Assembly: GCF_025628885.1 (NCBI RefSeq)
Contig: NZ_JAOTIF010000016.1
Coordinates: 1 to 64,000 of the forward strand
Length of the DNA: 64,000 nucleotides
From: Paraflavisolibacter caeni
GTDB taxonomy: Bacteria; Bacteroidota; Bacteroidia; Chitinophagales; Chitinophagaceae
Direction of reading: 5' to 3'
This document shows, in pieces, positions 1-64,000 of this stretch; position 1 is the first letter of the stretch; the number at the start of each line of letters is the position of its first letter. The notes beneath the pieces were generated by a model, which made no database searches, was not told the origin of the DNA, and saw only the letters and a program-made list of their open reading frames with translations. The position numbers and the translations under genes are program-made.

Positions 1-18
1 GGTAAATGAATCAGAAAG

Positions 19-699
19 ATGAAACAGGTCTATATCAATAGTAAAGAAAGGGTGGTGATCAAGGATGGCAAGCAGGTGCCCAGACTGTTGTTGGGCATGA
101 TCAGGGGCTCGATTGGGAAGTGCTTTGTGGTGAAGCATTATAGGGGGAACAAGAAAAAGAAGTGGAAAAAAAGGATTGTGATCACCAAGTACCCAGATAT
201 GAGTGGCATAGTGGCCTCTGAAAAGCAGAGGGTAAGGAGGGATTTGTTTAAGGAGGCAGTGGTGTATGCCCAGTGGATCCTCTCGGATGCGGAAAGGAAG
301 GAGGCGTTTCGTAAATCTCTACCCAGGAAGAAGAGAAAGCATGTCTACCAGGCAGCTATTCGGTTGTATATGAACATGCAGGGGGACAAGCAGTGGCTGA
401 GGAAGCAGCTGGCAGTGAGAGGGATGATGAGTACGGGCAGAAGGGAAATAGCTGATGTGAGGGTGGTAAAGGGTGAATTGTCAATGGGGAATATAAGAGA
501 AGTCAGTGGAGTGTGGTCAATGGGAAATTTGAGCAAAGCGAAAAGTGCATGGGCAATGGTGAATGCGCGGAGGGCGAATGAAGGCTATCAGCAGCATGGA
601 TTATGGAAGGTTATATGGGAAAGGAAGAATTTTATGGATGTGTGGCAACAGGAAATGGTTGAAGAGTTGTGTTGCAAGCCTTTCTATTGTGATACTTAA
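19..699 (+). CDS. Basic protein of unknown function, paralog A
   Basis: A 226-residue, strongly basic protein that I do not recognise as a characterised family. Its first ~150 residues closely match the protein at 56025-56639, including the blocks 'GSIGKCFVVKHYR', 'KKKKWKKRI', 'YPDMSGIVASEKQRVRR' and 'VVYAQWILSDAERKE'. The match extends to DNA level with runs of more than 25 identical bases, so the two are recent paralogs. No signal peptide or membrane segment is visible. The tail after residue ~150 differs from the paralog and is rich in 'SMGN'-like repeats encoded by repeated GTCAATGGGGAAT-type sequence. The start is the ATG aligned with the shared MKQ(V/L)YI of both copies. The general look (short Gly-Ser core, basic linker, Arg-rich helix) resembles small proteins proliferated in Bacteroidota genomes, but that is only an impression. 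Confidence 0.6.
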   Translation: MKQVYINSKERVVIKDGKQVPRLLLGMIRGSIGKCFVVKHYRGNKKKKWKKRIVITKYPDMSGIVASEKQRVRRDLFKEAVVYAQWILSDAERKEAFRKSLPRKKRKHVYQAAIRLYMNMQGDKQWLRKQLAVRGMMSTGRREIADVRVVKGELSMGNIREVSGVWSMGNLSKAKSAWAMVNARRANEGYQQHGLWKVIWERKNFMDVWQQEMVEELCCKPFYCDT

Positions 700-717
700 T
701 CAATAAAAATTGAATAA

Positions 718-1170
718 ATGAAGCTACACAGAGCTGATTCGAGTAATCGAGATTTTATTGAACTGGTTAGAGCTTTGGATGCGGAGTTGGCCCAGAGGGA
801 TGGAAGTGATCATTCATTTTATGCCCAGTTCAATACGATTGACAGGATCAAATATGCGATAGTAGCTTATGAGGATGATAAGGCTGTAGGTTGTGGGGCT
901 ATCAAAGAATTTGCTCATGGTATTATGGAGGTGAAGCGTATGTATACATTACCGGAATACAGGGGAAAGGGAATTGCGGCTAATGTGCTGGGTGAATTGG
1001 AAAAATGGGCAACAGAGTTAGGTTATCAGAAGTGTGTATTGGAGACGGGAAAGAGGCAACAAGAAGCGATTGCTCTTTATACAAAGAACGGTTATCAGAT
1101 CATTCCGAACTATGGGCAATATGTGGGGGTGGAGAATAGTGTATGTTTTGAGAAAGAAGTAAGGGTATAA
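718..1170 (+). CDS. GNAT family N-acetyltransferase
   Basis: A 150-residue single-domain GCN5-related acetyltransferase, predicted to move an acetyl group from acetyl-CoA to an amine; the substrate cannot be read from sequence. The acetyl-CoA binding motif A is 'MYTLPEYRGKGIAANVL' (R/Q-x-x-G-x-G/A) at about residues 75-92. The family's beta-alpha end is seen in 'CVLETGKRQQEAIALYTKNGY'-type sequence, where the 'A..LY.K.GY' signature closes the fold. Length is normal for a stand-alone GNAT. It lies 18 bp after the basic-protein gene on the same strand, so co-transcription is possible, but no functional link is evident. Confidence 0.85.
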   Translation: MKLHRADSSNRDFIELVRALDAELAQRDGSDHSFYAQFNTIDRIKYAIVAYEDDKAVGCGAIKEFAHGIMEVKRMYTLPEYRGKGIAANVLGELEKWATELGYQKCVLETGKRQQEAIALYTKNGYQIIPNYGQYVGVENSVCFEKEVRV

Positions 1171-1466
1171 TTGGTTAGAGGACATCTGTACAGGTCAGTG
1201 GGAAATTAGAAGAGATGATGAGGACAATGGATGGGTAGAAATAGATTTACAACTTTGACAAAGACCTGTGAACGGCATATCTTAGGGAAGAGGAGATATG
1301 TTTGGTACTTTTTGCAAGTTTGGTTAACTTACCAATGGTCTTGATCTCTGCTATATTTCTTATTGTTTGAAAGGATTCATTGTTGCCTCTATTTACTTTC
1401 ACCTACTATTATAAAGTAAATCCTTCCTTATGTGAATATTTTTTCATCATCTAAAGTCTTCTGGTT
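1171..1466. other. Intergenic region with no gene seen
   Basis: About 296 bp between the acetyltransferase and the cyclase fusion. I see no convincing ORF or RNA. A TATGTTTG box at 1297-1304 fits the Bacteroidota -7 consensus TAnnTTTG, but it has no good -33 partner at the right distance, so it is only a weak promoter candidate. Confidence 0.4.
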
Positions 1467-2291
1467 ATGCCACTCTATATGGACATGCATAAGGGTATGA
1501 AGGGACTTTCCCGTGAAGAATTAGAAAATGCGCATCGACAGGATGTAGAAATTCAAGATAAATATGGTGTGAAGTATCAAAAGTTTTGGGTCAATGAGGA
1601 AGCGGGGACTATATTTTGCCTTATTGAAGCCCCCAGTAAAGAAGCTTGCGCCGCTGTCCATTTCGCATCTCATGGTCAACAAGCCTGTGAGATCATTGAG
1701 GTACACCCTACCGACTATGCAGCCATTATGGAACCGGCTCATTCAACACCAACCGGTATTGTAGTGCATCCGGATGGGAAGTTGGATTCTGCAACCCGGA
1801 CCTTTCTCTTTACAGATATTGTAGACTCTACCAGCCTCACAGAAAGCTATGGGGATATTATGGCTATGACTATTTTACGAAAGCACAATGAGATTGTTCG
1901 AAACGTTTTACAGAAAAATACAGGCACGGAAGTAAAACATACAGGTGATGGCATCATGGCGACTTTTATGTCCAGTGCGAAGGCAGTACGCAGTGCATTA
2001 GAAATTCAAAATAGTTTAAAAGAATACAGGGAGGAACATCCGGATGTTCCTTTACATATTCGAATCGGCATCAATGCCGGTGAACCCGTGACGGAAGGCA
2101 ATGATTTCTTTGGAGCTGCAGTGCAGTTGACCAAACGGATCTGCGACATAGCAAACCCAGACCAGGTTCTTATATCAGATGTGATTAAGAGTTTGTGTAT
2201 GGGTAGGAATTTTCAATTCCAGGAGTTGGAGGCCCAACATCTAAAGGGTTTTCACGAGCTAATCAAAACGTATGTTGTAACGGGATATTAG
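1467..2291 (+). CDS. DUF4242 domain fused to class III nucleotide cyclase
   Basis: A 274-residue two-domain protein. Residues 1 to ~85 (MPLYMDMHKG..., '...VKYQKFWVNEEAGTIFCLIEAP') match the small DUF4242/SCO4226 nickel-binding-like ferredoxin fold. Residues ~108-270 are a class III adenylate/guanylate cyclase catalytic domain. Its first metal-binding Asp sits in 'FLFTDIVDST' and the second in 'VKHTGDGIMATF'; 'HIRIGINAGEP' and 'GAAVQLTKRICDIANPDQVLIS' are further family blocks. It probably makes cAMP (cGMP cannot be excluded), with the small domain as a possible sensor. It has no transmembrane segment, so it should be cytosolic. No neighbouring effector is visible. Confidence 0.85.
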   Translation: MPLYMDMHKGMKGLSREELENAHRQDVEIQDKYGVKYQKFWVNEEAGTIFCLIEAPSKEACAAVHFASHGQQACEIIEVHPTDYAAIMEPAHSTPTGIVVHPDGKLDSATRTFLFTDIVDSTSLTESYGDIMAMTILRKHNEIVRNVLQKNTGTEVKHTGDGIMATFMSSAKAVRSALEIQNSLKEYREEHPDVPLHIRIGINAGEPVTEGNDFFGAAVQLTKRICDIANPDQVLISDVIKSLCMGRNFQFQELEAQHLKGFHELIKTYVVTGY

Positions 2292-2486
2292 GTATAGGGA
2301 AAAGGAAGCCATATCCAAAACGCCTATATTCACCTACAAGATTGAAGGTAATAAATGGTATATCAAAGGTGGGTTTGATACCATAAGGTATTGGTAAGCA
2401 GCTTTTAGAAGCTGTTATTGGCTTTGCAAAGTTGAAATGATGCATGAAAGTTCGCTGGCAGGTGTCGAACTGGAATGCGAATGCTA

Positions 2487-3779
2487 TTAGAGTTTTCTTA
2501 ACCGGAATAACTTTGTCTCGTGGCTTTGTACAATGCCTTTCCACCTTTTTCCTTTGCCAATGTTTTTATGTTGCCAGAGGTCTCTTATTTCATATGTTCC
2601 ATCCAAACCCAATTCATTGAAGTCGATGCCTGATGTTTGCGGCACATTACTACGGTTTAAAACTGCGACAGTATAATCGCCATTTGATAGTGGTTTTACA
2701 AACACATTCCATATATCTCCTTTTACTTTCCGTTCTGCCTGTTGACCTAATGGATCCTGGTTTAGTGCGATCACTTCCTCGTTCAGCAAAATGCGCCTGG
2801 TTGGTTCATTCATGTTACGCAGGTCATTGGCGGCTATGAGGGGAGCGTTCATTATGCTCCACAAGCTCATTTGACTTTGGTATTCAATATCATTGCACCC
2901 AGTGCCGCCAAGGTAGCCGGAAGGCCCCTTTTTTCCATACAGTCCTACCATAAGCATGTCGGGATCGTTCCACCCGCCAGAGCCAGCAAATGAATGCAGA
3001 TCGGCATTTATATCAACAATATCCAGAATTCCAGCACCTACCCGGTGCAGGTCGGTAACTGATTTAGGCGATTCAAGACTTCTCCACTTGTCACGTATGT
3101 CAGCAGTTGTGCGCCACAATTGCCCGCCTGAGTTCTTTGCCCAATACCAGGGTTTTCTATCTCCCCATTCGCAGATCCCGAACATAATTTCTCTTCCGCT
3201 TTTGTGAAGCGCCTTTCCCATCCGGGTATAGCGTGTTATGGCAGTTGCAGAATCCTGCGGTGCACCACAATAATCGTATTTGAGGTAGTCAATCTCCCAT
3301 GAAGCGAAGGTTTTGGCATCCTGTTCTTCAAAGCCCAGACTTGCTGTATAACCGGCACAGGTCAATTGAGCTGCATCGGAATATATTCCCAATTTGATTC
3401 CTTTTGCATGCATATAGTCTGCTAATGCCTGAATGCCTGAAGGAAACTTTTTAGGATCAGGAATCAAATTGTTTTTATTATCCCTGCCACCCTGCCAACC
3501 ATCGTCTATGAAAATATAATTAAATCCTGCTTTAACCATGCCACTGGCTACCATTGCATCAGCCATTTCACGAATGGTTTGTTCATTAATATCTACACCA
3601 AAATAGTTCCAGGTCATCCAGCCCATTGGAGGAACAGGTGCCAGGATATTTTCCTTCCTGGAATTTGTTTGTGCGTAGAGAGAAAAGCCTTTCATGCAAA
3701 AAATAATAATAAGCAAAAAGAACCTTGTTCTCTTAATAAATTGAAGGGTAGAGACAGATGCTAGCATAATATGATGCAA
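2487..3779 (-). CDS. Alpha-galactosidase, glycoside hydrolase family 27
   Basis: A 430-residue secreted melibiase that hydrolyses terminal alpha-galactosides. An N-terminal hydrophobic stretch ('FFLLIIIFCMKGFSLYAQ') is a signal peptide. The GH27 barrel begins with 'PPMGWMTWNYFG' and 'YIFIDDGWQGGRD'. The catalytic nucleophile is Asp169 in 'YLKYDYC', and the acid/base lies in 'GGWNDPDML' near residue 272. A C-terminal beta-sandwich domain follows ('...VAVLNRSNVPQTSGIDF'). Length fits the family. The first ATG (3779) is reported; the ATG at 3767 would give a tidier signal peptide. It is monocistronic by spacing and is likely used for plant or host glycans. Confidence 0.93.
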   Translation of the reverse strand: MHHIMLASVSTLQFIKRTRFFLLIIIFCMKGFSLYAQTNSRKENILAPVPPMGWMTWNYFGVDINEQTIREMADAMVASGMVKAGFNYIFIDDGWQGGRDNKNNLIPDPKKFPSGIQALADYMHAKGIKLGIYSDAAQLTCAGYTASLGFEEQDAKTFASWEIDYLKYDYCGAPQDSATAITRYTRMGKALHKSGREIMFGICEWGDRKPWYWAKNSGGQLWRTTADIRDKWRSLESPKSVTDLHRVGAGILDIVDINADLHSFAGSGGWNDPDMLMVGLYGKKGPSGYLGGTGCNDIEYQSQMSLWSIMNAPLIAANDLRNMNEPTRRILLNEEVIALNQDPLGQQAERKVKGDIWNVFVKPLSNGDYTVAVLNRSNVPQTSGIDFNELGLDGTYEIRDLWQHKNIGKGKRWKGIVQSHETKLFRLRKL

Positions 3780-3934
3780 ATGTTGAACTTTAAAAATACT
3801 ATTTGAAAACTAGTGCAAACCATGCAACCGTTTGCCCAATTTTTAATACAATTCAGTGATCTGCTATAACTGCTGAAGATTGTTTTAAAATCGGCAGCAT
3901 GGCTAGTAGCCTTATTCGTTTGTTCAAAGTTGTG

Positions 3935-5266
3935 TTACTGCAACTGAGTAGCGAGTTTGTTTCTCTTGCGAATGAACAGGTTGTAGAAGGGATAGGAAAA
4001 AATGATGAGGGACAGGATGACCAGGAAGCTGAATTGATCGCTGATGGCAAAGCCAATGAATAGGGCGATTGTGACAATGAAAGCGAAATAAGTGGAGAAG
4101 GGATAGCCCCAGGCTTTATAAGGACGATGCAATGTGGGCTCCTTTTTTCGTAAATATATCAATGAGAGAAAGGCAAAGCCTGTGACCATCGTCATCATGA
4201 AGGCTCCTAAAGCGAAGAGCTGTTCAAAGGAACTCAGGAGGATCATGGTTGTGGCAATGGTATAGCAAAACAGAAGTGATATGTAAGGTGTTCCGCCTTT
4301 GTTCAGGATCGTTCCCTGTTTTATAAAATAGCCATCTCTGCTCAGCCCAAATAAGATGCGTGAAGGGATCATCATATAAGCGTTGAGAATACTGAAAAGA
4401 GAAAACAACGCTATCATAATAATTAAATTTTTACTCCACCTCCCAAAAGCTACTGAAGCTGCATCTGATGCGGCCAGTGTTGAATTGGCAATTGCACTAA
4501 CCGGGAGCACATACAAGATAGCTGCATTGACCAGGACGTAAAGCAGCATTACAGTTAAAGCGCCGATCATGTAAGACTTAGGAATGTTGTGACCGGGATC
4601 CTGGTCTTCTTCAGCAAAGAAAGAAACGGACATCCATCCATCGTATGAGCCCATAATAAGTTGTAATGATTTAAAGACAGCGATGAACATTCCCCCGCTT
4701 AGTAAAGGAGTATTGATACTTTGAATAGTGGTGGTATGTTCGCTGAAAAAACAACCTCCTATCAATACTAAAAAGAGCAACACTTTAGCAGCACTGGTTA
4801 CTTGCTGGATGCTGCTGCCACTTTTCACTCCCGGCAAGTTGAAAAGCGTAAAGAAGCTTAGAAACAAAATCGCTACCAATGTTGTATAGGGTTTTATACC
4901 CGGGAAGATCAAGGTGGTATATTCACTTAACACAATGCAGAAGTAAGCAGGCGCTATTGCGTTACAGATGAAATCAAACCAGCCATTTAAAAAGCCCGCA
5001 TAACCGCCGAAAGCTCTTTTGATGTAATTGTAAGCCCCTCCAGCTTTGGGGAGCATTGTAGTCAGTTCGGCATAAGAGGAAGCTGACAGAAGAATGTATA
5101 TGCCAACGAGTATCCAACATAGTAAGATCATGGGAGCACTTGGCAAAACAGCAGCAATGGTTGAGGGAGCTCTTAAGATACCAACTCCAATTGTACCTCC
5201 AACTACTACGGCAATCCCAAAGGCAACTCCTAATACTCTTCTTAGCTTGTTAATATGCTTTTTCAC
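3935..5266 (-). CDS. APC superfamily amino acid permease
   Basis: A 443-residue inner-membrane transporter with about 12 hydrophobic helices. The N-terminal 'VVVGGTIGVGILRAPSTIA' is the glycine-rich first-helix motif (GxGIF-like) of the amino acid-polyamine-organocation superfamily. 'LPKAGGAYNYIKRAFGGYAGFLNGWFDF' is the typical TM3 region and 'PKSYMIGALTV' the loop before TM7. The start MKKHINKLRRV has the usual cytosolic basic tail. The substrate is not determinable, but an amino acid exchanger or importer is most likely. The neighbours are unrelated and the gene appears to be transcribed alone. Confidence 0.88.
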   Translation of the reverse strand: MKKHINKLRRVLGVAFGIAVVVGGTIGVGILRAPSTIAAVLPSAPMILLCWILVGIYILLSASSYAELTTMLPKAGGAYNYIKRAFGGYAGFLNGWFDFICNAIAPAYFCIVLSEYTTLIFPGIKPYTTLVAILFLSFFTLFNLPGVKSGSSIQQVTSAAKVLLFLVLIGGCFFSEHTTTIQSINTPLLSGGMFIAVFKSLQLIMGSYDGWMSVSFFAEEDQDPGHNIPKSYMIGALTVMLLYVLVNAAILYVLPVSAIANSTLAASDAASVAFGRWSKNLIIMIALFSLFSILNAYMMIPSRILFGLSRDGYFIKQGTILNKGGTPYISLLFCYTIATTMILLSSFEQLFALGAFMMTMVTGFAFLSLIYLRKKEPTLHRPYKAWGYPFSTYFAFIVTIALFIGFAISDQFSFLVILSLIIFSYPFYNLFIRKRNKLATQLQ

Positions 5267-5492
5267 TGGCGCTTATAAGTATTATTTCAGCTAACGGAGA
5301 AGCATTGGCGTTGCGGCAGACTTTTTTCATTCGTTGGTTTGAAACCAATGCTCAATAAAGATAAACAATTCACCTGTTATTCTATAGTTCAATTGATCAT
5401 GTGCAATCGGAATGTAAGGCAGGCCGTAATATATTGATGATTGCCTTTCCTTATTTGCTGCAACGCCGATAAAATTTGGTCAACAGCGGTTG

Positions 5493-5903
5493 TTACTTTT
5501 TCTGTCCCAGTGAAAACCAGTTTCCAGAATCGTCAACAAACAAAGCTTCGTAGCCGTAAAACTCTTTTGTTGGGGGTTTTTTGAAAACGATTCCTTTGGC
5601 TTTCATTTCTTCGTATGTTGCATTCAGGTCATTGCATTCAAATACACCAAAACCAAATGTCCCTTTCTTTACAAGTTCTCTCATTTGTTCGGCTGCACCG
5701 TCTTTGAACATCATACCGTCTTCAATAGGCATTAAAGTAATTTCCAATTCCGGTTGCTCTGGTGTGCAAACAGTCAACCAACGCATCCCTGGTCCCATTG
5801 GTGCATCTGTGTGCACTTTGAAGCCGAGTTTGTTCACATAAAAATCATAAGCACTGTCCTGATTAAGAACAAAGATGCTTACATGGCTTAATTGGGTAAT
5901 CAT
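5493..5903 (-). CDS. VOC (glyoxalase/bleomycin resistance) family protein
   Basis: A 136-residue vicinal oxygen chelate fold protein. Residues 4-30 ('LSHVSIFVLNQDSAYDFYVNKLG') form the first beta-alpha-beta module, and the second covers 'FGVFECNDLNATYEEMKAKGIVF' to 'YGYEALFVDDSGNWFSL'. The first His and a Glu in the second module are the expected metal ligands. Function within VOC ranges from dioxygenase to resistance protein and cannot be decided here. It lies 57 bp downstream of an AraC-type regulator on the same strand, so the pair is probably one operon, with the regulator controlling it. Confidence 0.87.
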   Translation of the reverse strand: MITQLSHVSIFVLNQDSAYDFYVNKLGFKVHTDAPMGPGMRWLTVCTPEQPELEITLMPIEDGMMFKDGAAEQMRELVKKGTFGFGVFECNDLNATYEEMKAKGIVFKKPPTKEFYGYEALFVDDSGNWFSLGQKK

Positions 5904-5960
5904 AGTTCACTTTTTGTATTGCTTATGTAAGCAAAAGTCAACATTGATTTTTCAATCCAC

Positions 5961-6410
5961 TTATTGAAAATTGCTTTTTTGCGTCCATCCTTTTTGTTCA
6001 GCGAAACATGCGGGAATAAATTGTAAAGGGTCTGTTTTGATTTGCTCTTGTTTTTCCATAAACTGTCGCTGATAAGCAGAAGGGGACATCTTAGTATACC
6101 GTTTAAATAAGTCGGTAAATGAACTCACACTGGTAAAACCTACAAAGAAGGAAACATCTGTTACAGACATTCCTTTTTGTAAAAGTCGTATGGCATTTTC
6201 AATTCGCACTTTTGTCAAGTATTGATGCGGTGTTTTACCATAGATCGTTTTGAACAGCCGGATGAAATGAAACTTGGAAAAGTAGGCTTCATCAGCGATA
6301 TTGTTGAGATCTATGCAGTCATCAAAATGCGTATCAATAAAGAGTTTGGCTTGAACAATTCGCTTGTAGATATATATTTTAGGGAAATCGCTTTTCATTG
6401 GTATGCGCAT
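5961..6410 (-). CDS. AraC family transcriptional regulator (HTH-only)
   Basis: A 149-residue DNA-binding protein consisting almost only of the two helix-turn-helix units of AraC/XylS. The first HTH is around 'IDLNNIADEAYFSKFHFIRLFKTIYGKTPHQYL' and the second around 'SVTDVSFFVGFTSVSSFTDLFKRYTKMSPSAYQRQF', the latter containing the family signature. There is no N-terminal sensor domain, unlike full-length AraC at about 290 residues, so ligand sensing is absent or supplied by another protein. The alternative start MKSDF lies 12 bp inside. It probably regulates the VOC gene that follows it. Confidence 0.88.
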   Translation of the reverse strand: MRIPMKSDFPKIYIYKRIVQAKLFIDTHFDDCIDLNNIADEAYFSKFHFIRLFKTIYGKTPHQYLTKVRIENAIRLLQKGMSVTDVSFFVGFTSVSSFTDLFKRYTKMSPSAYQRQFMEKQEQIKTDPLQFIPACFAEQKGWTQKSNFQ

Positions 6411-6655
6411 GCAGAGGTTTTGAAGGGTTGATGATTTTTAATGAGGGGTGATCCAGAGTACAGCAAACAGCACCTAAGGAAAGCCTTTATGGTTAGTGTG
6501 TGTTATGGGCAAAATCATTAACATTATCAGAAACGCCTGTCTTTAAAACGTGTAGCAATTGCCGTCCCTAAAGCAAAAAACGTTCCCAAAAATAAAACCT
6601 TGAACAGGATGAATACGAGGTGATGAGGTTGATAGCTAAAAAAATGGCAGGAAGA

Positions 6656-7231
6656 TCAAAAGCGATAGGCTGCGCCCAGAGCTATGCCGATATAGCCGGT
6701 GGCTTTATCGGCTTTGCCGGTACCGGGTGGCGGACCATCCATAACCATGGGGTAGTTTGCTTCTATGAATGGAAATACCTTATCATTGACTTTCATTCTT
6801 AATCCTAAAGCCGGCATTATGCTAAAGCTGGCATTAAATTCTGTTTCACCTGATGTGGGCGATAGATCATAACTAAGATTATAGAGGCTAACGCCCATGC
6901 CGAAACCAAGATAAGGGATCCACTTTTTATCGGTCAGCTCATAATCTGCAGTTACTAAAATAGGTACTTGATCAAGCCTGGCATTTTCAAAAACATCAGA
7001 GGGATTATCATCATTGTGCATGCGTCCCCAACCTAACATAAGACCTACGCCCCAACGATCATTCTTTAACCGCTTCGATACATTCAGCTGGTAAAGTATA
7101 CCACTATTCGAAATTGTATTATATCCAGTGATCGGAATTGACATTCCAATGCCGGGTTGTACTGACCATTGTGCCTGCATTTCGCATGTCCATAAGATCA
7201 TTGCCAGAAGGAGTGTATATTTCAATTTCAT
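6656..7231 (-). CDS. Outer-membrane beta-barrel-type protein
   Basis: A 191-residue exported protein with signal peptide 'MKLKYTLLLAMILWTCEMQAQ'. The mature part alternates hydrophobic and polar residues and has glycine-rich turns ('WGVGLMLGWGRMHND', 'YLGFGMGVSLYNL', 'PALGLRMKV'). It ends in '...YIGIALGAAYRF', an aromatic C-terminus typical of outer-membrane barrels. The size suggests an eight-stranded barrel of the PF13568/OmpW-like class. The substrate or role is unknown. It is transcribed in the same direction as the sensor kinase upstream, with a 45-bp gap. Confidence 0.75.
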   Translation of the reverse strand: MKLKYTLLLAMILWTCEMQAQWSVQPGIGMSIPITGYNTISNSGILYQLNVSKRLKNDRWGVGLMLGWGRMHNDDNPSDVFENARLDQVPILVTADYELTDKKWIPYLGFGMGVSLYNLSYDLSPTSGETEFNASFSIMPALGLRMKVNDKVFPFIEANYPMVMDGPPPGTGKADKATGYIGIALGAAYRF

Positions 7232-7276
7232 GTGACAACATTAATTTTTTACAGGTTAAATATGGAGTTACAGCCT

Positions 7277-10087
7277 TCATCTTTTGACAGGTAGGGTTAT
7301 TTCGAAGGTGGCGCCTTCGTTGGGCCTGCCTTTGGCCTGAATGGTGCCGCCGTGGCGTTCTACTATGTTTTTGCATAGGGCGAGGCCAAGGCCGCTGCCT
7401 TCGTATTTATCTTTGGAATGAAGGCGGGTGAAGGTGCCAAAGATCTGTTCGGCAAATTCCTGTTCAAAGCCTATTCCATTGTCGTGAAGATAAATGTGGA
7501 CCAACTCCTGACCTTTATTGTTTTCGACTTTGGCGGTAATGGTGATGGACGGAGGAACGTCAGGCCTGGTAAATTTAAGTGCATTATTTACCAGGTTGTA
7601 AAAAAGCTGGTGCAGTAAAATGGGAGCGCCTTCGATGGTGGGTAAGTTGTAATAGTAAATTGAAGCTCCTTTATGTTGTATGACCAACTCCAGGTCCACT
7701 TCAACACTTTTCATTATTTCGTTCAGGTCTACGGGTTCGAACATTTCTTCCAAAGCAGTGACGGTAGAATAGGTAAGCACGCCATCGATCATGACGATCA
7801 TCCTGTTGGCAGCATTTAGTACCCTATTGATATACAGTTGTGCTTTTTCATCAAAATTTTCTCCTAATTCGTCTTTCAAACGGCCAACAAAAGTTTTTAT
7901 TTTCCGGACAGGTTCTTTCAGGTCGTGCGAGGCTACATGCGCAAATTGCTGGAGGTCTTCATTAGAGCGCTGCAATTCTTTTGTCCTTTTCCTGACTTGC
8001 TCTTCAAGCTTTTGGGAAAGAGTTTTCTGATCGTGTATGTCTGTTAAGGAACCGATCCACCGGGTAATTTCACCTTTCTCATTTCGCACTGGTCCACCCT
8101 GGACACTATGCCAGCGGTACTCGCCAAAGCTATCCCTCAGTCTTAGTTCCGCCTTATAGACATCTCCTGTTTTCAAACTTTGCTCCCATACTTGAACTAT
8201 GCGATCAAGATCTTCCGGGTGTACCAACTGCACCCATGATTCATGACCCATTGGCCTGAAGCCGGCGTATTCTTTCCAGCGAGAGGAAGCATACAACTGC
8301 TTTCCTTTTTCATCGGTCATCCATACCAATTGCGGCAGAGCTTCTGCAAGTACACGAAAGCGGCTTTCGCTTTCCATTAAAGCAGCCAATTGCTTTCTTT
8401 GCTGGTGAATATTCAAGGCTGTGCCAATAAAGCCAGCAAATTTATTGTGTTCAAAACGCGGCACCCCTTTGGCGAAGTACCATTCGTATTTTCCTGTTGC
8501 CGCATTTTTTATACGACATTCTATTGCAAAAGGTTTTTGTTTTTTAACGGCATTATTAAAGACCTTATACAACTTTTGAATATCATCGGGATGCACAAAT
8601 TTTTCCCAAGCCAAGTCGGTTAATTCTGTGTAATGAGAGAGACCAAGAAAGCTCAGGAGTTCTTTATTTGTGTAAGTAACATACATATTTTCATCTGCCA
8701 TCCAAACCCACATTGGTGCCTGATCGGCCAAAGTGCGAAAGCGCTCCTCGCTTTCACTGATCCGTTCTTCTATCAATTTTTGTTCGGTGATATCTATACT
8801 GACACCGGTGAATGTAACAGGTTCTCCCCTGGCATTATAAAAAAACTGGCCAAAAGACCGGATCCAGCGTATGGCGCCGTCATCAGCTCTTTTTATGCGG
8901 TAATAAGCATCATACTGCGTTTTTTGCAGGCGTGCGCTCTCTACTTTTTCAAGCGTTTTTTCTTTGTCAGCAGGCAGTATTACCTCATGCCAATCCTCGT
9001 AAGTAAGATCGGATCGATGTTCATCATAACCCCACATCCGTTTATGAAGTGGCGTCCATTCGAGTATGTTGGCATTTACATCTAAAGACCAGACACCTAC
9101 GTGGGCCGCAGTTGTTGCAATGTCTAAGTGCCTGCTTGTTTCCTCCAGTGCCTTTTCGGCTACTCTACGCTGGTGTATGTTTGTTACTGAACCAATATAT
9201 CCCAAAAAAATTCCTTGTTCATCAAATCGAGGTATGGCAGTGTCTAATACCCATTCGTAAGAGCCGTCCCATTTGTGAAGCCTGTAAACATTTTCATAAG
9301 GTTGTCGATAGTGGCTGGCTTCAAGAAATCCCTGCATAGTCTCTTCCCTATCATCAGGATGTAATGCGTTGGCCCAACCGTAGCCTTCAGCTTCCTCTAA
9401 AGTCTGGCCTGTAAACTCGAGCCACTGCTTGTTCAAATATGTGCAATAGCCTTTCGTATTTGTAACCCAAATCATGACAGGCACATTATCGGCCATATTG
9501 CGAAAGCGTTCCTGGCTTTCTTTCAGAATTTCTTCTTCCTTCTTTTGTTCGGCCTCTTTCAATATCCTTTCGGTTGTTTCTGTGCAGGAAACAAATACGC
9601 CACCAGGTTTTCCTGACTCGTCTATTACAGGACTATAACAATACGTCCAGTATGAGTTTTCCAATTTTCCATTGCGATAAATGGAAAAATATTGGTTTTC
9701 GCTCAGGATTGATTCCCCACCAGAAAGGACCTGGTCTATCATGGGTTTAATATAATCCCAGATTTCCGACCATACTTCAGCTCCCTTTTTTCCCAAGGCA
9801 TGAGGGTGCTTTCCGTTTTCACCCAGGCTTGGGCGAAAAGCATCATTATAAAAGCAAATGTGGTCTTCGCCCCAAAAGAGGAACGTGGGGAATTTGGAGT
9901 TGATAATAATGCTTAATGTAGTACGAAAACTCTGCGGCCAGGTTTCTATTGGACCAAGAGTGGTTTGGGACCAGTCAATAGAACGGATGAGATTACCCAT
10001 CTCTCCTCCACCCGAAAGAAATCCAAATGCTGCCTGCCCAACTCTTTCATTTGCTTGCATATTCAAGGTCCCCGTTGTATAATCCAC
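7277..10087 (-). CDS. Multi-PAS sensor histidine kinase
   Basis: A 936-residue signalling kinase without transmembrane segments, so cytosolic. An N-terminal PAS-like sensor (~25-170) is followed by four more PAS/PAC units, each opening with an 'ESEERFR..A' type linker and ending with a 'FIG...NIHQQR' PAC motif (~190-310, 315-440, 445-565, 570-690). A coiled coil precedes the HisKA domain, whose phospho-accepting His is in 'ASHDLKEPVRKI'. The ATPase domain shows N-box 'NNALKF', G1 'DNGIGF', F-box 'FGTFTRLHSK' and G2 'GSGLGLALCKNIV'. There is no receiver domain and no adjacent response regulator, so it is an orphan kinase. The signal is unknown. Confidence 0.93.
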   Translation of the reverse strand: MDYTTGTLNMQANERVGQAAFGFLSGGGEMGNLIRSIDWSQTTLGPIETWPQSFRTTLSIIINSKFPTFLFWGEDHICFYNDAFRPSLGENGKHPHALGKKGAEVWSEIWDYIKPMIDQVLSGGESILSENQYFSIYRNGKLENSYWTYCYSPVIDESGKPGGVFVSCTETTERILKEAEQKKEEEILKESQERFRNMADNVPVMIWVTNTKGYCTYLNKQWLEFTGQTLEEAEGYGWANALHPDDREETMQGFLEASHYRQPYENVYRLHKWDGSYEWVLDTAIPRFDEQGIFLGYIGSVTNIHQRRVAEKALEETSRHLDIATTAAHVGVWSLDVNANILEWTPLHKRMWGYDEHRSDLTYEDWHEVILPADKEKTLEKVESARLQKTQYDAYYRIKRADDGAIRWIRSFGQFFYNARGEPVTFTGVSIDITEQKLIEERISESEERFRTLADQAPMWVWMADENMYVTYTNKELLSFLGLSHYTELTDLAWEKFVHPDDIQKLYKVFNNAVKKQKPFAIECRIKNAATGKYEWYFAKGVPRFEHNKFAGFIGTALNIHQQRKQLAALMESESRFRVLAEALPQLVWMTDEKGKQLYASSRWKEYAGFRPMGHESWVQLVHPEDLDRIVQVWEQSLKTGDVYKAELRLRDSFGEYRWHSVQGGPVRNEKGEITRWIGSLTDIHDQKTLSQKLEEQVRKRTKELQRSNEDLQQFAHVASHDLKEPVRKIKTFVGRLKDELGENFDEKAQLYINRVLNAANRMIVMIDGVLTYSTVTALEEMFEPVDLNEIMKSVEVDLELVIQHKGASIYYYNLPTIEGAPILLHQLFYNLVNNALKFTRPDVPPSITITAKVENNKGQELVHIYLHDNGIGFEQEFAEQIFGTFTRLHSKDKYEGSGLGLALCKNIVERHGGTIQAKGRPNEGATFEITLPVKR

Positions 10088-10203
10088 CAGAAGAATACCA
10101 AATTAAGACATTATTAAAAATAAAAAGAATATCAGCAGAGAATTAATGCCCAGAAAAACAAAAGAAATAGGACCTGACTGTAAAGAATTGTTGGCTTTTG
10201 AGC

Positions 10204-10217
10204 ATGATTTAAATCAT
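10204..10217. promoter_or_regulatory. 14-bp perfect palindrome in divergent intergenic region
   Basis: ATGATTTAAATCAT reads the same on both strands. It lies between the divergently transcribed sensor kinase (start 10087) and membrane protein (start 10289), about 116 bp from the kinase start and 72 bp from the other. Such a dyad could be an operator for a dimeric regulator. An AT-rich palindrome of this length can also arise by chance. Confidence 0.35.
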
Positions 10218-10288
10218 CATAATTGCTGTACCCAACGTTATAACTTTAAAGACTCGAATACGAAACTTTATAAACCAGAAATATTGCC

Positions 10289-11191
10289 ATGAGAAAAATC
10301 TTTAGCATTTTATGGCGGAGCATTCTTGTTGGCCTAGCCTATTTGATTGCCAATATGGTTATTGGAAGTATCCTAGCACAACCAGGATTTGAATTTTCAA
10401 AAACTACTCCACAAGACCTTTCCCGTTTACTCTTTACCACCTTTATATCCGGATTTCTAATGGGGGTTACACTTGGACCAGTAACTACTCTTTTCAGAGC
10501 AACCCGAGTACGCTCTACTTTAATTTTCAGTAGTGTTATTTTTCTGAATCTTGTATCTGTTCTTATTGAAGGCTATCTGTTTGTTCCAGGATTGCTGCAA
10601 CAGGCTTTTATCCCAAGCTTATTATTGCTACAGTTTCTTTCTTCCATTGCCAGCAGCTTTGCCATCACCTTTCTTTTTAGCAACCAGAACAAAATGGACC
10701 CTATCATAACAATTGATCACAGGTCATGGTATTCATGGACCTGGCGGTTTATAATTAGTGCCGCCAGCTACCTGTTATTTTATTTTGCGTTTGGTTTTGT
10801 AAACTATGAATTAGTTACCAGGCCTTATTATGAAACCCATAGCAGTTTAGCTGTGCCTGAATTGAGTACTGTTATCCAGGTTGCATCGTTCCGTTCGTTG
10901 TTGCTCATCGCTTCTATTTTACCCCTGATCACGTTGCTGCATCTACCGCGGAGAAAGATGGCATTTACCTGTGGGATGATCCTGTTTGTGATCGGCGGCA
11001 TTATACCTTTATGCATGCAAGCAGGTATGTTGCCAACAAAGTTGCTTATTGCCAGCGGGATAGAAATCTTCTTTCAAAACTTTCTTACGGGAGCTGTTGC
11101 TGCGGTTGCGCTTGGCGTCTGTAAGCTATCTATTCCTGACTCCTCAACAGATGTTTTTTATCATCTTGAAATTGAAGAAGAAGCGCTCTAG
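10289..11191 (+). CDS. Polytopic inner-membrane protein of unknown function
   Basis: A 300-residue protein with about eight hydrophobic segments. They start with 'ILVGLAYLIANMVIGSIL' and include 'FISGFLMGVTLGPVTTLF', 'LLLLQFLSSIASSFAITFLF' and 'CGMILFVIGGIIPLCMQAGM'. The C-terminus is short, acidic and cytosolic ('EIEEEAL'). No transporter or enzyme motif is recognisable. It is divergent from the sensor kinase and 62 bp upstream of the HEAT-barrel fusion gene. Confidence 0.7.
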   Translation: MRKIFSILWRSILVGLAYLIANMVIGSILAQPGFEFSKTTPQDLSRLLFTTFISGFLMGVTLGPVTTLFRATRVRSTLIFSSVIFLNLVSVLIEGYLFVPGLLQQAFIPSLLLLQFLSSIASSFAITFLFSNQNKMDPIITIDHRSWYSWTWRFIISAASYLLFYFAFGFVNYELVTRPYYETHSSLAVPELSTVIQVASFRSLLLIASILPLITLLHLPRRKMAFTCGMILFVIGGIIPLCMQAGMLPTKLLIASGIEIFFQNFLTGAVAAVALGVCKLSIPDSSTDVFYHLEIEEEAL

Positions 11192-11253
11192 GGAGAAAGC
11201 CAGATGGCCTATGTTTGCATGAACAAACATGCTCATAATTACCAGCAGGCACC

Positions 11254-12696
11254 ATGGCTAACAAGGTTAACAGATACAAAGAAATCCTCAGAGACCTGAA
11301 TGAATGGGATCTATTTTTAATGAAGGAATCTGGTCTCCCGGGACCAAGAGCAAATCTTGAATTGTTAGCTGCTGTTGCTGATGCAGGGGATGAGGATACT
11401 TTTAACAGGTATGCCTATGAATTTACTCCCGAACAGGCATCCACCAACTCACCGGAAGTATTTTTAGTATTATGTGGCGTTGCAGGTATGGGAAAGCTGA
11501 TTACCTCTGGCAAAACCCACTATTTCAGAAACCTGCGTGATTTTGCCAATGATCCAAGATGGCGGGTACGGGAAGCAGTTGCCATTGCACTGCAGACTGT
11601 TGGTGAGCAGGATATGAATATGCTGCTTGCAGCAATGGAGCAATGGAGCAAAGGCAATCGTTTGGAGCAACGTGCAGTTGTTGCGGCATTGTGTGAACCT
11701 AAATTACTAAAGCCAAAGGAAGCAGCACAAAAAGTACTGGAAATACTTGACCACTTAACATCGGATTCTTTGAAAGAAAGAAACAGGAAGGATGAAGATT
11801 TTAAGACCCTTAGAAAGGCATTGGGATATGGATGGAGTGTGGCTGTTGTGGCTTATCCAGAAAAGGGAAAACATATGATGGAGCACTGGCTCACCCATGT
11901 TGATAAAGATATACATTGGATCATGAAAGAGAACCTGCGTAAAGACCGATTGATGAAAATGGACAAGGTTTGGACGACAAAATGGTTGAGAGTTGTTGTT
12001 GGGATGGTGCTGATCATACTGTCACTTTTGACCAGCGTTGTTTCGTTTAGCCAAAACAGATATGCGATTGGCGTGGAGACTGGCTTTTCGGATGACAAGT
12101 ACAAGGTTAGTGACCGGAATGGAAATCTGATTAATATTCCATGTATCAGCTTTGTGGCGGGTATCAATTTCAGAGAGCAAATTGATCATCATCTCTTTTA
12201 TGAATTGGCTTTTCTTGTCAAACAGTATACAACAGGTTTTGCGTTGCAACAGCAGGTTAGCAATGTTGGGAATGATGCATTTGTAGCCTTACTCATTCCT
12301 GCACGGGTGGGTTATCACCTCAATATTTCAGACCGGGTTTCTTTAGTACCCCTGATCGGTATATCTCCAACATTAAAGCTCCCGGGCAAGGAAGAAGCCG
12401 CCGGTTCTTTTTATGAAAAGAATTCAGTGGCTGAAGTGGAGTGGCATTTTACAACGAGACCATTGAAAAGGGATTTTTATGCACTTGTGCAGGGAGGTTT
12501 AGGACTGGAGCATACACCGCTTTTGTTCTCCAATTTGAAATTTACTTTTAATTGCAATTACTATTATCAATGGCTATGGACTGTCAATGCTCTGGATATT
12601 CAATACAAAATTGACAATGGTCCTGTTGAGCAGGGGAACCTTTTTGGGATGGGCAGGTTTTTAAATTTCAGCGTTGGGGTGAAGTATGGGTGGTGA
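11254..12696 (+). CDS. HEAT-repeat protein fused to outer-membrane barrel
   Basis: A 480-residue composite. Residues 1 to ~240 match a soluble HEAT/DNA-alkylation-repeat-like family ('SGLPGPRANLELL', 'NDPRWRVREAVAIALQ', 'LEQRAVVAALCEP', 'DKDIHWIMKENLRKDRL'), which normally ends about here. Residues ~235-268 ('MKMDKVWTTKWLRVVVGM' then 'VLIILSLLTSVVSFSQ') look exactly like a signal peptide with a cleavage site. Residues ~270-480 form a typical outer-membrane beta-barrel ('YAIGVETGF', '...FSVGVKYGW'). The reading frame is open throughout, so the natural reading is a fusion through loss of a stop codon. An internal ATG at 11953, 11959 or 12004 could still start the barrel alone. As a single chain the topology would be odd: cytosolic domain, internal export signal, barrel. 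Confidence 0.7.
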   Translation: MANKVNRYKEILRDLNEWDLFLMKESGLPGPRANLELLAAVADAGDEDTFNRYAYEFTPEQASTNSPEVFLVLCGVAGMGKLITSGKTHYFRNLRDFANDPRWRVREAVAIALQTVGEQDMNMLLAAMEQWSKGNRLEQRAVVAALCEPKLLKPKEAAQKVLEILDHLTSDSLKERNRKDEDFKTLRKALGYGWSVAVVAYPEKGKHMMEHWLTHVDKDIHWIMKENLRKDRLMKMDKVWTTKWLRVVVGMVLIILSLLTSVVSFSQNRYAIGVETGFSDDKYKVSDRNGNLINIPCISFVAGINFREQIDHHLFYELAFLVKQYTTGFALQQQVSNVGNDAFVALLIPARVGYHLNISDRVSLVPLIGISPTLKLPGKEEAAGSFYEKNSVAEVEWHFTTRPLKRDFYALVQGGLGLEHTPLLFSNLKFTFNCNYYYQWLWTVNALDIQYKIDNGPVEQGNLFGMGRFLNFSVGVKYGW

Positions 12697-12872
12697 GGGA
12701 GCTTGATATGTTGCTGGTGGTGGGTTTTCTTGACAAGTTGATATTAGAGTAGGGCAGGTTGTATTGGCGAAGGTTTTTTAGGGGAGGGAAGTTTCGTTTT
12801 TGGGGTTAGGTGTTTTAGAATGAATGGGGGTTGAAAATTGTTTTGAGATTAGTGGGGATTAAAACTTTCGCA

Positions 12873-12880
12873 TATTTTTG
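12873..12880 (+). promoter_or_regulatory. Possible -7 box (TATTTTTG) upstream of HEPN-like gene
   Basis: TATTTTTG matches the Bacteroidota -7 consensus TAnnTTTG and lies 28 bp before the start of the 12908 gene. No TTTG is found at the usual 17-23 bp upstream, so support is partial. Confidence 0.3.
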
Positions 12881-12907
12881 AATTGAACGCTATATAAATA
12901 CCCACCC

Positions 12908-14044
12908 ATGCAATTTGAGTTTGTAAGTGACGAAACTTTTCAAACAATTTTAGAACGTGACTATGATGAATTACAACGTTGTTTAGGTAGTAAAGCTGCA
13001 AAATCAGTTCTTATTCTTGCGGGTAGCATTGTAGAAGCACTTCTGTCTGACTACTTTATTGAAAACTTACCAGCTGGACATACCCAAGCAACAATATTAA
13101 ACCTTGCCTTATCCAACCTTTTAGATTTAGCTGAAAATGAAGGGTTAATCAGTCGCAGTGACAAGAACTTAGCCACTGTTATTAAAGATTACCGAAACTT
13201 AATCCATCCCGGCAGAGAGGTTCGAAAGAACGAGCAGTTTGATTTCGAAACAGCTGAATTGTCCTTTAAAATATTAAATCTGTTAATCAGAAAAATTGAA
13301 AGGAAATACAGAGAGAAATTTGGATACACCGCAGACGATATAATGGCGAGTTTAAATGAAGACTGGAACTACCATTCGATATACAGCTCCGTTATAACTC
13401 GTTTAAGCATCGCTGAAAAGAATAAGTTAATAGATGAATTGGTGAGCCAAGAGAATAAACTGAAGTCAAAGTTTGTAAAGTTTGAAGGTGAATTCAACTA
13501 TGAGAACACATATGAAAATATTGAGGAAGTCAAGTCTCTTGTTACTGAACTAAAGCCTATTCTTAAACAAGAAACAATTCTTTCTTACCTAAAAGAGCTT
13601 GTGCATGCAGTTACAAGTGGACATAGTTTACAAGCATTGGCCTTGTATAATCTTTTCCATGAAGATTTACATCTTTTGCCTGAACAAGAGCAAGAGATGG
13701 TATCCATTTATATGCTATCGTTATACAGTGACATTTCCGAAAATAGTTCTGATTTAGCTGTTGAAAAAACATATTCAACTATCGGGAAGTACACAAAGAC
13801 GGAGAAAGGAAAAGATTATTTGAAGTCTGTTTGTGGTTTTGCTATTCCGCATTTCGGTGGTGCAGGCGTAAATTATGAATTTGATGTTCTAGAACAAATT
13901 TTAAACTCTTTCTCCGAAGCCGTAAAAGACGAAGTATTAGCTGATTTGAAAGCTAAGTTATTACCATTGGAGAATGTTCCTGCTAACATTAAAAAGGACT
14001 TTGTCGAACCTGCCGTAAAGCGAGGTATATTAAGCTTTGAGTAA
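12908..14044 (+). CDS. HEPN-like protein of unknown function
   Basis: A 378-residue, mostly helical protein. Residues ~20-140 carry an alpha-helical domain with 'SVLILAGSIVEALLSDYF' and 'IKDYRNLIHPGREVR'. The R-N-x-x-H block resembles the RNase active-site motif of HEPN domains, common in toxins and abortive-infection proteins, although the spacing (R-x3-H) is one short of the classical motif. The rest, with long charged helices, shows no recognisable domain. Base composition is clearly more AT-rich than the neighbours, which suggests horizontal acquisition. A defence role is an inference from the fold and composition only. Confidence 0.6.
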   Translation: MQFEFVSDETFQTILERDYDELQRCLGSKAAKSVLILAGSIVEALLSDYFIENLPAGHTQATILNLALSNLLDLAENEGLISRSDKNLATVIKDYRNLIHPGREVRKNEQFDFETAELSFKILNLLIRKIERKYREKFGYTADDIMASLNEDWNYHSIYSSVITRLSIAEKNKLIDELVSQENKLKSKFVKFEGEFNYENTYENIEEVKSLVTELKPILKQETILSYLKELVHAVTSGHSLQALALYNLFHEDLHLLPEQEQEMVSIYMLSLYSDISENSSDLAVEKTYSTIGKYTKTEKGKDYLKSVCGFAIPHFGGAGVNYEFDVLEQILNSFSEAVKDEVLADLKAKLLPLENVPANIKKDFVEPAVKRGILSFE

Positions 14045-14231
14045 TACAGTGTACAATAGTGCATTGCTGCAAGTGTGGCAGATCTAATTCTTTTCAGCTT
14101 GACTTATAACACAGCATCTGGTTATCTTTACTGAACTGCAATGCTGTCAATTCCACACCTGACAGCAATGCTTTAAGGTTGTATGCTACATCTCGGACTC
14201 TATGCTTTTGGGACAAATCAAAACTAACACA

Positions 14232-15049
14232 ATGAGACAGCTTGTACTACGCATAGTTCTAAGCGTGCTACTGCACACATTGACTACCTTCAGCCGGGCT
14301 CAAACGTGGGAAGCAGTAAACCCGCCGCTCAATTTATTTAATGGGACTATTTTCGCTACTACTGTCGATGTGTCGGGGCACATTTATGCTGGTGGTGGTT
14401 TTAAAAATGGCAGTTATAAGAATTTCGTTGCTGTATGGAACGGGACAGACTGGACTGAACCTGGCGCTGGTGCAACGGGATTGAACGCCAATAGCAGTAT
14501 CCTTACGCTTGCCAGTTATGGTGACACAGTTTACGCTGCGGGCGCTTTTACCAATCGATCGTCACAGTATTATGTAGCCAAGTGGAACGGAAGTGCCTGG
14601 AGTGAGCTGGATCGCAATTCCTCCCTGCGAGCAAATGGTTTTATTTATTCCCTTGCTGTTGATCGGTCCGGCAATGTCTATGCTGCTGGTAGTTTTACTG
14701 ATACTACAGGTAAGTATTATGTTGCCAAGTGGGACGGAACGGCACGTCGTGGAGCGAGCTGGGAACTGGCACCAATGCATTGAATGCAAACGACTATATC
14801 GGTTGCCTGGCAACCGATGCCAGTGGGAAGGTGTACGCCGGTGGTTCGTTCAGAAATGACAGTGGTGAATGCTACCTTGCCAAATGGAACGGGAGCAGTT
14901 GGACGGAAACCGGCACTGGTGCCGGGGCTTTGCATGCAAACAACACAATCAAAACTGTGGTGGTGAAAAACGAAACGGAGGTTTATGCAGCCGGTATTTT
15001 TACCGATGCCGGAGGCAGTTGTTACGTTGCCCGGTGGAATAATGACTAA
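14232..15049 (+). pseudogene. Secreted propeller-type repeat protein, frameshifted
   Basis: The signal peptide starts at ATG 14232 (MRQLVLRIVLSVLLHT...). It is followed by ~45-residue repeats of the type 'VYAAGAF.......YYVAKWNGSAWSEL', a kelch/beta-propeller-like pattern. The frame breaks at 14733-14737. Removing the five bases GACGG there restores W-N-G-T-S-W-S-E-L, which matches the sister repeats, and the downstream frame continues to 15049 with three more units. The 5 bases look like a partial copy of the adjacent AACGG. No T9SS C-terminal domain follows, so the gene may also be shortened at its 3' end. A sequencing error would have to be excluded. Confidence 0.75.
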
Positions 15050-15155
15050 AGTCAAACTAATAATTGCACAGACTATTAGCCTAAACCATCTGTTGCCTTA
15101 TATTTGATTATTTTCCTAAACCCCTTGTGACAACAACAGCCAAAGAATAACTGCT

Positions 15156-18100
15156 ATGAAATTTTGCTTTTTCTTTTTATTAATCACGCTCTTATGTACA
15201 TCACAAATCCTTTCACAGCCTTCCATCACTTCATTTTCGCCATCAAGTGGCGCTGTTGGTACAACAGTTATCATAAATGGTGCAAATTTTAGTACAACAC
15301 CTGCCAATAACATTGTTTATTTCGGTGCGGTAAGAGCTAATGTCACTGCAGCAACGGCAACTTCATTAACTGTAACTGTTCCAAACGGAGCAACTTGTCA
15401 ACCATTGTCAGTTACTACTGGAAATCTTATAGCTTGGTCCGATGCGCCCTTTATTCCAACGTTTCAGTGGGGAGGCGCTATTAACAACAACGCATTTTTC
15501 AATCCTTTGCCCCTTGATTCAGTTTCAACCGGTAATTTTAATACGGAGGGCTTGGCAATTGCCGATTTGGATGGTGATGGAAAACCGGATGCCGCAGTTG
15601 CTGACAGGGCCAATAACACCGTATCCCTTTTTCGAAACCGTACAAGTGGAAATGAACTTTCTTTCTATGCCAAAGTAGACCTGGCTACCGGCAAAACGCC
15701 TGCTTTTGTTACTGTTGGTGATTTGGACGGCGATGGCAAGTTTGATTTGATTGTTGCTAACAGTGATATAAATACCAGCACGGTTTCAGTTTACAAAAAC
15801 AACAGTACGGTAAACAACCTTTCTTTTGCCGCACCTCAATCCATTGCTGCTGGTACTCAACCCATGGCTCTTTTTGTAACAGACTTTGACAAGGACGGAA
15901 AGGCCGATATAGCCATTGCCAATGTTGACCTTCCCGGCTCCATCACTTTGCTGCGCAATATCACTTCCGGCGGTGTGATTTCGTTTGCGCCGAAACAATC
16001 CATAGCTGTTTCCGGAACATTTAATGATGTAAAAGCTGCTGATTTGGATGGTGATAAAATGCCTGATCTGGTCTTTTCAAATTACCTGCTGAATGTTGTT
16101 TCTGTGTTACGAAACACAAGTACCTCCGGTAATATTTCATTTGCTACATCGCAAAACTATGCAGCAGGAAGCTTTCCTTCAGGTATTGCTATTGGTGATA
16201 TGGATGCAGACGGGAAAGCAGATGTAGCCGTTGCCAATTTATATTCCAATACGGTATCAATACTAAAAAATGCAAGTGTTAGCGGCGCCATTTCTTTTGG
16301 GCTAAAACCAGATATTGGCTCACTGGACAGCCCCACTGATGTTACGCTGAGTGATGTAGACGGTGACGGTAAACTTGATTTACTGGTGAGTGATGCAAAC
16401 AATAGCACAGCTTATGCGGTTTCGGTTTTAAAGAATTATAGCACCACAGGAACTATTTCGTTTGGTACAAAGGCCGACTTCGGCATTACAGCAACGGGGA
16501 AAATAGGAACAGCAGATTTTGACATGGATGGCCGGCAGGATTTTATAGTTACGTCTGGCGCACTTCGTGGGGTTATTTATAAAAACCGCATCGGGGCTCC
16601 CGACATTACCTCATTTTCACCAACAAGTGCTGCTGCAGGAACAACGGTAACGATTTATGGTTCCAATTTTAACGGAACAACATCTGTTAGTTTTGGCGGT
16701 GTTGCTGCCGCTTCATTTACTTTGGTCAATTCATCAACTATAACAGCTATTGTGGGTGCAAACAGCGTTTCGGGCAACGTGGTGGTAAGTTCTCCAATGG
16801 GTTTTTCTTCAATAGCAGGATTTGTTTTTGCAGCACCTCCAAGGATTACATCCTTTACACCACAAACGGCTGTTACTGGGACAACGATAACCATCACCGG
16901 AACGAATTTCACAAACGCAACATCTTTCAGTTTTGGAGGTGTCCCGGCTGGTTCTTTTTCGGTCGTAAATCCAACCACCATTAAAGCCATTGTGGGAAGC
17001 GGAGCATCTGGCGACGTATCAGTGACAACACCTTATGGAGCAGCTTCTTTACCTGGTTTTGTATTTACGACTCCACAGCCAACCATCACTTCTTTTTCGC
17101 CAGGCTTTGGCGGCACAGGTGCTACAGTTTCCATTGCCGGAACCCATTTAGCGGGTGCCACGTCGGTTAGTTTTGGTGGCGTGCCTGCCAGTTCATTTGT
17201 TGTGGTTTCCAATAATGCCATTACAGCAACAGTGGGTTCGGGGGCTTCGGGTAATGTGAGCGTTACTACAGCATCGGGTACGGATTCACTGCCAGGATTT
17301 ACCTATATCCCGCCGCCGGCAGTTACTTCTTTTACTCCTGCGTCAGCAAAATATGGCACAACTGTAAACATAACGGGCAATAATTTAAATAATGTTACAG
17401 GAGTGAGTTTTGGCGGTGTGCCGGCACTTTCTTTTTCAATCGTTAATGCCACTACCATTACGGCAACAGTTGGAAATGGCGCTTCCGGCAATGTGGTTGT
17501 CACGTCGCCATACGGTTCAAGCACAATGAGTGGCTTTACATTCCTGCCTTCGCCGACAGTTACGTCGTTTACACCTCAGTCAGGTCCGCCCGGAACAACC
17601 GTTACCATTACTGGCATTGATTTTACCGGAGCGACCAGTGTTTATTTTAATGGGGAACCGGCTACTTCCTTTACGGTACTTTCTTCAACCACGATTCAGG
17701 CAGTGACGGGTATTGGCAATACGGGCAGCGTACAGGTTACGACACCCAATGGATTTGGTATTTCTAGTTCTTATTATACCTTTATTTATCCGCAGCCAAC
17801 CATTACTTCATTTTCGCCAATGTCCGCCACCACTGGTGATGTGGTCAGCATCACCGGAACAAATTTTATCAAAGTTCAATCCGTACGTTTTGGCGGTGTT
17901 GCCGCAAGTTCTTTTGTTGTTAATTCCTCTACAAGTATAACCGCCACAGTAGGGGCAGGTGCTTCTGGTAATGTTGTTCTAACAACCGCAGGCGGACAAG
18001 CATCAATAGCCGGATTTACATTTGTGCAACCACCGCCTACTATCACCAGTTTTTTTCCGCAGTATGCTGCAAACGGTCATTCAGTTACTATTACTGGGAA

Positions 18101-20852
18101 CAATTTTTTGAATACAACCGCCGTATCATTTGGTGGCGTGAGTGCTTCCTCTTTTGTCATCAATTCCAATACAAGTATCACCGCCATTGTTGGCAACGGT
18201 GCTTCGGGCAATATAGCCGTCACAACGCCTAGTGGAAGTGCCAATTCAACATTTTTTAATTACGATAATCCGAAGATTACATCCTTTAGTCCAGCTTCGG
18301 CTGCAGCAGGGACCGCCGTGATCATCACAGGTTCTGACTTTTACAATGTTTCTTCGGTGAAGTTTGGTGGTGTGCCTGCTGCTTCATTTACAATTCATTC
18401 GTCGAACAGTATCACGGCTGTTGTTGGCGCAGGGAATACGGGCGATGTCACAGTAACTACACAAGTAACCACAAGCCGCATGGGCGGATTTACTTTTATT
18501 TCTCCAACACCGGCTATTCATTCAGTTGTTCCAAGTATTGCCACTACAGGTACGACCGTTAAAATAACCGGCAATAAGTTTACAGGTGCCACAGCTGTTA
18601 GTTTTGGCGGTGTTACTGCTGTATCCTTTGTAGTCAATTCTGATTCGCTTATTACAGCCACCGTTGGTGCAGGTACCTCCGGTGATGTTTCTGTTACCAC
18701 ACCTTTGGGTGGTGTAACTTATCATGGATTTATTTATACCAATGCACCAGTGATTACATCAATTGTTCCTGGTTCAGCACCTGTTGGTGCTTCTGTAACC
18801 ATTTCAGGTTTTAACTTTAATCCAACTGCAGTTGGTAATACAGTTTATTTTGGCTCTGTAAAAGCACCTGTTTTATCTGCTTCTTCAACATCTTTGGTGG
18901 TCACTGTTCCGGCGGGTGCAAGCTACCAGCCAATTAGTATTACTAATAATGGTTTAACAACTTATTCATCCAAGCCTTTTAATATAACATTTACGTCACT
19001 GGAAACGTTGAGCACAAGTGCTTTTGCACCAAAAATTGATTTGGCTCTTGGCAACAAACCATATGGTATGGCGATTGCGGATATTGACTTGGATGGCAAA
19101 AACGATGTTGCCGTTGCCGTTGGAAATCCATCGAACAACCTAAGCTTGTTTCAAAATACAAGTACGCCTGACAGTGTATCTTTTGCTCCGAAGAAGACGA
19201 TTGCCTATAACAGATATCCCCAACAAACTATCTTCAGCGACATTGATGGCGATGGTAAACTTGACATGATAGTTGCAAATGGCTCCGATATGAACGGCGT
19301 TTCAATATTCAGAAACACAAGCACAAACAACAGTGTTTCGTTTGCCGATGAGTATCTTTTTAACAACTTACGCCTGGGTAATTTTAGTGTAGCTGCCGGT
19401 GATTTGGATGGTGATGGAAAGGTTGATCTCGCTGTTTTATCGCAATATTCAAAAGAAATTTATATCTGTAAAAATACAGGCCAGCCAGGAATAATTTCCT
19501 TTGCTTCACCTATTGTAAGATCTGTGAATGGCATGGGCTCGAATATTATTATCACCGATATGGATTTGGATGCAAAACCCGACCTGGTAATTTCTACTGT
19601 TGTTGGTAATGGAAGTCCATACGGGAGTCTTTTCATCTACCGCAATACCAGTTCCGCAACTGCAATTTCGTTTGACGCAGCAAAAGATTTTTCCACCTCG
19701 GGCAGTGCGGCATCGCTTGCTATTGCTGATATAGATAGTGATGGCAAAAGTGATGTAATAGTAACAAATCTATATCTTAATACATTTAGTTACCTGCGGA
19801 ACGTTAGTAGTGTTGGCAACATTGCATTGGAGAGTAAGCTTGAATTTCTAACCTCACAACATCCATCTGGTATAACCGTTGCTGATCTGGATGGGAACAA
19901 CAAACCAGAAGTTGTTATTTCAAATAATGGCAATTCAACAGTATCTGTATTTAGCAATACCAGTTCGAATAACACACTTTCATTTGCACCGAAATTTCAG
20001 ATAACCACAGGTGATGGCCCATATACTGTAACAGTTGGTGATATGGATGCTGACGGTAAACCCGATATCCTGACGACAAATCAAAACGACGGTAGCTTTT
20101 CAGTGATAAGAAGTTTGGTGGACGGCTTTTTTGTTAGATCTTTTGTTCCTACTTCGGGTGGTGCTGGAACTATAGTAACAATTAAAGGTACACATTTCAC
20201 TAATGTTACCGATGTTAGCTTTGGCGGTGTAGCCGCCTCTTCTTTTACGGTGGTGAATGATTCCACGATTACTGCGGTTGTTGCCAATGGTTCAACCGGG
20301 AGTGTAAGGGTAAAAACAGCTGCCGGCGAGGATTCACTTCAAACATTTACCTATACCTGCGACTCTGTGAAAGGCCCGGTTCCTGTCATTTCTTTAATCC
20401 GTGATTCAGTCCTGGTCAGTTCCCAGGCCAATTATTACCAATGGTATTACAACAATAATAAGTTGCCAAATGCCATTTCCAATTCATTGGTTTTCAAAAA
20501 TGCCGGTTTCTATCACGTGGAGACAAGTGCGGATAGAACCTGCTGGATTCCTTCGTTCGATTATCCTGTTCTCATCGGCCGGAGTACAACACAGGACTCC
20601 CTGCAGCTATATGTGTACCCCAACCCCTCAACTGGCAATTGCATTGCGTATGTAAAGCTGCCACAAGTGGGCACTTCAGTCGCCTATGTCCAGGTATTCA
20701 ATGTGACGGGTGTGCAGGTTTTTCAAACCAGCAAGTTGATCTTTTATGGAAATGAAATCAGGATCCCGTTCACCATATCGGCCAAAGGGACCTATTTTGT
20801 TAAAATGGTCGTTAACAACAAGGTCGTTCAGCAATCGATCATCATCATTTAA
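15156..20852 (+). CDS. Giant secreted TIG/FG-GAP protein with T9SS sorting domain
   Basis: A 1898-residue surface or secreted protein. Signal peptide 1-21 ('...TLLCTSQILSQ'); a long TIG/IPT domain (~22-105); a block of about seven FG-GAP/VCBS repeats (~125-480) with Ca-binding loops of the type 'DLDGDGKPD'; ten tandem ~80-residue TIG domains (~481-1280), the last again of the long type; a second FG-GAP block (~1290-1655); a final TIG (~1655-1735); a short Ig-like region; and a C-terminal type IX sorting domain from ~1815 ('LYVYPNPSTGN' ... 'GTYFVKMVVNNKVVQQSIIII'). FG-GAP blocks probably form calcium-bound propellers. Adhesion or polymer binding is likely but not shown. The next gene starts within 10 bp of its stop. 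Confidence 0.92.
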   Translation: MKFCFFFLLITLLCTSQILSQPSITSFSPSSGAVGTTVIINGANFSTTPANNIVYFGAVRANVTAATATSLTVTVPNGATCQPLSVTTGNLIAWSDAPFIPTFQWGGAINNNAFFNPLPLDSVSTGNFNTEGLAIADLDGDGKPDAAVADRANNTVSLFRNRTSGNELSFYAKVDLATGKTPAFVTVGDLDGDGKFDLIVANSDINTSTVSVYKNNSTVNNLSFAAPQSIAAGTQPMALFVTDFDKDGKADIAIANVDLPGSITLLRNITSGGVISFAPKQSIAVSGTFNDVKAADLDGDKMPDLVFSNYLLNVVSVLRNTSTSGNISFATSQNYAAGSFPSGIAIGDMDADGKADVAVANLYSNTVSILKNASVSGAISFGLKPDIGSLDSPTDVTLSDVDGDGKLDLLVSDANNSTAYAVSVLKNYSTTGTISFGTKADFGITATGKIGTADFDMDGRQDFIVTSGALRGVIYKNRIGAPDITSFSPTSAAAGTTVTIYGSNFNGTTSVSFGGVAAASFTLVNSSTITAIVGANSVSGNVVVSSPMGFSSIAGFVFAAPPRITSFTPQTAVTGTTITITGTNFTNATSFSFGGVPAGSFSVVNPTTIKAIVGSGASGDVSVTTPYGAASLPGFVFTTPQPTITSFSPGFGGTGATVSIAGTHLAGATSVSFGGVPASSFVVVSNNAITATVGSGASGNVSVTTASGTDSLPGFTYIPPPAVTSFTPASAKYGTTVNITGNNLNNVTGVSFGGVPALSFSIVNATTITATVGNGASGNVVVTSPYGSSTMSGFTFLPSPTVTSFTPQSGPPGTTVTITGIDFTGATSVYFNGEPATSFTVLSSTTIQAVTGIGNTGSVQVTTPNGFGISSSYYTFIYPQPTITSFSPMSATTGDVVSITGTNFIKVQSVRFGGVAASSFVVNSSTSITATVGAGASGNVVLTTAGGQASIAGFTFVQPPPTITSFFPQYAANGHSVTITGNNFLNTTAVSFGGVSASSFVINSNTSITAIVGNGASGNIAVTTPSGSANSTFFNYDNPKITSFSPASAAAGTAVIITGSDFYNVSSVKFGGVPAASFTIHSSNSITAVVGAGNTGDVTVTTQVTTSRMGGFTFISPTPAIHSVVPSIATTGTTVKITGNKFTGATAVSFGGVTAVSFVVNSDSLITATVGAGTSGDVSVTTPLGGVTYHGFIYTNAPVITSIVPGSAPVGASVTISGFNFNPTAVGNTVYFGSVKAPVLSASSTSLVVTVPAGASYQPISITNNGLTTYSSKPFNITFTSLETLSTSAFAPKIDLALGNKPYGMAIADIDLDGKNDVAVAVGNPSNNLSLFQNTSTPDSVSFAPKKTIAYNRYPQQTIFSDIDGDGKLDMIVANGSDMNGVSIFRNTSTNNSVSFADEYLFNNLRLGNFSVAAGDLDGDGKVDLAVLSQYSKEIYICKNTGQPGIISFASPIVRSVNGMGSNIIITDMDLDAKPDLVISTVVGNGSPYGSLFIYRNTSSATAISFDAAKDFSTSGSAASLAIADIDSDGKSDVIVTNLYLNTFSYLRNVSSVGNIALESKLEFLTSQHPSGITVADLDGNNKPEVVISNNGNSTVSVFSNTSSNNTLSFAPKFQITTGDGPYTVTVGDMDADGKPDILTTNQNDGSFSVIRSLVDGFFVRSFVPTSGGAGTIVTIKGTHFTNVTDVSFGGVAASSFTVVNDSTITAVVANGSTGSVRVKTAAGEDSLQTFTYTCDSVKGPVPVISLIRDSVLVSSQANYYQWYYNNNKLPNAISNSLVFKNAGFYHVETSADRTCWIPSFDYPVLIGRSTTQDSLQLYVYPNPSTGNCIAYVKLPQVGTSVAYVQVFNVTGVQVFQTSKLIFYGNEIRIPFTISAKGTYFVKMVVNNKVVQQSIIII
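16594..18990 (+). repeat. Ten tandem TIG-coding repeats of ~240 bp
   Basis: Within the giant protein gene, ten consecutive units of about 240 bp each begin with a sequence encoding 'ITSFSP'-like residues and contain 'VSFGGV.A.SF.V', 'ITA.VG.GASG.V.VTT' and 'GFTF'. Starts fall near 16600, 16840, 17080, 17320, 17560, 17800, 18040, 18270, 18510 and 18745. The even spacing and shared DNA words indicate expansion by tandem duplication. Confidence 0.85.
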
Positions 20853-20860
20853 TGTATTGT

Positions 20861-21730
20861 ATGAAGAAGATTTCCTTCAGTTACCTCATGACCGTTTTGG
20901 TGATCTTGTTGAGCTGTGGCAAGAACAAGGATACTGAGCCCGATACCGGAAACAATGGCGGTGGTAATAATCAACAAAACACAAGTTGTGTACTGACCAC
21001 GATTTCGCAGGTAAACAGCGGAGCCGGTGCCGAATCGTCCTTATCTGCATTTTACAACAGCAATAACAATGTTACCAGTTTGGTTGTCTATGATAGCGTC
21101 AATAGAGCAAAAAGCTTTGAAGCTAGTTTCTCCTATATCACAGCCGACTCTGTCAGGATAAGCCCCTATCAATACCTGCGACTAGACGGCAACAAGCGGG
21201 TTATACGCTTTGTTACAAAATCAGATCTCTCTGATCCTGCTCATGCCGATACATATGTCTTTGAGTACTCCTACAACAGTGATGGCTATCTTGCAAAAAA
21301 GGATCTTTTTATCAATGGTTCAACAAGGGCAAACTTCAGCACAGCCTACACTTATGCCAATCAACAGTTAACGGGTTGCCTCATGACAACGCCCAGCGCA
21401 GGTAACCAAAAGGTGTTGGAATCAACTTTGTCTTACGACAGCAAAACGACGATCAAAAACTGGATGTATACATTCCCGGATGCCATGGAAGGTTACCCTT
21501 ATCTAACTGTTCTCAATTTTGGAAAACATGTTGTGAACCCATTAAGTAAAGTTGTCACCAAAATATACAACCCTGCTTCCGGAGTTTTGCTTGACACATG
21601 GACCACCAGTTATGACAACTATCAAACTGATGCCAATGGGCATGTGCTGTCCGGCGTTGCAACAGGAGATCTGCAACAAGGAATAGCATCATTTTATGGC
21701 AAAACAAATTTCTACTACACTTGTCATTGA
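20861..21730 (+). CDS. Lipoprotein of unknown function
   Basis: A ~289-residue exported lipoprotein. The signal sequence starting at ATG 20861 (MKKISFSYLM...) ends in the lipobox 'VILLSCGK', followed by a Gly/Asn-rich linker ('GNNGGGNNQQN'). The body has Tyr-rich beta strands ('YVFEYSYNSDGYLAKKD', 'FSTAYTYANQQLTG') similar in style to Bacteroidota RHS-like or DUF4595-type lipoproteins with 'Y..DGYL.K' repeats. The longer start at 20852 overlaps the previous stop by one base and adds three residues before the signal peptide. It is probably co-transcribed with the giant surface protein. Confidence 0.75.
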   Translation: MKKISFSYLMTVLVILLSCGKNKDTEPDTGNNGGGNNQQNTSCVLTTISQVNSGAGAESSLSAFYNSNNNVTSLVVYDSVNRAKSFEASFSYITADSVRISPYQYLRLDGNKRVIRFVTKSDLSDPAHADTYVFEYSYNSDGYLAKKDLFINGSTRANFSTAYTYANQQLTGCLMTTPSAGNQKVLESTLSYDSKTTIKNWMYTFPDAMEGYPYLTVLNFGKHVVNPLSKVVTKIYNPASGVLLDTWTTSYDNYQTDANGHVLSGVATGDLQQGIASFYGKTNFYYTCH

Positions 21731-22145
21731 TGATAGTTCACTTTCAATTAATGGCAAAAATATTTTTGTCCGAAGTAAACCAAACGATAAACCGATATAA
21801 ACCAGACAGCCATTACAAAAATTAGTAAAGCCCGGCAGCCATTATAATGGCTCAAAGCACACAATCGAGTAGACGAAAAGCCCCAGAGAAAAGCCCCGGT
21901 ACACACATCATGTACCGGGGCTTTTAGTTCTACTCCTTGTTGACCGAATGGCTGCCCAAGCCACTGGATGGAGCGGGTAGCCATGGCGGTGGCTAGCTTG
22001 ACACAGGGAAACTCTTTAGGGAATTGTTGGTGGATCAGACTCCGGCTAATGCATTTTTTTGAATAATTTCATTCGTTTCATTTTTATAGATATTTTCGTT
22101 TCACTCATTGATTTTCAAAGCCATTAAAACAAATTAGCACTAACG
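21731..22145. other. Intergenic region carrying a terminator
   Basis: About 415 bp between the lipoprotein gene and the DUF1080 operon. The only structured element seen is the strong hairpin at 21889-21925. The open frame on the minus strand here lacks protein-like composition and I do not call it. Confidence 0.5.
21889..21925. terminator. Bidirectional intrinsic terminator
   Basis: A 14-bp perfect inverted repeat AAAAGCCCCGGTAC / GTACCGGGGCTTTT with a 9-nt loop. The GC-rich core is flanked by A and T tracts on the two sides, so it can act in both directions. It closes the lipoprotein/surface-protein transcription unit. Confidence 0.85.
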
Positions 22146-23963
22146 ATGACTTCCTTATTTCAGCAGAAAGTGATTGGTGTGTCCCTTTTTGCAGTAGCTG
22201 CTTTATGTCAAAAAGCTTCTGCCCAATCGTCACTTTCCCTAATTGGTCTTTCGTCTTTTCAATCTTCCGGGCCTTCCTGGAAATTAGCCGGAGATGTTTC
22301 TGCCGATCTTAGCCAGAACAATGTGTTGCAAACAACACCTGGTACCGGTGTATTGGTAAATCTTCCCAGCCAGCAAATTCATGGCGCCGATCTGTTGACC
22401 AATTTCCAGCACGGTGACCTGGATTTGGAATTGGACTACATGATGGCCAAGGGTTCTAACTCGGGCATTTATTTGCAGGGCCGTTATGAGCTTCAGTTGT
22501 TGGACAGCTGGGGCGTAAAAAGCCCTAAATACAGCGATAATGGCGGTATTTATGAACGCTGGGATGAGAGCCGCGGCAAAGGACTAGAGGGGTATGAAGG
22601 CTATGCACCCCGTCAAAATGTAAGCCGTGCGCCCGGCCTGTGGCAGCATTTAAAGGTTTCCTTCCAGGCGCCCCGTTTTGATGGAGCCGGCAAAAAAATT
22701 GAGAACGCAAAGATTTTGCGTATAGAATTGAATGGCGTAACCATTCATGAAAACGTTGAACTGTTTGGCCCTACCCGTGGTAGTATGGGCAGGGAAGCAG
22801 CCCTCGGCCCCCTGCGTATACAGGGCGATCATGGCGCCGTTGCATTTAAAAATGTTAATATAAAAAACTTCGACAAGCCCCGTCCGGAACTGTCGGATGT
22901 AAAATATTCAGTTTACAAAGGAAAATTTGAAGCAGAACCGGATTTTGCCAAGCTGAAGCCGGAAGCGGAAGGCACTTTAGCTGCACTTTCTTTAAATGTA
23001 AAAAACAAACTGAACGGAGAGGGTTTGATCCGTTATACCGGCAATTTACAGGTAAAAGAGTCCGGAACCTATCAGTTCAATTTAAATGTAAGCGGCGGTG
23101 GCGGCCTGCTTCAAATCAATAATCAAACCGTAATCCCCACCGGAGGAAGAAGTGGCGAGATCGCACTTCCTGCAGGCAATCTGCCCTTTGAACTTTTATT
23201 TGCCAAATCGGCCAGCTGGGATAGGTCGGCTTTAGGATTGACGGTTGCCGGTTCCGCCATTCGTGATTTCCTCCTCAGCGAAGCCGCTATTGCGGGTCCA
23301 GGGGTTGATCCTATTTTGGTGGATGCACCGTCCAATACCATTCTGAGAAGCTTTATGGATATTCCCGGAGGCCCCAGAGTAGTGCATGCAGTAAACGTGG
23401 GTAGTGCAGAACAGTTGCATTATACCTATGATATGGACAAAGGCGCTATTGTGCAGCAATGGCGCGGTGGTTTCCTGGATGCCACACCCATGTGGCACGA
23501 AAGAGGTGATGGTTCTTCCCGTCCTTTAGGAACGGTTCAACGATTTGGCAAGCCAGTGCTTGCAATTGCCCGGCTTTCTTCTGCCCAGGCAGACTGGCCC
23601 GAGGATACCGCGGCAACTGGTTTTCAACCCAAAGGTTACGATCTGGATGAAGTAAACCGTCCCATATTTAATTACTCCATTTATAGCTCCATGGTTTCCG
23701 ATATCATCCGCGTAGTCAATAATGGGCAGGGATTGCAAAGAGAAATCAACATTCAGAATCCGGGCGAAAACTTGTATGTGCGTTTGGCGGAAGGCAAAAC
23801 CATTGAAGCCAGGCCCAACGGCACTTACCTGATTGATGATAAATCATATTATTTACAGATCAATGATGCAGGAGGCGCAGAACCGGTCATTCGTGAAAAG
23901 AATGGTCGTAAAGAACTGATCGTTCCTGTAAAAAACAAAGTAAGCTATTCAATTCTTTTTTAA
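22146..23963 (+). CDS. Secreted DUF1080 (3-keto-disaccharide hydrolase) protein
   Basis: A 605-residue exported protein, signal peptide ~1-27 ('...CQKASAQ'). Residues ~45-240 form a DUF1080 domain (PF06439, concanavalin-like, now named for 3-keto-disaccharide hydrolysis), with the typical 'GDLDLELDYMMAKGSNSGIYLQGRYELQLLD' core and 'GDHGAVAFKNVNIKNF' end. Residues ~250-375 resemble a PA14-like domain ('LQVKESGTYQFNLNVSGGGG'). A C-terminal part of ~215 residues is not recognised. It is the first gene of a three-gene operon with spacings of 19 and 25 bp. It probably binds or cleaves oxidised glycosides in the periplasm. Confidence 0.85.
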   Translation: MTSLFQQKVIGVSLFAVAALCQKASAQSSLSLIGLSSFQSSGPSWKLAGDVSADLSQNNVLQTTPGTGVLVNLPSQQIHGADLLTNFQHGDLDLELDYMMAKGSNSGIYLQGRYELQLLDSWGVKSPKYSDNGGIYERWDESRGKGLEGYEGYAPRQNVSRAPGLWQHLKVSFQAPRFDGAGKKIENAKILRIELNGVTIHENVELFGPTRGSMGREAALGPLRIQGDHGAVAFKNVNIKNFDKPRPELSDVKYSVYKGKFEAEPDFAKLKPEAEGTLAALSLNVKNKLNGEGLIRYTGNLQVKESGTYQFNLNVSGGGGLLQINNQTVIPTGGRSGEIALPAGNLPFELLFAKSASWDRSALGLTVAGSAIRDFLLSEAAIAGPGVDPILVDAPSNTILRSFMDIPGGPRVVHAVNVGSAEQLHYTYDMDKGAIVQQWRGGFLDATPMWHERGDGSSRPLGTVQRFGKPVLAIARLSSAQADWPEDTAATGFQPKGYDLDEVNRPIFNYSIYSSMVSDIIRVVNNGQGLQREINIQNPGENLYVRLAEGKTIEARPNGTYLIDDKSYYLQINDAGGAEPVIREKNGRKELIVPVKNKVSYSILF

Positions 23964-23982
23964 TTTCTGATTGCTACAATAT

Positions 23983-25986
23983 ATGAATCAAGTATTCAAG
24001 AATGCTTTATCGAAAACAGTAAAACTTTTTTCGGCTTCATTTTTATCGATTGGTTTGGCTGCACCGGTCTTTGCCCAGGAGGCTGCAAAAGAAGAAGACT
24101 TCTTTAAAATTATCCGAGTAAATGCTCCCGAAGGAGTGATCCTGGAAGTGGGTGGACTGGCCGTTTTACCTAATGGTGACCTGGGCGTTTCTACCCGCAG
24201 GGGCGATATCTTTATTGTTGAAAACCCAACCACACAGCGTCCATATTTCCGCAAGTTTGCTTCAGGTTTGCACGAAGTGCTAGGCCTAGCCTACAAAAAT
24301 GGCGCCTTGTATTGCGCACAAAGAGGCGAGCTGACCAAGCTGATTGACAGAAATATGGACGGCAAGGCCGACCGGCTGGAAACTGTTTATGCCTGGCCGC
24401 TTTCCGGCCATTATCATGAGTACAGTTTTGGCCCTAAATTGGCGCCTGATGGCACTTTCTTTGTTTCCGGCAACGTTGCTTTTGGAAATGAGGAATGGTA
24501 TCGGGGCGAAAGCCGTGTGCCCTGGAGAGGCTGGATGATGAAGATCTCCGAAGACGGAAAAATGGAACCCTTTGCCACAGGTTTTCGCTCCCCTTGCGGC
24601 CTGGGCATGATCGACGGCGAATTGTTTTATGTGGACAATCAGGGCGACTGGATCGGCTCAGGGGGACTGGTGCATGTGAAAAAAGGTGCATTTATGGGCC
24701 ACCCGGCCGGACTTCGATGGACCGGCATGCCGAATTCTCCACTTACATTAACCACCGAGCAATTATATGCCCATGTAAACCCGCGGCAGGTAAAAAATGA
24801 CCAGGGCCGCTATATCAAGCCGGAGAATGTTGTCAATGAAAAGTTTGTAACATTAGCCGAGGTGAAAAAGGAAATCCCCGAGATCCAATTGCCCTCCGTT
24901 TGGCTGCCCCATGGTGTTCTTGGTATCTCCAACTCTGAAATTGTAAAAATTCCGGAAGGAGCCTTTGGACCCTTTGAAGGACAGCTTCTGATTGGCGACC
25001 AGGGACAGAGCAAGATCAGCCGTGTGTTTATGGAAAAAGTGAATGGCGAGTTTCAGGGCGCTGCCTGGGAGTTCCGCCAAGGTTTTCAATCGGGCGTATT
25101 GCGTATGGCCTGGGCAAAGGATGGCTCTTTGTTTGTAGGTGAAACCAACCGCGGATGGGGATCGGCCGGTGAAGAGAATCAGGGCCTTCAGCGTTTGGTA
25201 TGGAATGGCCGTATTCCTTTTGAAATGAGAGCCGTTCGCGCCATGCCTGATGGCTTTGAAATTGAATTTACCAAGCCTGTAAATAAGAAGTCGGCCGAAG
25301 ACATTGCTTCTTACTCAGTGGAAAGCTTTACCTATAAATACCATCCAGTGTATGGAAGTCCTACTGTGAACGCTCAAAAATGTAAGGTTAAAGGCGTAAA
25401 AGTTTCTGCCGATGGTATGAAAGCCAGGATCATTGTAGATGGTCTGCGCCAATACTATATTCATAACATTACCCTGGATGGCGTGCGTGATCTGGAGGAT
25501 TCCTATTCACTGGTGCATCCTACAGCTTATTATACACTCAATAATGTTCCTGAGGGTCAGAAATTATCAATGAGTGAAGTAAGCACTAAAAATTCAGGCG
25601 GAACTGCAAAGAGCAATAGCGCATTTGCGGCCACAACTCTGGCTAAGGGTGGTACATCACTGAAAACACCTGATGATCCTAATGCAAAAGCAGACGCGAA
25701 AAAAACAACAGCAGCTACAGCAAAAGGTGTTGCTGATGTTAAACCCCTTTTGGCTAAATACACTTGTAATGCCTGCCATAATGCCGACAAGCGCCAGGTA
25801 GGACCTGCATTTAAAGATGTGGCTAAAAGAAATTACAGTATCGAAAAGATAGTTAGTCTTATTTATAATCCGCAGCCTCAGAATTGGCCTGGCTATGCCA
25901 CAGAAATGCCGCCTATGCCACAGGTGCCCAAGGAAGATGCAAGGAAAATTGCAGCCTGGATCAAATCGTTGTCTGCAAGTAAGTAA
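23983..25986 (+). CDS. Beta-propeller protein with C-terminal cytochrome c domain
   Basis: A ~667-residue exported protein, signal peptide up to ~'AAPVFAQ'. Residues ~50-410 form a sugar-dehydrogenase-like six-bladed propeller ('GGLAVLPNGDLGVSTRRGDIF', 'GLAYKNGALYCAQRGEL', 'FRSPCGLGMIDGELFYVDNQG'). A fibronectin-like domain follows (~415-530), then a low-complexity Ala/Lys linker. The C-terminal cytochrome c domain has heme motif 'CNACH' and a likely axial Met in 'ATEMPPMP'. The start at 23983 (ATG) is preferred over the upstream TTG. Placed between two DUF1080 genes, it may pass electrons from sugar oxidation to the respiratory chain. Confidence 0.88.
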   Translation: MNQVFKNALSKTVKLFSASFLSIGLAAPVFAQEAAKEEDFFKIIRVNAPEGVILEVGGLAVLPNGDLGVSTRRGDIFIVENPTTQRPYFRKFASGLHEVLGLAYKNGALYCAQRGELTKLIDRNMDGKADRLETVYAWPLSGHYHEYSFGPKLAPDGTFFVSGNVAFGNEEWYRGESRVPWRGWMMKISEDGKMEPFATGFRSPCGLGMIDGELFYVDNQGDWIGSGGLVHVKKGAFMGHPAGLRWTGMPNSPLTLTTEQLYAHVNPRQVKNDQGRYIKPENVVNEKFVTLAEVKKEIPEIQLPSVWLPHGVLGISNSEIVKIPEGAFGPFEGQLLIGDQGQSKISRVFMEKVNGEFQGAAWEFRQGFQSGVLRMAWAKDGSLFVGETNRGWGSAGEENQGLQRLVWNGRIPFEMRAVRAMPDGFEIEFTKPVNKKSAEDIASYSVESFTYKYHPVYGSPTVNAQKCKVKGVKVSADGMKARIIVDGLRQYYIHNITLDGVRDLEDSYSLVHPTAYYTLNNVPEGQKLSMSEVSTKNSGGTAKSNSAFAATTLAKGGTSLKTPDDPNAKADAKKTTAATAKGVADVKPLLAKYTCNACHNADKRQVGPAFKDVAKRNYSIEKIVSLIYNPQPQNWPGYATEMPPMPQVPKEDARKIAAWIKSLSASK

Positions 25987-26011
25987 GCTATTACATTCAA
26001 AAAGAAAAACT

Positions 26012-26749
26012 ATGAATAAAGGATTATCTGTAATTATTGGTGTAACCAGTATTTTGTGTGCCTGCTCCTCTTCAAAAATGGGCACATCCGCCACACAGCT
26101 CAATACCTTAACCAAGCAGGAAAAAAAAGAAGGCTGGGAGCTGCTGTTAGATGGCAAAACAACCAATGGCTGGCATACCTACAACCGGGACACTGTAAGC
26201 AAAAACTGGAAAGTGGTGGATGGTGTTTTAATAATGGATCCTAAGGCCAAAACTTCGAGTGGAATGGAGGATCTGATCACCAACAATGAATATGAAAATT
26301 ATGAACTTTCATTAGAATGGAGCATATCAGAGCAAGGCAATAGTGGGATTATCTTCAATGTAAAAGAGAGTCCTAAATTTGGCAACACATTTGTAACCGG
26401 CCCTGAAATGCAGATCCTCGATAACATCAAAGCCAGTGATAACAAACAGGAAAATCATCTTGCAGGATTGCTGTATGATATTCATGGAACTGCAGCCATG
26501 TCAAAACCCAAACCGGTTGGTGAATGGAACCTGGCAAGGATCATGCAAAAAAATGGTCATCTGACTTTTTATTTCAATGGTGTAAAAACACTTGATGTGC
26601 AGCAGGGAAGTGAAGAATGGAAGAATATGATAGCCAGAAGCAAATTCAAAACCTGGACAGACTTTGCTTCTGCAACTAAAGGAAAGATCGCTTTGCAGGA
26701 TCATGGTTATGAAGTGGCTTTCAGAAATATCAAGATCAGAAAGATCTGA
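26012..26749 (+). CDS. DUF1080 lipoprotein (3-keto-disaccharide hydrolase family)
   Basis: A ~245-residue lipoprotein, lipobox 'TSILCACSS'. The whole mature part is one DUF1080 domain: 'EGWELLLDGKTTNGWHTYN', 'WKVVDGVLIMDPKAK', 'YELSLEWSISEQGNSGIIF', 'GPEMQILDN', 'GKIALQDHGYEVAFRNIKIR'. These are the family's hallmark blocks, including the conserved 'LQDHG'. The start is the ATG at 26012; the longer frame upstream overlaps the cytochrome gene and has no protein-like content. It is the last gene of the operon, 25 bp after the cytochrome gene and just before a strong terminator. Confidence 0.9.
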   Translation: MNKGLSVIIGVTSILCACSSSKMGTSATQLNTLTKQEKKEGWELLLDGKTTNGWHTYNRDTVSKNWKVVDGVLIMDPKAKTSSGMEDLITNNEYENYELSLEWSISEQGNSGIIFNVKESPKFGNTFVTGPEMQILDNIKASDNKQENHLAGLLYDIHGTAAMSKPKPVGEWNLARIMQKNGHLTFYFNGVKTLDVQQGSEEWKNMIARSKFKTWTDFASATKGKIALQDHGYEVAFRNIKIRKI

Positions 26750-26770
26750 TTTCCACTCAGTAAAAAAAAC

Positions 26771-26815
26771 AAAAGCAGGTTATTGCGTTCAAAGGGCGTA
26801 ATAACCTGCTTTTTT
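26771..26815 (+). terminator. Intrinsic terminator of the DUF1080 operon
   Basis: A 17-bp stem AAAAGCAGGTTATTGCG / CGTAATAACCTGCTTTT with one G-T wobble, a 9-nt loop and a T tract (TTTTTT) after the stem. It sits 21 bp after the DUF1080 lipoprotein stop codon. The A tract on the other side would allow minus-strand use as well. Confidence 0.88.
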
Positions 26816-26938
26816 ATTAATTCCTAAAAAGGGTTATTTAATGGTCTTTTTGGCGGAAATTAGAGTTTAAAAAGGTTCATCCTTTTTGCCTTGACTATGG
26901 CCGGGTTTACGGCTTTTTACTAAATTAATACTGCGGTA

Positions 26939-27577
26939 ATGAGTAAAATATTCCATAGCCTCAAAAACACATTTATAGAAGGTGCCATATTCTTGTTACC
27001 CTTGCTCATCGTTTTTGTAGTGCTAACAAAAACAACTGAGGCTTTAAGAGGCCTTTCGACAAAAATCGCCAGTTTATTTGGATTGAAAAGCTTTATTGGC
27101 ATTTCGGGCGGCACAATCATCAGTGCGCTCATCATTATTTGTATTTGCATGCTATGTGGCTTTTTTTCAAGGTATTCCTATTTTAAATCACTGTACGAAT
27201 GGATGGATAACGGTCTACAAAAACATCTTCCCGGATACACCTTATACAGGGAAATGGCAATGGAGACGCTCGAAATCAGGGAGGAGGTTTTGCCTTTTGA
27301 AAATGCCGCATGGATAGAAAAGGACAATAGGTGGCAACCTGGATTTGTGGTTGATTCCTCAACTGATAACAAATGCATCGTTTTTGTTCCAACTGCTGGA
27401 AATGTAAAAGAAGGGGAAATATATCTTATTGAAAGCAATAAAGTTCATTCATTGCCGCATGCAGATCTAAAAGCTTTCCGGACGAGTATCAATAACCTGG
27501 GAAAGGGGCTTTTGAACTTTGAAGGAGGCGATCCTCTTCAAGCTACCAGTGAAGAGGATGATAGTATAAGACGTTGA
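26939..27577 (+). CDS. DUF502 family membrane protein
   Basis: A 212-residue inner-membrane protein with two N-terminal helices ('FIEGAIFLLPLLIVFVVLTK', 'GTIISALIIICICMLCGFFS') and a cytosolic or periplasmic C-terminal domain with 'GWQ.GFVVD' and 'VFVPTAGNVKEGEIYLI'. These match the DUF502 layout ('T..G....P', 'VFVPT.PNPTSG'). The molecular role of the family is unknown. It is followed 18 bp later by a small DUF1330-like gene and may be co-transcribed with it. Confidence 0.8.
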   Translation: MSKIFHSLKNTFIEGAIFLLPLLIVFVVLTKTTEALRGLSTKIASLFGLKSFIGISGGTIISALIIICICMLCGFFSRYSYFKSLYEWMDNGLQKHLPGYTLYREMAMETLEIREEVLPFENAAWIEKDNRWQPGFVVDSSTDNKCIVFVPTAGNVKEGEIYLIESNKVHSLPHADLKAFRTSINNLGKGLLNFEGGDPLQATSEEDDSIRR

Positions 27578-27595
27578 AAAATTGAAGAAATTAAA

Positions 27596-27898
27596 ATGAT
27601 CTATATAATACAACTCATTTACATTAAAGAAGGGCAAGAGGAAGTGTTTCATCAATTTGAAGACATTGCTATACCAATCATTTCAAAGTATAACGGTCGG
27701 CTTTTATTGCGAATCAGACCCGACGAAAACTCCTTTATTGAGTATTGTATCGACAAGCCATACGAAATACACTTTGTTGAGTTTGGCATTGAGCAAGATT
27801 TTGAAGCCTTCAAACAAGACGAAGAGCGAAATAAATTTTTACATTTAAAAGACCAGTCCATAAAGACTTCAATATTAATCCAAGGAACAAAACTTTGA
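27596..27898 (+). CDS. Small DUF1330-like (dimeric ferredoxin-fold) protein
   Basis: A 100-residue protein of the alpha-beta barrel-forming ferredoxin type. 'MIYIIQLIYIKEGQEEVFHQFEDIAIPIISKYNGRLLLRIR' fits the first half of DUF1330 ('Y.I........ F..Y....P.I..YGG..L'). The substrate is unknown; related proteins are often annotated as monooxygenase-like. Composition is AT-rich. No start alternative is better. The 27899-28067 stretch after it shows no complete gene. Confidence 0.6.
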   Translation: MIYIIQLIYIKEGQEEVFHQFEDIAIPIISKYNGRLLLRIRPDENSFIEYCIDKPYEIHFVEFGIEQDFEAFKQDEERNKFLHLKDQSIKTSILIQGTKL

Positions 27899-28067
27899 CG
27901 AAACGAAAACGCGAGCAACCGTCTGGGATTTGGAAGAAATGGCCGTTATTCAAAGAAATTAAGAATATAAACAAAGGCGTCCAGATTTTGAGGTTTTAGA
28001 GCGGATGAGTACCTTTAAAGCGACAGACCCTTATACACATAGTGACGTTACCGGTAATTGTTCAAAA

Positions 28068-28502
28068 ATGTATTTATTCCAGAGGATTTATCAATCAAGA
28101 CATTTCGTTTTAATACCTATTATTTCCACTTTATTTATACAGTGTCAATCAAATTCCATCTCCTGCAAGGACATTAAAAACGGGAAGTTTCAATTTTACT
28201 CCAAACGGTCAGGTGAGCGCTACCTGGTGATCAGGCAAGACACCTTACAAAAGGAGCTGAATATAAATACCGGAGACACCTCCTATTGGAAAGTAAAATG
28301 GCTGAGTGACTGTACCTTTTCTGCCACTTATCTTTCAGGGGGCCCTGAAAAGACTGAAGAAGAGAAAGACTTTTTGACCCGACATCAAACGGTGGTGCAG
28401 ATTTTAAAGATCACCCCGACGTATTACATCGTTGAGGGGAGCCTTGATTCCATCAACTCCGATATGAGCATTGTGGATACGATTTGGATTAAGGGGAAAT
28501 AA
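28068..28502 (+). CDS. Small lipoprotein of unknown function
   Basis: A ~144-residue protein from ATG 28068. Its N-terminus (MYLFQRIYQSRHFVLIPIIS...) is a signal sequence ending in the lipobox-like 'LFIQCQS'. The body has 'CKDIKNGKFQFYSKRSGERYLVIRQD' and '...YIVEGSLDSI...IWIKGK', all beta-type. It resembles small Bacteroidota lipoproteins of ~140 residues with a 'C.DIKNGKF' start, function unknown. The longer frame from 28005 adds residues before the signal peptide and is unlikely. It converges with the potassium-channel gene 18 bp away. Confidence 0.6.
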   Translation: MYLFQRIYQSRHFVLIPIISTLFIQCQSNSISCKDIKNGKFQFYSKRSGERYLVIRQDTLQKELNINTGDTSYWKVKWLSDCTFSATYLSGGPEKTEEEKDFLTRHQTVVQILKITPTYYIVEGSLDSINSDMSIVDTIWIKGK

Positions 28503-28519
28503 GCTTTCTTTTTATTTTA

Positions 28520-29581
28520 TTAGTCGCCTACATTTTTTTTCATGGCGGAAATTTGTTCACGGGTACCGAAAACGATCACTTTCATGCCATGAGATATGAT
28601 GATAGTGTCCGGGGGGTTTATATTGAACCTGCCTTGTTCGTCTTTGATACCAATGCAGTTTACACCGGTTTTTTTCCAGTTCATGATTTCCTTCAATGAC
28701 TTATCCCTGACGTGCGGTGGCAACTGATCATAATTCACGGCTTCTATATGGATGGCCTCCCCCTCCTCACCAGACAAGAAGTCAATGAATTCAATTACAT
28801 CTGGCTTTGATACCAGGGTGGCCATATGTGTGCCGCCAATCATATCCGGCATGATCACATTGTTTGCACCAGCTTTATATAACTTGGCGGTGGCACCATG
28901 ACTGGAAGCTCTCCCTATGATTTGCGCTTTAGGGTTCAAGGACCTTGCCGATAAGACAATAAATACATTATCAGCATCCTCAGGCAGGGTTACGAGTATC
29001 GCTTTTGCTCTTTCGACACCAGCCTGGACCAAGATCTCATCATCAGTTGCGTCTCCTACTAAGTAAACACATTTTGGGTCATGCAGCAGGTAATGGTCCA
29101 GCGTATTGTGATTTTTTTCAATTACCACGTAATCAATTTTGTGTGCTCTCAATGTTTTGGCAGCCTGCTGCCCATTTCTGCCAAAACCACAAATAATCAC
29201 ATGGTTTTTCTTTTGTTCCAAAGCCTGCATAAGACGTTTCGTTTTAAAATATTGAGACAGTTCGCCACTTACAACGTACTGCGTTAATTTGGCTAGTAAA
29301 TAAGAGATCGTTGAAAAAGAAGCAATGATAAAAATTACATTAAATATCTTTCCCTGCTCAGATAAAGGCCTTATCTCATGATAGCCTATTGTAGTAATGG
29401 TAATCATTGCCATATACAATGCATCCAACAGGCTGAAACCTTCAATAATAATATAGCCGCAAACACCAAAAATGATAATAGCGAGGATCATCAGGAACCA
29501 TCTCTTGAAGGGAGGCGTCTTTACAAGTTGTGGCATATCAATGGCTTGGAAGGCTATTAATGAATTGAAAACGGATATCAA
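28520..29581 (-). CDS. Two-helix potassium channel with TrkA (RCK) domains
   Basis: A 353-residue membrane protein. N-terminal TM1 and TM2 (~28-110) flank a pore loop whose filter reads 'TITTIGYHE', a variant of the usual T-x-G-Y-G-D/E with His at the glycine position. An RCK-N Rossmann domain follows (~125-240; 'HVIICGFGRNGQQAAKTL', 'LVGDATDDEILVQAGV'). An RCK-C domain (~265-350; '...IGIKDEQGRFNINPPDTIIISHGMKVIVFG') is the regulatory ligand-binding part. It belongs with MthK/YugO-like channels that respond to Ca2+ or nucleotides. It is divergent from the Crp-like regulator at 29675. Confidence 0.88.
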   Translation of the reverse strand: MISVFNSLIAFQAIDMPQLVKTPPFKRWFLMILAIIIFGVCGYIIIEGFSLLDALYMAMITITTIGYHEIRPLSEQGKIFNVIFIIASFSTISYLLAKLTQYVVSGELSQYFKTKRLMQALEQKKNHVIICGFGRNGQQAAKTLRAHKIDYVVIEKNHNTLDHYLLHDPKCVYLVGDATDDEILVQAGVERAKAILVTLPEDADNVFIVLSARSLNPKAQIIGRASSHGATAKLYKAGANNVIMPDMIGGTHMATLVSKPDVIEFIDFLSGEEGEAIHIEAVNYDQLPPHVRDKSLKEIMNWKKTGVNCIGIKDEQGRFNINPPDTIIISHGMKVIVFGTREQISAMKKNVGD

Positions 29582-29674
29582 ATATCACCAGAAGTTTATA
29601 GGAAAGCAAAAAATTATGGAGTTTGCTTCCTATATTGTAACGAATGTAACTTACAACTTCTACCTACGAACACA

Positions 29675-30214
29675 ATGGCAAGCGGTCAAGCATTTATCGA
29701 AAATCTGATCAATATCCTTGATATCATCTCAGAACAAAGAACAATATCAAAGGGTGAATTTCTTATCAGGGAGGGACAAATTGAAAAAAACCTTTATTAT
29801 ATCGAAACAGGTGCGGTCAGGGTTTTTCATTTGTCTGAGTTTGAAGAACAAACCATTCGCTTTGGATATGAAGGTTCATTTATCAATTCATTGTATTCAT
29901 TTATCAAGGGCACGCCCTCAGAATTTTATATTGAAGCGCTTAGAAAATCGACATTAAGGGTTATTTCCAAAGGCCAGCTTTTAGATATCGTCAATGAAAG
30001 CAATGAACGCCTGAAACAATACAACTCCTTACTTGAAACTTTGGTGTGCCAGCAAATTGAAAGAGAAATCGACCTGCTCACTGTTTCACCTTCGGAAAGA
30101 TTAAGGCGGGTTTTGGAAAGGAGTCCCAACCTGTTCCAGGAAATACCTTTGAAATACATTGCGTCTTACCTTAGAATGACACCGGAAACTTTGAGCAGGA
30201 TCCGGAATTCTTGA
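29675..30214 (+). CDS. Crp/Fnr family transcriptional regulator
   Basis: A 179-residue regulator. Residues ~15-115 are a cyclic nucleotide-binding-like beta roll ('ISKGEFLIREGQIEKNLYYIETGAVRVFH'). A dimerisation helix and a C-terminal helix-turn-helix ending in 'YIASYLRMTPETLSRIRNS' follow. The conserved 'MTPETLSRIR' recognition helix is intact, and the protein stops about 5-10 residues after it, slightly earlier than usual. The cAMP-binding R-x-S signature is not evident, so the effector is unknown. It is followed by a DinB gene 58 bp later. Confidence 0.87.
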   Translation: MASGQAFIENLINILDIISEQRTISKGEFLIREGQIEKNLYYIETGAVRVFHLSEFEEQTIRFGYEGSFINSLYSFIKGTPSEFYIEALRKSTLRVISKGQLLDIVNESNERLKQYNSLLETLVCQQIEREIDLLTVSPSERLRRVLERSPNLFQEIPLKYIASYLRMTPETLSRIRNS

Positions 30215-30272
30215 TCTCAATCAAGGAAGCTGTTATCTTTTGTTTTCAGCTTTGCATCAAACAAAATCAATT

Positions 30273-30860
30273 ATGCAAATACAGACACACCTTCTCATTG
30301 AAGACCTCCTCAACAGAACAGAAAAGGCTACCAGGGCTGTCAAGAGATTTAAAGAATTGTCTATTGAGCAATTGAATTACAAGAAGAGTGCAACAGAGTG
30401 GAGTGTATTGGAGTGTATTGAGCACTTGAATCTATATGGTGACTTTTACCTAGTAGAAATCGAAAAGCAAATATTGGCTCATAAGAGCAAAGCACCATCA
30501 ACTGTTTTTAAAAGCGGCTTGCTTGGTAATTATTTTGCCAACCTGATGCAGGTAAAAGATGGGAAGGTGAATAAAATGAAGTCGCCGAAAGATAAAAATC
30601 CTGTCAACTCGGTCTTGACGCCAACGACCTTAGACAGGTTCCTCAAGCAGCAGGAACGATTGAAGTCGTTGCTGATACAAGCACAGCATGTTGATCTTAC
30701 GAAAACGAAAACAGCTATTTCGCTGACAGGGTTGGTCCAACTACGGCTTGGCGACACCTTCCGCTTTTTTGTTTATCACATTGAAAGGCATGTATTACAA
30801 GCGGAGAGAATCCATGCAGGCAGGACGAGCCCGCATTTATCAACATCAACTGTAGGGTAA
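30273..30860 (+). CDS. DinB-like (DfsB) four-helix bundle protein
   Basis: A ~195-residue protein from ATG 30273. 'AVKRFKELSIEQLNYKKSATEWSVLECIEHLNLYGDFYL' is the DinB/DUF1569-like start with the conserved metal-binding His of 'IEHLN'. The second and third His appear in 'FRFFVYHIERHVLQAERI'. Members are metal-dependent enzymes such as thiol-S-transferases, or have unknown roles. The stop codon lies in the short palindrome TAGGGTAATACCCTA at 30853-30867, shared with the end of the minus-strand fragment that follows. Confidence 0.8.
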   Translation: MQIQTHLLIEDLLNRTEKATRAVKRFKELSIEQLNYKKSATEWSVLECIEHLNLYGDFYLVEIEKQILAHKSKAPSTVFKSGLLGNYFANLMQVKDGKVNKMKSPKDKNPVNSVLTPTTLDRFLKQQERLKSLLIQAQHVDLTKTKTAISLTGLVQLRLGDTFRFFVYHIERHVLQAERIHAGRTSPHLSTSTVG

Positions 30861-30864
30861 TACC

Positions 30865-31026
30865 CTAACTGGCTTCAGCCGGCTTATCAGCTTTCCCGTT
30901 TACCGTAAAGACATAGTTGCTGCTATCTGCTTTAATGCTGCATGCCACCTCTGCACCAATTGGTATTATGGCTAATTCATTGGAAGCTAATGTTGTACCG
31001 TCAATGGTGCGTATTCTTAGGAGCAA
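30865..31026 (-). pseudogene. Remnant of a C-terminal gene fragment
   Basis: An open stretch of 53 codons on the minus strand reads '...RIRTIDGTTLASNELAI' followed by 'IPIGAEVACSIKADSSNYVF' and 'TVNGKADKPAEAS', then a stop. It has the composition of real protein, resembling the last strands of a beta-sandwich, but a stop codon lies just upstream and there is no ATG. It is probably the 3' end of a deleted gene. Which family is not certain. Confidence 0.35.
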
Positions 31027-31076
31027 TTAGGGTTTACTTAGGTGAAAGGAGTGGTGGGCATAGGTGGTGCCAGATA

Positions 31077-31304
31077 TTAAACAACATCTTCATTTTTGAG
31101 CCAGAAGGTGCGCACAGCGTCCAATTGCTCAAAATCCAGTTCATCGTCTACTTCGGTTTTACTCCTGTCGTCCCTATAAGTAAACTGGCGGGATGGGCCA
31201 TGTGCGGGCTCCAGGGTAAATTCGTAAGTTTCTGGTCCGGTATTGTGTACTATAACGTGCGTTCCGCTTTCCAAGGTAAACGCGATTGGATAATGCTTTA
31301 CCAT
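31077..31304 (-). CDS. Small conserved-looking protein of unknown function
   Basis: A 75-residue protein from ATG 31304 (MVKHYPIAFTLESGTHVIV...) with protein-like composition: 'HVIVHNTGPETYEFTLEP', 'RQFTYRDDRSK', 'LDFEQLDAVRTFWLKNEDV'. Alternating beta residues suggest a small beta-sheet protein. The longer frame up to 31352 adds a less likely N-terminus. No family recognised. It is transcribed toward the gene remnant at 30865-31026. Confidence 0.55.
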   Translation of the reverse strand: MVKHYPIAFTLESGTHVIVHNTGPETYEFTLEPAHGPSRQFTYRDDRSKTEVDDELDFEQLDAVRTFWLKNEDVV

Positions 31305-31437
31305 AAAATTGAATTTATATTCTAAGTTAGGAAGTAATAGGGCAATGTGCAATGGCGAGGTAGTGAATTGTGAAAATGGGTTGTAAGGTTGTAAATTCCG
31401 TAATACAATCAGTATTTTTGGCCATTAAGATAGTACC

Positions 31438-33447
31438 GTGGCTGATAGAATTTTATTGCTCCCTGATAATATTGCCAACCAGATAGCCGCCGGCGAGGTG
31501 ATTCAAAGACCTGCCAGTGCGATCAAGGAATTGCTGGAAAATGCTGTTGATGCCGGCGCAACAGAGATCAAACTGATCATCAACGATGCCGGTAAGTCGT
31601 TGATACAGGTTATTGACAACGGCAGCGGCATGAGTGAGACTGATGCCCGTATGTGTTTTGAGCGGCATGCGACTTCCAAGATCAAAAATATTGACGATCT
31701 ATTTCATGTCCGAACAATGGGTTTCCGTGGCGAGGCGTTGGCCTCCATTGCAGCTGTTGCCCAAGTGGAATTACGCACCAGAAAGGCGGATGCTGAAGTG
31801 GGCACTTATATAGAAATAGAAAACAGCGTGGTGACCAAGCAGGAACCAGTGGCGGCCCCAGTAGGCACTTCCATCGCCATGAAGAACCTGTTCTTCAATG
31901 TTCCGGCGAGGCGCAACTTTCTCAAAAGAAATGCAGCAGAAATGCGCCATATTATTGACGAATTCATGCGGGTTGCGCTGTCATTTCCCAACATCTTCTT
32001 TTCACTCACCAGTAATGGGCAGCAACTTTTTCACCTGGATGCAGGTACACTGAAGCACAGGGTGGTACAGCTGCTTGGCAATAATTACAATACTAAGCTG
32101 GTATCAGTGAAGGAGCATACGGATTACTTGAATATTTACGGGTTTGTGGGTAAACCAGAGACTGCCAAGAAGACACGTGGCGACCAGTACTTCTTTGTGA
32201 ACAACCGTTTTATCAAGAGCGGTTACCTGAATCATGCTGTTATGAGCGCTTACCAGGAAATGATCGCTCCTGACAGCTTTCCCATGTATGTGCTTTTTAT
32301 TGACCTGGACCCGACGCAGGTGGATGTGAATGTGCATCCTACCAAACAGGAAATCAAATTTGAAGACGAAAAGATCGTGTATGCATTTGTGCAAGCAGCG
32401 ATCAAGCATGCATTGGCACAATTCAGCATCACGCCCACGCTGGACTTTGATTTAGATGCTTCTATCCAAGGCCTGGAGTCTGTTCAAAAGCCATTTACGG
32501 AAGAAGACAAGAGCAGTACCCAATCATCTTCTATTTTTCAAAGCTTTACACAGGCTAACCAGGCACATGCAATTGAACCAGGCAGAGGAGCAGAAAGCCT
32601 GGAAACTGGTCTTCAGAACTGGCGATCTGACTTAGGAACACTGGGAGCGGGGAGTGCAGCAAGGGAATTGGGAAGCGGGAATACAGGATTTGGAAGCTGG
32701 AGTGGAGGCCCAGGAAGTAGAGGAGGAAGCAGCTTTGGCGGTGGAAGTAATCTGGGTGGATTTCCCATGCAGGATTTTAAAAGTCCCAGCAATGAGCGTG
32801 TGGAACCGGTTGATGAACCGCCTTTTATCCACAGGCAAAGCAGCTTGAATTCAGAACTTCAATCATCAAATAATAAGATCCAGAATGCATTTCTGACGCA
32901 GTTGTTCTTTTCCTATATATTGCTGCCGTCAGAGAACGGTTTCCTATTGATTCACCAGCAGTCGGCGCACGAGCGGATCATTTATGAGCGGCTACAGCAG
33001 TCGATGCAGGGCAAACCTATTGCTACCCAACGCAGCCTGTTCCCATCCACTATAGAATTAACGCCGGGTGATGCCGTTTTGCTTACAGAGTTATTACCCA
33101 GTCTTCAACAAATGGGCTATACTATTGAGCCGTTTGGAAAGAATGCTTTTGTAATCCAGGGAGCGCCGGCAGATGTGGTGAATGGAAATGAAAAAGTGAT
33201 CCTGGAGAAAATACTGGAGCAATACAAACATTTCAATACCGACCTGCGCCTATCGAAGCGAGAAATGCTGCTGCGGTCTGTAGCAGCCCAACAAGCCATT
33301 AAAGCAGGTGTGCCACTTAACGAAAGTGAAATGCAGCACCTTGTAGCAGAACTGTTTACATGTGGCCAGCCCAATACGACGCCATCAGGCCGGCCAACTT
33401 ATATGGAGTTCAAAAAGGACCAGTTGGATAAGATGTTTGGGAGGTAA
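31438..33447 (+). CDS. mutL: DNA mismatch repair protein MutL
   Basis: A 669-residue mismatch repair protein starting at GTG 31438. The N-terminal GHKL ATPase shows 'NQIAAGEVIQRP', 'KELLENAVDAGA', 'DNGSGM' and 'GFRGEALASI'. Residues ~335-340 end the transducer domain. A Gly/Ser-rich linker (~375-450, 'GSWSGGPGSRGG') joins the C-terminal dimerisation domain. The usual endonuclease motif DQHAx2Ex4E is 'HQQSAHERIIYE' here, and the CPHGRP motif is 'TPSGRP'. The metal ligands therefore appear lost and MutL nicking activity is doubtful. The gene converges with the GT39 gene, with a heptamer repeat between them. Confidence 0.95.
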   Translation: MADRILLLPDNIANQIAAGEVIQRPASAIKELLENAVDAGATEIKLIINDAGKSLIQVIDNGSGMSETDARMCFERHATSKIKNIDDLFHVRTMGFRGEALASIAAVAQVELRTRKADAEVGTYIEIENSVVTKQEPVAAPVGTSIAMKNLFFNVPARRNFLKRNAAEMRHIIDEFMRVALSFPNIFFSLTSNGQQLFHLDAGTLKHRVVQLLGNNYNTKLVSVKEHTDYLNIYGFVGKPETAKKTRGDQYFFVNNRFIKSGYLNHAVMSAYQEMIAPDSFPMYVLFIDLDPTQVDVNVHPTKQEIKFEDEKIVYAFVQAAIKHALAQFSITPTLDFDLDASIQGLESVQKPFTEEDKSSTQSSSIFQSFTQANQAHAIEPGRGAESLETGLQNWRSDLGTLGAGSAARELGSGNTGFGSWSGGPGSRGGSSFGGGSNLGGFPMQDFKSPSNERVEPVDEPPFIHRQSSLNSELQSSNNKIQNAFLTQLFFSYILLPSENGFLLIHQQSAHERIIYERLQQSMQGKPIATQRSLFPSTIELTPGDAVLLTELLPSLQQMGYTIEPFGKNAFVIQGAPADVVNGNEKVILEKILEQYKHFNTDLRLSKREMLLRSVAAQQAIKAGVPLNESEMQHLVAELFTCGQPNTTPSGRPTYMEFKKDQLDKMFGR

Positions 33448-33451
33448 GTGA

Positions 33452-33490
33452 GTTTGAAGTTTGGAGTTTGAAGTTTGAAGTTTGGAGTTG
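33452..33490. repeat. Heptanucleotide tandem repeat (GTTTGRA)x5
   Basis: Five consecutive 7-bp units GTTTGAA or GTTTGGA plus a partial sixth unit, in the 58-bp gap between the convergent mutL and GT39 genes. A shorter form of the same repeat is at 59706-59730. Confidence 0.9.
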
Positions 33491-33505
33491 CCGTGAATGT
33501 TGATT

Positions 33506-35170
33506 TCATCTTACTTCTACATTTATTTTATCGCTGTTGTGGGTGAACCAGCCTCCGTCGGAGCCGATGGCGAAACGGAGGAAATATTTACCTTTTGGTA
33601 GTTGCAACGGCAGGGTAAAAGCGTGTGCTTCTTTTTGAACCAGTTGTTGTAAGGTTATGTTCGCAGGAATATCTTTTAACAGGCTGTTCATTTCAAATAC
33701 GCCCAGTTTTACAGGGAAGTCTATTTGAGGGTGTTGCTGCAAATAACTTTTGTAGTATGGGGGTACAGAAACTGTTGCCTTTATGTTCAACGGCTCGTTT
33801 TCACCGATGGTGTAGTTGCGTTCTTCTGCCTTTATCATGATCTTGGTAAAAGAATGAAAGCTGCTGTCATAGCTGTAATGAATGACACCCACAGAAGAAG
33901 GTATAGAATCCTGCATTGCCAAAGAATCATTTGCATCCCATATAAAAACCGGTTTGCCTAATAAAGAATCTTCCACCGGCCAGAAATTATAATTGTTGCG
34001 GCGCTTGTTGTATTCATTCAAGGAATAGGTGGGCTGCCCTGAGTAAAACCAATACTTAGATGCCTTCTGGTAGGAACTACTCAATACAATAGGCAGGCCG
34101 TTTGTTTTCTGCCGCAATACCTGGGGCCATTCCTTATACTGGTGAAAGCGGTCCCGAACTGCCTTGCCTGGCACCAGGTCAACCACCATCAAGAACCTTG
34201 CTGCCAGCACTATCACCAAAGTAATAGGTGCCAGGCGGAAAACCCATTGTCTTGCTTTGACATGTTTGAGTACATACTGGTGGCTTAATACAATAATGCC
34301 AATAATCGCCGGGGCGGTCCAGTTGGCTTCTACACGGCCGCGAAAACTACTCAGGAAGAAAAAGAAGAAGATGCCGATGGCAGTATATTTCAATGCTCTT
34401 TCTGTGTCATTTGCCGGGCGATACATAAAAGTGGCCGGCCAGAAGATGAGGCCAGCCAAAGGACCTGCAATCAACAGTTGTCCTGCGATATAATCGAGTG
34501 TAAAGGAAACTTTGTAAGGATTGACATTGCTTTCGAACAAGTGATAACGGAAGCTGATCCAGTCGTGCTGATATTGCCACCAAAGGTGCGGCACATAGAG
34601 TGCCAGTGCGATCAATCCGGCTGCGTACACTTGCCAGCGTTTCAACAGTTTCAGATTGGACAGCAGGGTGAAGAAAATAATCAGTACAGCATGGTATTTA
34701 CTATATAGCAAACCTGCTACGACAATTGCCAGCAAGACTGTATTGGAAATTGTGGACTGCTGTACAAACTTTCTGTATGCCAGGAAGAAAAGTGCCGTAA
34801 AAAACATCAGGGGGATATCGGGTACAGCCATGAAGCCTGAAATCTGAAGAACTGCTGTGCAGAGACAGATTGCATAGAACAGGGCGGTATTTTTTTGCTC
34901 TATAAGAAGTTCGCACAGGTAAACGGTGAGTGTGCTGAGCACCACGATGAAGAAGCGCACACCCAGTTCACTGGCAAAAATGGCATAGCCCATTTTGATG
35001 ATCAGAGCAGTCATGGGCGGATGGTCGAAGTAACCCCAGTCGAGAAATTTGGAGAACATCCAGTAATAAGCTTCATCGTCCTGCAGCTCTGTAAAGCCGG
35101 CTTGCAGCCAGTTGATCAAAATCCAGAGACCATAAAAAAGCAGGCGGTGATGTTTTGGTAATTGTTTCAT
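33506..35170 (-). CDS. GT39/ArnT-like glycosyltransferase
   Basis: A 554-residue polytopic membrane protein of the PMT/ArnT (PF13231/PF02366) class, which moves sugars from polyprenyl-phosphate donors to lipid or protein acceptors outside the cytoplasmic membrane. The first periplasmic loop carries 'ELQDDEAYYWMFSKFLDWGYFDHPP', with the catalytic acidic pair D-D/E and the 'GYFDHPP' motif of the family. About ten membrane helices follow up to ~residue 340, then a soluble C-terminal beta domain of ~200 residues. It lies 23 bp downstream of the NadR-like kinase and is probably co-transcribed with it. Confidence 0.9.
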   Translation of the reverse strand: MKQLPKHHRLLFYGLWILINWLQAGFTELQDDEAYYWMFSKFLDWGYFDHPPMTALIIKMGYAIFASELGVRFFIVVLSTLTVYLCELLIEQKNTALFYAICLCTAVLQISGFMAVPDIPLMFFTALFFLAYRKFVQQSTISNTVLLAIVVAGLLYSKYHAVLIIFFTLLSNLKLLKRWQVYAAGLIALALYVPHLWWQYQHDWISFRYHLFESNVNPYKVSFTLDYIAGQLLIAGPLAGLIFWPATFMYRPANDTERALKYTAIGIFFFFFLSSFRGRVEANWTAPAIIGIIVLSHQYVLKHVKARQWVFRLAPITLVIVLAARFLMVVDLVPGKAVRDRFHQYKEWPQVLRQKTNGLPIVLSSSYQKASKYWFYSGQPTYSLNEYNKRRNNYNFWPVEDSLLGKPVFIWDANDSLAMQDSIPSSVGVIHYSYDSSFHSFTKIMIKAEERNYTIGENEPLNIKATVSVPPYYKSYLQQHPQIDFPVKLGVFEMNSLLKDIPANITLQQLVQKEAHAFTLPLQLPKGKYFLRFAIGSDGGWFTHNSDKINVEVR

Positions 35171-35193
35171 GAAGAGGTGCTATTGAAATATTG

Positions 35194-35778
35194 TTAATGG
35201 GAGCCGGTTGCAAATTCGCGATCAATGATGTTGATGGCTGATTGGAGGCGTTCGGTGTAGGAGCCGGATACAATGGCCCATTTATAATGGCTGTTTACCA
35301 GCAGGTCTTTATACATTTTGAATAATTTCTTTCTAAACTCCAGGTCGGGATATTCACGCAGTTCGTCCTTCACCCAAGGCAGATCCACATTACAAAGCAG
35401 ATGCAAATCGTACTGGCGGGTAGCAGCTTGTTTCAATATCCAAGTATGGCAATCGCCGAAGACCACTTCGCACCAGATCTTCATTACATTCATGTCGGTG
35501 TCGATGAAGAGAGGGCGTGGTGAATGGTGAATGGTGAATGGTGAATCATCAGAAATATTCTCATTGACCATGGAGGTGTATTTATCTTCCAAGGTAAGCT
35601 GGCTTTTGGCTATGAGCAGGAGGTCGTCGTATGTATAGGGCCGTTTGATCTGGAGCAGGAATTCACGGGCATACTCTGGACACCAGATCGTGTTGTAATG
35701 CGCGGCCAGTTGTGCACACAAGGTGCTTTTACCTGTGGACTCCGGTCCCAGGATGACGATTTTCCTTATGTTTTTCAT
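35194..35778 (-). CDS. nadR: NadR-type P-loop nucleoside (nicotinamide riboside) kinase
   Basis: A ~194-residue ATPase. The Walker A motif is 'ILGPESTGKSTL', and 'EYAREFL' and 'FIDTDMNVMKIWCEVVFG' are typical of the C-terminal kinase of NadR (PF13521), which phosphorylates nicotinamide riboside. The NMN adenylyltransferase half of full NadR is absent. ATG 35778 overlaps the upstream pnuC stop as ATGA, which suggests translational coupling; the ATG at 35790 is less likely. A 10-residue insertion ('SPFTIHHSPR') is encoded by four perfect 7-bp repeats at 35519-35546. Partnership with PnuC fits NAD precursor salvage. The symbol is given for the kinase half only. Confidence 0.82.
   Translation of the reverse strand: MKNIRKIVILGPESTGKSTLCAQLAAHYNTIWCPEYAREFLLQIKRPYTYDDLLLIAKSQLTLEDKYTSMVNENISDDSPFTIHHSPRPLFIDTDMNVMKIWCEVVFGDCHTWILKQAATRQYDLHLLCNVDLPWVKDELREYPDLEFRKKLFKMYKDLLVNSHYKWAIVSGSYTERLQSAINIIDREFATGSH
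35519..35546. repeat. Heptanucleotide repeat (GGTGAAT)x4 inside a CDS
   Basis: Four perfect consecutive copies of GGTGAAT (ATTCACC on the coding strand) within the NadR-like kinase gene. Because the unit is 7 bp, gain or loss of one copy would shift the reading frame. Confidence 0.92.
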
Positions 35779-36431
35779 GCGCCTTCCCATTCAAGTATTA
35801 CTTTACTGCGCTGTTTCAGAGCCCGTTCTCTCCATTCCATTAAGCCGAAAACAGCCATTATGAAGAGTACGATGTAGAAGACGCTGGTAAATACGAAGCC
35901 TTTTACAAAGTATAAAGGCACAGATGCCATGTTGGTAGCAAGCCACCAGTACCAGCTTTCTACTTTCTTTTTAGCCATCAACCACATACCAGTATAAGCT
36001 GTGGCAGAAGCAAAAGCATCAGCAGCGGGAATTACTCCAGGGTAGAAGTAATTTTTCAGAAAAACCAGGGCAAAGAAAATGACAATATATAATACTGTAC
36101 AAAAAGATAGTTGCTGTATCCATTCTTTTCTATCGGAGTACGTAATGTGTAATATGTGGTGGTGCTGTTTGTCTTTCCTGGCCCAAAGCACCCAGCCGTA
36201 AATACTCAAAACTGAATAATAGATATTCACGCTGGCTTCTCCTATCAAATGACCTTTGAAGCTGAGGTAAACATATATGATCGTACTTATAAGGCCTACA
36301 GGGTAAACGAGTATATTTTCTTTCTTAGAAAACCAAACTGAGGCGATACCGGCTATAACTGCTATGTACTCCAGTAAAGATGTTTGCTGCATGCCGGTGA
36401 CAAACTGCTGCCAAAACTCTTGCAAAGACAT
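35775..36431 (-). CDS. pnuC: PnuC-type nicotinamide riboside transporter
   Basis: A 218-residue membrane protein with about seven helices. 'YIAVIAGIASVWFSKKENILVYPVGLIST' and 'VYLSFKGHLIGEASVNIYYSVLSIYGWVLWARK' are PnuC signature regions, including the 'NIYY...GW..W' motif. 'WYWWLATNMASVPLYFVKGF' matches the later conserved Trp/Asn region. PnuC proteins import vitamin-like nucleosides by facilitated diffusion with trapping by a kinase. The adjacent, overlapping NadR-like kinase favours nicotinamide riboside over thiamine, and no TPP riboswitch is apparent upstream. Confidence 0.9.
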   Translation of the reverse strand: MSLQEFWQQFVTGMQQTSLLEYIAVIAGIASVWFSKKENILVYPVGLISTIIYVYLSFKGHLIGEASVNIYYSVLSIYGWVLWARKDKQHHHILHITYSDRKEWIQQLSFCTVLYIVIFFALVFLKNYFYPGVIPAADAFASATAYTGMWLMAKKKVESWYWWLATNMASVPLYFVKGFVFTSVFYIVLFIMAVFGLMEWRERALKQRSKVILEWEGA

Positions 36432-36618
36432 GGTGTGAAGGTAGGACGCGAATGTGATAATTTGTAAATGATATCATTTGAAAATGAGTGATTTAGCAAT
36501 TCCATAAAACGGGACAGTCAGTAAAAATGTGTCAATAGAGCGGCTGGTTCACTATTTATTAATTTGCAAATTGAAAAAATAGCTTGAACTTCTCACTTCA
36601 AACCCCAAACCAAATATT

Positions 36619-36993
36619 ATGACTACTGAAACCACATTGACTACCCAACAGGTAGCCGACCATCTTGTAGAACTTTGCCGCGAAGGCAAGTTTGGAATTG
36701 CTCAAGACGAATTATATGCAGAGCATGCAGAAAGTATTGAGCCCGAGCATGCAGAAGGATTGCAATCCGTAAAAGGTATTGATGCCATTAGGAAGAAAGG
36801 CCAGCAGTTCCAGGAAATGGTAGAAGAAACGCACGACGTATCCATCACCAACCCGATTGTTGCCGGCAACTACATTAGTTTAGGATTGACCCTTGAAGCG
36901 ACCTTTAAAGGCAGGGGCCGTTCAAAGATGGAAGAACTGGCTGTATATGAAGTAAAAGATGGAAAGATTGTAAAAGAGCAGTTTTTCTATTAA
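36619..36993 (+). CDS. SnoaL-like (NTF2-fold) protein
   Basis: A 124-residue single-domain protein. 'QVADHLVELCREGKFGIAQDELYAEHAESIEPE' is the SnoaL-like helix and first strand. 'GLQSVKGIDAIRKKGQQFQEM' and the closing 'EELAVYEVKDGKIVKEQFFY' (the 'Y.V.DGKI....F' ending) complete the NTF2 fold. Members can be polyketide cyclases, isomerases or have no known activity. It stands alone, with a long hairpin terminator 31 bp after its stop. Confidence 0.85.
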   Translation: MTTETTLTTQQVADHLVELCREGKFGIAQDELYAEHAESIEPEHAEGLQSVKGIDAIRKKGQQFQEMVEETHDVSITNPIVAGNYISLGLTLEATFKGRGRSKMEELAVYEVKDGKIVKEQFFY

Positions 36994-37024
36994 AAGACTG
37001 CAAGATTTATTTACTTATTCTATT

Positions 37025-37061
37025 AAATCACAAACCCTGTCAATGACAGGGTTTGTGATTT
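37025..37061. terminator. Bidirectional terminator hairpin
   Basis: An 18-bp perfect inverted repeat AAATCACAAACCCTGTCA / TGACAGGGTTTGTGATTT with one central base, between the convergent SnoaL-like and Nfu genes. The real loop will open to 5 nt. T-rich and A-rich flanks allow use in both directions. Confidence 0.85.
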
Positions 37062-37080
37062 AATATTTATTGCCGCGGTC

Positions 37081-37677
37081 TTATTCAGCTTCGGCCACAA
37101 CTTCCTTAACTTCAGGAATCATGCGTTTCATCATTCCTTCGATCCCAGCTTTCAAGGTGATCATACTTGACGGGCAACCAGAGCAGCTTCCCTGTAACAT
37201 CAGGTTTACTACACCATCGTCATAGCTTTTAAACTGGATAGCGCCGCCATCCATTTCAACTGCCGGGCGTACATAGTTGTCCAGAAGTTCTTTGATACGT
37301 TTTACCACATCGGTGTCATCTGCATCTACGGCATTACTGCTTTCTGGCTTGATGGCAGCCACTTCATCTTCATTCACTACCGGCTTGCCTTCTTCCAGGT
37401 ATTCTTTCAAGAACTGGCGGATGGCAGGAATTACATCATTCCAATCAGTTTCAGGCGTTTTTGTCAGCGTAACAAAGTTTGACGCAACAAACACCGCTTT
37501 AATAAAGGGGAATCCAAACAGTTCCAACGCCAAAGGCGAGGGTTTCGCACTTTCCACATCTGGGAAATCGATGCTTTTACCAGGATAGAGGAGTTTGTTG
37601 GCCACAAACTTCATTGTTTCCGGGTTGGGCGTCATTTCGGTGTATATGCTGATGATGGGATTTCCGGTTTTAATCAT
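37081..37677 (-). CDS. Nfu/NifU-type iron-sulfur scaffold protein
   Basis: A 198-residue protein of two domains. The N-terminal Nfu_N (Scaffold) region includes 'TEMTPNPETMKFVANKLLYPGKSIDF' and 'LFGFPFIKAVFVASNFVTLTK'. The C-terminal NifU-like domain has 'LDNYVRPAVEMDGGAIQFKSYDDGVVNLMLQGSC'-type sequence and the cluster-binding Cys pair 'GSCSGCPSS'. It delivers Fe-S clusters to target proteins in the cytoplasm. Length matches bacterial Nfu with both domains. It starts 16 codons into a good frame; no better start was found. Confidence 0.93.
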   Translation of the reverse strand: MIKTGNPIISIYTEMTPNPETMKFVANKLLYPGKSIDFPDVESAKPSPLALELFGFPFIKAVFVASNFVTLTKTPETDWNDVIPAIRQFLKEYLEEGKPVVNEDEVAAIKPESSNAVDADDTDVVKRIKELLDNYVRPAVEMDGGAIQFKSYDDGVVNLMLQGSCSGCPSSMITLKAGIEGMMKRMIPEVKEVVAEAE

Positions 37678-37764
37678 AATAACACAGTTTAAATAGCAAA
37701 TTTACAAACTATTGTGCCAAGATTAAGGTTTCAAATTCGAAAGAAAGCTTAATATAGGCTGAGG

Positions 37765-38607
37765 CTATTTAAAAGTATACTTCACGGTAACCGTTGTATA
37801 GAGCATATTTTTACCATATTCGGATTGTTCAGGCTGGTCGGGTAGTTGTATAAGGTTTTGAGGGATCACGTAGGCAGGTGTAACCAAAACCTGGAACTTA
37901 TCTTTTGAATAGATCAGAGGCAGGGAGGCTTCGTAGGAAAGAATATTGAATGCCTGGATTTGTTCGGTCACCTGCTGCTCACGCCTGTTTAACACGCCAC
38001 CGGTTTTCTTTTTATAAGAGCGAGTAAAATTTTGAGTGCCGGCATTTACAAATAATGAAGGATTCAAGACCAAAACACTTTGGCCACGCTGCATGCGGAA
38101 AATATGATCCAATCCGGCGGTAGCGCCGAAGTCGATCTTATCACTAAATTTCATATCGCCACCCGCAGTGATATTTACTACTTTATTTAAAAAACTAAAG
38201 CTGGCACCAGTTTGTGCTTTCAATGCGGATTGCACCAATTGGCTGCTTTCCTTGTAAAAAGGTTTCATTGCATAGAGATGGGACAGCCATTTATTGGAAC
38301 TGTATAGGTAGCCGATCGTTGCCACTGACCCGGCATATTCCAGCGCTGAAATTTGATTGTGCACAAAAACAGGGGCAGCATTGATATATACCTTTGGAGA
38401 GAACCAGAGTTCTGCCATCGGAAAGATCCCGCTGCTTGTCATGCTGTCCGTTCGGCCATAATAGTTTAACCCGCTGTTGTAGTTCAGGCTGATCTTGAAG
38501 GCCAGCCCTTTTTCTCTGGTACTGTCTTGAACATCACTTTCCTGGGCGTTAGCACTGGATATAAAAATGCAGGCTATTAATATAATAGAGAAAATATTTT
38601 TCATCAT
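37765..38607 (-). CDS. Outer-membrane protein of unknown function
   Basis: A 280-residue exported protein, signal peptide 'MMKNIFSIILIACIFISSANAQ'. The mature part has strands of alternating character ('GLAFKISLNYNSGLNYYGR', 'VYINAAPVFVHNQI', 'SLFVNAGTQNFTRSY') and ends with '...MLYTTVTVKYTFK', an aromatic barrel-like terminus. It resembles DUF-type Bacteroidota barrels annotated as hypothetical. It lies 100 bp downstream of the Ala/Lys repeat protein in the same direction. Confidence 0.7.
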   Translation of the reverse strand: MMKNIFSIILIACIFISSANAQESDVQDSTREKGLAFKISLNYNSGLNYYGRTDSMTSSGIFPMAELWFSPKVYINAAPVFVHNQISALEYAGSVATIGYLYSSNKWLSHLYAMKPFYKESSQLVQSALKAQTGASFSFLNKVVNITAGGDMKFSDKIDFGATAGLDHIFRMQRGQSVLVLNPSLFVNAGTQNFTRSYKKKTGGVLNRREQQVTEQIQAFNILSYEASLPLIYSKDKFQVLVTPAYVIPQNLIQLPDQPEQSEYGKNMLYTTVTVKYTFK

Positions 38608-38706
38608 GTGGGGCTTTAAAAATACATCCCACCCGGTTAAGGAATGGGATGTTGCGTGTGTGATTAAGAGGGAACGGAGTGTTTTCGTAAGTTAATGACC
38701 TAAATT

Positions 38707-39453
38707 TTATTCTTTTTTGCCTGCCTTAGCGGAGGTCTTAGTTTTCAATTTTCCCTGGCCAGAAACACTGTTTTTGTCAGCCTGAACATTTACATCTGAA
38801 GAAGTTTCAGACTTAGCGCCAAAGACTGCAGAATTATCATTCGCATGCTCTTTTGCATTGTCTGAAGCGTGAACAGCCGCCTGAGATTTGCTGCGGGCCT
38901 CAGCTTTTACATCTGCCTCAGTTTTCTCCTTTTTTTCCTTTGTCTTTTCAACACGGGCTTTAGCTTTCTTCTCAGCTTTAGCTTTTACTTCTTTAGAAGT
39001 TTTTACGGTTGCATCTTTTTTAACAACAGCCTTATCTTTCACCTGGGTAGCACCGTCCTGAGTGTTTTCGATAGCATCTGAAGCATCTACTGTTACACCA
39101 TCATTTGTTTGGGTAGTAGTTTCTGTTTTAGCACCGAAGACCGCAGAATTTTCATTCGCATGTGCCTTTGCGTTCTCCGAGGCATGAACAGAAGCCTGTG
39201 CATTTACTCTTGCATTGGTAGAAGGATTCACCTGAGCTGCTTTAGCTGCACTTGCCGAAGCTGCACCCGAGGCTTTCACAGAAGCTTTTGTTGCTGCCTG
39301 TGCGGCAGTGCGTGTGGCAGACTGTGCTGCGGAAGCATGTACAGATTTTGTTACAGCGGTCGTATTGGTAACGCCTAAATTCACTTGAGCAAATGTTGTT
39401 GCTGCGCCGAGGGTCGCTGCTACTACGAGCATCATTTTCTTACTTGATTTCAT
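38707..39453 (-). CDS. Secreted Ala/Lys-rich protein with duplicated motif
   Basis: A 248-residue exported protein, signal peptide 'MKSSKKMMLVVAATLGAATTFAQ'. The body is mostly Ala, Lys, Ser, Thr and Glu and probably disordered or coiled. A ~24-residue motif occurs twice: 'VHASENAKAHANENSAVFGAK' near residue 100 (one residue changed in the second copy, 'VHASDNAKEHANDNSAVFGAK', near 205). Between them lies a Lys/Glu-rich helix region ('KEVKAKAEKKAKARVEK'). No family recognised. It may be a cell-envelope spacer or a structural secreted protein. Confidence 0.7.
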   Translation of the reverse strand: MKSSKKMMLVVAATLGAATTFAQVNLGVTNTTAVTKSVHASAAQSATRTAAQAATKASVKASGAASASAAKAAQVNPSTNARVNAQASVHASENAKAHANENSAVFGAKTETTTQTNDGVTVDASDAIENTQDGATQVKDKAVVKKDATVKTSKEVKAKAEKKAKARVEKTKEKKEKTEADVKAEARSKSQAAVHASDNAKEHANDNSAVFGAKSETSSDVNVQADKNSVSGQGKLKTKTSAKAGKKE

Positions 39454-39635
39454 AATTCCGAATTTGTTGGTTTGTATTCTAAGAGCGGAAAAAAGATCAA
39501 GGGTTTAATGATGTGCTAATATTTTTTTGTACTGATAATGAGTATGTTATAAGAAAATCATACTTAGATTAAAGAACAGGCGAAAGGTTTAATTGAAGTA
39601 AAAGAAATAGAGGCAACTGCTGGGAAAGGTCAATT

Positions 39636-40631
39636 TCAAACAAGCATGCCAGATAGTTCAGCTGCTTTGTTTTCCATAATTGCTTTGATATTGTATAAGG
39701 TAGTTTCGGCAATCTGGTCCATGGCTTCTTTTGTAAAGAAGGCCTGGTGCGCTGTTACCAATACGTTTGGAAAACTCATTAAACGTTGGATCATATCATC
39801 TATAATAATATCGCTGGAGAGGTCGCGGAAGAACAAGCCCTCTTCCTGCTCGTATACATCAACGCCCAGATAGCCGATATGGCCAGACTTCAAAGCATCA
39901 ATAACGTCCTTTGTGTGAATCAGTCCACCACGGCCAGTGTTGATGATCATGACACCTCGTTTTGTGAAGGCAAGTGTTTCTTTATTAACCAGGTGTCTTG
40001 TTTGTTCGTTTAAAGGTGTGTGCAATGAAATGATATCTGATTGTTGCAACAGTGTAATCAGGGGAACGTATTCAACACCTTCTCTCTCCATATCCTTATT
40101 GGCAATCAAATCGAATGCAAGGATGCGGCAGCCGAAACCTTTCATGATCCGACAAAGGGCCTGGCCAATTCTGCCCGTGCCTATAATACCAATGGTTTTA
40201 TTATGCAAGTCAAATCCCATTAACCCCTGGAGGGAGAAATTCTGTTCGCGTACGCGGTTGTAGGCTTTGTGTGTTTTACGATTCAAGGTCAATATCATTG
40301 CGACAGTATGTTCGGCTACAGCTTCCGGAGAATAAGCAGGAACCCGGCATACACGCATCCCTAAATTATTTGCAGCCTGCAGGTCAACATTATTAAAGCC
40401 CGCACATCTTAGTGCCAACACTTTTACACCTTTAACAGCCAATGCCTTTATCACATCGGCTGTTACTTTATCATTGACGAAGACACAAACGGCTGTTGCA
40501 TTTTGAACCAGACCAACTGTTTGAGCGTCCAAAGTGACATCAAAAAATTCCAGTTCAAACCCGTAGTGTTTGTTATGCTGTGTGAAAAATTCCTTATCGT
40601 AAGGTTGAGCAGAGAAAAAGGAAACTTTCAT
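39636..40631 (-). CDS. ldhA: D-2-hydroxyacid dehydrogenase (D-lactate dehydrogenase type)
   Basis: A 331-residue NAD-dependent dehydrogenase interconverting pyruvate and D-lactate or a similar 2-hydroxyacid. The Rossmann motif is 'TIGIIGTGRIGQA', the substrate Arg is in 'INTGRGGLIHT' and the catalytic His is in 'VLVTAHQAFFT'. 'VKVLALRCAGFNNVDL' and 'VAEHTVAMILTLNRKTHKAY' are strong matches to the LdhA subgroup rather than SerA. Length is normal. It starts 14 bp after the UvrD-like helicase stop on the same strand, so co-transcription is likely by position only. Confidence 0.9.
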   Translation of the reverse strand: MKVSFFSAQPYDKEFFTQHNKHYGFELEFFDVTLDAQTVGLVQNATAVCVFVNDKVTADVIKALAVKGVKVLALRCAGFNNVDLQAANNLGMRVCRVPAYSPEAVAEHTVAMILTLNRKTHKAYNRVREQNFSLQGLMGFDLHNKTIGIIGTGRIGQALCRIMKGFGCRILAFDLIANKDMEREGVEYVPLITLLQQSDIISLHTPLNEQTRHLVNKETLAFTKRGVMIINTGRGGLIHTKDVIDALKSGHIGYLGVDVYEQEEGLFFRDLSSDIIIDDMIQRLMSFPNVLVTAHQAFFTKEAMDQIAETTLYNIKAIMENKAAELSGMLV

Positions 40632-40645
40632 GGTGAATAGTGCAA

Positions 40646-43000
40646 TTATTTCTGTATCATCAGTTTGGCGTAATTGAGCATGATCTTCTTTTCTCCGTTG
40701 ACGTCGAACTTGATGGTAGCTACAGGGTTGTGGTTAGAACCTTCTAGTTTTACCACTTCGCCAAAACCAAACTTCTGGTGTTCAACGCGACTGCCTACCT
40801 GCAGTTCCGCAATGTCACTAGGTACAAAGTTGGATGAAGGCGTATGTGCCACCTCTTTAGGCTTGGCATTACTACTGGCCAAAGAGGAGACAAAAGTTTT
40901 TTCCGGCTTTGGCTCTGCCTTCCTGGCAAAGCTGCTTCCCGTGCTGCTACCTGCGCCTTTCATGCGTTCAAAGGCATTACTGTTGGCCCAACCTGAGGAG
41001 CTTTGATTTCTTGTTCCGCCACCTGCAAAGCTGCGATCCAGGTAATCCTGAGGGATTTCGTCAATAAAGCGACTTGGCTCGTTAGCGGTCAATGAACCGA
41101 ACTTATAGCGGGTATTGGCATAGGTTAAATACAACCTTCCCTTGGCCCTGGTAATAGCCACGTAGAAGAGACGGCGTTCTTCTTCCAGTTCTTCCCTGGT
41201 GTTGATGCTTAAGCCGCTAGGAAACAGTCCTTCTTCCAAGCCACCTACGAATACCACCGGGTACTCCAATCCTTTAGCAGCGTGGATGGTCATTAGTTTA
41301 ACAGTGTCTGCATTGGGATCTTTCTGGTCTGCATCGGTGAGCAGTGTAATTTGTTGCAGGTAAGTAGCCAGGCCTTTATCTCCCACTTCACCACTCTCTT
41401 CACTCATTGGCGTTTCGGTAAACTCCTTGATAGAGTTCAACAACTCCTGAACGTTCTCGTAGCGCTGAACGCCTTCGGTACTTTTATCGTTGAAAAGTTC
41501 CTTTACAAAAGATGTTTGTTTACCTACATGGAAAGCGATTTCGTAGGCATTTTTGGTATCCAGCATGCTCCGGAAACTGCGGATCATCGTTACAAATTCT
41601 TCGATTGACTGGAGCGTGCCGGCTTTATAGCCAAACCTTGCCGCATTTTCTAACACCTCCCACATAGAGATATTGTTCTCATTTGCAGCCAATACAGCCT
41701 TGTCAACAGAAGTTTTACCAATACCACGAACAGGATAGTTGATAATACGCTTCAGCGCTTCTTCATCCTTAGGATTTACGATCAGTCGCAGGTAAGCCAC
41801 ATAGTCTTTAATCTCCTTGCGCTGGTAGAACGAAAGGCCACCGAAGATGGTGTAAGCTATGTTCATGCGACGGAGGCTTTCCTCGTATGAACGGCTTTGG
41901 GCGTTGGTGCGGTACAGGATGGCGAAATCTTTATTCTTATAATGATTGCGCAGTTTTTGTTCCTGGATGGCATCGGCCACAAACTTTCCCTCCTCATTGT
42001 CGGACATGGTACGAATCAGGCGGATGTTATCACCCTGCTTGTTCTCGGTCCACAAATCTTTTGGAATCTGGCCTTTGTTGTTTTTGATCACTTCGTTGGC
42101 CACAGTCAGGATGTTGGGCGTACTGCGGTAGTTCTGTTCCAGTTTGATCACCTTCACATCATCATAGTCTTGCCTGAACTGGAGGATGTTTTGAATGGTA
42201 GCACCGCGGAAGGAGTAGATACTCTGGGCATCATCACCCACAACGCACACATTTTCGTGCACAGCACCGAGGAGTTTGATGATCTCGTACTGGGCAGGGT
42301 TGGTATCCTGGTACTCATCGATCATGATGTATTTGAACTTATGCTGGTATTTGTGCAGTGCTTCCGGGAAGTTTTTCAGCAGCTCGTACATTTTGATCAG
42401 CAGGTCGTCAAAGTCCATAGCGCCGTTTTTGAAACAGCGTTGGGCATAAGCGGCATAGATCTTAGCCATCATTGGACGATTGGCCCTCATATCTTCCTGC
42501 TGGATGTGGTAATCATTGTTATATTCTGCCGGGCCCACCAAGGCATTCTTGGCTCCTGAAATGCGGTTGTAAACGGCGTTGGGTTTATAGTGCTGTACGT
42601 CGAGGTTCAGCTCCTGCACAACGGTTTTAATCACGCTTTTGGCGTCGTCTGTATCATAAATCGTGAATGAATTTGGGTAACCCAGCCGGTGTGCCTCGCT
42701 GCGCATGATGCGGGCAAACACGGAGTGAAAGGTACCGATATAGAGGTTGCGGGCTTCCTTGCTGCCTAAAATGTGTTCGATCCGCTCTTTCATTTCGGCG
42801 GCAGCCTTGTTGGTAAAAGTCAGCGCGAGTATATTAAAGGCATCTACCCCTTTGGCCAAAAGGTGGGCGATACGGGTAGTCAATACTTTGGTTTTTCCGC
42901 TGCCGGCGCCCGCTACGATCATTAGCGGCCCTTCGGTAGTGGTTACGGCGTTACGTTGGTGGTCATTCAGTCCCTTCAAATAGTCTTGCATAGTCGGCAA
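40646..43000 (-). CDS. UvrD/PcrA-type superfamily I DNA helicase
   Basis: A 784-residue helicase acting in nucleotide excision and mismatch repair. The motifs appear in order: Q motif and motif I 'AGAGSGKTKVLTTRIAHLL' (Walker A), Ia 'ALTFTNKAAAEMKER', II 'YIMIDEYQDTN', III 'VVGDDAQSIYSFRGA', IV 'LEQNYRST', V 'LMTIHAAKGLEYPVVFVGGLEEG', VI 'EEERRLFYVAITRAK'. The C-terminus has a Ser/Gly-rich linker and a tail domain 'GSRVEHQKFGFGEVVKLEG' (PcrA-like C-terminal Tudor fold). Length fits PcrA. Confidence 0.95.
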   Translation of the reverse strand: MPTMQDYLKGLNDHQRNAVTTTEGPLMIVAGAGSGKTKVLTTRIAHLLAKGVDAFNILALTFTNKAAAEMKERIEHILGSKEARNLYIGTFHSVFARIMRSEAHRLGYPNSFTIYDTDDAKSVIKTVVQELNLDVQHYKPNAVYNRISGAKNALVGPAEYNNDYHIQQEDMRANRPMMAKIYAAYAQRCFKNGAMDFDDLLIKMYELLKNFPEALHKYQHKFKYIMIDEYQDTNPAQYEIIKLLGAVHENVCVVGDDAQSIYSFRGATIQNILQFRQDYDDVKVIKLEQNYRSTPNILTVANEVIKNNKGQIPKDLWTENKQGDNIRLIRTMSDNEEGKFVADAIQEQKLRNHYKNKDFAILYRTNAQSRSYEESLRRMNIAYTIFGGLSFYQRKEIKDYVAYLRLIVNPKDEEALKRIINYPVRGIGKTSVDKAVLAANENNISMWEVLENAARFGYKAGTLQSIEEFVTMIRSFRSMLDTKNAYEIAFHVGKQTSFVKELFNDKSTEGVQRYENVQELLNSIKEFTETPMSEESGEVGDKGLATYLQQITLLTDADQKDPNADTVKLMTIHAAKGLEYPVVFVGGLEEGLFPSGLSINTREELEEERRLFYVAITRAKGRLYLTYANTRYKFGSLTANEPSRFIDEIPQDYLDRSFAGGGTRNQSSSGWANSNAFERMKGAGSSTGSSFARKAEPKPEKTFVSSLASSNAKPKEVAHTPSSNFVPSDIAELQVGSRVEHQKFGFGEVVKLEGSNHNPVATIKFDVNGEKKIMLNYAKLMIQK

Positions 43001-43034
43001 AGGTACGGAGGGGAGCCCGGATTTTACGGATGAA

Positions 43035-43442
43035 TTAAGCCTGCGGAGGCAGCAGAGTGTGACCCAGTTGCTGGTACAAGTCTAAAAAGTCAAAGTGGTT
43101 CCAGGCTTCAATTATTTTCCCATCTTTTACTCTTACCATGGAAATTCCTTTGAAATTCACGTCCTTTCCACTATCTGTATGGGTTGCATTTACCGTACAG
43201 CGGGCTGTTTCAATGTCTTCTTCACAAACAACATCATCCAAGGTGATGTGGATATTTGAAAACTGGGTGCGAAAGTCTTTGTAGAAAGATTTGAATCCTT
43301 CTACGCCTTTGGGGCTATTTTCATCCGTGATACCATGAGCGATTCCATTCGTATCAAACATTTCGTCAATTGCCTGTTCGCGTCCCTGATTCCAAACCTG
43401 TTCAAACCACCGATGACAGAGCGTAGTGTTCTTATTTGACAT
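43035..43442 (-). CDS. SnoaL-like ester cyclase family protein
   Basis: A 135-residue NTF2-fold protein. 'RWFEQVWNQGREQAIDEMFDTNGIAHGI' and 'GVEGFKSFYKDFRTQFSNIHITLDDVVCEEDIETARC' match the 'ester cyclase' (PF07366) blocks, and it closes with 'GISMVRVKDGKIIEAWNHFDFLDLYQQLG', the typical W-x-x-x-D ending. No polyketide genes are nearby, so the activity is unclear. It lies 34 bp upstream of the helicase start on the same strand. Confidence 0.85.
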   Translation of the reverse strand: MSNKNTTLCHRWFEQVWNQGREQAIDEMFDTNGIAHGITDENSPKGVEGFKSFYKDFRTQFSNIHITLDDVVCEEDIETARCTVNATHTDSGKDVNFKGISMVRVKDGKIIEAWNHFDFLDLYQQLGHTLLPPQA

Positions 43443-43778
43443 AACAAAAAAGATTAAGTGAAAAAAGAAGTGACCAACAAAGTGTGGGTTACGGAAAACC
43501 TATATTAAATATAGTAAAAAAAATAATTGTGTATGATCCTAAAACCTGGGTAATCTGTGTTCCGGCAGGCGTTAAGCTGTCATTTATTTTGCGGTAATAG
43601 TAGCATTAAAGGGAATTTGGGTTCAAATGAGCCCTGTTTCCTCCATTTTTAATACATAAAGAATATGTTATCAAATTTTCACAAATTCTCATTTGTCCAT
43701 CTGCTGCCGATTACCAAATTTTGCAGTATGAAGACGAGCCAGTTCCCCCTACTCTAATTTCGTTCTTCATAATGAACT
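43443..43778. other. Intergenic region before mrdA
   Basis: 336 bp divergent between the ester-cyclase-like gene and mrdA. It contains a 15-bp AT-rich dyad CTATATT-a-AATATAG at 43500-43514 and a likely mrdA promoter at 43692-43723. I see no gene. Confidence 0.4.
43692..43723 (+). promoter_or_regulatory. Probable promoter of mrdA-rodA
   Basis: TTTG at 43692-43695, a 20-bp spacer, then AAATTTTG at 43716-43723, one base off the Bacteroidota -7 consensus TAnnTTTG. Transcription would start about 50 bp before the mrdA ATG. Confidence 0.4.
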
Positions 43779-45920
43779 ATGTCGGTTTTTAACCAGTCGA
43801 GGAGTTATATTATTCGGATACTTTTTGTTGTTGTTTTCCTGTTGATCATAGCGCAACTTTTTAACCTTCAAGTAGTTTCCAGTAAGTACCAGAAGTTGGC
43901 GCAGGAGAATGCTGTATTCCGCAAAGTGATTTATCCGCCCCGAGGAATTGTATATGACCGTAAAAACAGGGCAATTGTTAATAATACATTGATGTATGAC
44001 CTGATGGTAACACCATCGGAGGTGAAGGGGCTTGATACGGCCTATCTCTGCCAGTTGCTGGAAATTGATACGGCAGAGTTCAAAGCCCGTATGCTAAATC
44101 TTATCTTCAAGAATGGGCGTTACCGGCCTTCGGCTCTTGAACCATTGTTGTCGAATGAGAAATACGCACGTCTTCAAGAAAACATGTGGCGTTTTAACAG
44201 GGGGTTCTTTTTACAGGAGCGCCCGGTACGCACCTATCCTTTTAATGTAGGTGCTCACTTCATGGGTTATATTGGAGAGGCGGACCCCAAAATTATCGCC
44301 CAGTCAAACGGGTTCTACCAGCCTGGTGATTATGTTGGCCGGAGTGGATTGGAAGCGTATTATGAAAGAATCCTGATGGGCCAGCGTGGGGTACAGTTCT
44401 TAATTAAGGATAATAAGAACCGCCTGGTCGGTAATTATGAAAACGGGGAGTTTGACACGGCATTTGTTGCAGGCCGCGGATTGCGCACTTATGTAGATGT
44501 GGAAGTGCAGAAATTGGCGGAGAAGCTGATGACCAATAAAGTAGGAGCCGTGGTAGCCATTGAGCCTAAGACTGGCGGGATCATTGCCATGACCTCAGGT
44601 CCCAACTTTGACCCTAGCTTATTAACAGGCTCTAATTTCAAGAAAACCTATGGCAAGTTTGTACTGGATGTTTCCCGTCCGTTGCTGAACCGTGCTATTA
44701 AAGGGCAATATCCACCTGGGTCTACCTTTAAGCCACTCGGCGGACTGGTGGCATTGGATGAAGGATTGATCACCCCTTCTTTTGGATATCCCTGCGGAGG
44801 CCGCTATTATGCCTGTGGTATTGGCAAACCAGCTTGTACGCACTCCGGTGGGGGGCATGCTGCTACTCTTCGTTTGGCTATTGCCAATTCCTGTAACTCC
44901 TATTTTACCCATGTTTACCGCATGGCTGCAGACAACCCGAAGTATGGAGGTGTAAAGAAAGGTTACGCTAAATGGAGGGAATATATGAACGCTTTCGGCC
45001 TGGGCACAAGAATTGGTATTGACCTGCCCAGTGAAGACAAGGGTAATATTCCCGATACGTCGGTTTATAATAAGGTATACCGAAATGTTTGGAGCTCCTG
45101 TACTAACCTTACTTTGGGTATTGGCCAGGATATGATGACGGCAACGCCGTTACAATTGGCCAATGCCATGTGCATTATTGCCAATAAAGGATATTATTAT
45201 ACACCTCACTTCGTAAAATCGGTTGACAACGAATCAAAAGAAGATACAGCTATTCTAAGCAAGTTCAGGGTAAAGCATGAACCTTTGACACATATTTCCG
45301 ATTCTGCTTTTAACGCCGTTATCTGGGGTATGCAGGATGTGGTGACGGCTGGTACAGCCAGGGGTGCTGCCATTCCCGGTATTAATATATGTGCTAAAAC
45401 CGGTACGGCTCAAAACTTCCGTTTTATCAATGGTAAGAAGATCGAGCTGAATGAAAACTCGATGTTTGTTTGCTTTGCTCCCCGTGAGAATCCTAAGATA
45501 GCCGTTGCGGTTGTTGTGGAAAATGCAGGTTTTGGTTCCACGGCAGCAGCGCCGATCGCATCATTATTAGTGGAAAAATTTTTAAATGATACCCTTCGCC
45601 CTGAGAGTGTAAAGAAAGCACAGGCTATGGCGGAAAAAAACCTGATGCCAAGCATTCTGGCACTGGAACAACATATTGCAGACTCTGCCAGGGCTTACAA
45701 GTGGTATGAAATGTATAAAGACAGCAGTTTAATCAACAAGTATCTGAACAGGAAATCTTCTCCAACAGAAAAGAAAGATTCTGATACCAAACAACCAGAT
45801 AAAACAGAACCTGCCAAGAAGCCAACTCCAGCGCCACAGCGTGTGGCAATTACCTTTAGGGCTGAAACAGTGCTGCCAGAAGAACGTTACATTGTAAAAA
45901 GAAAAACACCTGTTGTATAA
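43779..45920 (+). CDS. mrdA: Penicillin-binding protein 2 (peptidoglycan transpeptidase)
   Basis: A 713-residue class B PBP of the elongasome. One N-terminal membrane anchor (~10-27, 'RILFVVVFLLIIAQLF') precedes the dimerisation domain with 'PPRGIVYDRKNRAIVNN'. The transpeptidase motifs are S-x-x-K in 'YPPGSTFKPLGGL', S-x-N in 'ANSCNSYF' and K-T-G in 'CAKTGTAQN'. 'ISKRRG'-type loops are normal. A C-terminal Lys/Pro-rich tail (~645-713) is an extension beyond the catalytic domain. rodA begins directly after its stop codon. mreB, mreC and mreD, often upstream, are not in this window. Confidence 0.95.
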   Translation: MSVFNQSRSYIIRILFVVVFLLIIAQLFNLQVVSSKYQKLAQENAVFRKVIYPPRGIVYDRKNRAIVNNTLMYDLMVTPSEVKGLDTAYLCQLLEIDTAEFKARMLNLIFKNGRYRPSALEPLLSNEKYARLQENMWRFNRGFFLQERPVRTYPFNVGAHFMGYIGEADPKIIAQSNGFYQPGDYVGRSGLEAYYERILMGQRGVQFLIKDNKNRLVGNYENGEFDTAFVAGRGLRTYVDVEVQKLAEKLMTNKVGAVVAIEPKTGGIIAMTSGPNFDPSLLTGSNFKKTYGKFVLDVSRPLLNRAIKGQYPPGSTFKPLGGLVALDEGLITPSFGYPCGGRYYACGIGKPACTHSGGGHAATLRLAIANSCNSYFTHVYRMAADNPKYGGVKKGYAKWREYMNAFGLGTRIGIDLPSEDKGNIPDTSVYNKVYRNVWSSCTNLTLGIGQDMMTATPLQLANAMCIIANKGYYYTPHFVKSVDNESKEDTAILSKFRVKHEPLTHISDSAFNAVIWGMQDVVTAGTARGAAIPGINICAKTGTAQNFRFINGKKIELNENSMFVCFAPRENPKIAVAVVVENAGFGSTAAAPIASLLVEKFLNDTLRPESVKKAQAMAEKNLMPSILALEQHIADSARAYKWYEMYKDSSLINKYLNRKSSPTEKKDSDTKQPDKTEPAKKPTPAPQRVAITFRAETVLPEERYIVKRKTPVV

Positions 45921-47258
45921 ATGAACAGAAATAATGTTGGCCTATCTAAAGGTATAGATGTGATCATGGTATGGCTATACCTGCTGCTGGTATCTATTGG
46001 CATTATGGCCATCTTTGCCGTAACCTATCGTGAAGGAGACTCAATTGTTGCCAGTTTTTTTTCTTTCCAGACTGATTACAGCAAACAGTTTTACTTTTTT
46101 ATCATTGCAGCATTCATTGGAATTTTTATCCTGCTTACGGATAGCAAGTTCTTTACGGCTACTGCCAATATCTGGTATGCGGTCGGTATATTTTTCATGT
46201 TGCTGGTATTTCCCTTTCACTCGAATGTTAAGGGAACGGAATCCATTATCCGCTTTGGCGGCTTCCAGTTTCAACCTGCAGAATTTTGTAAGGTGAGCGT
46301 ATGCCTTGCCCTGTCAAAATATCTATCTCGTCCCGATACAGATTTCACCAAAGGCCGGTCTCAATTGATTGCCATGGCAATTGCCTTAACGCCAGCTATG
46401 CTGAGTATTATGCAAAGTGAGACGGGGCTGGCGCTGGTATATTTTTCATTTTTCCTGGTCATGTACCGTGAAGGGCTTTCTCCAACAATATTGGTGATTG
46501 GCTTTTCGATGGCTGTGCTGGTAGTGGCTACCATTGTGGTGGAACCTAATACACTGGCTATTATTTTAACGGCCATTGCTGGTATTTATGCTTATTTCAA
46601 CCGCCGCCAGATCAAGCGCAGGAAGTCATCTTTAGTCACAATCATTTTTGTATGGCTGCTTTGTGTAGGTGTACAGCGTTTTGCCGTTCCGTTTATTTTC
46701 ACCCATGTATTACAGAAGCACCAGGTAGAACGGATCTTTTCGCTATTTGGTAAAGACAATCCTTATGCAAAGGGGTTCATGGCTGTACAAGAAGGAGGGG
46801 ACGCTAAAAAAGAGGGCGTTAATGATTACAACGTAAAGCAGTCTAAAATTGCCATCGGATCAGGCGGTGTGGTGGGTAAAGGATTGTTGAACGGCACACA
46901 GACCCGTTACGATTTTGTACCCGAACAGCGTACGGACTTTATCTTTTGTACTATAGGTGAAGGTTTTGGTTTTGTAGGGACCACCTTACTGCTTGTCATT
47001 TATCTTATTCTTTTGTTCCGCATTGTTACCCTAGCCGAACGACAGCGAAGTGTTTTCAGCCGATGTTATGCGTATGGGGTGGCAGCAGTTTTCTTCTTTC
47101 ACATCACTATTAATGTAGCAATGACGGTGGGGCTGGCTCCGGTGATCGGTATTCCGCTGCCGCTGGTCAGTTATGGGGGAACGGCTTTGCTGACGTTTAC
47201 GATTTTGTTATTTATTTTGATCAGGTTGGATGCGGACAGGCAGATGGTGTTGAGATAA
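45921..47258 (+). CDS. rodA: RodA peptidoglycan glycosyltransferase (SEDS)
   Basis: A 445-residue polytopic SEDS family protein that polymerises lipid II together with PBP2. About ten helices are visible. Signature blocks: 'GGFQFQPAEFCKVSVCLALSKYLS', 'MLSIMQSETGLALVYFSFF' (with the conserved Asp position replaced by Glu in 'QSETG'), 'GSGGVVGKGLLNGTQTRYDFVPEQRTDFIFCTIGEGFGF' and 'PLPLVSYGGTALL'. The ATG follows the mrdA TAA immediately (TAAATG), showing tight translational coupling. Confidence 0.95.
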   Translation: MNRNNVGLSKGIDVIMVWLYLLLVSIGIMAIFAVTYREGDSIVASFFSFQTDYSKQFYFFIIAAFIGIFILLTDSKFFTATANIWYAVGIFFMLLVFPFHSNVKGTESIIRFGGFQFQPAEFCKVSVCLALSKYLSRPDTDFTKGRSQLIAMAIALTPAMLSIMQSETGLALVYFSFFLVMYREGLSPTILVIGFSMAVLVVATIVVEPNTLAIILTAIAGIYAYFNRRQIKRRKSSLVTIIFVWLLCVGVQRFAVPFIFTHVLQKHQVERIFSLFGKDNPYAKGFMAVQEGGDAKKEGVNDYNVKQSKIAIGSGGVVGKGLLNGTQTRYDFVPEQRTDFIFCTIGEGFGFVGTTLLLVIYLILLFRIVTLAERQRSVFSRCYAYGVAAVFFFHITINVAMTVGLAPVIGIPLPLVSYGGTALLTFTILLFILIRLDADRQMVLR

Positions 47259-47276
47259 AATTAATTTTTAGGATAC

Positions 47277-48026
47277 ATGACTATAATTCCTCTTTCTGAA
47301 GGGTCGTTTACGATTGATAAGACAAAGCAATTTGTACCCTTTGACGATGAGCAACATAATTTACAGGACCGGCCTGTTGGTAGTTTGCTGGTAGAAATAC
47401 AACCGTTTATCGTAAAAACTCCAAAAGATATTCTGCTTCTCGATACTGGTTTGGGATTTCATGATCAAAAGCGTGATGAGATGCAATTACATGCATCATT
47501 AAAAAAGGCTGGTATCAGGCCGGAGGAAGTGACGAAGGTATTGATGACACATCTGCACAAAGATCATGCAGGCGGTATTTGCCTGGACACTGATCATTCT
47601 CGTCTTTCTTTGCCTAATGCCACTTATTATGTACAAAAGAGAGAATTGGACTTTGCCCTGAAAACAGGTTTTCCTTCTTTTATACCTGAAGAATTGGAGC
47701 CGTTGACAAAGTCGCCCCAGGTAGAACTACTGCATGAAGATGAAGGCGTAATCGATGATTATATTTCTTACCAACTTACCAGCGGTCATTCGCCTTTTCA
47801 CCAGGCATTCTGGATCAGGGAGGGTAATGAGACTGTTTTCTTTGGAGGCGATGAGGCACCCCAGCTTCAACAGATGAAAGTAAAGTACAAGACCAAATAC
47901 GATTTCAATCCAGATAAAGCATTGCAGTTGCGCCAGTTGTGGTGGCAGCAGGGACAAGAAGAAGGGTGGACGTTTTTGTTTTATCATGATATAAAACATC
48001 CGACATACGGTACCCCTAATCCCTAA
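47277..48026 (+). CDS. Metallo-beta-lactamase fold hydrolase
   Basis: A 249-residue MBL-fold enzyme. Metal motif H-x-H-x-D-H is seen in 'MTHLHKDHAGG', with later ligands in 'LTSGHSPFHQAF' and 'VFFGGDEAPQ' and a His near the C-terminus ('FYHDIKHP'). It probably hydrolyses a thioester, lactone or phosphodiester; the substrate is unknown. It lies 18 bp after rodA and may be in the same transcript. Its stop (TAA, 48024-48026) lies in a palindrome that also supplies the kynA stop. Confidence 0.87.
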   Translation: MTIIPLSEGSFTIDKTKQFVPFDDEQHNLQDRPVGSLLVEIQPFIVKTPKDILLLDTGLGFHDQKRDEMQLHASLKKAGIRPEEVTKVLMTHLHKDHAGGICLDTDHSRLSLPNATYYVQKRELDFALKTGFPSFIPEELEPLTKSPQVELLHEDEGVIDDYISYQLTSGHSPFHQAFWIREGNETVFFGGDEAPQLQQMKVKYKTKYDFNPDKALQLRQLWWQQGQEEGWTFLFYHDIKHPTYGTPNP

Positions 48027-48031
48027 AGGGA
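48020..48031. repeat. Palindrome TCCCTAAAGGGA at convergent stop codons
   Basis: TCCCT-AA-AGGGA, containing TAA on the plus strand (stop of the MBL gene) and TAG on the minus strand (stop of kynA). It is one of three related palindromes in the window (also 49086-49099 and 58598-58608). Confidence 0.8.
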
Positions 48032-49129
48032 TGCAACAAAGCCCAATTCTTTTTCGATTTCTTTTGGCAATTGGGGTAATCTCCGGCGTTCGATGAGGAA
48101 GGAGGTAAGTTGGGCTATTTCTTTATATATATAGTGTTTGTCGGCGGCGGACTTGAGATAATCCCTGCCGCTGCTACCACCTGTGCCAATGCGGGTACCG
48201 ATCATACGGTGTACCATGTTCATATGACGATGGCGCCAGGTACTTAGCTGTTCGTCGATTTCCAGCAAATTATTCAGTAATTGAAAGGGTAGCTGCAGGA
48301 GGGGGTATCCCCGGTAGAGCATAATGAACAGAGCTGCCCTATTGGCTTTGGCGGATAAGGTATACTGCGATTCGCGATGCTGCTGGAAAAATACCTCGTC
48401 AAAGGACTCTAAGTTGTTCTTTTCAGCTTCGGCCAGGCTATTGGCGTAACGACTCTTGTATTCCCTCCAGAATGGATGGGTATCGTCTTCTTTTGGCACA
48501 AGAGAAAAGTTATTCCATTTCTCCGTTTTATCAAAAAAGGGCATGCGCTCCAACCAGGCATTTACCAGTTGAAACAACGATTGCTCACTTTCTGCTTTTT
48601 TGATTATGTCTATATGTTCCTGCCGAAGCTGGGAGGTATAATACTCTTTTCCATGGCGGTTCTCGAACTTTAAACCCAGTTTGGCCTCGAGCAGTTTGAA
48701 TTGCCAGCTTTGAAAGCCGGAGGCGGGCCGCAGCATGTCGCGGAAATCAAGGAAGTCCATAGGCGTCATTGTTTCCAGAATATCTATCTGGTGTATGAGG
48801 ACACGCAAGATGACTGCCATCCGGTTGATTCGATGGACAACTATTTGCAGTTCAGGAGAATTATCGTTGAGCGCAGGTTTACGCATGATCTCCAGAATGG
48901 AACCGGCCTCGTGGTGCAGCTGTTTGAACCATAGCTCATAGGCTTGATGTATAATGATGAAGAGCATTTCATCGTGGGCAGAAATGTCGTGCTTAGCACT
49001 TTCAGGGTCCTGGGCGTTGAGGATCTTGTCGAGCTGGAGATAGTCGTGGTAATGGAGCCCGCTCATACCCCCGCTCTCACCCCCGTCCCCTAAAGGGGAG
49101 CCAAGGTCGAACATTATTTTGGTGTCCAT
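48023..49129 (-). CDS. kynA: Tryptophan 2,3-dioxygenase
   Basis: A 368-residue heme enzyme opening the tryptophan indole ring to N-formylkynurenine, the first step of the kynurenine route. 'HYHDYLQLDKILNAQ', 'DEMLFIIIHQAYELWFKQLHHE', 'DFLDFRDMLRPASGFQSWQF' and 'RIGTGGSSGRDYLKSA' are family hallmarks, including the substrate loop GTGGSSG. The start at 49129 gives an unusual leader encoded across the palindrome at 49086-49099; the internal ATG at 49066 (MSGLHYHDY) may be the true start. No other kynurenine genes are nearby. Confidence 0.93.
   Translation of the reverse strand: MDTKIMFDLGSPLGDGGESGGMSGLHYHDYLQLDKILNAQDPESAKHDISAHDEMLFIIIHQAYELWFKQLHHEAGSILEIMRKPALNDNSPELQIVVHRINRMAVILRVLIHQIDILETMTPMDFLDFRDMLRPASGFQSWQFKLLEAKLGLKFENRHGKEYYTSQLRQEHIDIIKKAESEQSLFQLVNAWLERMPFFDKTEKWNNFSLVPKEDDTHPFWREYKSRYANSLAEAEKNNLESFDEVFFQQHRESQYTLSAKANRAALFIMLYRGYPLLQLPFQLLNNLLEIDEQLSTWRHRHMNMVHRMIGTRIGTGGSSGRDYLKSAADKHYIYKEIAQLTSFLIERRRLPQLPKEIEKELGFVASL
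49086..49099. repeat. Palindrome TCCCCTAAAGGGGA near the kynA start
   Basis: TCCCCT-AA-AGGGGA lies between the two possible kynA start codons. If the upstream start is used it is translated as part of the leader; if the ATG at 49066 is used it is in the 5' untranslated region. Confidence 0.8.
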
Positions 49130-49215
49130 TTATGACTTAAAGGTTTATGGTTAAAAGTTAGTAATTCTATTTTACTAAAACCTTATTTAAGTGATGTGGG
49201 AGATGGAGGCGTATA

Positions 49216-49244
49216 AGAAAAAAGGGCAATCACAAGGACTGCCC
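49216..49244 (-). terminator. Intrinsic terminator of purD
   Basis: On the minus strand, GGGCAGT / ATTGCCC forms a 7-bp stem (one G-U) with a 7-nt loop, followed by TTTTTTCTT. It lies about 80 bp after the purD stop codon. Confidence 0.7.
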
Positions 49245-49322
49245 AAAGATGTACATTGCTATATATTATGGCGTTGCAGCATTGATGCGCTCCGCCTTAG
49301 ACACTGGGGTGTGGGGCTTCTA

Positions 49323-50600
49323 TTATTTAAATTCGTAGCCGATGTCGCGGCGGTAGTACATGCCGGAAAATTGGATCTGGCGCATACCTTGCTTGCTTTT
49401 TTTAATAGCCTCCTTCAAGGTATCTCCTAGCCCGGTAGCGCAAATAACCCGGCCACCTTTGGTTACGATGTTATCGCCTTCGGCTTTTGTGCCGGCATGG
49501 AAAATAATGGTGTCTTCCACTTCTTCCTCAAGGCCACAAATTTCAAAACCAGTTAAATAATCGTTGGGATACCCACCGCTTACAGCTACAATGGTTGCGG
49601 CAAACCGTTCGTCTGTCTCAACGGTCGCTCCTTCCAGCTTTTGCTGTGCGGCTGCAATCAACAAGGGCACGAGGTCGCTTTTCAGGCGAGGCATTACCAC
49701 TTCTGTTTCAGGGTCGCCCATGCGGCAGTTGTATTCTATCACATAGGGCTCTCCTGCCACTTTAATCAGTCCAAAGAACACAAATCCTTTATAGTCCAGG
49801 TTGTCCTTAGCCAGACCGGCGATTGTTGGTTCAACAACCTTTTGAATTACTTTTTGCATGAAGGCATCATCTGCAAAAGGCACAGGGCTAATCGCGCCCA
49901 TACCACCTGTATTCAATCCTGTATCGCCTTCACCAATGCGCTTATAGTCTTTGGCTTCAGGCAGCAGTACATAATTTTTACCGTCGGTGAGTGCAAATAC
50001 TGAAAGTTCAATGCCGTCCAAGAACTGTTCGATCACCACTTTTTTACTTGCTTCGCCGAATTTAGACTGCTGAATCATTTGTTCAAATTCCCTTAGAGCT
50101 TCCTGGTGAGTTTGGGCAATGATCACTCCCTTTCCGGCAGCTAAACCGTCAGCTTTCAAAACAATTGGTAAAGAATGCTGCTGGATGTATTGTTTTCCCA
50201 GTTCGAAATTATCGGCTGTAAACTCCTGATAAGCAGCAGTAGGAATTCCGTGCCGCTGCATGAAAGCTTTTGCGTAGGCTTTGCTTCCTTCCAATTGGGC
50301 AGCTTCCTGGGAAGGTCCAATGATCAATAAATGGCTCAAGCTAGCTTCTTTTTTCAGGAAATCAACCAATCCTTTTACCAGCGGCTCTTCAGGCCCTACA
50401 ACCAGTAGTCCTATGTTTTTATCCAGGCAACAATTTTTGATTGCTTCAAAATCGGTAACCGAGAAAGGGAGGTTTGTACCCAGTTCTGCCGTTCCGGGAT
50501 TGCCTGGGGCAATCAATAAGTTTTCACAATGTTCACTTTGCGCCATTTTCCATGCCAGTGCATGTTCGCGGCCGCCAGAGCCTAATAAAAGAATGTTCAT
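49323..50600 (-). CDS. purD: Phosphoribosylamine-glycine ligase
   Basis: A 425-residue ATP-grasp enzyme, second step of purine biosynthesis, joining glycine to phosphoribosylamine. 'NILLLGSGGREHALAWKMAQS' is the N-terminal signature. 'PIVLKADGLAAGKGVIIAQT' is the ATP-grasp loop and 'YVIEYNCRMGDPETEVVMPRL' the metal-binding PurD signature. The C-terminal domain '...GGRVICATGLGDTLKEAIKKS' is complete. Length is normal. It is transcribed alone and divergent from the peptide transporter. Confidence 0.96.
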   Translation of the reverse strand: MNILLLGSGGREHALAWKMAQSEHCENLLIAPGNPGTAELGTNLPFSVTDFEAIKNCCLDKNIGLLVVGPEEPLVKGLVDFLKKEASLSHLLIIGPSQEAAQLEGSKAYAKAFMQRHGIPTAAYQEFTADNFELGKQYIQQHSLPIVLKADGLAAGKGVIIAQTHQEALREFEQMIQQSKFGEASKKVVIEQFLDGIELSVFALTDGKNYVLLPEAKDYKRIGEGDTGLNTGGMGAISPVPFADDAFMQKVIQKVVEPTIAGLAKDNLDYKGFVFFGLIKVAGEPYVIEYNCRMGDPETEVVMPRLKSDLVPLLIAAAQQKLEGATVETDERFAATIVAVSGGYPNDYLTGFEICGLEEEVEDTIIFHAGTKAEGDNIVTKGGRVICATGLGDTLKEAIKKSKQGMRQIQFSGMYYRRDIGYEFK

Positions 50601-50787
50601 ACAATTGGTTTAAATGTTCGCGGGTATGCAGGTTCAGGGGTTTGGGTATTAAATGTTTTCAAAATTTTTATCGTTAAAAATGCAGGAACCACCGTCTTTT
50701 CAACTGCTTTTGAATGAAAACTCTAAATCAACACTCGCGAACCTGTAAACTTGCGAACTTTTTTTCTGGACTGCAATTTCGGTCAAG

Positions 50788-50816
50788 ATTGTTAAACGCC
50801 GGAGGAATTATATTTG
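50788..50816 (+). promoter_or_regulatory. Probable promoter of the POT transporter gene
   Basis: TATATTTG at 50809-50816 exactly fits the -7 consensus TAnnTTTG. ATTG at 50788-50791, 17 bp upstream, is an acceptable -33 box. The leader to the ATG at 50883 would be about 60 nt. Confidence 0.5.
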
Positions 50817-50882
50817 AGCCGATAATTTTTCTTATTTTAATTCAATAATCCAAGTACTTTTTTAATTCTTAATTGTTTACGT

Positions 50883-52577
50883 ATGAATATTACAGCGGCG
50901 GATGAGGCCATCCTGCAGGAGTCAAAAGCCCAGAAGGGGCATCCAAAAGGTTTAGGCGTTTTGTTTACAACGGAAATGTGGGAGCGCTTCAACTTTTATG
51001 GAATGCGGGCCTTGCTTACACTGTTTCTTGCCAAATCTCTTTTAATGGGCGAAAAAGAGGCTTCCATTATTTATGGTGGCTTTTTGGGCCTTTGTTACCT
51101 GACACCAATGCTTGGTGGGTATATATCGGATAAGTATTTAGGAAACCGCAACTGTATTACATTGGGCGGTTTGACCATGGGTATCGGACAGCTCTTGCTG
51201 TTTTCAAGTGCCAGTGTTTTCCAGGGAAATATCGAACTAGCCAAGACCCTAATGTGGGTGGCATTGGGCGTTATTATTATGGGCAACGGCTTTTTCAAAC
51301 CCAATATCTCCTCAATGGTGGGGCAGTTGTATCCTAAAGAACAAAAGAACAAGCTGGATTCCGCATTCACCATTTTTTACATGGGTATCAACATTGGCGC
51401 CTTGCTGGGACAAACCATTTGTCCGCTTGTTGGTGACGTGGAAGTAAACGGAGTAAGAGATCTCACTGCTTTTAAATGGGGTTTCCTGGCTGCTGGTATT
51501 GCCATGTTTTTGGGTGTAATCATTTTCTCTATCCTGAAAAATAAATATGTAGTTACACCTGAAGGGCAGGCTATTGGAGGAAAGCCGCAAAAGAATGTTG
51601 CTTATGATGATGAAGCAGGACAGGCTAAATTCAGCAAGAATGCTATTAGAGGTTCTTTAGTTGCTGCCGCTGCATTGATTGCCTTCTTTTATTTTGTTGC
51701 CGGTCAAAATATTATTTATTCCTTTATTTATAGTAGCGGCTTGACACTGGCCGGCCTGATCATGACAGACCAATCGCTGACCAAAGTAGAGCGCCAGAGA
51801 ATCCTGGTTCTGTACATCGCCGCCTTCTTTGTAATCTTTTTTTGGGCAGCATTTGAACAGGCAGGTTCTTCTTTAACGTTCATTGCCGATAACCAAACGG
51901 ACACTAGAATATTGGGCTGGAGGATGCCACCGAGCATGGTTCAAAACTTCAATGGTCTATTCGTGATCATATTTGCGCTGCCCTTCAGTGCCCTTTGGAT
52001 CTGGCTGAGCAAAAGAAATGCAGAACCTATCTCCCCTGTGAAACAAGCATTTGGCCTTGCCCTGATTGCTTTAGGATACCTGATTATTGCTATGCAGGTA
52101 AAAGGTCTGGGTACTGCCGGAAAGATCGGAGTTATCTGGCTGATCGTCCTCTATCTTTTACATACCTGGGGAGAACTTTGCCTGTCACCCATAGGTTTGT
52201 CATTAGTTGCCAAGCTGGCACCAAGACGTTTTTCATCTTTGCTGATGGGTGTGTGGTTTTTAAGTAATGCTGCAGGTTACGCACTGACAGGTACTTTAGG
52301 AGCATTGTTGCCACCAACGGGAGACAAGTATGCTACTGCTGCTGAAAAAGGAATCAACCTGCAAGGCGTATTAGACGGAACGGCACAATTAACCCAGGAG
52401 CAAACGGCTTTCCTGGCCGAGCAGAAAATTGCCACTGCTTACCCGCAATTTGCTGGCTTTACGATTCATAACCTATATGAATTCTTTATGGTGTTTGTGA
52501 TTCTTTGCGGTGTGGCTTCTGTTATTTTGTATTTGCTGTCACCGATATTGAAACGGATGATGCATGGCGTACGATAA
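50883..52577 (+). CDS. POT/PTR family proton-dependent peptide transporter
   Basis: A 564-residue inner-membrane importer of di- and tripeptides driven by protons. The E-x-x-E-R-F motif is in 'TTEMWERFNFYGMRALL'. 'YGGFLGLCYLTPMLGGYISDKYLG' and 'GNGFFKPNISSMVGQLY' are the PTR2 signatures, and 'FYMGINIGALLG' follows. About 14 hydrophobic helices are visible, as in bacterial POT proteins with two extra helices. It is transcribed alone, with a predicted promoter before it and a terminator after it. Confidence 0.94.
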   Translation: MNITAADEAILQESKAQKGHPKGLGVLFTTEMWERFNFYGMRALLTLFLAKSLLMGEKEASIIYGGFLGLCYLTPMLGGYISDKYLGNRNCITLGGLTMGIGQLLLFSSASVFQGNIELAKTLMWVALGVIIMGNGFFKPNISSMVGQLYPKEQKNKLDSAFTIFYMGINIGALLGQTICPLVGDVEVNGVRDLTAFKWGFLAAGIAMFLGVIIFSILKNKYVVTPEGQAIGGKPQKNVAYDDEAGQAKFSKNAIRGSLVAAAALIAFFYFVAGQNIIYSFIYSSGLTLAGLIMTDQSLTKVERQRILVLYIAAFFVIFFWAAFEQAGSSLTFIADNQTDTRILGWRMPPSMVQNFNGLFVIIFALPFSALWIWLSKRNAEPISPVKQAFGLALIALGYLIIAMQVKGLGTAGKIGVIWLIVLYLLHTWGELCLSPIGLSLVAKLAPRRFSSLLMGVWFLSNAAGYALTGTLGALLPPTGDKYATAAEKGINLQGVLDGTAQLTQEQTAFLAEQKIATAYPQFAGFTIHNLYEFFMVFVILCGVASVILYLLSPILKRMMHGVR

Positions 52578-52655
52578 GTTTGGGTAGTTCTATTTAAATC
52601 TGTAAATTGCCCACGATCCGGGTTAACCGGGTGTCTAACGTTTGCATGCCTAACT

Positions 52656-52691
52656 AAAAGAGGATGTTTCATTTCAGAAACATCCTCTTTT
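52656..52691. terminator. Bidirectional terminator after the POT transporter
   Basis: A 15-bp perfect stem AAAAGAGGATGTTTC / GAAACATCCTCTTTT with a 6-nt loop and a long T tract. It separates the convergent POT transporter and DUF1501 genes. Confidence 0.88.
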
Positions 52692-52698
52692 TTTATGT

Positions 52699-53916
52699 TT
52701 ACAGGAAGTTCAATGGGGCATATTTTCCTCCCAGGATCTTTGTATCGTCTGCACCAAGCCATTTGTTTAAAACGGTGGCATAAACATTCTTGAAATCTAT
52801 TTGATATTTCAAGTCGCCATTATCTAAATCGGTAAGTGCAGGCATGGCATTGATCAAGCCTTTTTGCTTCAAGCCTCCACTCATAAAGAACATGTTGTTG
52901 GCAGTGCCATGGTCGGTACCACCGCTAGCGTTCTGGGCTACGCGCCTGCCAAATTCTGAGAAAGTAAATAACAATACGTCGTTGAAACGGTTATTGGCCT
53001 TCAAGTCTTTGATAAAAGCAGCCACGGCATCATTCATCTCCCTGAAAAGGCGCTGTTGTTGCGCCTGCTGGTTGATGTGTGTATCAAAGCTTCCCAATGA
53101 CACGTAATATACCTTAGTGTTGATGTCGGAAAAAATCAGAGAGGCAATGGTTTTAAAACTGTTGCCGGTTTCTGTCTTCGGATATTCTGCCCGGGAAGGA
53201 TGCAGCCGTGACTGCTTAAAAATGTAATCGGCAGAGGACAAAGTTTCTGCCATTGTTTTATATAAATATTCTACTGGTTGTTCGTCGTGGTGGTCGTGAG
53301 CGGCATCCTGATAATTATGAGCGCCCAGCACTTCTTTGAAGAAGCGTTCGTTGCTCATGCCATATAACCGCTTAGGATCTTTCAGGGCCAGGCCTTTTAC
53401 CTGATCGCCTTTGAGGGCCAGGCTCAGGACATCATCTATTTCCAAAGCTTGTGTAGGTTTATCACAGCCAGAGCACTGGGCATCCAGATAGCGGCCGATC
53501 CAGCCGGTATTCCAATACTCCTGGCTTTGGCTGGCGGTGTGCCAAATATCCATACTACGGAAATGAGACCTGTCAGGATTAGGATAGCCAACATTATTTA
53601 ATATGCCTAAAGAACCATCATCATAAGCTTCTTTAAATGCAGTTAAAGCAGGATGAAGTCCGGCTTCATCAGTCAGCGATAATGCCGCTGTACGTTCGAT
53701 ACCCAGCTTAGGCCGCGAACGGTAATAAATGTCGTTACGTACAGGTATTACGGTATTCAAGCCATCGTTACCGCCACTTAATTGCAGGATAACAACCACC
53801 TTGTTACCGGGAGGTACAAGGGTGCCTGTTTCGAATGCCTTTAAAAACTTTGGCACCATAAACGAGGCTGTGGCGAGCGACCCGACTTGTAAGAATTCAC
53901 GGCGTTTGAAATGCAT
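52699..53916 (-). CDS. DUF1501 family secreted protein
   Basis: A 405-residue protein with a twin-arginine-like or Sec leader 'MKFKRREFLQVGSLA'-type start (MHFKRREFLQVGSLATASFMV). 'VVVILQLSGGNDGLNTVIPV' and 'LLFTFSEFGRRVAQNASGGTDHGTANNMFFMSGGLK' are the DUF1501 (sulfatase/phosphatase-like alpha-beta fold) hallmarks. The 'RR' in the leader suggests Tat export. It is always found with DUF1800 in such genomes, and here follows it by 25 bp, so the two form one operon of unknown envelope function. Confidence 0.9.
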   Translation of the reverse strand: MHFKRREFLQVGSLATASFMVPKFLKAFETGTLVPPGNKVVVILQLSGGNDGLNTVIPVRNDIYYRSRPKLGIERTAALSLTDEAGLHPALTAFKEAYDDGSLGILNNVGYPNPDRSHFRSMDIWHTASQSQEYWNTGWIGRYLDAQCSGCDKPTQALEIDDVLSLALKGDQVKGLALKDPKRLYGMSNERFFKEVLGAHNYQDAAHDHHDEQPVEYLYKTMAETLSSADYIFKQSRLHPSRAEYPKTETGNSFKTIASLIFSDINTKVYYVSLGSFDTHINQQAQQQRLFREMNDAVAAFIKDLKANNRFNDVLLFTFSEFGRRVAQNASGGTDHGTANNMFFMSGGLKQKGLINAMPALTDLDNGDLKYQIDFKNVYATVLNKWLGADDTKILGGKYAPLNFL

Positions 53917-53941
53917 GGTAATATTATTAAAGTATTCAGGG

Positions 53942-55399
53942 TTAACACATTTGGTATTCCGGAGTGCTCATTAAATGCAGGGTAGCGGTTTTGATAAAAC
54001 CCTCACGACTACTGCTGTCTGCATAAGCTTTGATCAGATCTGCACTGGGTATTGACCTGGAAGGCAGAAGCGAAGCAGCTATCGATGTCAGCAGCTTTTC
54101 GCGCGGGATGCTCTCAAAATTTTTCGTATAATCGTTCCAGTTGATTTCCGCCTTTAATTGTTTTCCAAACCGTCCCATTGCCTTCCTGGCCTGCATTTCA
54201 TTACCTTTTTCCTCCTGGCGCCCCATCATTCTATCGTCATCATCTTTAGGACGGATGTTTAACTCGTCCTGATCGTTCAGCATTTGTGGTATACGGAGCC
54301 GTGTCATTAAGGTGGAGCTATCGATCCAGGTTTTACCACCTGGCCACCCTGCTACATTAGGAGGATAAAACAGTACCTGGCCAAGAATGCGCTGAAGTAG
54401 CAGAAGGGCCTCTTCATTCTGCAATTCCATAGGGAGCATTCTTTGCATGCCAGTTAATAATTCAATGGGAGATTTGATACGTGTTCCCCTGTTCTTTGCA
54501 TCATAAAACCAGTTGCTTGTGAAAATATCTTCAAGCAGCTTTGATATGTTATAATCATTTTGATAGAAGCGCCTTGCAAGCCAATCTACCTTTTCCATGT
54601 CTGCATTTTCATTGACAAAGAACCGGTACACTTTTAAGGTAATAAAGCTTGCTGTTTCCTTTCGTTCCAGCAACATATCCAACACGTCTTCGCCTTCAAA
54701 GGCACCAGTTTTGCCAAAGATGGTTTTGTTGCCAAAGTCGTGTTGAAAGCGACGGAACACAAATTCACCTTTCAGGTTGGCGCTCCAGCCGGTAAATGCA
54801 CGGGCGGCTTCCTTGATATCGTTTTCTGTATAATGACCACGGCCTAATGTAAACAACTCCATCACTTCACGGGCAAAGTTCTCATTAGGGTGGTCCTTCC
54901 TGTTCTGAGCCGCATTTAAGAAATTGAGCATGGCGGCAGATTTAGATACTTCGTGCAGCAGGTCGCGGAAGCTTCCTAAGGCATTGCTTCTGATGATGTG
55001 CAGCAAATCCTGTTGGTAAAATACATTAAGGTTACGGGATGCAAAATGCCCATGCCAGAATAGCGCCATCTTTTCTCTCAACTGGGCTTTGCTATTCACC
55101 ATTTCGGTTAGCCATAACAGATTGAGATTCTTTATGCTTTCCCGCTGTTTTTGCTGCACCATTTTACGGTTCTCTTCGTCCAGCTTTTTTCCCTCCTTGG
55201 CAGCATCGCCAATACCCATCATCAGTCCCTGCAAGTAGTTATCGGCGGCATCAATAAAATCGGGCTTTGTAGCAGATTCCTTTTGCAGTGCCTTGAACAA
55301 TTGCTGGGATGTAATATTATGTAGTTGCTGTAATTGGCTGGTAGCGGGGCCAAAGCCTGCCCGCCACATGAGATGGAGGTTGCTTTCAAAGTGGGACAT
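53942..55399 (-). CDS. DUF1800 family protein
   Basis: A 485-residue protein of the DUF1800 family. 'LHLMWRAGFGPATSQLQQL' is the start, 'LREKMALFWHGHFA' the central signature and 'ENFAREVMELFTLGRGHYTENDIKEAARAFTGW' the strongest block. Later 'RTRIKSPIELL' and 'LGQVLFYPPNVAGWPGGKTWIDSSTLMTRLR' confirm it. No classical signal peptide is visible. The function is unknown; its constant partner DUF1501 follows in the same operon. Confidence 0.92.
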   Translation of the reverse strand: MSHFESNLHLMWRAGFGPATSQLQQLHNITSQQLFKALQKESATKPDFIDAADNYLQGLMMGIGDAAKEGKKLDEENRKMVQQKQRESIKNLNLLWLTEMVNSKAQLREKMALFWHGHFASRNLNVFYQQDLLHIIRSNALGSFRDLLHEVSKSAAMLNFLNAAQNRKDHPNENFAREVMELFTLGRGHYTENDIKEAARAFTGWSANLKGEFVFRRFQHDFGNKTIFGKTGAFEGEDVLDMLLERKETASFITLKVYRFFVNENADMEKVDWLARRFYQNDYNISKLLEDIFTSNWFYDAKNRGTRIKSPIELLTGMQRMLPMELQNEEALLLLQRILGQVLFYPPNVAGWPGGKTWIDSSTLMTRLRIPQMLNDQDELNIRPKDDDDRMMGRQEEKGNEMQARKAMGRFGKQLKAEINWNDYTKNFESIPREKLLTSIAASLLPSRSIPSADLIKAYADSSSREGFIKTATLHLMSTPEYQMC

Positions 55400-55589
55400 A
55401 TTTATTTTTTTGCCGGAATTTATAAGACAGGAATTTGCAAGCCTGGTTTAATTGCAACAGAGATATAACATTAAATTCATATTACCTGATGTAAGTGAAG
55501 TTAAAGAGTGGGAAAACGATATAAAAAAGTAAATGGAGTATTGGAATAAATTCAGCCGGGAAGATAGGGATCAAGTTAAATGCTTGGGG

Positions 55590-55617
55590 GATGATAGATG
55601 ATAGTTGATAGATGATC
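55590..55617. repeat. Heptanucleotide tandem repeat (GATGATA)x4
   Basis: Four consecutive 7-bp units: GATGATA, GATGATA, GTTGATA, GATGATC. It lies 190 bp after the DUF1800 gene start, in the spacer. Confidence 0.85.
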
Positions 55618-55663
55618 GTGAGATATTGGGATGTGAGGAAATGGGTGGTGTAAAAATAGGTTT

Positions 55664-55729
55664 TCTAGGCTTTTCCTAGGCTTAGCTATGGATCAAGTAG
55701 GGCTCAGGTATGGCTGAGCAACGAAGGAT
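55664..55729. repeat. 11-bp phased repeat array 1 plus 9-mer
   Basis: Five units begin at 55664, 55675, 55686, 55697 and 55708: TCTAGGCTTTT, CCTAGGCTTAG, CTATGGATCAA, GTAGGGCTCAG, GTATGGCTGAG. Spacing is exactly 11 bp. Three bases after the last unit starts the 9-mer ACGAAGGAT (55721-55729). Confidence 0.75.
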
Positions 55730-55750
55730 GATAAGAAGGACCAGGGATTG

Positions 55751-55780
55751 GAATCTGCCAGAGGCAGAAAACTGACGGAT
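55751..55780. repeat. Dispersed hairpin repeat, copy 1
   Basis: GAATCTGCCAGAGGCAGAAA followed by ACTGACGGAT. The core TCTGCC-AGA-GGCAGA is a 6-bp hairpin. The related copy at 61674 has TCCGCC-AGA-GGCGGA, a compensated change in the stem. Confidence 0.7.
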
Positions 55781-55842
55781 AAAGAGACAGGGGAGTCTGG
55801 GTGTATGGGGATGGGAAAAAAAGGGGACCAGGAACGAAGGTG

Positions 55843-55908
55843 GCATACTGTTGTCATACTCTAGGTATACTGTTGGTATGCTTCAGGTATACTTGAGGTA
55901 CGAAGGAT
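55843..55908. repeat. 11-bp phased repeat array 2 plus 9-mer
   Basis: Five units begin at 55843, 55854, 55865, 55876 and 55887: GCATACTGTTG, TCATACTCTAG, GTATACTGTTG, GTATGCTTCAG, GTATACTTGAG. Spacing is exactly 11 bp. Three bases after the last unit comes ACGAAGGAT (55900-55908), the same 9-mer at the same distance as in array 1. Confidence 0.85.
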
Positions 55909-56024
55909 CCCTACTTGGAAGCTGGAGCTGGGAGAGGACAAAAGCGGCCATTTCCTGCCATTTTCTGCCAGATCGGCCAGAGGGGTTGGAGGGGTAGATG
56001 GGCAGCCCTAGCTTTAGGGAGTAA

Positions 56025-56639
56025 ATGAAAAAGATGAAACAGCTTTACATTGACAACAGGACCCGCCTGGTAGTAGTAGATGGCAAAGTGATGTCCCGGC
56101 TGCTGCTGGGTATCATCCGGGGCTCCATTGGGAAGTGCTTTGTGGTGAAGCACTACCGGGCCAACAAGAAAAAGAAGTGGAAAAAAAGGATCATCGTGAC
56201 CCGCTACCCGGATATGAGTGGGATTGTGGCCTCTGAAAAGCAGCGGGTAAGGAGGGATTTGTTCAAAGAGGCCGTGGTGTATGCCCAGTGGATCCTCTCG
56301 GATGCAGAAAGGAAGGAGACATTCAGGAAGACCCTGCCTAGGAAGAAGAGAAAGCATGTGTACCAGGCTGCCATCCGGTTGTATATGAATATGCAGGGGG
56401 ACAAGCAGTGGCTGAGAAAACAACTGGCAGTCAGGGGCATGATGAGTAGTGGAAGGAAGGAAATAGCGGAGGTGAGGGTGGTGAAGGGGGAATTGTTCAT
56501 GGGGAATGCTGGTGGAGGGAATGGTTGGGAGCAGTTGGGAGGCTGGAAGGTAGTGTGGCAGAAGGAAGTGACAGTGGGGCTTGAGGTGGTTGGTGTTTGT
56601 GGAAAGGAGCCGGCAGGTTTAGAAGTATTGCGGATTTAG
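56025..56639 (+). CDS. Basic protein of unknown function, paralog B
   Basis: A 204-residue basic protein, paralog of the one at 19-699. Residues ~20-150 match nearly throughout ('LLLGIIRGSIGKCFVVKHYR', 'YPDMSGIVASEKQRVRRDLF', 'YAQWILSDAERKETFRK'), then the tails diverge: this one is Gly/Val-rich ('MGNAGGGNGWEQLGGWKV'). The gene is somewhat more GC-rich than paralog A. The start could be ATG 56025 or ATG 56034; only the latter aligns with paralog A. No domain or localisation signal recognised. It is the first gene after two phased repeat arrays, which may be its control region. Confidence 0.6.
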   Translation: MKKMKQLYIDNRTRLVVVDGKVMSRLLLGIIRGSIGKCFVVKHYRANKKKKWKKRIIVTRYPDMSGIVASEKQRVRRDLFKEAVVYAQWILSDAERKETFRKTLPRKKRKHVYQAAIRLYMNMQGDKQWLRKQLAVRGMMSSGRKEIAEVRVVKGELFMGNAGGGNGWEQLGGWKVVWQKEVTVGLEVVGVCGKEPAGLEVLRI

Positions 56640-56837
56640 GGAGGAGAAGAAGTTCGTTTTTTTTATGTTTTCCAATAAGCACAACGGATGGGCTCATGCA
56701 GATTGGGCAACAAAGAATGCGAACCTGCGAGACACTGAGAGATAGTAAGTTATGCAGCTTTTTTAAAATCATTGTCTGGATAAGCTTGGTTCGTAAATTT
56801 ATCTACCTATGTGCAATTTTAAACAGACACTTTTCAA

Positions 56838-57308
56838 ATGAAAAATATCCCGACACTTTTTGAATGGGCAGGCGATATGACCACGTTTGAAACTCTTTTT
56901 GACAAGTTTTATGACAAGGTTTTAAAAGACGATCTTCTACAAGAGTTGTTTCAAAATTTGTCACCAGAACACAGGAAACACGTTGCCCATTTCGTAGCTG
57001 AAGTTTTTGGTGGTGACAAATTATACACCAACCTTGACAATGGCAGTCATTCAAAAATGATAGGTAAGCATATTGGCAAAATGTTGACAGAGGAAAAACG
57101 TAAAAGATGGATGGCTTTACTTATTGAAACGGCAGATGAAGTAGGACTGAAAAGCGACCCAGAATTTCGTTCGGCATTTATTGGGTATTTAGAATGGGGG
57201 ACAAGAATTGCCGTTATTAATTCGCAACTTACACAAAATCCTATGCAACAAGAAGAACCAATGCCGAATTGGGGTTGGGGCGAAACAAAAGGACCTTATT
57301 TACCATAA
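56838..57308 (+). CDS. Group II truncated hemoglobin
   Basis: A 156-residue globin of the 2/2 (trHbO) class. 'TLFEWAGDMTTFETLFDKFYDKVLKDDLLQELF' is the A-E helix start, 'HVAHFVAEVFGGDKLYT' follows, the proximal His F8 is in 'HSKMIGKHIGKMLTEEKRKRW', and Trp G8 in 'RKRWMALL' is typical of group II. 'YLEWGTRIAVINS' ends the fold. It probably binds O2, NO or peroxide-related ligands for detoxification. The gene is AT-rich against the preceding paralog gene. It is followed 16 bp later by an ABM monooxygenase gene, a likely pair. Confidence 0.88.
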   Translation: MKNIPTLFEWAGDMTTFETLFDKFYDKVLKDDLLQELFQNLSPEHRKHVAHFVAEVFGGDKLYTNLDNGSHSKMIGKHIGKMLTEEKRKRWMALLIETADEVGLKSDPEFRSAFIGYLEWGTRIAVINSQLTQNPMQQEEPMPNWGWGETKGPYLP

Positions 57309-57324
57309 ACCATAAAACTAAGAA

Positions 57325-57639
57325 ATGATTGTAGAATATATCCGTTATAAAGTAGAGAAAGACAGACGACAAGAATTTATTGACGCTTATATCAAAGCTT
57401 CTACACAGCTTAACGCTTCTGAATATTGTTTAGCTTATGAGATAAGTGAATGTGAAGAAGAATTGGGAAGTTTTATTGTACGAATTGAATGGACATCAAC
57501 TGACGAACATATAAATGGATTTAGAAAAAGCAATGTCTTTCCTGAGTTTTTTACAATTGTGAAACCGTTTTTCAACGACATTCAAGAAATGCGACATTAT
57601 AAGCTGACAAACATAAATAAACGAAAATATACACCTTGA
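57325..57639 (+). CDS. Antibiotic biosynthesis monooxygenase (ABM) family protein
   Basis: A 104-residue ferredoxin-fold protein. 'MIVEYIRYKVEKDRRQEFIDAYIKASTQLNASEYCLAYEI' and 'FIVRIEWTSTDEHINGFRKSNVFPEFFTIVKPF' match the ABM/YgiN-type quinol monooxygenase pattern. It is probably a dimeric oxygenase or heme-related protein. It is transcribed with the hemoglobin gene, which suggests a joint redox or NO stress role (inference). Composition is AT-rich, like its partner. Confidence 0.8.
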   Translation: MIVEYIRYKVEKDRRQEFIDAYIKASTQLNASEYCLAYEISECEEELGSFIVRIEWTSTDEHINGFRKSNVFPEFFTIVKPFFNDIQEMRHYKLTNINKRKYTP

Positions 57640-57743
57640 GCCCAACATGTGTAACTCTGACTTTCATTTTAAAGTATGTATTGGAAATAAAAATGGAATA
57701 ACAGACGAGCTGATTGATAGAAAGTGTACCTTGAAGTGTGCCC

Positions 57744-57784
57744 AAAAACAAAAAGCCCCGTAAGCTTTTTAACTTACAGGGCTT
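57744..57784 (-). terminator. Intrinsic terminator of the tRNA-like RNA gene
   Basis: On the minus strand, AAGCCCTGTAAG / CTTACGGGGCTT forms a 12-bp stem (one U-G) with an 8-nt loop, followed by TTTGTTTTT. It starts 16 nt after the tRNA-like 3' end, which fits a dedicated transcript. Confidence 0.85.
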
Positions 57785-57800
57785 CACATGAGAAATCTGC

Positions 57801-57971
57801 TGTAGGGGGAGGGTTCGAACCTCCACGGGGCCGTTAGACGCAACACAAAACTTAGTGGTCAACCCTGGTCGGCCGAACAAAGGTGTCAGGTCGGCTCTAT
57901 GTTGTTTTTATCCGGTGATCCCCACCCTCGAGACAAGAGGGCATGTCTGCCAAAAATTTCATCACCCCACA
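57801..57971 (-). tRNA. tRNA-like RNA with ~100-nt variable arm (class II)
   Basis: Minus strand, 171 nt. Acceptor TGTGGGG / CCCTACA pairs over 7 bp (an eighth C-G pair is possible outside). U8-G9; D-stem ATG/CAT; D-loop AAATTTTTGGCAGA with A14, G18-G19 and A21 in place; G26; anticodon stem CCCTC/GAGGG with 7-nt loop TTGTCTC (U33 present, anticodon read as GUC, position 37 unusually U); T-arm GGAGG-TTCGAAC-CCTCC, fully canonical. Between anticodon and T arms are 100 nt instead of 4-24. That insert starts with TGGGG, ends with CCCCG (a possible variable-arm stem) and contains CAACATAGAG/TTTTGTGTTG and CCGA/TCGG stems. G73, if 7/5, would suit serine identity; the D-arm recalls tRNA-Leu. No CCA is encoded. 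It could also be a pseudo-tRNA carrying an insertion. tmRNA is unlikely: the 5' end and length do not fit. Confidence 0.7.
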
Positions 57972-57999
57972 GTATTCATTTGTATCAATGATCTGAGAA

Positions 58000-58030
58000 C
58001 AAAATTAATACAAAACACTATTCCTTCAAA
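58000..58030 (-). promoter_or_regulatory. Bacteroidota-type promoter of the tRNA-like RNA
   Basis: On the minus strand, TTTG (58030-58027), a 19-bp spacer and TAATTTTG (58007-58000) match the -33/-7 consensus exactly. The predicted start lies about 20-25 nt before the RNA 5' end at 57971, leaving a leader that RNase P would remove. Confidence 0.65.
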
Positions 58031-58121
58031 ATTTTTCAAAGATTGTTTTAAATATTTAGACAATATTCATAACTTGGTAGAAAATATTGAATAACTTCAA
58101 ACAGACACTGCAAAATTAGCC

Positions 58122-58604
58122 ATGAATTTGAATATTGACAAACTTGATTTGCAAATTATTGAGTATTTAACACAAGATGCTCAAATTTCCTATGCAGATT
58201 TAGGTAAAAAGTTGTTCGTTTCGCCCGGAACGGTACATGTACGGATCAAGAAATTACAGGAAAGCGGCATTGTGAGCGGGACCCGAATGCATGTTGACCT
58301 AAAGAAACTGGGTTTTGATGTGATTGCATTCATTGGGATTTACCTGGAGAAAAGCTCCCTTTATGATGTGGTCGCTTCCGAGTTAGTGAAGATCCCTGAA
58401 ATCGTTCGCATGAATTACACAACCGGTAACTGGAGCATCTTTGCTGAGGTGGTTTGTAAGGATATTGCTCAATTGCGCAGTGTGCTGCACGATGAATTAC
58501 AAAAAATCAAAGGCATTGAACGCACTGAAACTTTCATTTCGCTGGAAGAATCGTTGAACAGGACGGTGAAGGTGATGGCGGATGAGGAGAATGATGCCCC
58601 CTAA
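58122..58604 (+). CDS. Lrp/AsnC family transcriptional regulator
   Basis: A 160-residue regulator. The N-terminal HTH 'LDKLDLQIIEYLTQDAQISYADLGKKLFVSPGTVHVRIKKLQESGIVSG'-type sequence (begins 'IDKLDLQIIEYL') is complete, and the C-terminal RAM/ligand domain follows ('VIAFIGIYLEKSSLYDVVASEL', 'MNYTTGNWSIFAEVVCKD'). It probably responds to an amino acid. It is divergent from the tRNA-like RNA gene. Its stop codon lies in the palindrome CCCCTAAGGGG and overlaps the stop of the ABC permease gene. Confidence 0.92.
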   Translation: MNLNIDKLDLQIIEYLTQDAQISYADLGKKLFVSPGTVHVRIKKLQESGIVSGTRMHVDLKKLGFDVIAFIGIYLEKSSLYDVVASELVKIPEIVRMNYTTGNWSIFAEVVCKDIAQLRSVLHDELQKIKGIERTETFISLEESLNRTVKVMADEENDAP

Positions 58605-58608
58605 GGGG
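58598..58608. repeat. Palindrome CCCCTAAGGGG at convergent stop codons
   Basis: CCCCT-A-AGGGG supplies TAA for the Lrp gene and TAG for the oppositely oriented ABC permease gene, which overlap by 4 bp. The same arrangement is found at 48020-48031. Confidence 0.8.
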
Positions 58609-59686
58609 AGCTCCGTACGCTTAAAGCGTCGCGGAGGCCGTTGCCCATCAGGTTGAAGGCGAACACGAGTAGCATGATGGCAAAGCCAGGAGCAAGGGCC
58701 AGTACTGGATTTTGGGTAATAATGAAATTATAGTTCTCTTTAATCATTAGCCCCCAGCTTGGTTGTGGCGGTTGTACTCCAATGCCAAGGAAACTTAGTC
58801 CTGCTTCTATTATGATGGCAGAGGCAAAGTTAGAAGCAGCAATAACGAGAATGGGTCCCAAAATATTGGGCAGGATATGCCGTAGAATAATCCTGGATGA
58901 GGAAAATCCTAATGCCCGGGCCGCTTCCACATATTGCAATTCTTTTGTAGCCAGTACCTGCCCACGTACCAGGCGGGCCACACTTACCCACATCGTTAAC
59001 CCGACAGCAATAAATATCTGCCAGAATCCTTTGCCAAGCAGCAGGGTTACGGCAAAAACCAGGAGTAATGTTGGTATGCTCCAAATTACATTCACGAGCC
59101 ACATCACCAGTTCGTCTGTTTTTCCACCAAAATAGCCACCGATGGCGCCCAGAAAAATACCTACGGTCAGGGAGATCAATACAGTTATAAAACCAACACT
59201 CAGGCTGATACGAGTGCCTATGATCAGCCGGCTTAATATATCACGGCCAAACTTATCTGTTCCTAATAAAAAGATTTTATGTACTACGGGTTCAGGAGCC
59301 AGAGCGGATAAGGCTAAACTCATACGTTCGCTCAAGTCTTCATCAATATACTTTTGAACAACGAGGCTATCGCTCTCTCTATGCCAATTTACTACAGGAA
59401 CATAGTCATATTTGTCGGGTCTGCCATATGCCATTTGCTCTAACAAACCAGGTTGCCGGGGCTGCAAAACTTTTTTTACCAGAACGAAAGACTGCCGGAA
59501 GCCAGGTTTTTGTCCTCCTATTTCCAGGATGATACGATTCGCAAAAGGAGAAGAATCGGGCGCGAAAAAGTAGCCAAACAAGGCCGTGAAAATAGAGAGC
59601 CCAATAATGATCAAGCCAGCAACAGCACCTTTGTTTTTCCATAAGCGCTTCCAGGTGGTATGCCAAAAGGATGGGGAGCTGTTCAT
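58601..59686 (-). CDS. Opp/Dpp-type ABC transporter permease
   Basis: A 361-residue inner-membrane permease, OppC/DppC side. An N-terminal membrane helix ('VAGLIIIGLSIFTALFGYFF') is followed by a long periplasmic insert (~60-140) and a permease domain with 'GTDKFGRDILSRLIIGTRISLSVG', the typical OppC start. The EAA loop is 'EAARALGFSSSRIILRHILPNILGP'. 'EAGLSFLGIGVQPPQPSWG' ends the family pattern. It probably imports oligopeptides. The partner permease, ATPases and binding protein are not next to it, so the transporter is split or the remaining genes lie elsewhere. Confidence 0.93.
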   Translation of the reverse strand: MNSSPSFWHTTWKRLWKNKGAVAGLIIIGLSIFTALFGYFFAPDSSPFANRIILEIGGQKPGFRQSFVLVKKVLQPRQPGLLEQMAYGRPDKYDYVPVVNWHRESDSLVVQKYIDEDLSERMSLALSALAPEPVVHKIFLLGTDKFGRDILSRLIIGTRISLSVGFITVLISLTVGIFLGAIGGYFGGKTDELVMWLVNVIWSIPTLLLVFAVTLLLGKGFWQIFIAVGLTMWVSVARLVRGQVLATKELQYVEAARALGFSSSRIILRHILPNILGPILVIAASNFASAIIIEAGLSFLGIGVQPPQPSWGLMIKENYNFIITQNPVLALAPGFAIMLLVFAFNLMGNGLRDALSVRSSP

Positions 59687-59705
59687 GAGAGAAAGATAGG
59701 AGAAA

Positions 59706-59730
59706 GTTTGGAGTTTGGGGTTTGGAGTTG
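59706..59730. repeat. Heptanucleotide repeat (GTTTGGR)x3
   Basis: GTTTGGA, GTTTGGG, GTTTGGA and a partial unit, in the spacer just upstream of the ABC permease start. It is the same family as the five-copy array at 33452-33490. Confidence 0.8.
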
Positions 59731-59789
59731 ATTATTATAAAAGGAAATGGCGGAGATGCAGGAAGTGCATTAGTAGTTGGAGTTAAATT

Positions 59790-60905
59790 CTACTTTGTTC
59801 TCCGGCCTTTCCATTCATAGTGGCCGAACTGGCTGATGAAACCAATGACAATTGTATATAGTATATGCAGGGGTTGCATCAATGGGAAATATAACATTAG
59901 CCGTTCTTCTTTGTAAAAACGGGAGACGGCGTAAAGAAAAATACCTTCCACTAAAGTTTTCATCAACAGGTATAACAACAGCATCCAGCCATTAGAGATA
60001 TTGAAGAAGGTGGCGCCGAGCAGAACCAGGAACAGAAGGTTGAAGAGGTATACAAACAGCAGCACCATTGTAATCCGGTAATCATCATAATAGGTAGCCT
60101 TGCTGCTCCAACGTATGCGCTGACCGAAGAATGCCTTCCAGGAGGACATTGGCTCTGTCTGCATAATCACATCCCTACTTTTGATATACATTACCTTAGC
60201 CGGATGTTGCTTCCATATTTTATACATCAGCAACATATCGTCACCGCTTGCAATTTTATCAATGCCTTCAAATCCACGTACATCAAAAAATGCCTGGCGT
60301 TGATATGCAAGGTTAGCGCCATTGCACATGCTGTGGGTGCCAGCCTGAACGCTGGCTGCAGTGATGCCTTGCAGCATCATGAAATCGAGTGATTGGAAAA
60401 TGTGTAATACAGATCGTTGCCCCAGGAATTTCACAGGTGCTGCCATAAATACAGCTCCTTTTTCCTTGTAAAAGCTGGCTATTGTTTGTATCCAGCATTT
60501 TTGTGGCAGGCAGTCAGCATCGGTAATGAGCACCAGCTCACCTTTTGAGGCGTTAATTCCGGCCTCGATCGCTTTCTTTTTTGAAGACTGGTCTGGTTGT
60601 GTATCGGGATGAACCAGTCTTACCTGTTTATTGGAAAATGAACCGACAACGTTTGCTGTTGCATCAGTTGAAAAGTCATTCACGATGATGATTTCGAAGA
60701 GATCCTTAGGATAGGTTTGATGTAACAAGGATTCTATTAAACGGCCAATGCATTGCTCCTCATTCCTTGCGGCCACGATCACCGATACAGAAACAGATGG
60801 AGGGTTTGCCGGTGCTTCATAAGCCTTCAATTTTTTCCAATGATAGTAGTAATAGCCTATCAGGGCGGAATAAAAGAGAAGGAAACAAAGGGTGAGGAGA
60901 AGCAT
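59790..60905 (-). CDS. Membrane-bound family 2 glycosyltransferase
   Basis: A 371-residue enzyme. An N-terminal membrane helix is followed by the GT2 catalytic domain 'VSVIVAARNEEQCIGRLIESLLHQTYPKDLFEIIIVNDFS', metal/sugar motif 'ITDADCLP', a later acidic pair in 'ASGDDMLLMYKIW' and the Q-x-x-R-W motif in 'FGQRIRWSSK'. Two or more C-terminal helices follow ('FVYLFNLLFLVLLGATFF'). It resembles processive or biofilm-type transferases. It starts 15 bp after the MtgA stop on the same strand, so the two may be co-transcribed. Confidence 0.9.
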   Translation of the reverse strand: MLLLTLCFLLFYSALIGYYYYHWKKLKAYEAPANPPSVSVSVIVAARNEEQCIGRLIESLLHQTYPKDLFEIIIVNDFSTDATANVVGSFSNKQVRLVHPDTQPDQSSKKKAIEAGINASKGELVLITDADCLPQKCWIQTIASFYKEKGAVFMAAPVKFLGQRSVLHIFQSLDFMMLQGITAASVQAGTHSMCNGANLAYQRQAFFDVRGFEGIDKIASGDDMLLMYKIWKQHPAKVMYIKSRDVIMQTEPMSSWKAFFGQRIRWSSKATYYDDYRITMVLLFVYLFNLLFLVLLGATFFNISNGWMLLLYLLMKTLVEGIFLYAVSRFYKEERLMLYFPLMQPLHILYTIVIGFISQFGHYEWKGRRTK

Positions 60906-60920
60906 TGGATCGTTTGGAGT

Positions 60921-61592
60921 TTATTTTATGATTTCTTGTATATCAGCATCATCTTCCAAGTTGTTCATTTGGCGCTGGACCCAGCCGCTTCGTTTGGAAA
61001 CGTAACCGGAAAGCGGTTTTACCGAATACTTTTTAGGATTTGGCAGGCAGGCTGCTATCTGAGCGGCTTCACGACGGGTAAGCTTTGATGCAGGCTTTTT
61101 GAAGTAAGCCTGTGCAGCAGCTTCTGCGCCATATATGCCTTTGCCCATTTCAATCACGTTAAGGTATACTTCCAGGATGCGTTTTTTTCCCCATATCCAT
61201 TCGATCATTTTAGTAAAATAAACTTCCAGTCCTTTGCGGATCCAACTACGGCCTTGCCATAAAAAGACATTCTTTGCTGTTTGCTGGCTGATGGTACTAG
61301 CTCCTTTTACCCTGTTTGGCTTCCGCTCATTGTGTTTCATGGCTTTGTCGATGCTCTTCCAATCGAATCCGCCGTGATCGGGAAACACCTGGTCTTCAGA
61401 GGAAATCACGGCCAGTTTCATATTGTAAGAAATCTCATCACCATTTACATAATCTCTTTTAAGGCCATCGCCGCCAAACAAACCAGAAAGCTGTGTAAGG
61501 GTAACCGGCGGATCTATCCATTTCAGAATGATAATGTACAGAAGCTGCGAAAGAAAAAGCCCAATCACAATCCTTTTAATCCATCTTAACAT
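60921..61592 (-). CDS. mtgA: Monofunctional peptidoglycan transglycosylase
   Basis: A 223-residue GT51 enzyme with an N-terminal membrane anchor ('[17 protein letters not shown]'). '[21 protein letters not shown]' holds the catalytic Glu, '[31 protein letters not shown]' the donor site, and '[31 protein letters not shown]' the classical end. It lacks a transpeptidase domain, so it is monofunctional. It polymerises lipid II at the periplasmic face. It is upstream of the GT2 gene in the same direction. Confidence 0.94.
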
Positions 61593-61660
61593 AAGCAGTA
61601 CTGCTCCTTTGTTTTTTATTTTACTCCGGGAACGAATTTTTCGCGAAGGTAGGGCTGGAA

Positions 61661-61703
61661 TGACGAATTATTCGAATCCGCCAGAGGCGGACACGTGACG
61701 AAT
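61661..61703. repeat. Dispersed hairpin repeat, copy 2, flanked by 8-bp direct repeats
   Basis: GAATCCGCCAGAGGCGGACA followed by CGTGACGAAT (61674-61703), with hairpin TCCGCC-AGA-GGCGGA at 61677-61691. The octamer TGACGAAT occurs at 61661-61668 and again at 61696-61703, like a target duplication. Copy 1 is at 55751-55780. Confidence 0.7.
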
Positions 61704-61744
61704 GGGAAAAGGGAGGAAATGAAAGACGGTTGGTGATAGATTAA

Positions 61745-62383
61745 TTATTGGGGAAGTTTATTACCATAGAATAAAAGGCCGACTAATAAAGCGATGCCAA
61801 AGCCGATGAAAATAACACCATTGATACGATTAATCAGATGAATGTTCTTTGCTGTAAGGCGCCTACGCAGCTTTCCTGCCAGTAAGACCTTCGTAATATC
61901 TCCAATTACTACCAAGGCAAGCGCAATACTAAAAATCACTATACGCTCCTGGGTTGTGTGGCTGACAAAGGCCGTAGAAGTAGTGAGCCAGAATACAATG
62001 ATGGCAGGGTTTAAAATATTCATGAAGTAGCCAGCCAATAATAATTTCAGATAATCTCTCTTTCTTACTTTTAATATTTGGTGTCCATGTTCATTGACAA
62101 TTACCTTTTTGAAGAACAAGTAATAAATACCTACCGATATCAAAAAAGTACTGCCGACAATCCCGATCTCCGTTTTGCGTTCACCAAATTCAGAGAACAG
62201 TTCGGTAAACATATTCGATGCAACAGCCAGTGTAATATCACTGAAGGAAACACCGATGATAAAAGCCAGCCCGCCTTTAATGCCGTTATTAATGCTTTGT
62301 TTGAGAATGGAGAAAATAACCGGTCCCACCGATATACTCAATAACAAACCTAACGTAGTTCCTTTCCAGATAGCCTCAAGCAT
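61745..62383 (-). CDS. LysE/RhtB family exporter
   Basis: A 212-residue membrane protein with about six helices. 'TTLGLLLSISVGPVIFSILKQSINNGIKGGLAFIIGVSFSD' is the LysE signature start, with the GP-x-x-F motif and conserved Asp. It exports amino acids or related metabolites; the substrate is unknown. The tail 'HLINRINGVIFIGFGIALLVGL' matches the family end. It lies 16 bp downstream of the GH3-like gene on the same strand. Confidence 0.88.
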   Translation of the reverse strand: MLEAIWKGTTLGLLLSISVGPVIFSILKQSINNGIKGGLAFIIGVSFSDITLAVASNMFTELFSEFGERKTEIGIVGSTFLISVGIYYLFFKKVIVNEHGHQILKVRKRDYLKLLLAGYFMNILNPAIIVFWLTTSTAFVSHTTQERIVIFSIALALVVIGDITKVLLAGKLRRRLTAKNIHLINRINGVIFIGFGIALLVGLLFYGNKLPQ

Positions 62384-62399
62384 AATATCAAATGAGAAG

Positions 62400-63947
62400 T
62401 TAACTTTCGGACTTTACTTCATATTTCGTCTTTAAAAATTCATTCCAGTCCTGGAGCATTTTGCCCTTGAGTACTCTTGGAAATTTATGTTGGCTGCCGA
62501 GTTTGCCTTCTCTTTCCATGAATTGCATAAACACGTCTTCAGGTAACTTTTGAAGGAACACTTCTTTCAGTGCGCTGGTGCGCTCAACAGCATAGTCATC
62601 GTTCAACTCACACAGGTGCTGGTCAATTTTATCGCGCAGCAATGTTTCATCCACCGGATCATTGCAGGCTACATACCATTTGTGTGCGAATAAACTTTCG
62701 TAGGGGAAACCAACTACAGTAAATTCTGGGATTGAAATATTCAATTCATTACTTACTACTTCAATGGCTTTGTTCATATTGTCCACGCTCAAGTGTTCAC
62801 CAACAAGGCTCAGGAAGTGTTTGGTTCTGCCAGTAATCACAACCTCGTTTCTTTCCAGATCGACAAAACGTAAGGTATCACCGATCAGATAACGCCAGGC
62901 ACCAGCATTTGTACTCATTAACAGAGCATACTCTTTTCCCAACTCTACCTCATTAATCAACAAAGCTTCAGGATGTTCTACCAACTTTCCATCGCTGGTA
63001 AAGTTTTTATCGTTGAAGGGGACGAACTCCATGAAAATGTTGTTATCCAAAAATAGTCGCATGCCTTTGGAGTTCTCACGGTCGCGGTAAGCAATGAACC
63101 CTTCACTGGACAAGTAGTTCTCTATATAAATGATGGGTTTGCCCAACAACTTTTCAAAGCCCTTTTTATAAGGCTCGAAGGCTACGCCACCATGCACGAA
63201 GAATCCGAGGTTAGGCCAAATTTCATGGATATTGTTCAGTTTATAGTGCTCGATGATCATTTCCATACACATCTGACACCAGGCAGGCACACCTACAATA
63301 TAGCCGATGTCCCATTCAGGTGCCTTCTCTACAATTTCATTGAGCTTTTGGTTCCAGTCTTTAATAGCAGCAATACGACCACCTGGCTTATAAAATGTTT
63401 GAAACCAGAAAGGCCTGTTTTTCATTAATATACCGCTGAGGTCGCCAGCATACCATCCGGCCTTACCTTTTTGTAAGTCTGTAGCACCTCCCAACATCAG
63501 GAAACCTTTGGTCATTGATTGCCGAGGGAGGTGGCTATAATTCATGAGAGACAGCAACTGCCTGATGTTATTGATGCGGTTGCTGCGCAACATATCTTTA
63601 GTAACGGGGATAAACTTACTGGCAGATTCGGAAGTGCCCGAGCTTAATGCATAGTACTTGATCTTTCCAGGCCATGCAACGTCAGGTACGCCGTCCAGTG
63701 TTTTCTTCCACCACTCCTCGTATATTTTATTATAATCATGTACAGGGACAAGCTCCTGAAATTTCCTAGCAAGCTCATTACTAAATAATATTTCATCGAA
63801 ATGATATTGCTGCCCAAACTCTGTGAACCTAGCCTTCTTCAACAACTTCTTCAATACCTGCAGCTGTTGCTGTAACGGATCGTTACCCGATAAGCGCAAT
63901 GCTTTAGCAATAGTATTCGGTATTTTAATATCAAGAAAACTCGCCAT
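62400..63947 (-). CDS. GH3 auxin-responsive promoter family protein
   Basis: A 515-residue acyl-acid-amido synthetase-like protein (GH3 fold, adenylate-forming superfamily). The AMP-binding motif is in 'YYALSSGTSESASKFIPVT'. 'WPNLGFFVHGGVAFEPYKKGFEKLL' and 'YALLMSTNAGAWRYLIGDTLRFVDL' are further GH3 blocks, and 'FLSLVGEHLSVDNMNKAIEVV' begins the C-terminal domain. Bacterial members probably conjugate an acid to an amino acid. It is followed by the LysE-type exporter gene, so a product or amino acid export link is possible. Confidence 0.9.
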   Translation of the reverse strand: MASFLDIKIPNTIAKALRLSGNDPLQQQLQVLKKLLKKARFTEFGQQYHFDEILFSNELARKFQELVPVHDYNKIYEEWWKKTLDGVPDVAWPGKIKYYALSSGTSESASKFIPVTKDMLRSNRINNIRQLLSLMNYSHLPRQSMTKGFLMLGGATDLQKGKAGWYAGDLSGILMKNRPFWFQTFYKPGGRIAAIKDWNQKLNEIVEKAPEWDIGYIVGVPAWCQMCMEMIIEHYKLNNIHEIWPNLGFFVHGGVAFEPYKKGFEKLLGKPIIYIENYLSSEGFIAYRDRENSKGMRLFLDNNIFMEFVPFNDKNFTSDGKLVEHPEALLINEVELGKEYALLMSTNAGAWRYLIGDTLRFVDLERNEVVITGRTKHFLSLVGEHLSVDNMNKAIEVVSNELNISIPEFTVVGFPYESLFAHKWYVACNDPVDETLLRDKIDQHLCELNDDYAVERTSALKEVFLQKLPEDVFMQFMEREGKLGSQHKFPRVLKGKMLQDWNEFLKTKYEVKSES

Positions 63948-64000
63948 GCAAGTGATTTATATTTGTCAAATATAAAGGTAGGAGGAGTTTATTATTATTT

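Follow-up and report, generated by a model that had tools for sequence, protein, structure and literature searches.

A conserved oversized tRNA-like RNA beside an AsnC-like regulator gene: a probable non-decoding carrier for asparagine synthesis in Bacteroidota

Introduction

Among tRNAs, tRNA-Sec and the allo-tRNAs combine a long variable arm and unusual stems with a decoding role, while in Staphylococcus aureus a non-proteinogenic tRNA-Gly serves cell-wall synthesis. In Escherichia coli, AsnC, whose gene is divergent from asnA, regulates asparagine synthetase by asparagine level. tRNA-dependent asparagine synthesis, which employs a non-discriminating AspRS, tRNA-Asn and GatCAB, is described for Deinococcus, Thermus and Bdellovibrio in PMC4206432. 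The same paper names genera, Bacteroidetes included, that have AsnRS, GlnRS and GatCAB with no Asn synthetase, assigns a U1-A72 tRNA-Asn to all of them, and suggests that asparagine is perhaps made on that tRNA-Asn.

Here we describe an RNA gene in a 64,000-nucleotide stretch of Paraflavisolibacter caeni DNA (the window). The function proposed below resembles tRNA-dependent asparagine synthesis in its enzymes, its chemistry and U1-A72 as the GatCAB mark, but the carrier would be an RNA devoted to this task, with an Asp anticodon and no decoding role, and the genomes concerned also have AsnRS. The RNA shares a long variable arm and unusual stems with tRNA-Sec and the allo-tRNAs, which differ in their shorter arm, other anticodons and decoding role, and it lacks a steady 8-bp acceptor. 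Like the staphylococcal tRNA-Gly, it would be a tRNA specialised away from decoding, although the latter has near-normal tRNA size, another amino acid and another use. The arrangement of an AsnC-like regulator divergent from a putative asparagine-synthesis gene recalls E. coli AsnC/asnA, except that the regulator's target here would be an RNA gene.

The RNA gene and its detection

The following features were assigned in and around the gene.

57800..57971, minus strand: tRNA-like RNA, positions 1-73 plus variable arm, read from the sequence
57971-57965 with 57807-57801, minus strand: acceptor stem, U1 at 57971 and A72 at 57801
57800, minus strand: discriminator G73; the -1 nucleotide is C at 57972
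57941-57937/57929-57925, minus strand: anticodon stem
57930..57936, minus strand: anticodon loop UUGUCUC, GUC at 57934-57932 and C38 at 57930
57825..57924, minus strand: variable arm, 100 nt
57923-57920/57830-57827, minus strand: outer stem of the variable arm, with two-sided covariation
57915-57913/57833-57831, minus strand: inner stem of the variable arm, with two-sided covariation
Variable arm, between the inner stem and the 10-bp stem, minus strand: GAUAAA/CUAA internal loop
57904-57895/57850-57841, minus strand: 10-bp stem of the variable arm, with two-sided covariation
57808..57824, minus strand: T-arm GGAGG-UUCGAAC-CCUCC, with compensatory pairs in the alignments
58000..58030, minus strand: Bacteroidetes-type promoter match TTTG-19-TAATTTTG, upstream of the RNA
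57745..57783, minus strand: terminator-like hairpin followed by a T run, found by eye, no tool score
58122..58604, plus strand: divergent AsnC-like regulator of the Lrp/AsnC family (Pfam PF01037 plus HTH)

A D-arm was also read in the tRNA core. The initial annotation had placed the RNA at 57801..57971, which is the right locus but stops short of G73, and its measure of 100 nt for the variable region (57924-57825) agrees with ours. A covariance model of the family (R1) matched the window at 57798-57972 with 113.9 bits, corresponding to an RNA of ~175 nt. The gene had further been credited with its own promoter and terminator. A match to what we take to be the Bacteroidetes-type promoter consensus does lie at 58030-58000, but of 113 RNA copies only 45 have the same -7 motif in the 80 nt preceding them, so that the promoter by itself is weak evidence; the hairpin at 57783-57745 stands as a reading by eye.

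Standard tools, whose use the annotation had proposed as a check, missed the RNA. ARAGORN called no tRNA and no tmRNA in the window, and Rfam gave no match at gathering score; at E<=10, three non-tRNA matches far below cut-off fell on the RNA locus. Likewise, no Rfam family was matched by the three RNA copies in locus L128, and the only copy named by ARAGORN in 11 RNA loci was a 79-nt outlier (L145). A tmRNA or a known Rfam RNA was discarded on these grounds. Since no Rfam family was matched where searched, the RNA is probably unannotated in many genomes. The folding energy of the window copy was within chance (z -0.64), the values for four short forms (-1.88, -0.93, -0.80 and -2.45) were uninformative, and the minimum-energy folds contained a GGCA/UGCC hairpin in place of the D-arm; the case for a structured RNA therefore rests on comparison.

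Distribution and covariation

With blastn in 98 relatives, strong homologs (E<1e-20) were found in 36 of the 59 genomes belonging to the same family as the window. Most of these genomes had a single homolog, and short or tandem copies occurred in other genomes. A covariance model built from 11 short forms and run over genomes of the window's order and class showed that the RNA is widespread in both. The named matches among those listed, namely Chitinophaga pinensis, Niabella, Terrimonas, Algoriphagus, Cyclobacterium, Echinicola, Fulvivirga and Saprospiraceae, belong to Chitinophagales and Cytophagales. The RNA is an oversized tRNA-shaped RNA carried by many soil and water bacteria. Carriage by plasmids was rejected, the plasmid collection having given no match, and no account of this RNA was found in the open-licence PMC literature.

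In the loci searched, complete members scored 68.5-141.9 bits with the covariance model, compared with at most about 62 bits for matches of 83-88 nt, which are presumably ordinary class II tRNAs. Member length was 110-213 nt, one 79-nt outlier aside. Homologs with a normal tRNA core and no insert, which would have spoken against a maintained RNA, were sought, and the short members (110-132 nt) still belonged to the same tRNA-like family. The exception in ordinary length is the outlier, L145 in genome G341 (5838-5914, minus strand, 77-79 nt), which has an ordinary-size variable loop and an AUC anticodon, is unlinked to AsnC and is named tRNA-Asp(atc) by ARAGORN. Tandem arrays of three to five RNA copies were seen in loci L148-L152 (family f18) and L128 (family f23), and in the L149 array forms of ~122 nt and 180 nt alternate.

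Covariation was examined in three alignments. In the 11 short forms, 99.1% of cells were paired and 12 of 29 pairs were changed on both sides; in 35 long forms, the corresponding values were 98.3% and 17 of 37. Covariation in the long forms reached 0.289 versus 0.132 after shuffling, a level attained in 0 of 500 shuffles, and slid controls fell far below it. A larger set fitted to the model (116 rows, 113 distinct, two ordinary tRNAs among them) was 98.2% paired, with two-sided change in 25 of 29 pairs. The 10-bp stem noted in the initial annotation (helices 6 and 7) is real, as 8 of its 10 pairs were changed on both sides in the long forms. The anticodon stem showed no two-sided change in the short or the long forms; in the larger set it did show such changes, and its second-from-inner pair was U-G, G-C, U-A or C-G. 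Two stems, of 4 bp and 3 bp, and an internal loop resembling GAUAAA/CUAA are common to the variable arms of short and long members, and the arm distal to this loop differs between members. Homologs and covariation in the insert thus bear out the claim of a maintained class II tRNA-like RNA. A dead insertion or an intron was rejected because the insert is conserved, covarying and located in the variable arm.

Identity nucleotides

Position counts were taken from 114 RNA copies of the window's order and class, 113 of them with the 5' end; two ordinary tRNAs (Tyr and Trp, L128) were excluded from the 116 model matches, and one 5'-truncated copy (L045) and two divergent ones (L145 and L146) were kept. 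U1-A72 and G2-C71 were each present in 113/113 copies and G73 in 114/114. The anticodon was nearly invariant (G34 in 110, U35 in 113 and C36 in 113 of 113), as was C38 (112 of 113). Position 33 was U in 85, C in 16 and G in 12 copies, and position 37 was U in 108, G in 4 and C in 1, so the U33 and purine 37 expected of an elongator tRNA do not hold across the 113 copies. The -1:73 pair was C-G in 60, U-G in 41 and A-G in 12 copies and hence often not Watson-Crick, which leaves no steady 8-bp acceptor; tRNA-Sec would combine such an acceptor with a UCA anticodon, in place of the GUC seen in 110/113. Pairing of AGAC with GUCU was dropped as a reason for the GUC anticodon, as copies with GGCAGCC still have GUC.

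The suggestion that the RNA is charged with serine or leucine was not supported. The bacterial Leu discriminator is A73, and the RNA has G73 in all 114 copies. SerRS reads tRNA-Ser without using the anticodon, so a Ser tRNA would have no reason to retain the strong Asp anticodon set kept here.

In the review PMC9976931, the strong Asp determinants are given as G73, G34, U35, C36 and C38, with G1-C72 also helping AspRS recognition, and the amidation determinant as U1-A72, with G1-C72 and U20a as antideterminants. The RNA carries the full strong set; the G1-C72 of bacterial tRNA-Asp is replaced by U1-A72 in 113/113 copies. Together with the absence of U20a (position 20a is A, within GGCAG, in our own numbering), U1-A72 agrees with the GatCAB sequence rule. 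Read from its sequence, the RNA appears to combine an Asp anticodon with a GatCAB-acceptable acceptor end and relaxed decoding positions.

The adjacent AsnC-like regulator

The top NCBIfam model for the regulator at 58122-58604 was AsnC with 161.2 bits (cut-off 227), followed by Lrp at 55.6 bits, and its best PDB match was E. coli AsnC (2cg4). The protein therefore seems far closer to AsnC than to Lrp, though below the NCBI AsnC cut-off. Of 79 RNA loci, 53, representing 16 families, had a divergent Lrp/AsnC-family gene at a distance of 96-265 nt. No third linked protein emerged from these loci, every neighbour family apart from AsnC being present in 18 or fewer of the 79.

A profile of 22 sequences was used to search for orthologs in 119 genomes of the class (G000, G003, G030, G047 and G285-G399, a composition deduced from a partial listing). 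At 199 bits, a threshold with no clean gap (G399 scored 199 bits, the next genome 193), an ortholog was detected in 24/24 genomes with the RNA and 6/95 without it. The contrast was 24/24 versus 5/95 at 217 bits, and under the loosest threshold (E<=1e-25) 14/95 genomes without the RNA were positive. In a second set of 31 genomes, one of which (G047) is common to both sets, the ortholog was present in all 12 f18 genomes, where RNA and regulator gene are unlinked, and in G050 and G189, which also have the RNA; it was found in only two (G044 and G253) of 17 genomes without the RNA. Combined, the ortholog accompanied the RNA in 38/38 genomes and occurred in 8/111 without it. Seven of these eight exceptions were tested for synthetases: five had AsnA or E. 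coli-type AsnB, and both enzymes were missing from G286 and G331. In G382, which has AsnC and no RNA, the gene divergent from asnC is asnB itself. In four loci where the RNA is absent or unlinked (L315, L322, L323 and L324), a pyrroline-5-carboxylate reductase-like ORF was noticed by eye near asnC.

GatCAB and asparagine synthetases

The enzyme survey covered 80 related genomes, hand-picked and not random, of which 46 had the RNA and 34 did not; of 82 first named, two without the RNA (G290 and G295) were left out. Absence of the RNA was rechecked with looser filters in 14 genomes and otherwise taken from covariance-model scans, and GatCAB was judged by gatB alone. AsnRS was present in 80/80 genomes. 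GatB was found in 46/46 genomes with the RNA and 12/34 without it, and GlnRS in 40/46 and 22/34, respectively. Eleven of the 12 GatB-positive genomes without the RNA had no GlnRS; the twelfth, G189, carries the 5' part of the RNA beside asnC at a contig end and was consequently moved to the RNA-positive group, giving gatB in 47/47.

GatCAB has no textbook job in genomes with both AsnRS and GlnRS. Among such genomes, GatB was present in 41/41 with the RNA and 0/21 without it (p 5e-17, phylogeny ignored); before G189 was moved, the figures for GlnRS-positive genomes were 40/40 and 1/22. One genome, G021, yielded neither GlnRS nor GatB; it is rated 99% complete in 240 contigs, and the lack may reflect an assembly gap.

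E. coli-type AsnB occurred in 0/47 genomes with the RNA versus 7/33 without it, and AsnA or E. coli-type AsnB in 2/47 (AsnA in G112 and G468) versus 11/33. Eight RNA-positive genomes had AsnRS with neither a TIGR01536 homolog (E<=1e-20) nor an AsnA match. TIGR01536 homologs, mostly 600-670 aa among the matches listed, were present in 38/46 RNA-positive genomes and might make asparagine. Lack of these synthetases is not special to RNA-positive genomes, as 22/33 genomes without the RNA also lacked both AsnA and E. coli-type AsnB, 12/15 genomes from the family of the window among them, and in G047 and G257 there was no homolog at all; many relatives thus live without the two enzymes, through uptake or otherwise. 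Close comparisons agreed with the survey: in genus g1 (G015 versus six relatives), genus g34 (G253 versus G050 and G189), family f23 (G399 versus G285) and family f61 (G323 versus G362), the genome without the RNA had no GatB and had AsnB or AsnA.

The neighbours of GatB in three genomes, viewed by eye, suggested no further part. No host tRNA-Asn was found in 1.2 of 2.85 Mb of contig C2 of G030; the one found elsewhere (L248, a Saprospiraceae MAG) has G1-C72, a single case that proves little.

Proposed function and alternatives

What was observed is that the RNA is conserved and covaries, which identity nucleotides it carries, and that it co-occurs with AsnC and GatB; from these observations we infer charging, amidation, ribosome exclusion, release and regulation. 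The RNA is probably a tRNA that does not decode and is devoted to asparagine synthesis through AspRS and GatCAB. AspRS would load aspartate on the RNA via the Asp anticodon, C38 and G73, and even a discriminating AspRS should accept it as an alternative carrier. GatCAB would then read U1-A72 and amidate the bound aspartate to asparagine. We propose that the odd anticodon loop and the large variable arm bar the charged RNA from the ribosome, where an RNA with asparagine attached and a GUC anticodon would cause Asp codons to be misread. Release by hydrolysis or a deacylase could free asparagine to feed AsnRS, and the AsnC-like regulator may adjust the RNA to the asparagine level. On balance, we favour a reusable carrier for free asparagine that replaces AsnA/AsnB in many Chitinophagales and Cytophagales and is set by an asparagine-sensing regulator. 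If so, a tRNA gene has become a metabolic cofactor or carrier that no longer decodes, which would account for the GatCAB kept by many Bacteroidota despite AsnRS and GlnRS.

The identity nucleotides and GatB data are also compatible with an Asn-charged donor from which a transferase hands asparagine to a lipid, peptide or protein with no release, much as staphylococcal non-proteinogenic tRNAs feed cell-wall synthesis. We consider such a donor unlikely, given that the AsnC link and the alternation with AsnB point to free asparagine and that no neighbour other than AsnC occurs in more than 18/79 loci.

Somewhat less likely still is that the RNA acts as a regulatory mimic, binding AspRS as a decoy or sensor to control Asp/Asn metabolism and not passing its amino acid on. 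Elsewhere, aminoacyl-tRNA synthetases are regulated by tRNA mimics. Retention of Asp determinants with loss of decoding positions and the adjoining AsnC suit this reading, which leaves unexplained both the invariant U1-A72 and the occurrence of GatB with the RNA (41/41 versus 0/21).

That the RNA is an unusual decoding tRNA of Asp, Ser or Leu type, active on the ribosome, is very improbable: its class II shape, a D-arm resembling that of tRNA-Leu and its place in phage tRNA arrays have to be set against C or G at position 33 in 28/113 copies, U37 in 108/113, variable arms of 100 nt and more, and an ordinary tRNA-Asp(gtc) in the same phage array (L291). Shared ancestry with no function behind the link of this conserved RNA to AsnC and GatCAB is the least credible reading, for although the genomes are related, the p values ignore phylogeny and linkage may be inherited, the association persists where RNA and AsnC are unlinked, and the comparisons within two genera and within two families agree.

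Phage copies

The RNA was also found in ten IMG/VR contigs (L287-L296) and in the 636-kb phage LR756504.1 (L297, 13312-13457), with scores of 100-119 bits. Several copies lie within long tRNA arrays, as in L289, where the RNA sits between tRNA-Gly and tRNA-Ser(gct), and ARAGORN called other tRNAs in 8 of the 10 IMG/VR loci and in LR756504.1. For a carrier in asparagine synthesis, these copies are consistent with phages sustaining the host asparagine supply, and are not evidence for it; they would also point to a reason for phages that have large tRNA arrays to include an RNA serving amino-acid metabolism.

A second phage family was observed in the same contigs, with near-constant tRNA acceptor, D-arm and T-arm sequence (TAGTCAGG...CCTGACTA) and a hypervariable interior with no recognisable anticodon stem. 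Its sites in L289 are at 4913, 5128, 5954, 6141, 6476, 7681, 7945 and 8135 (minus strand); the family also occurs in L290, L291 and L293-L296, and its 3' motif is present in at least 120 IMG/VR stretches.
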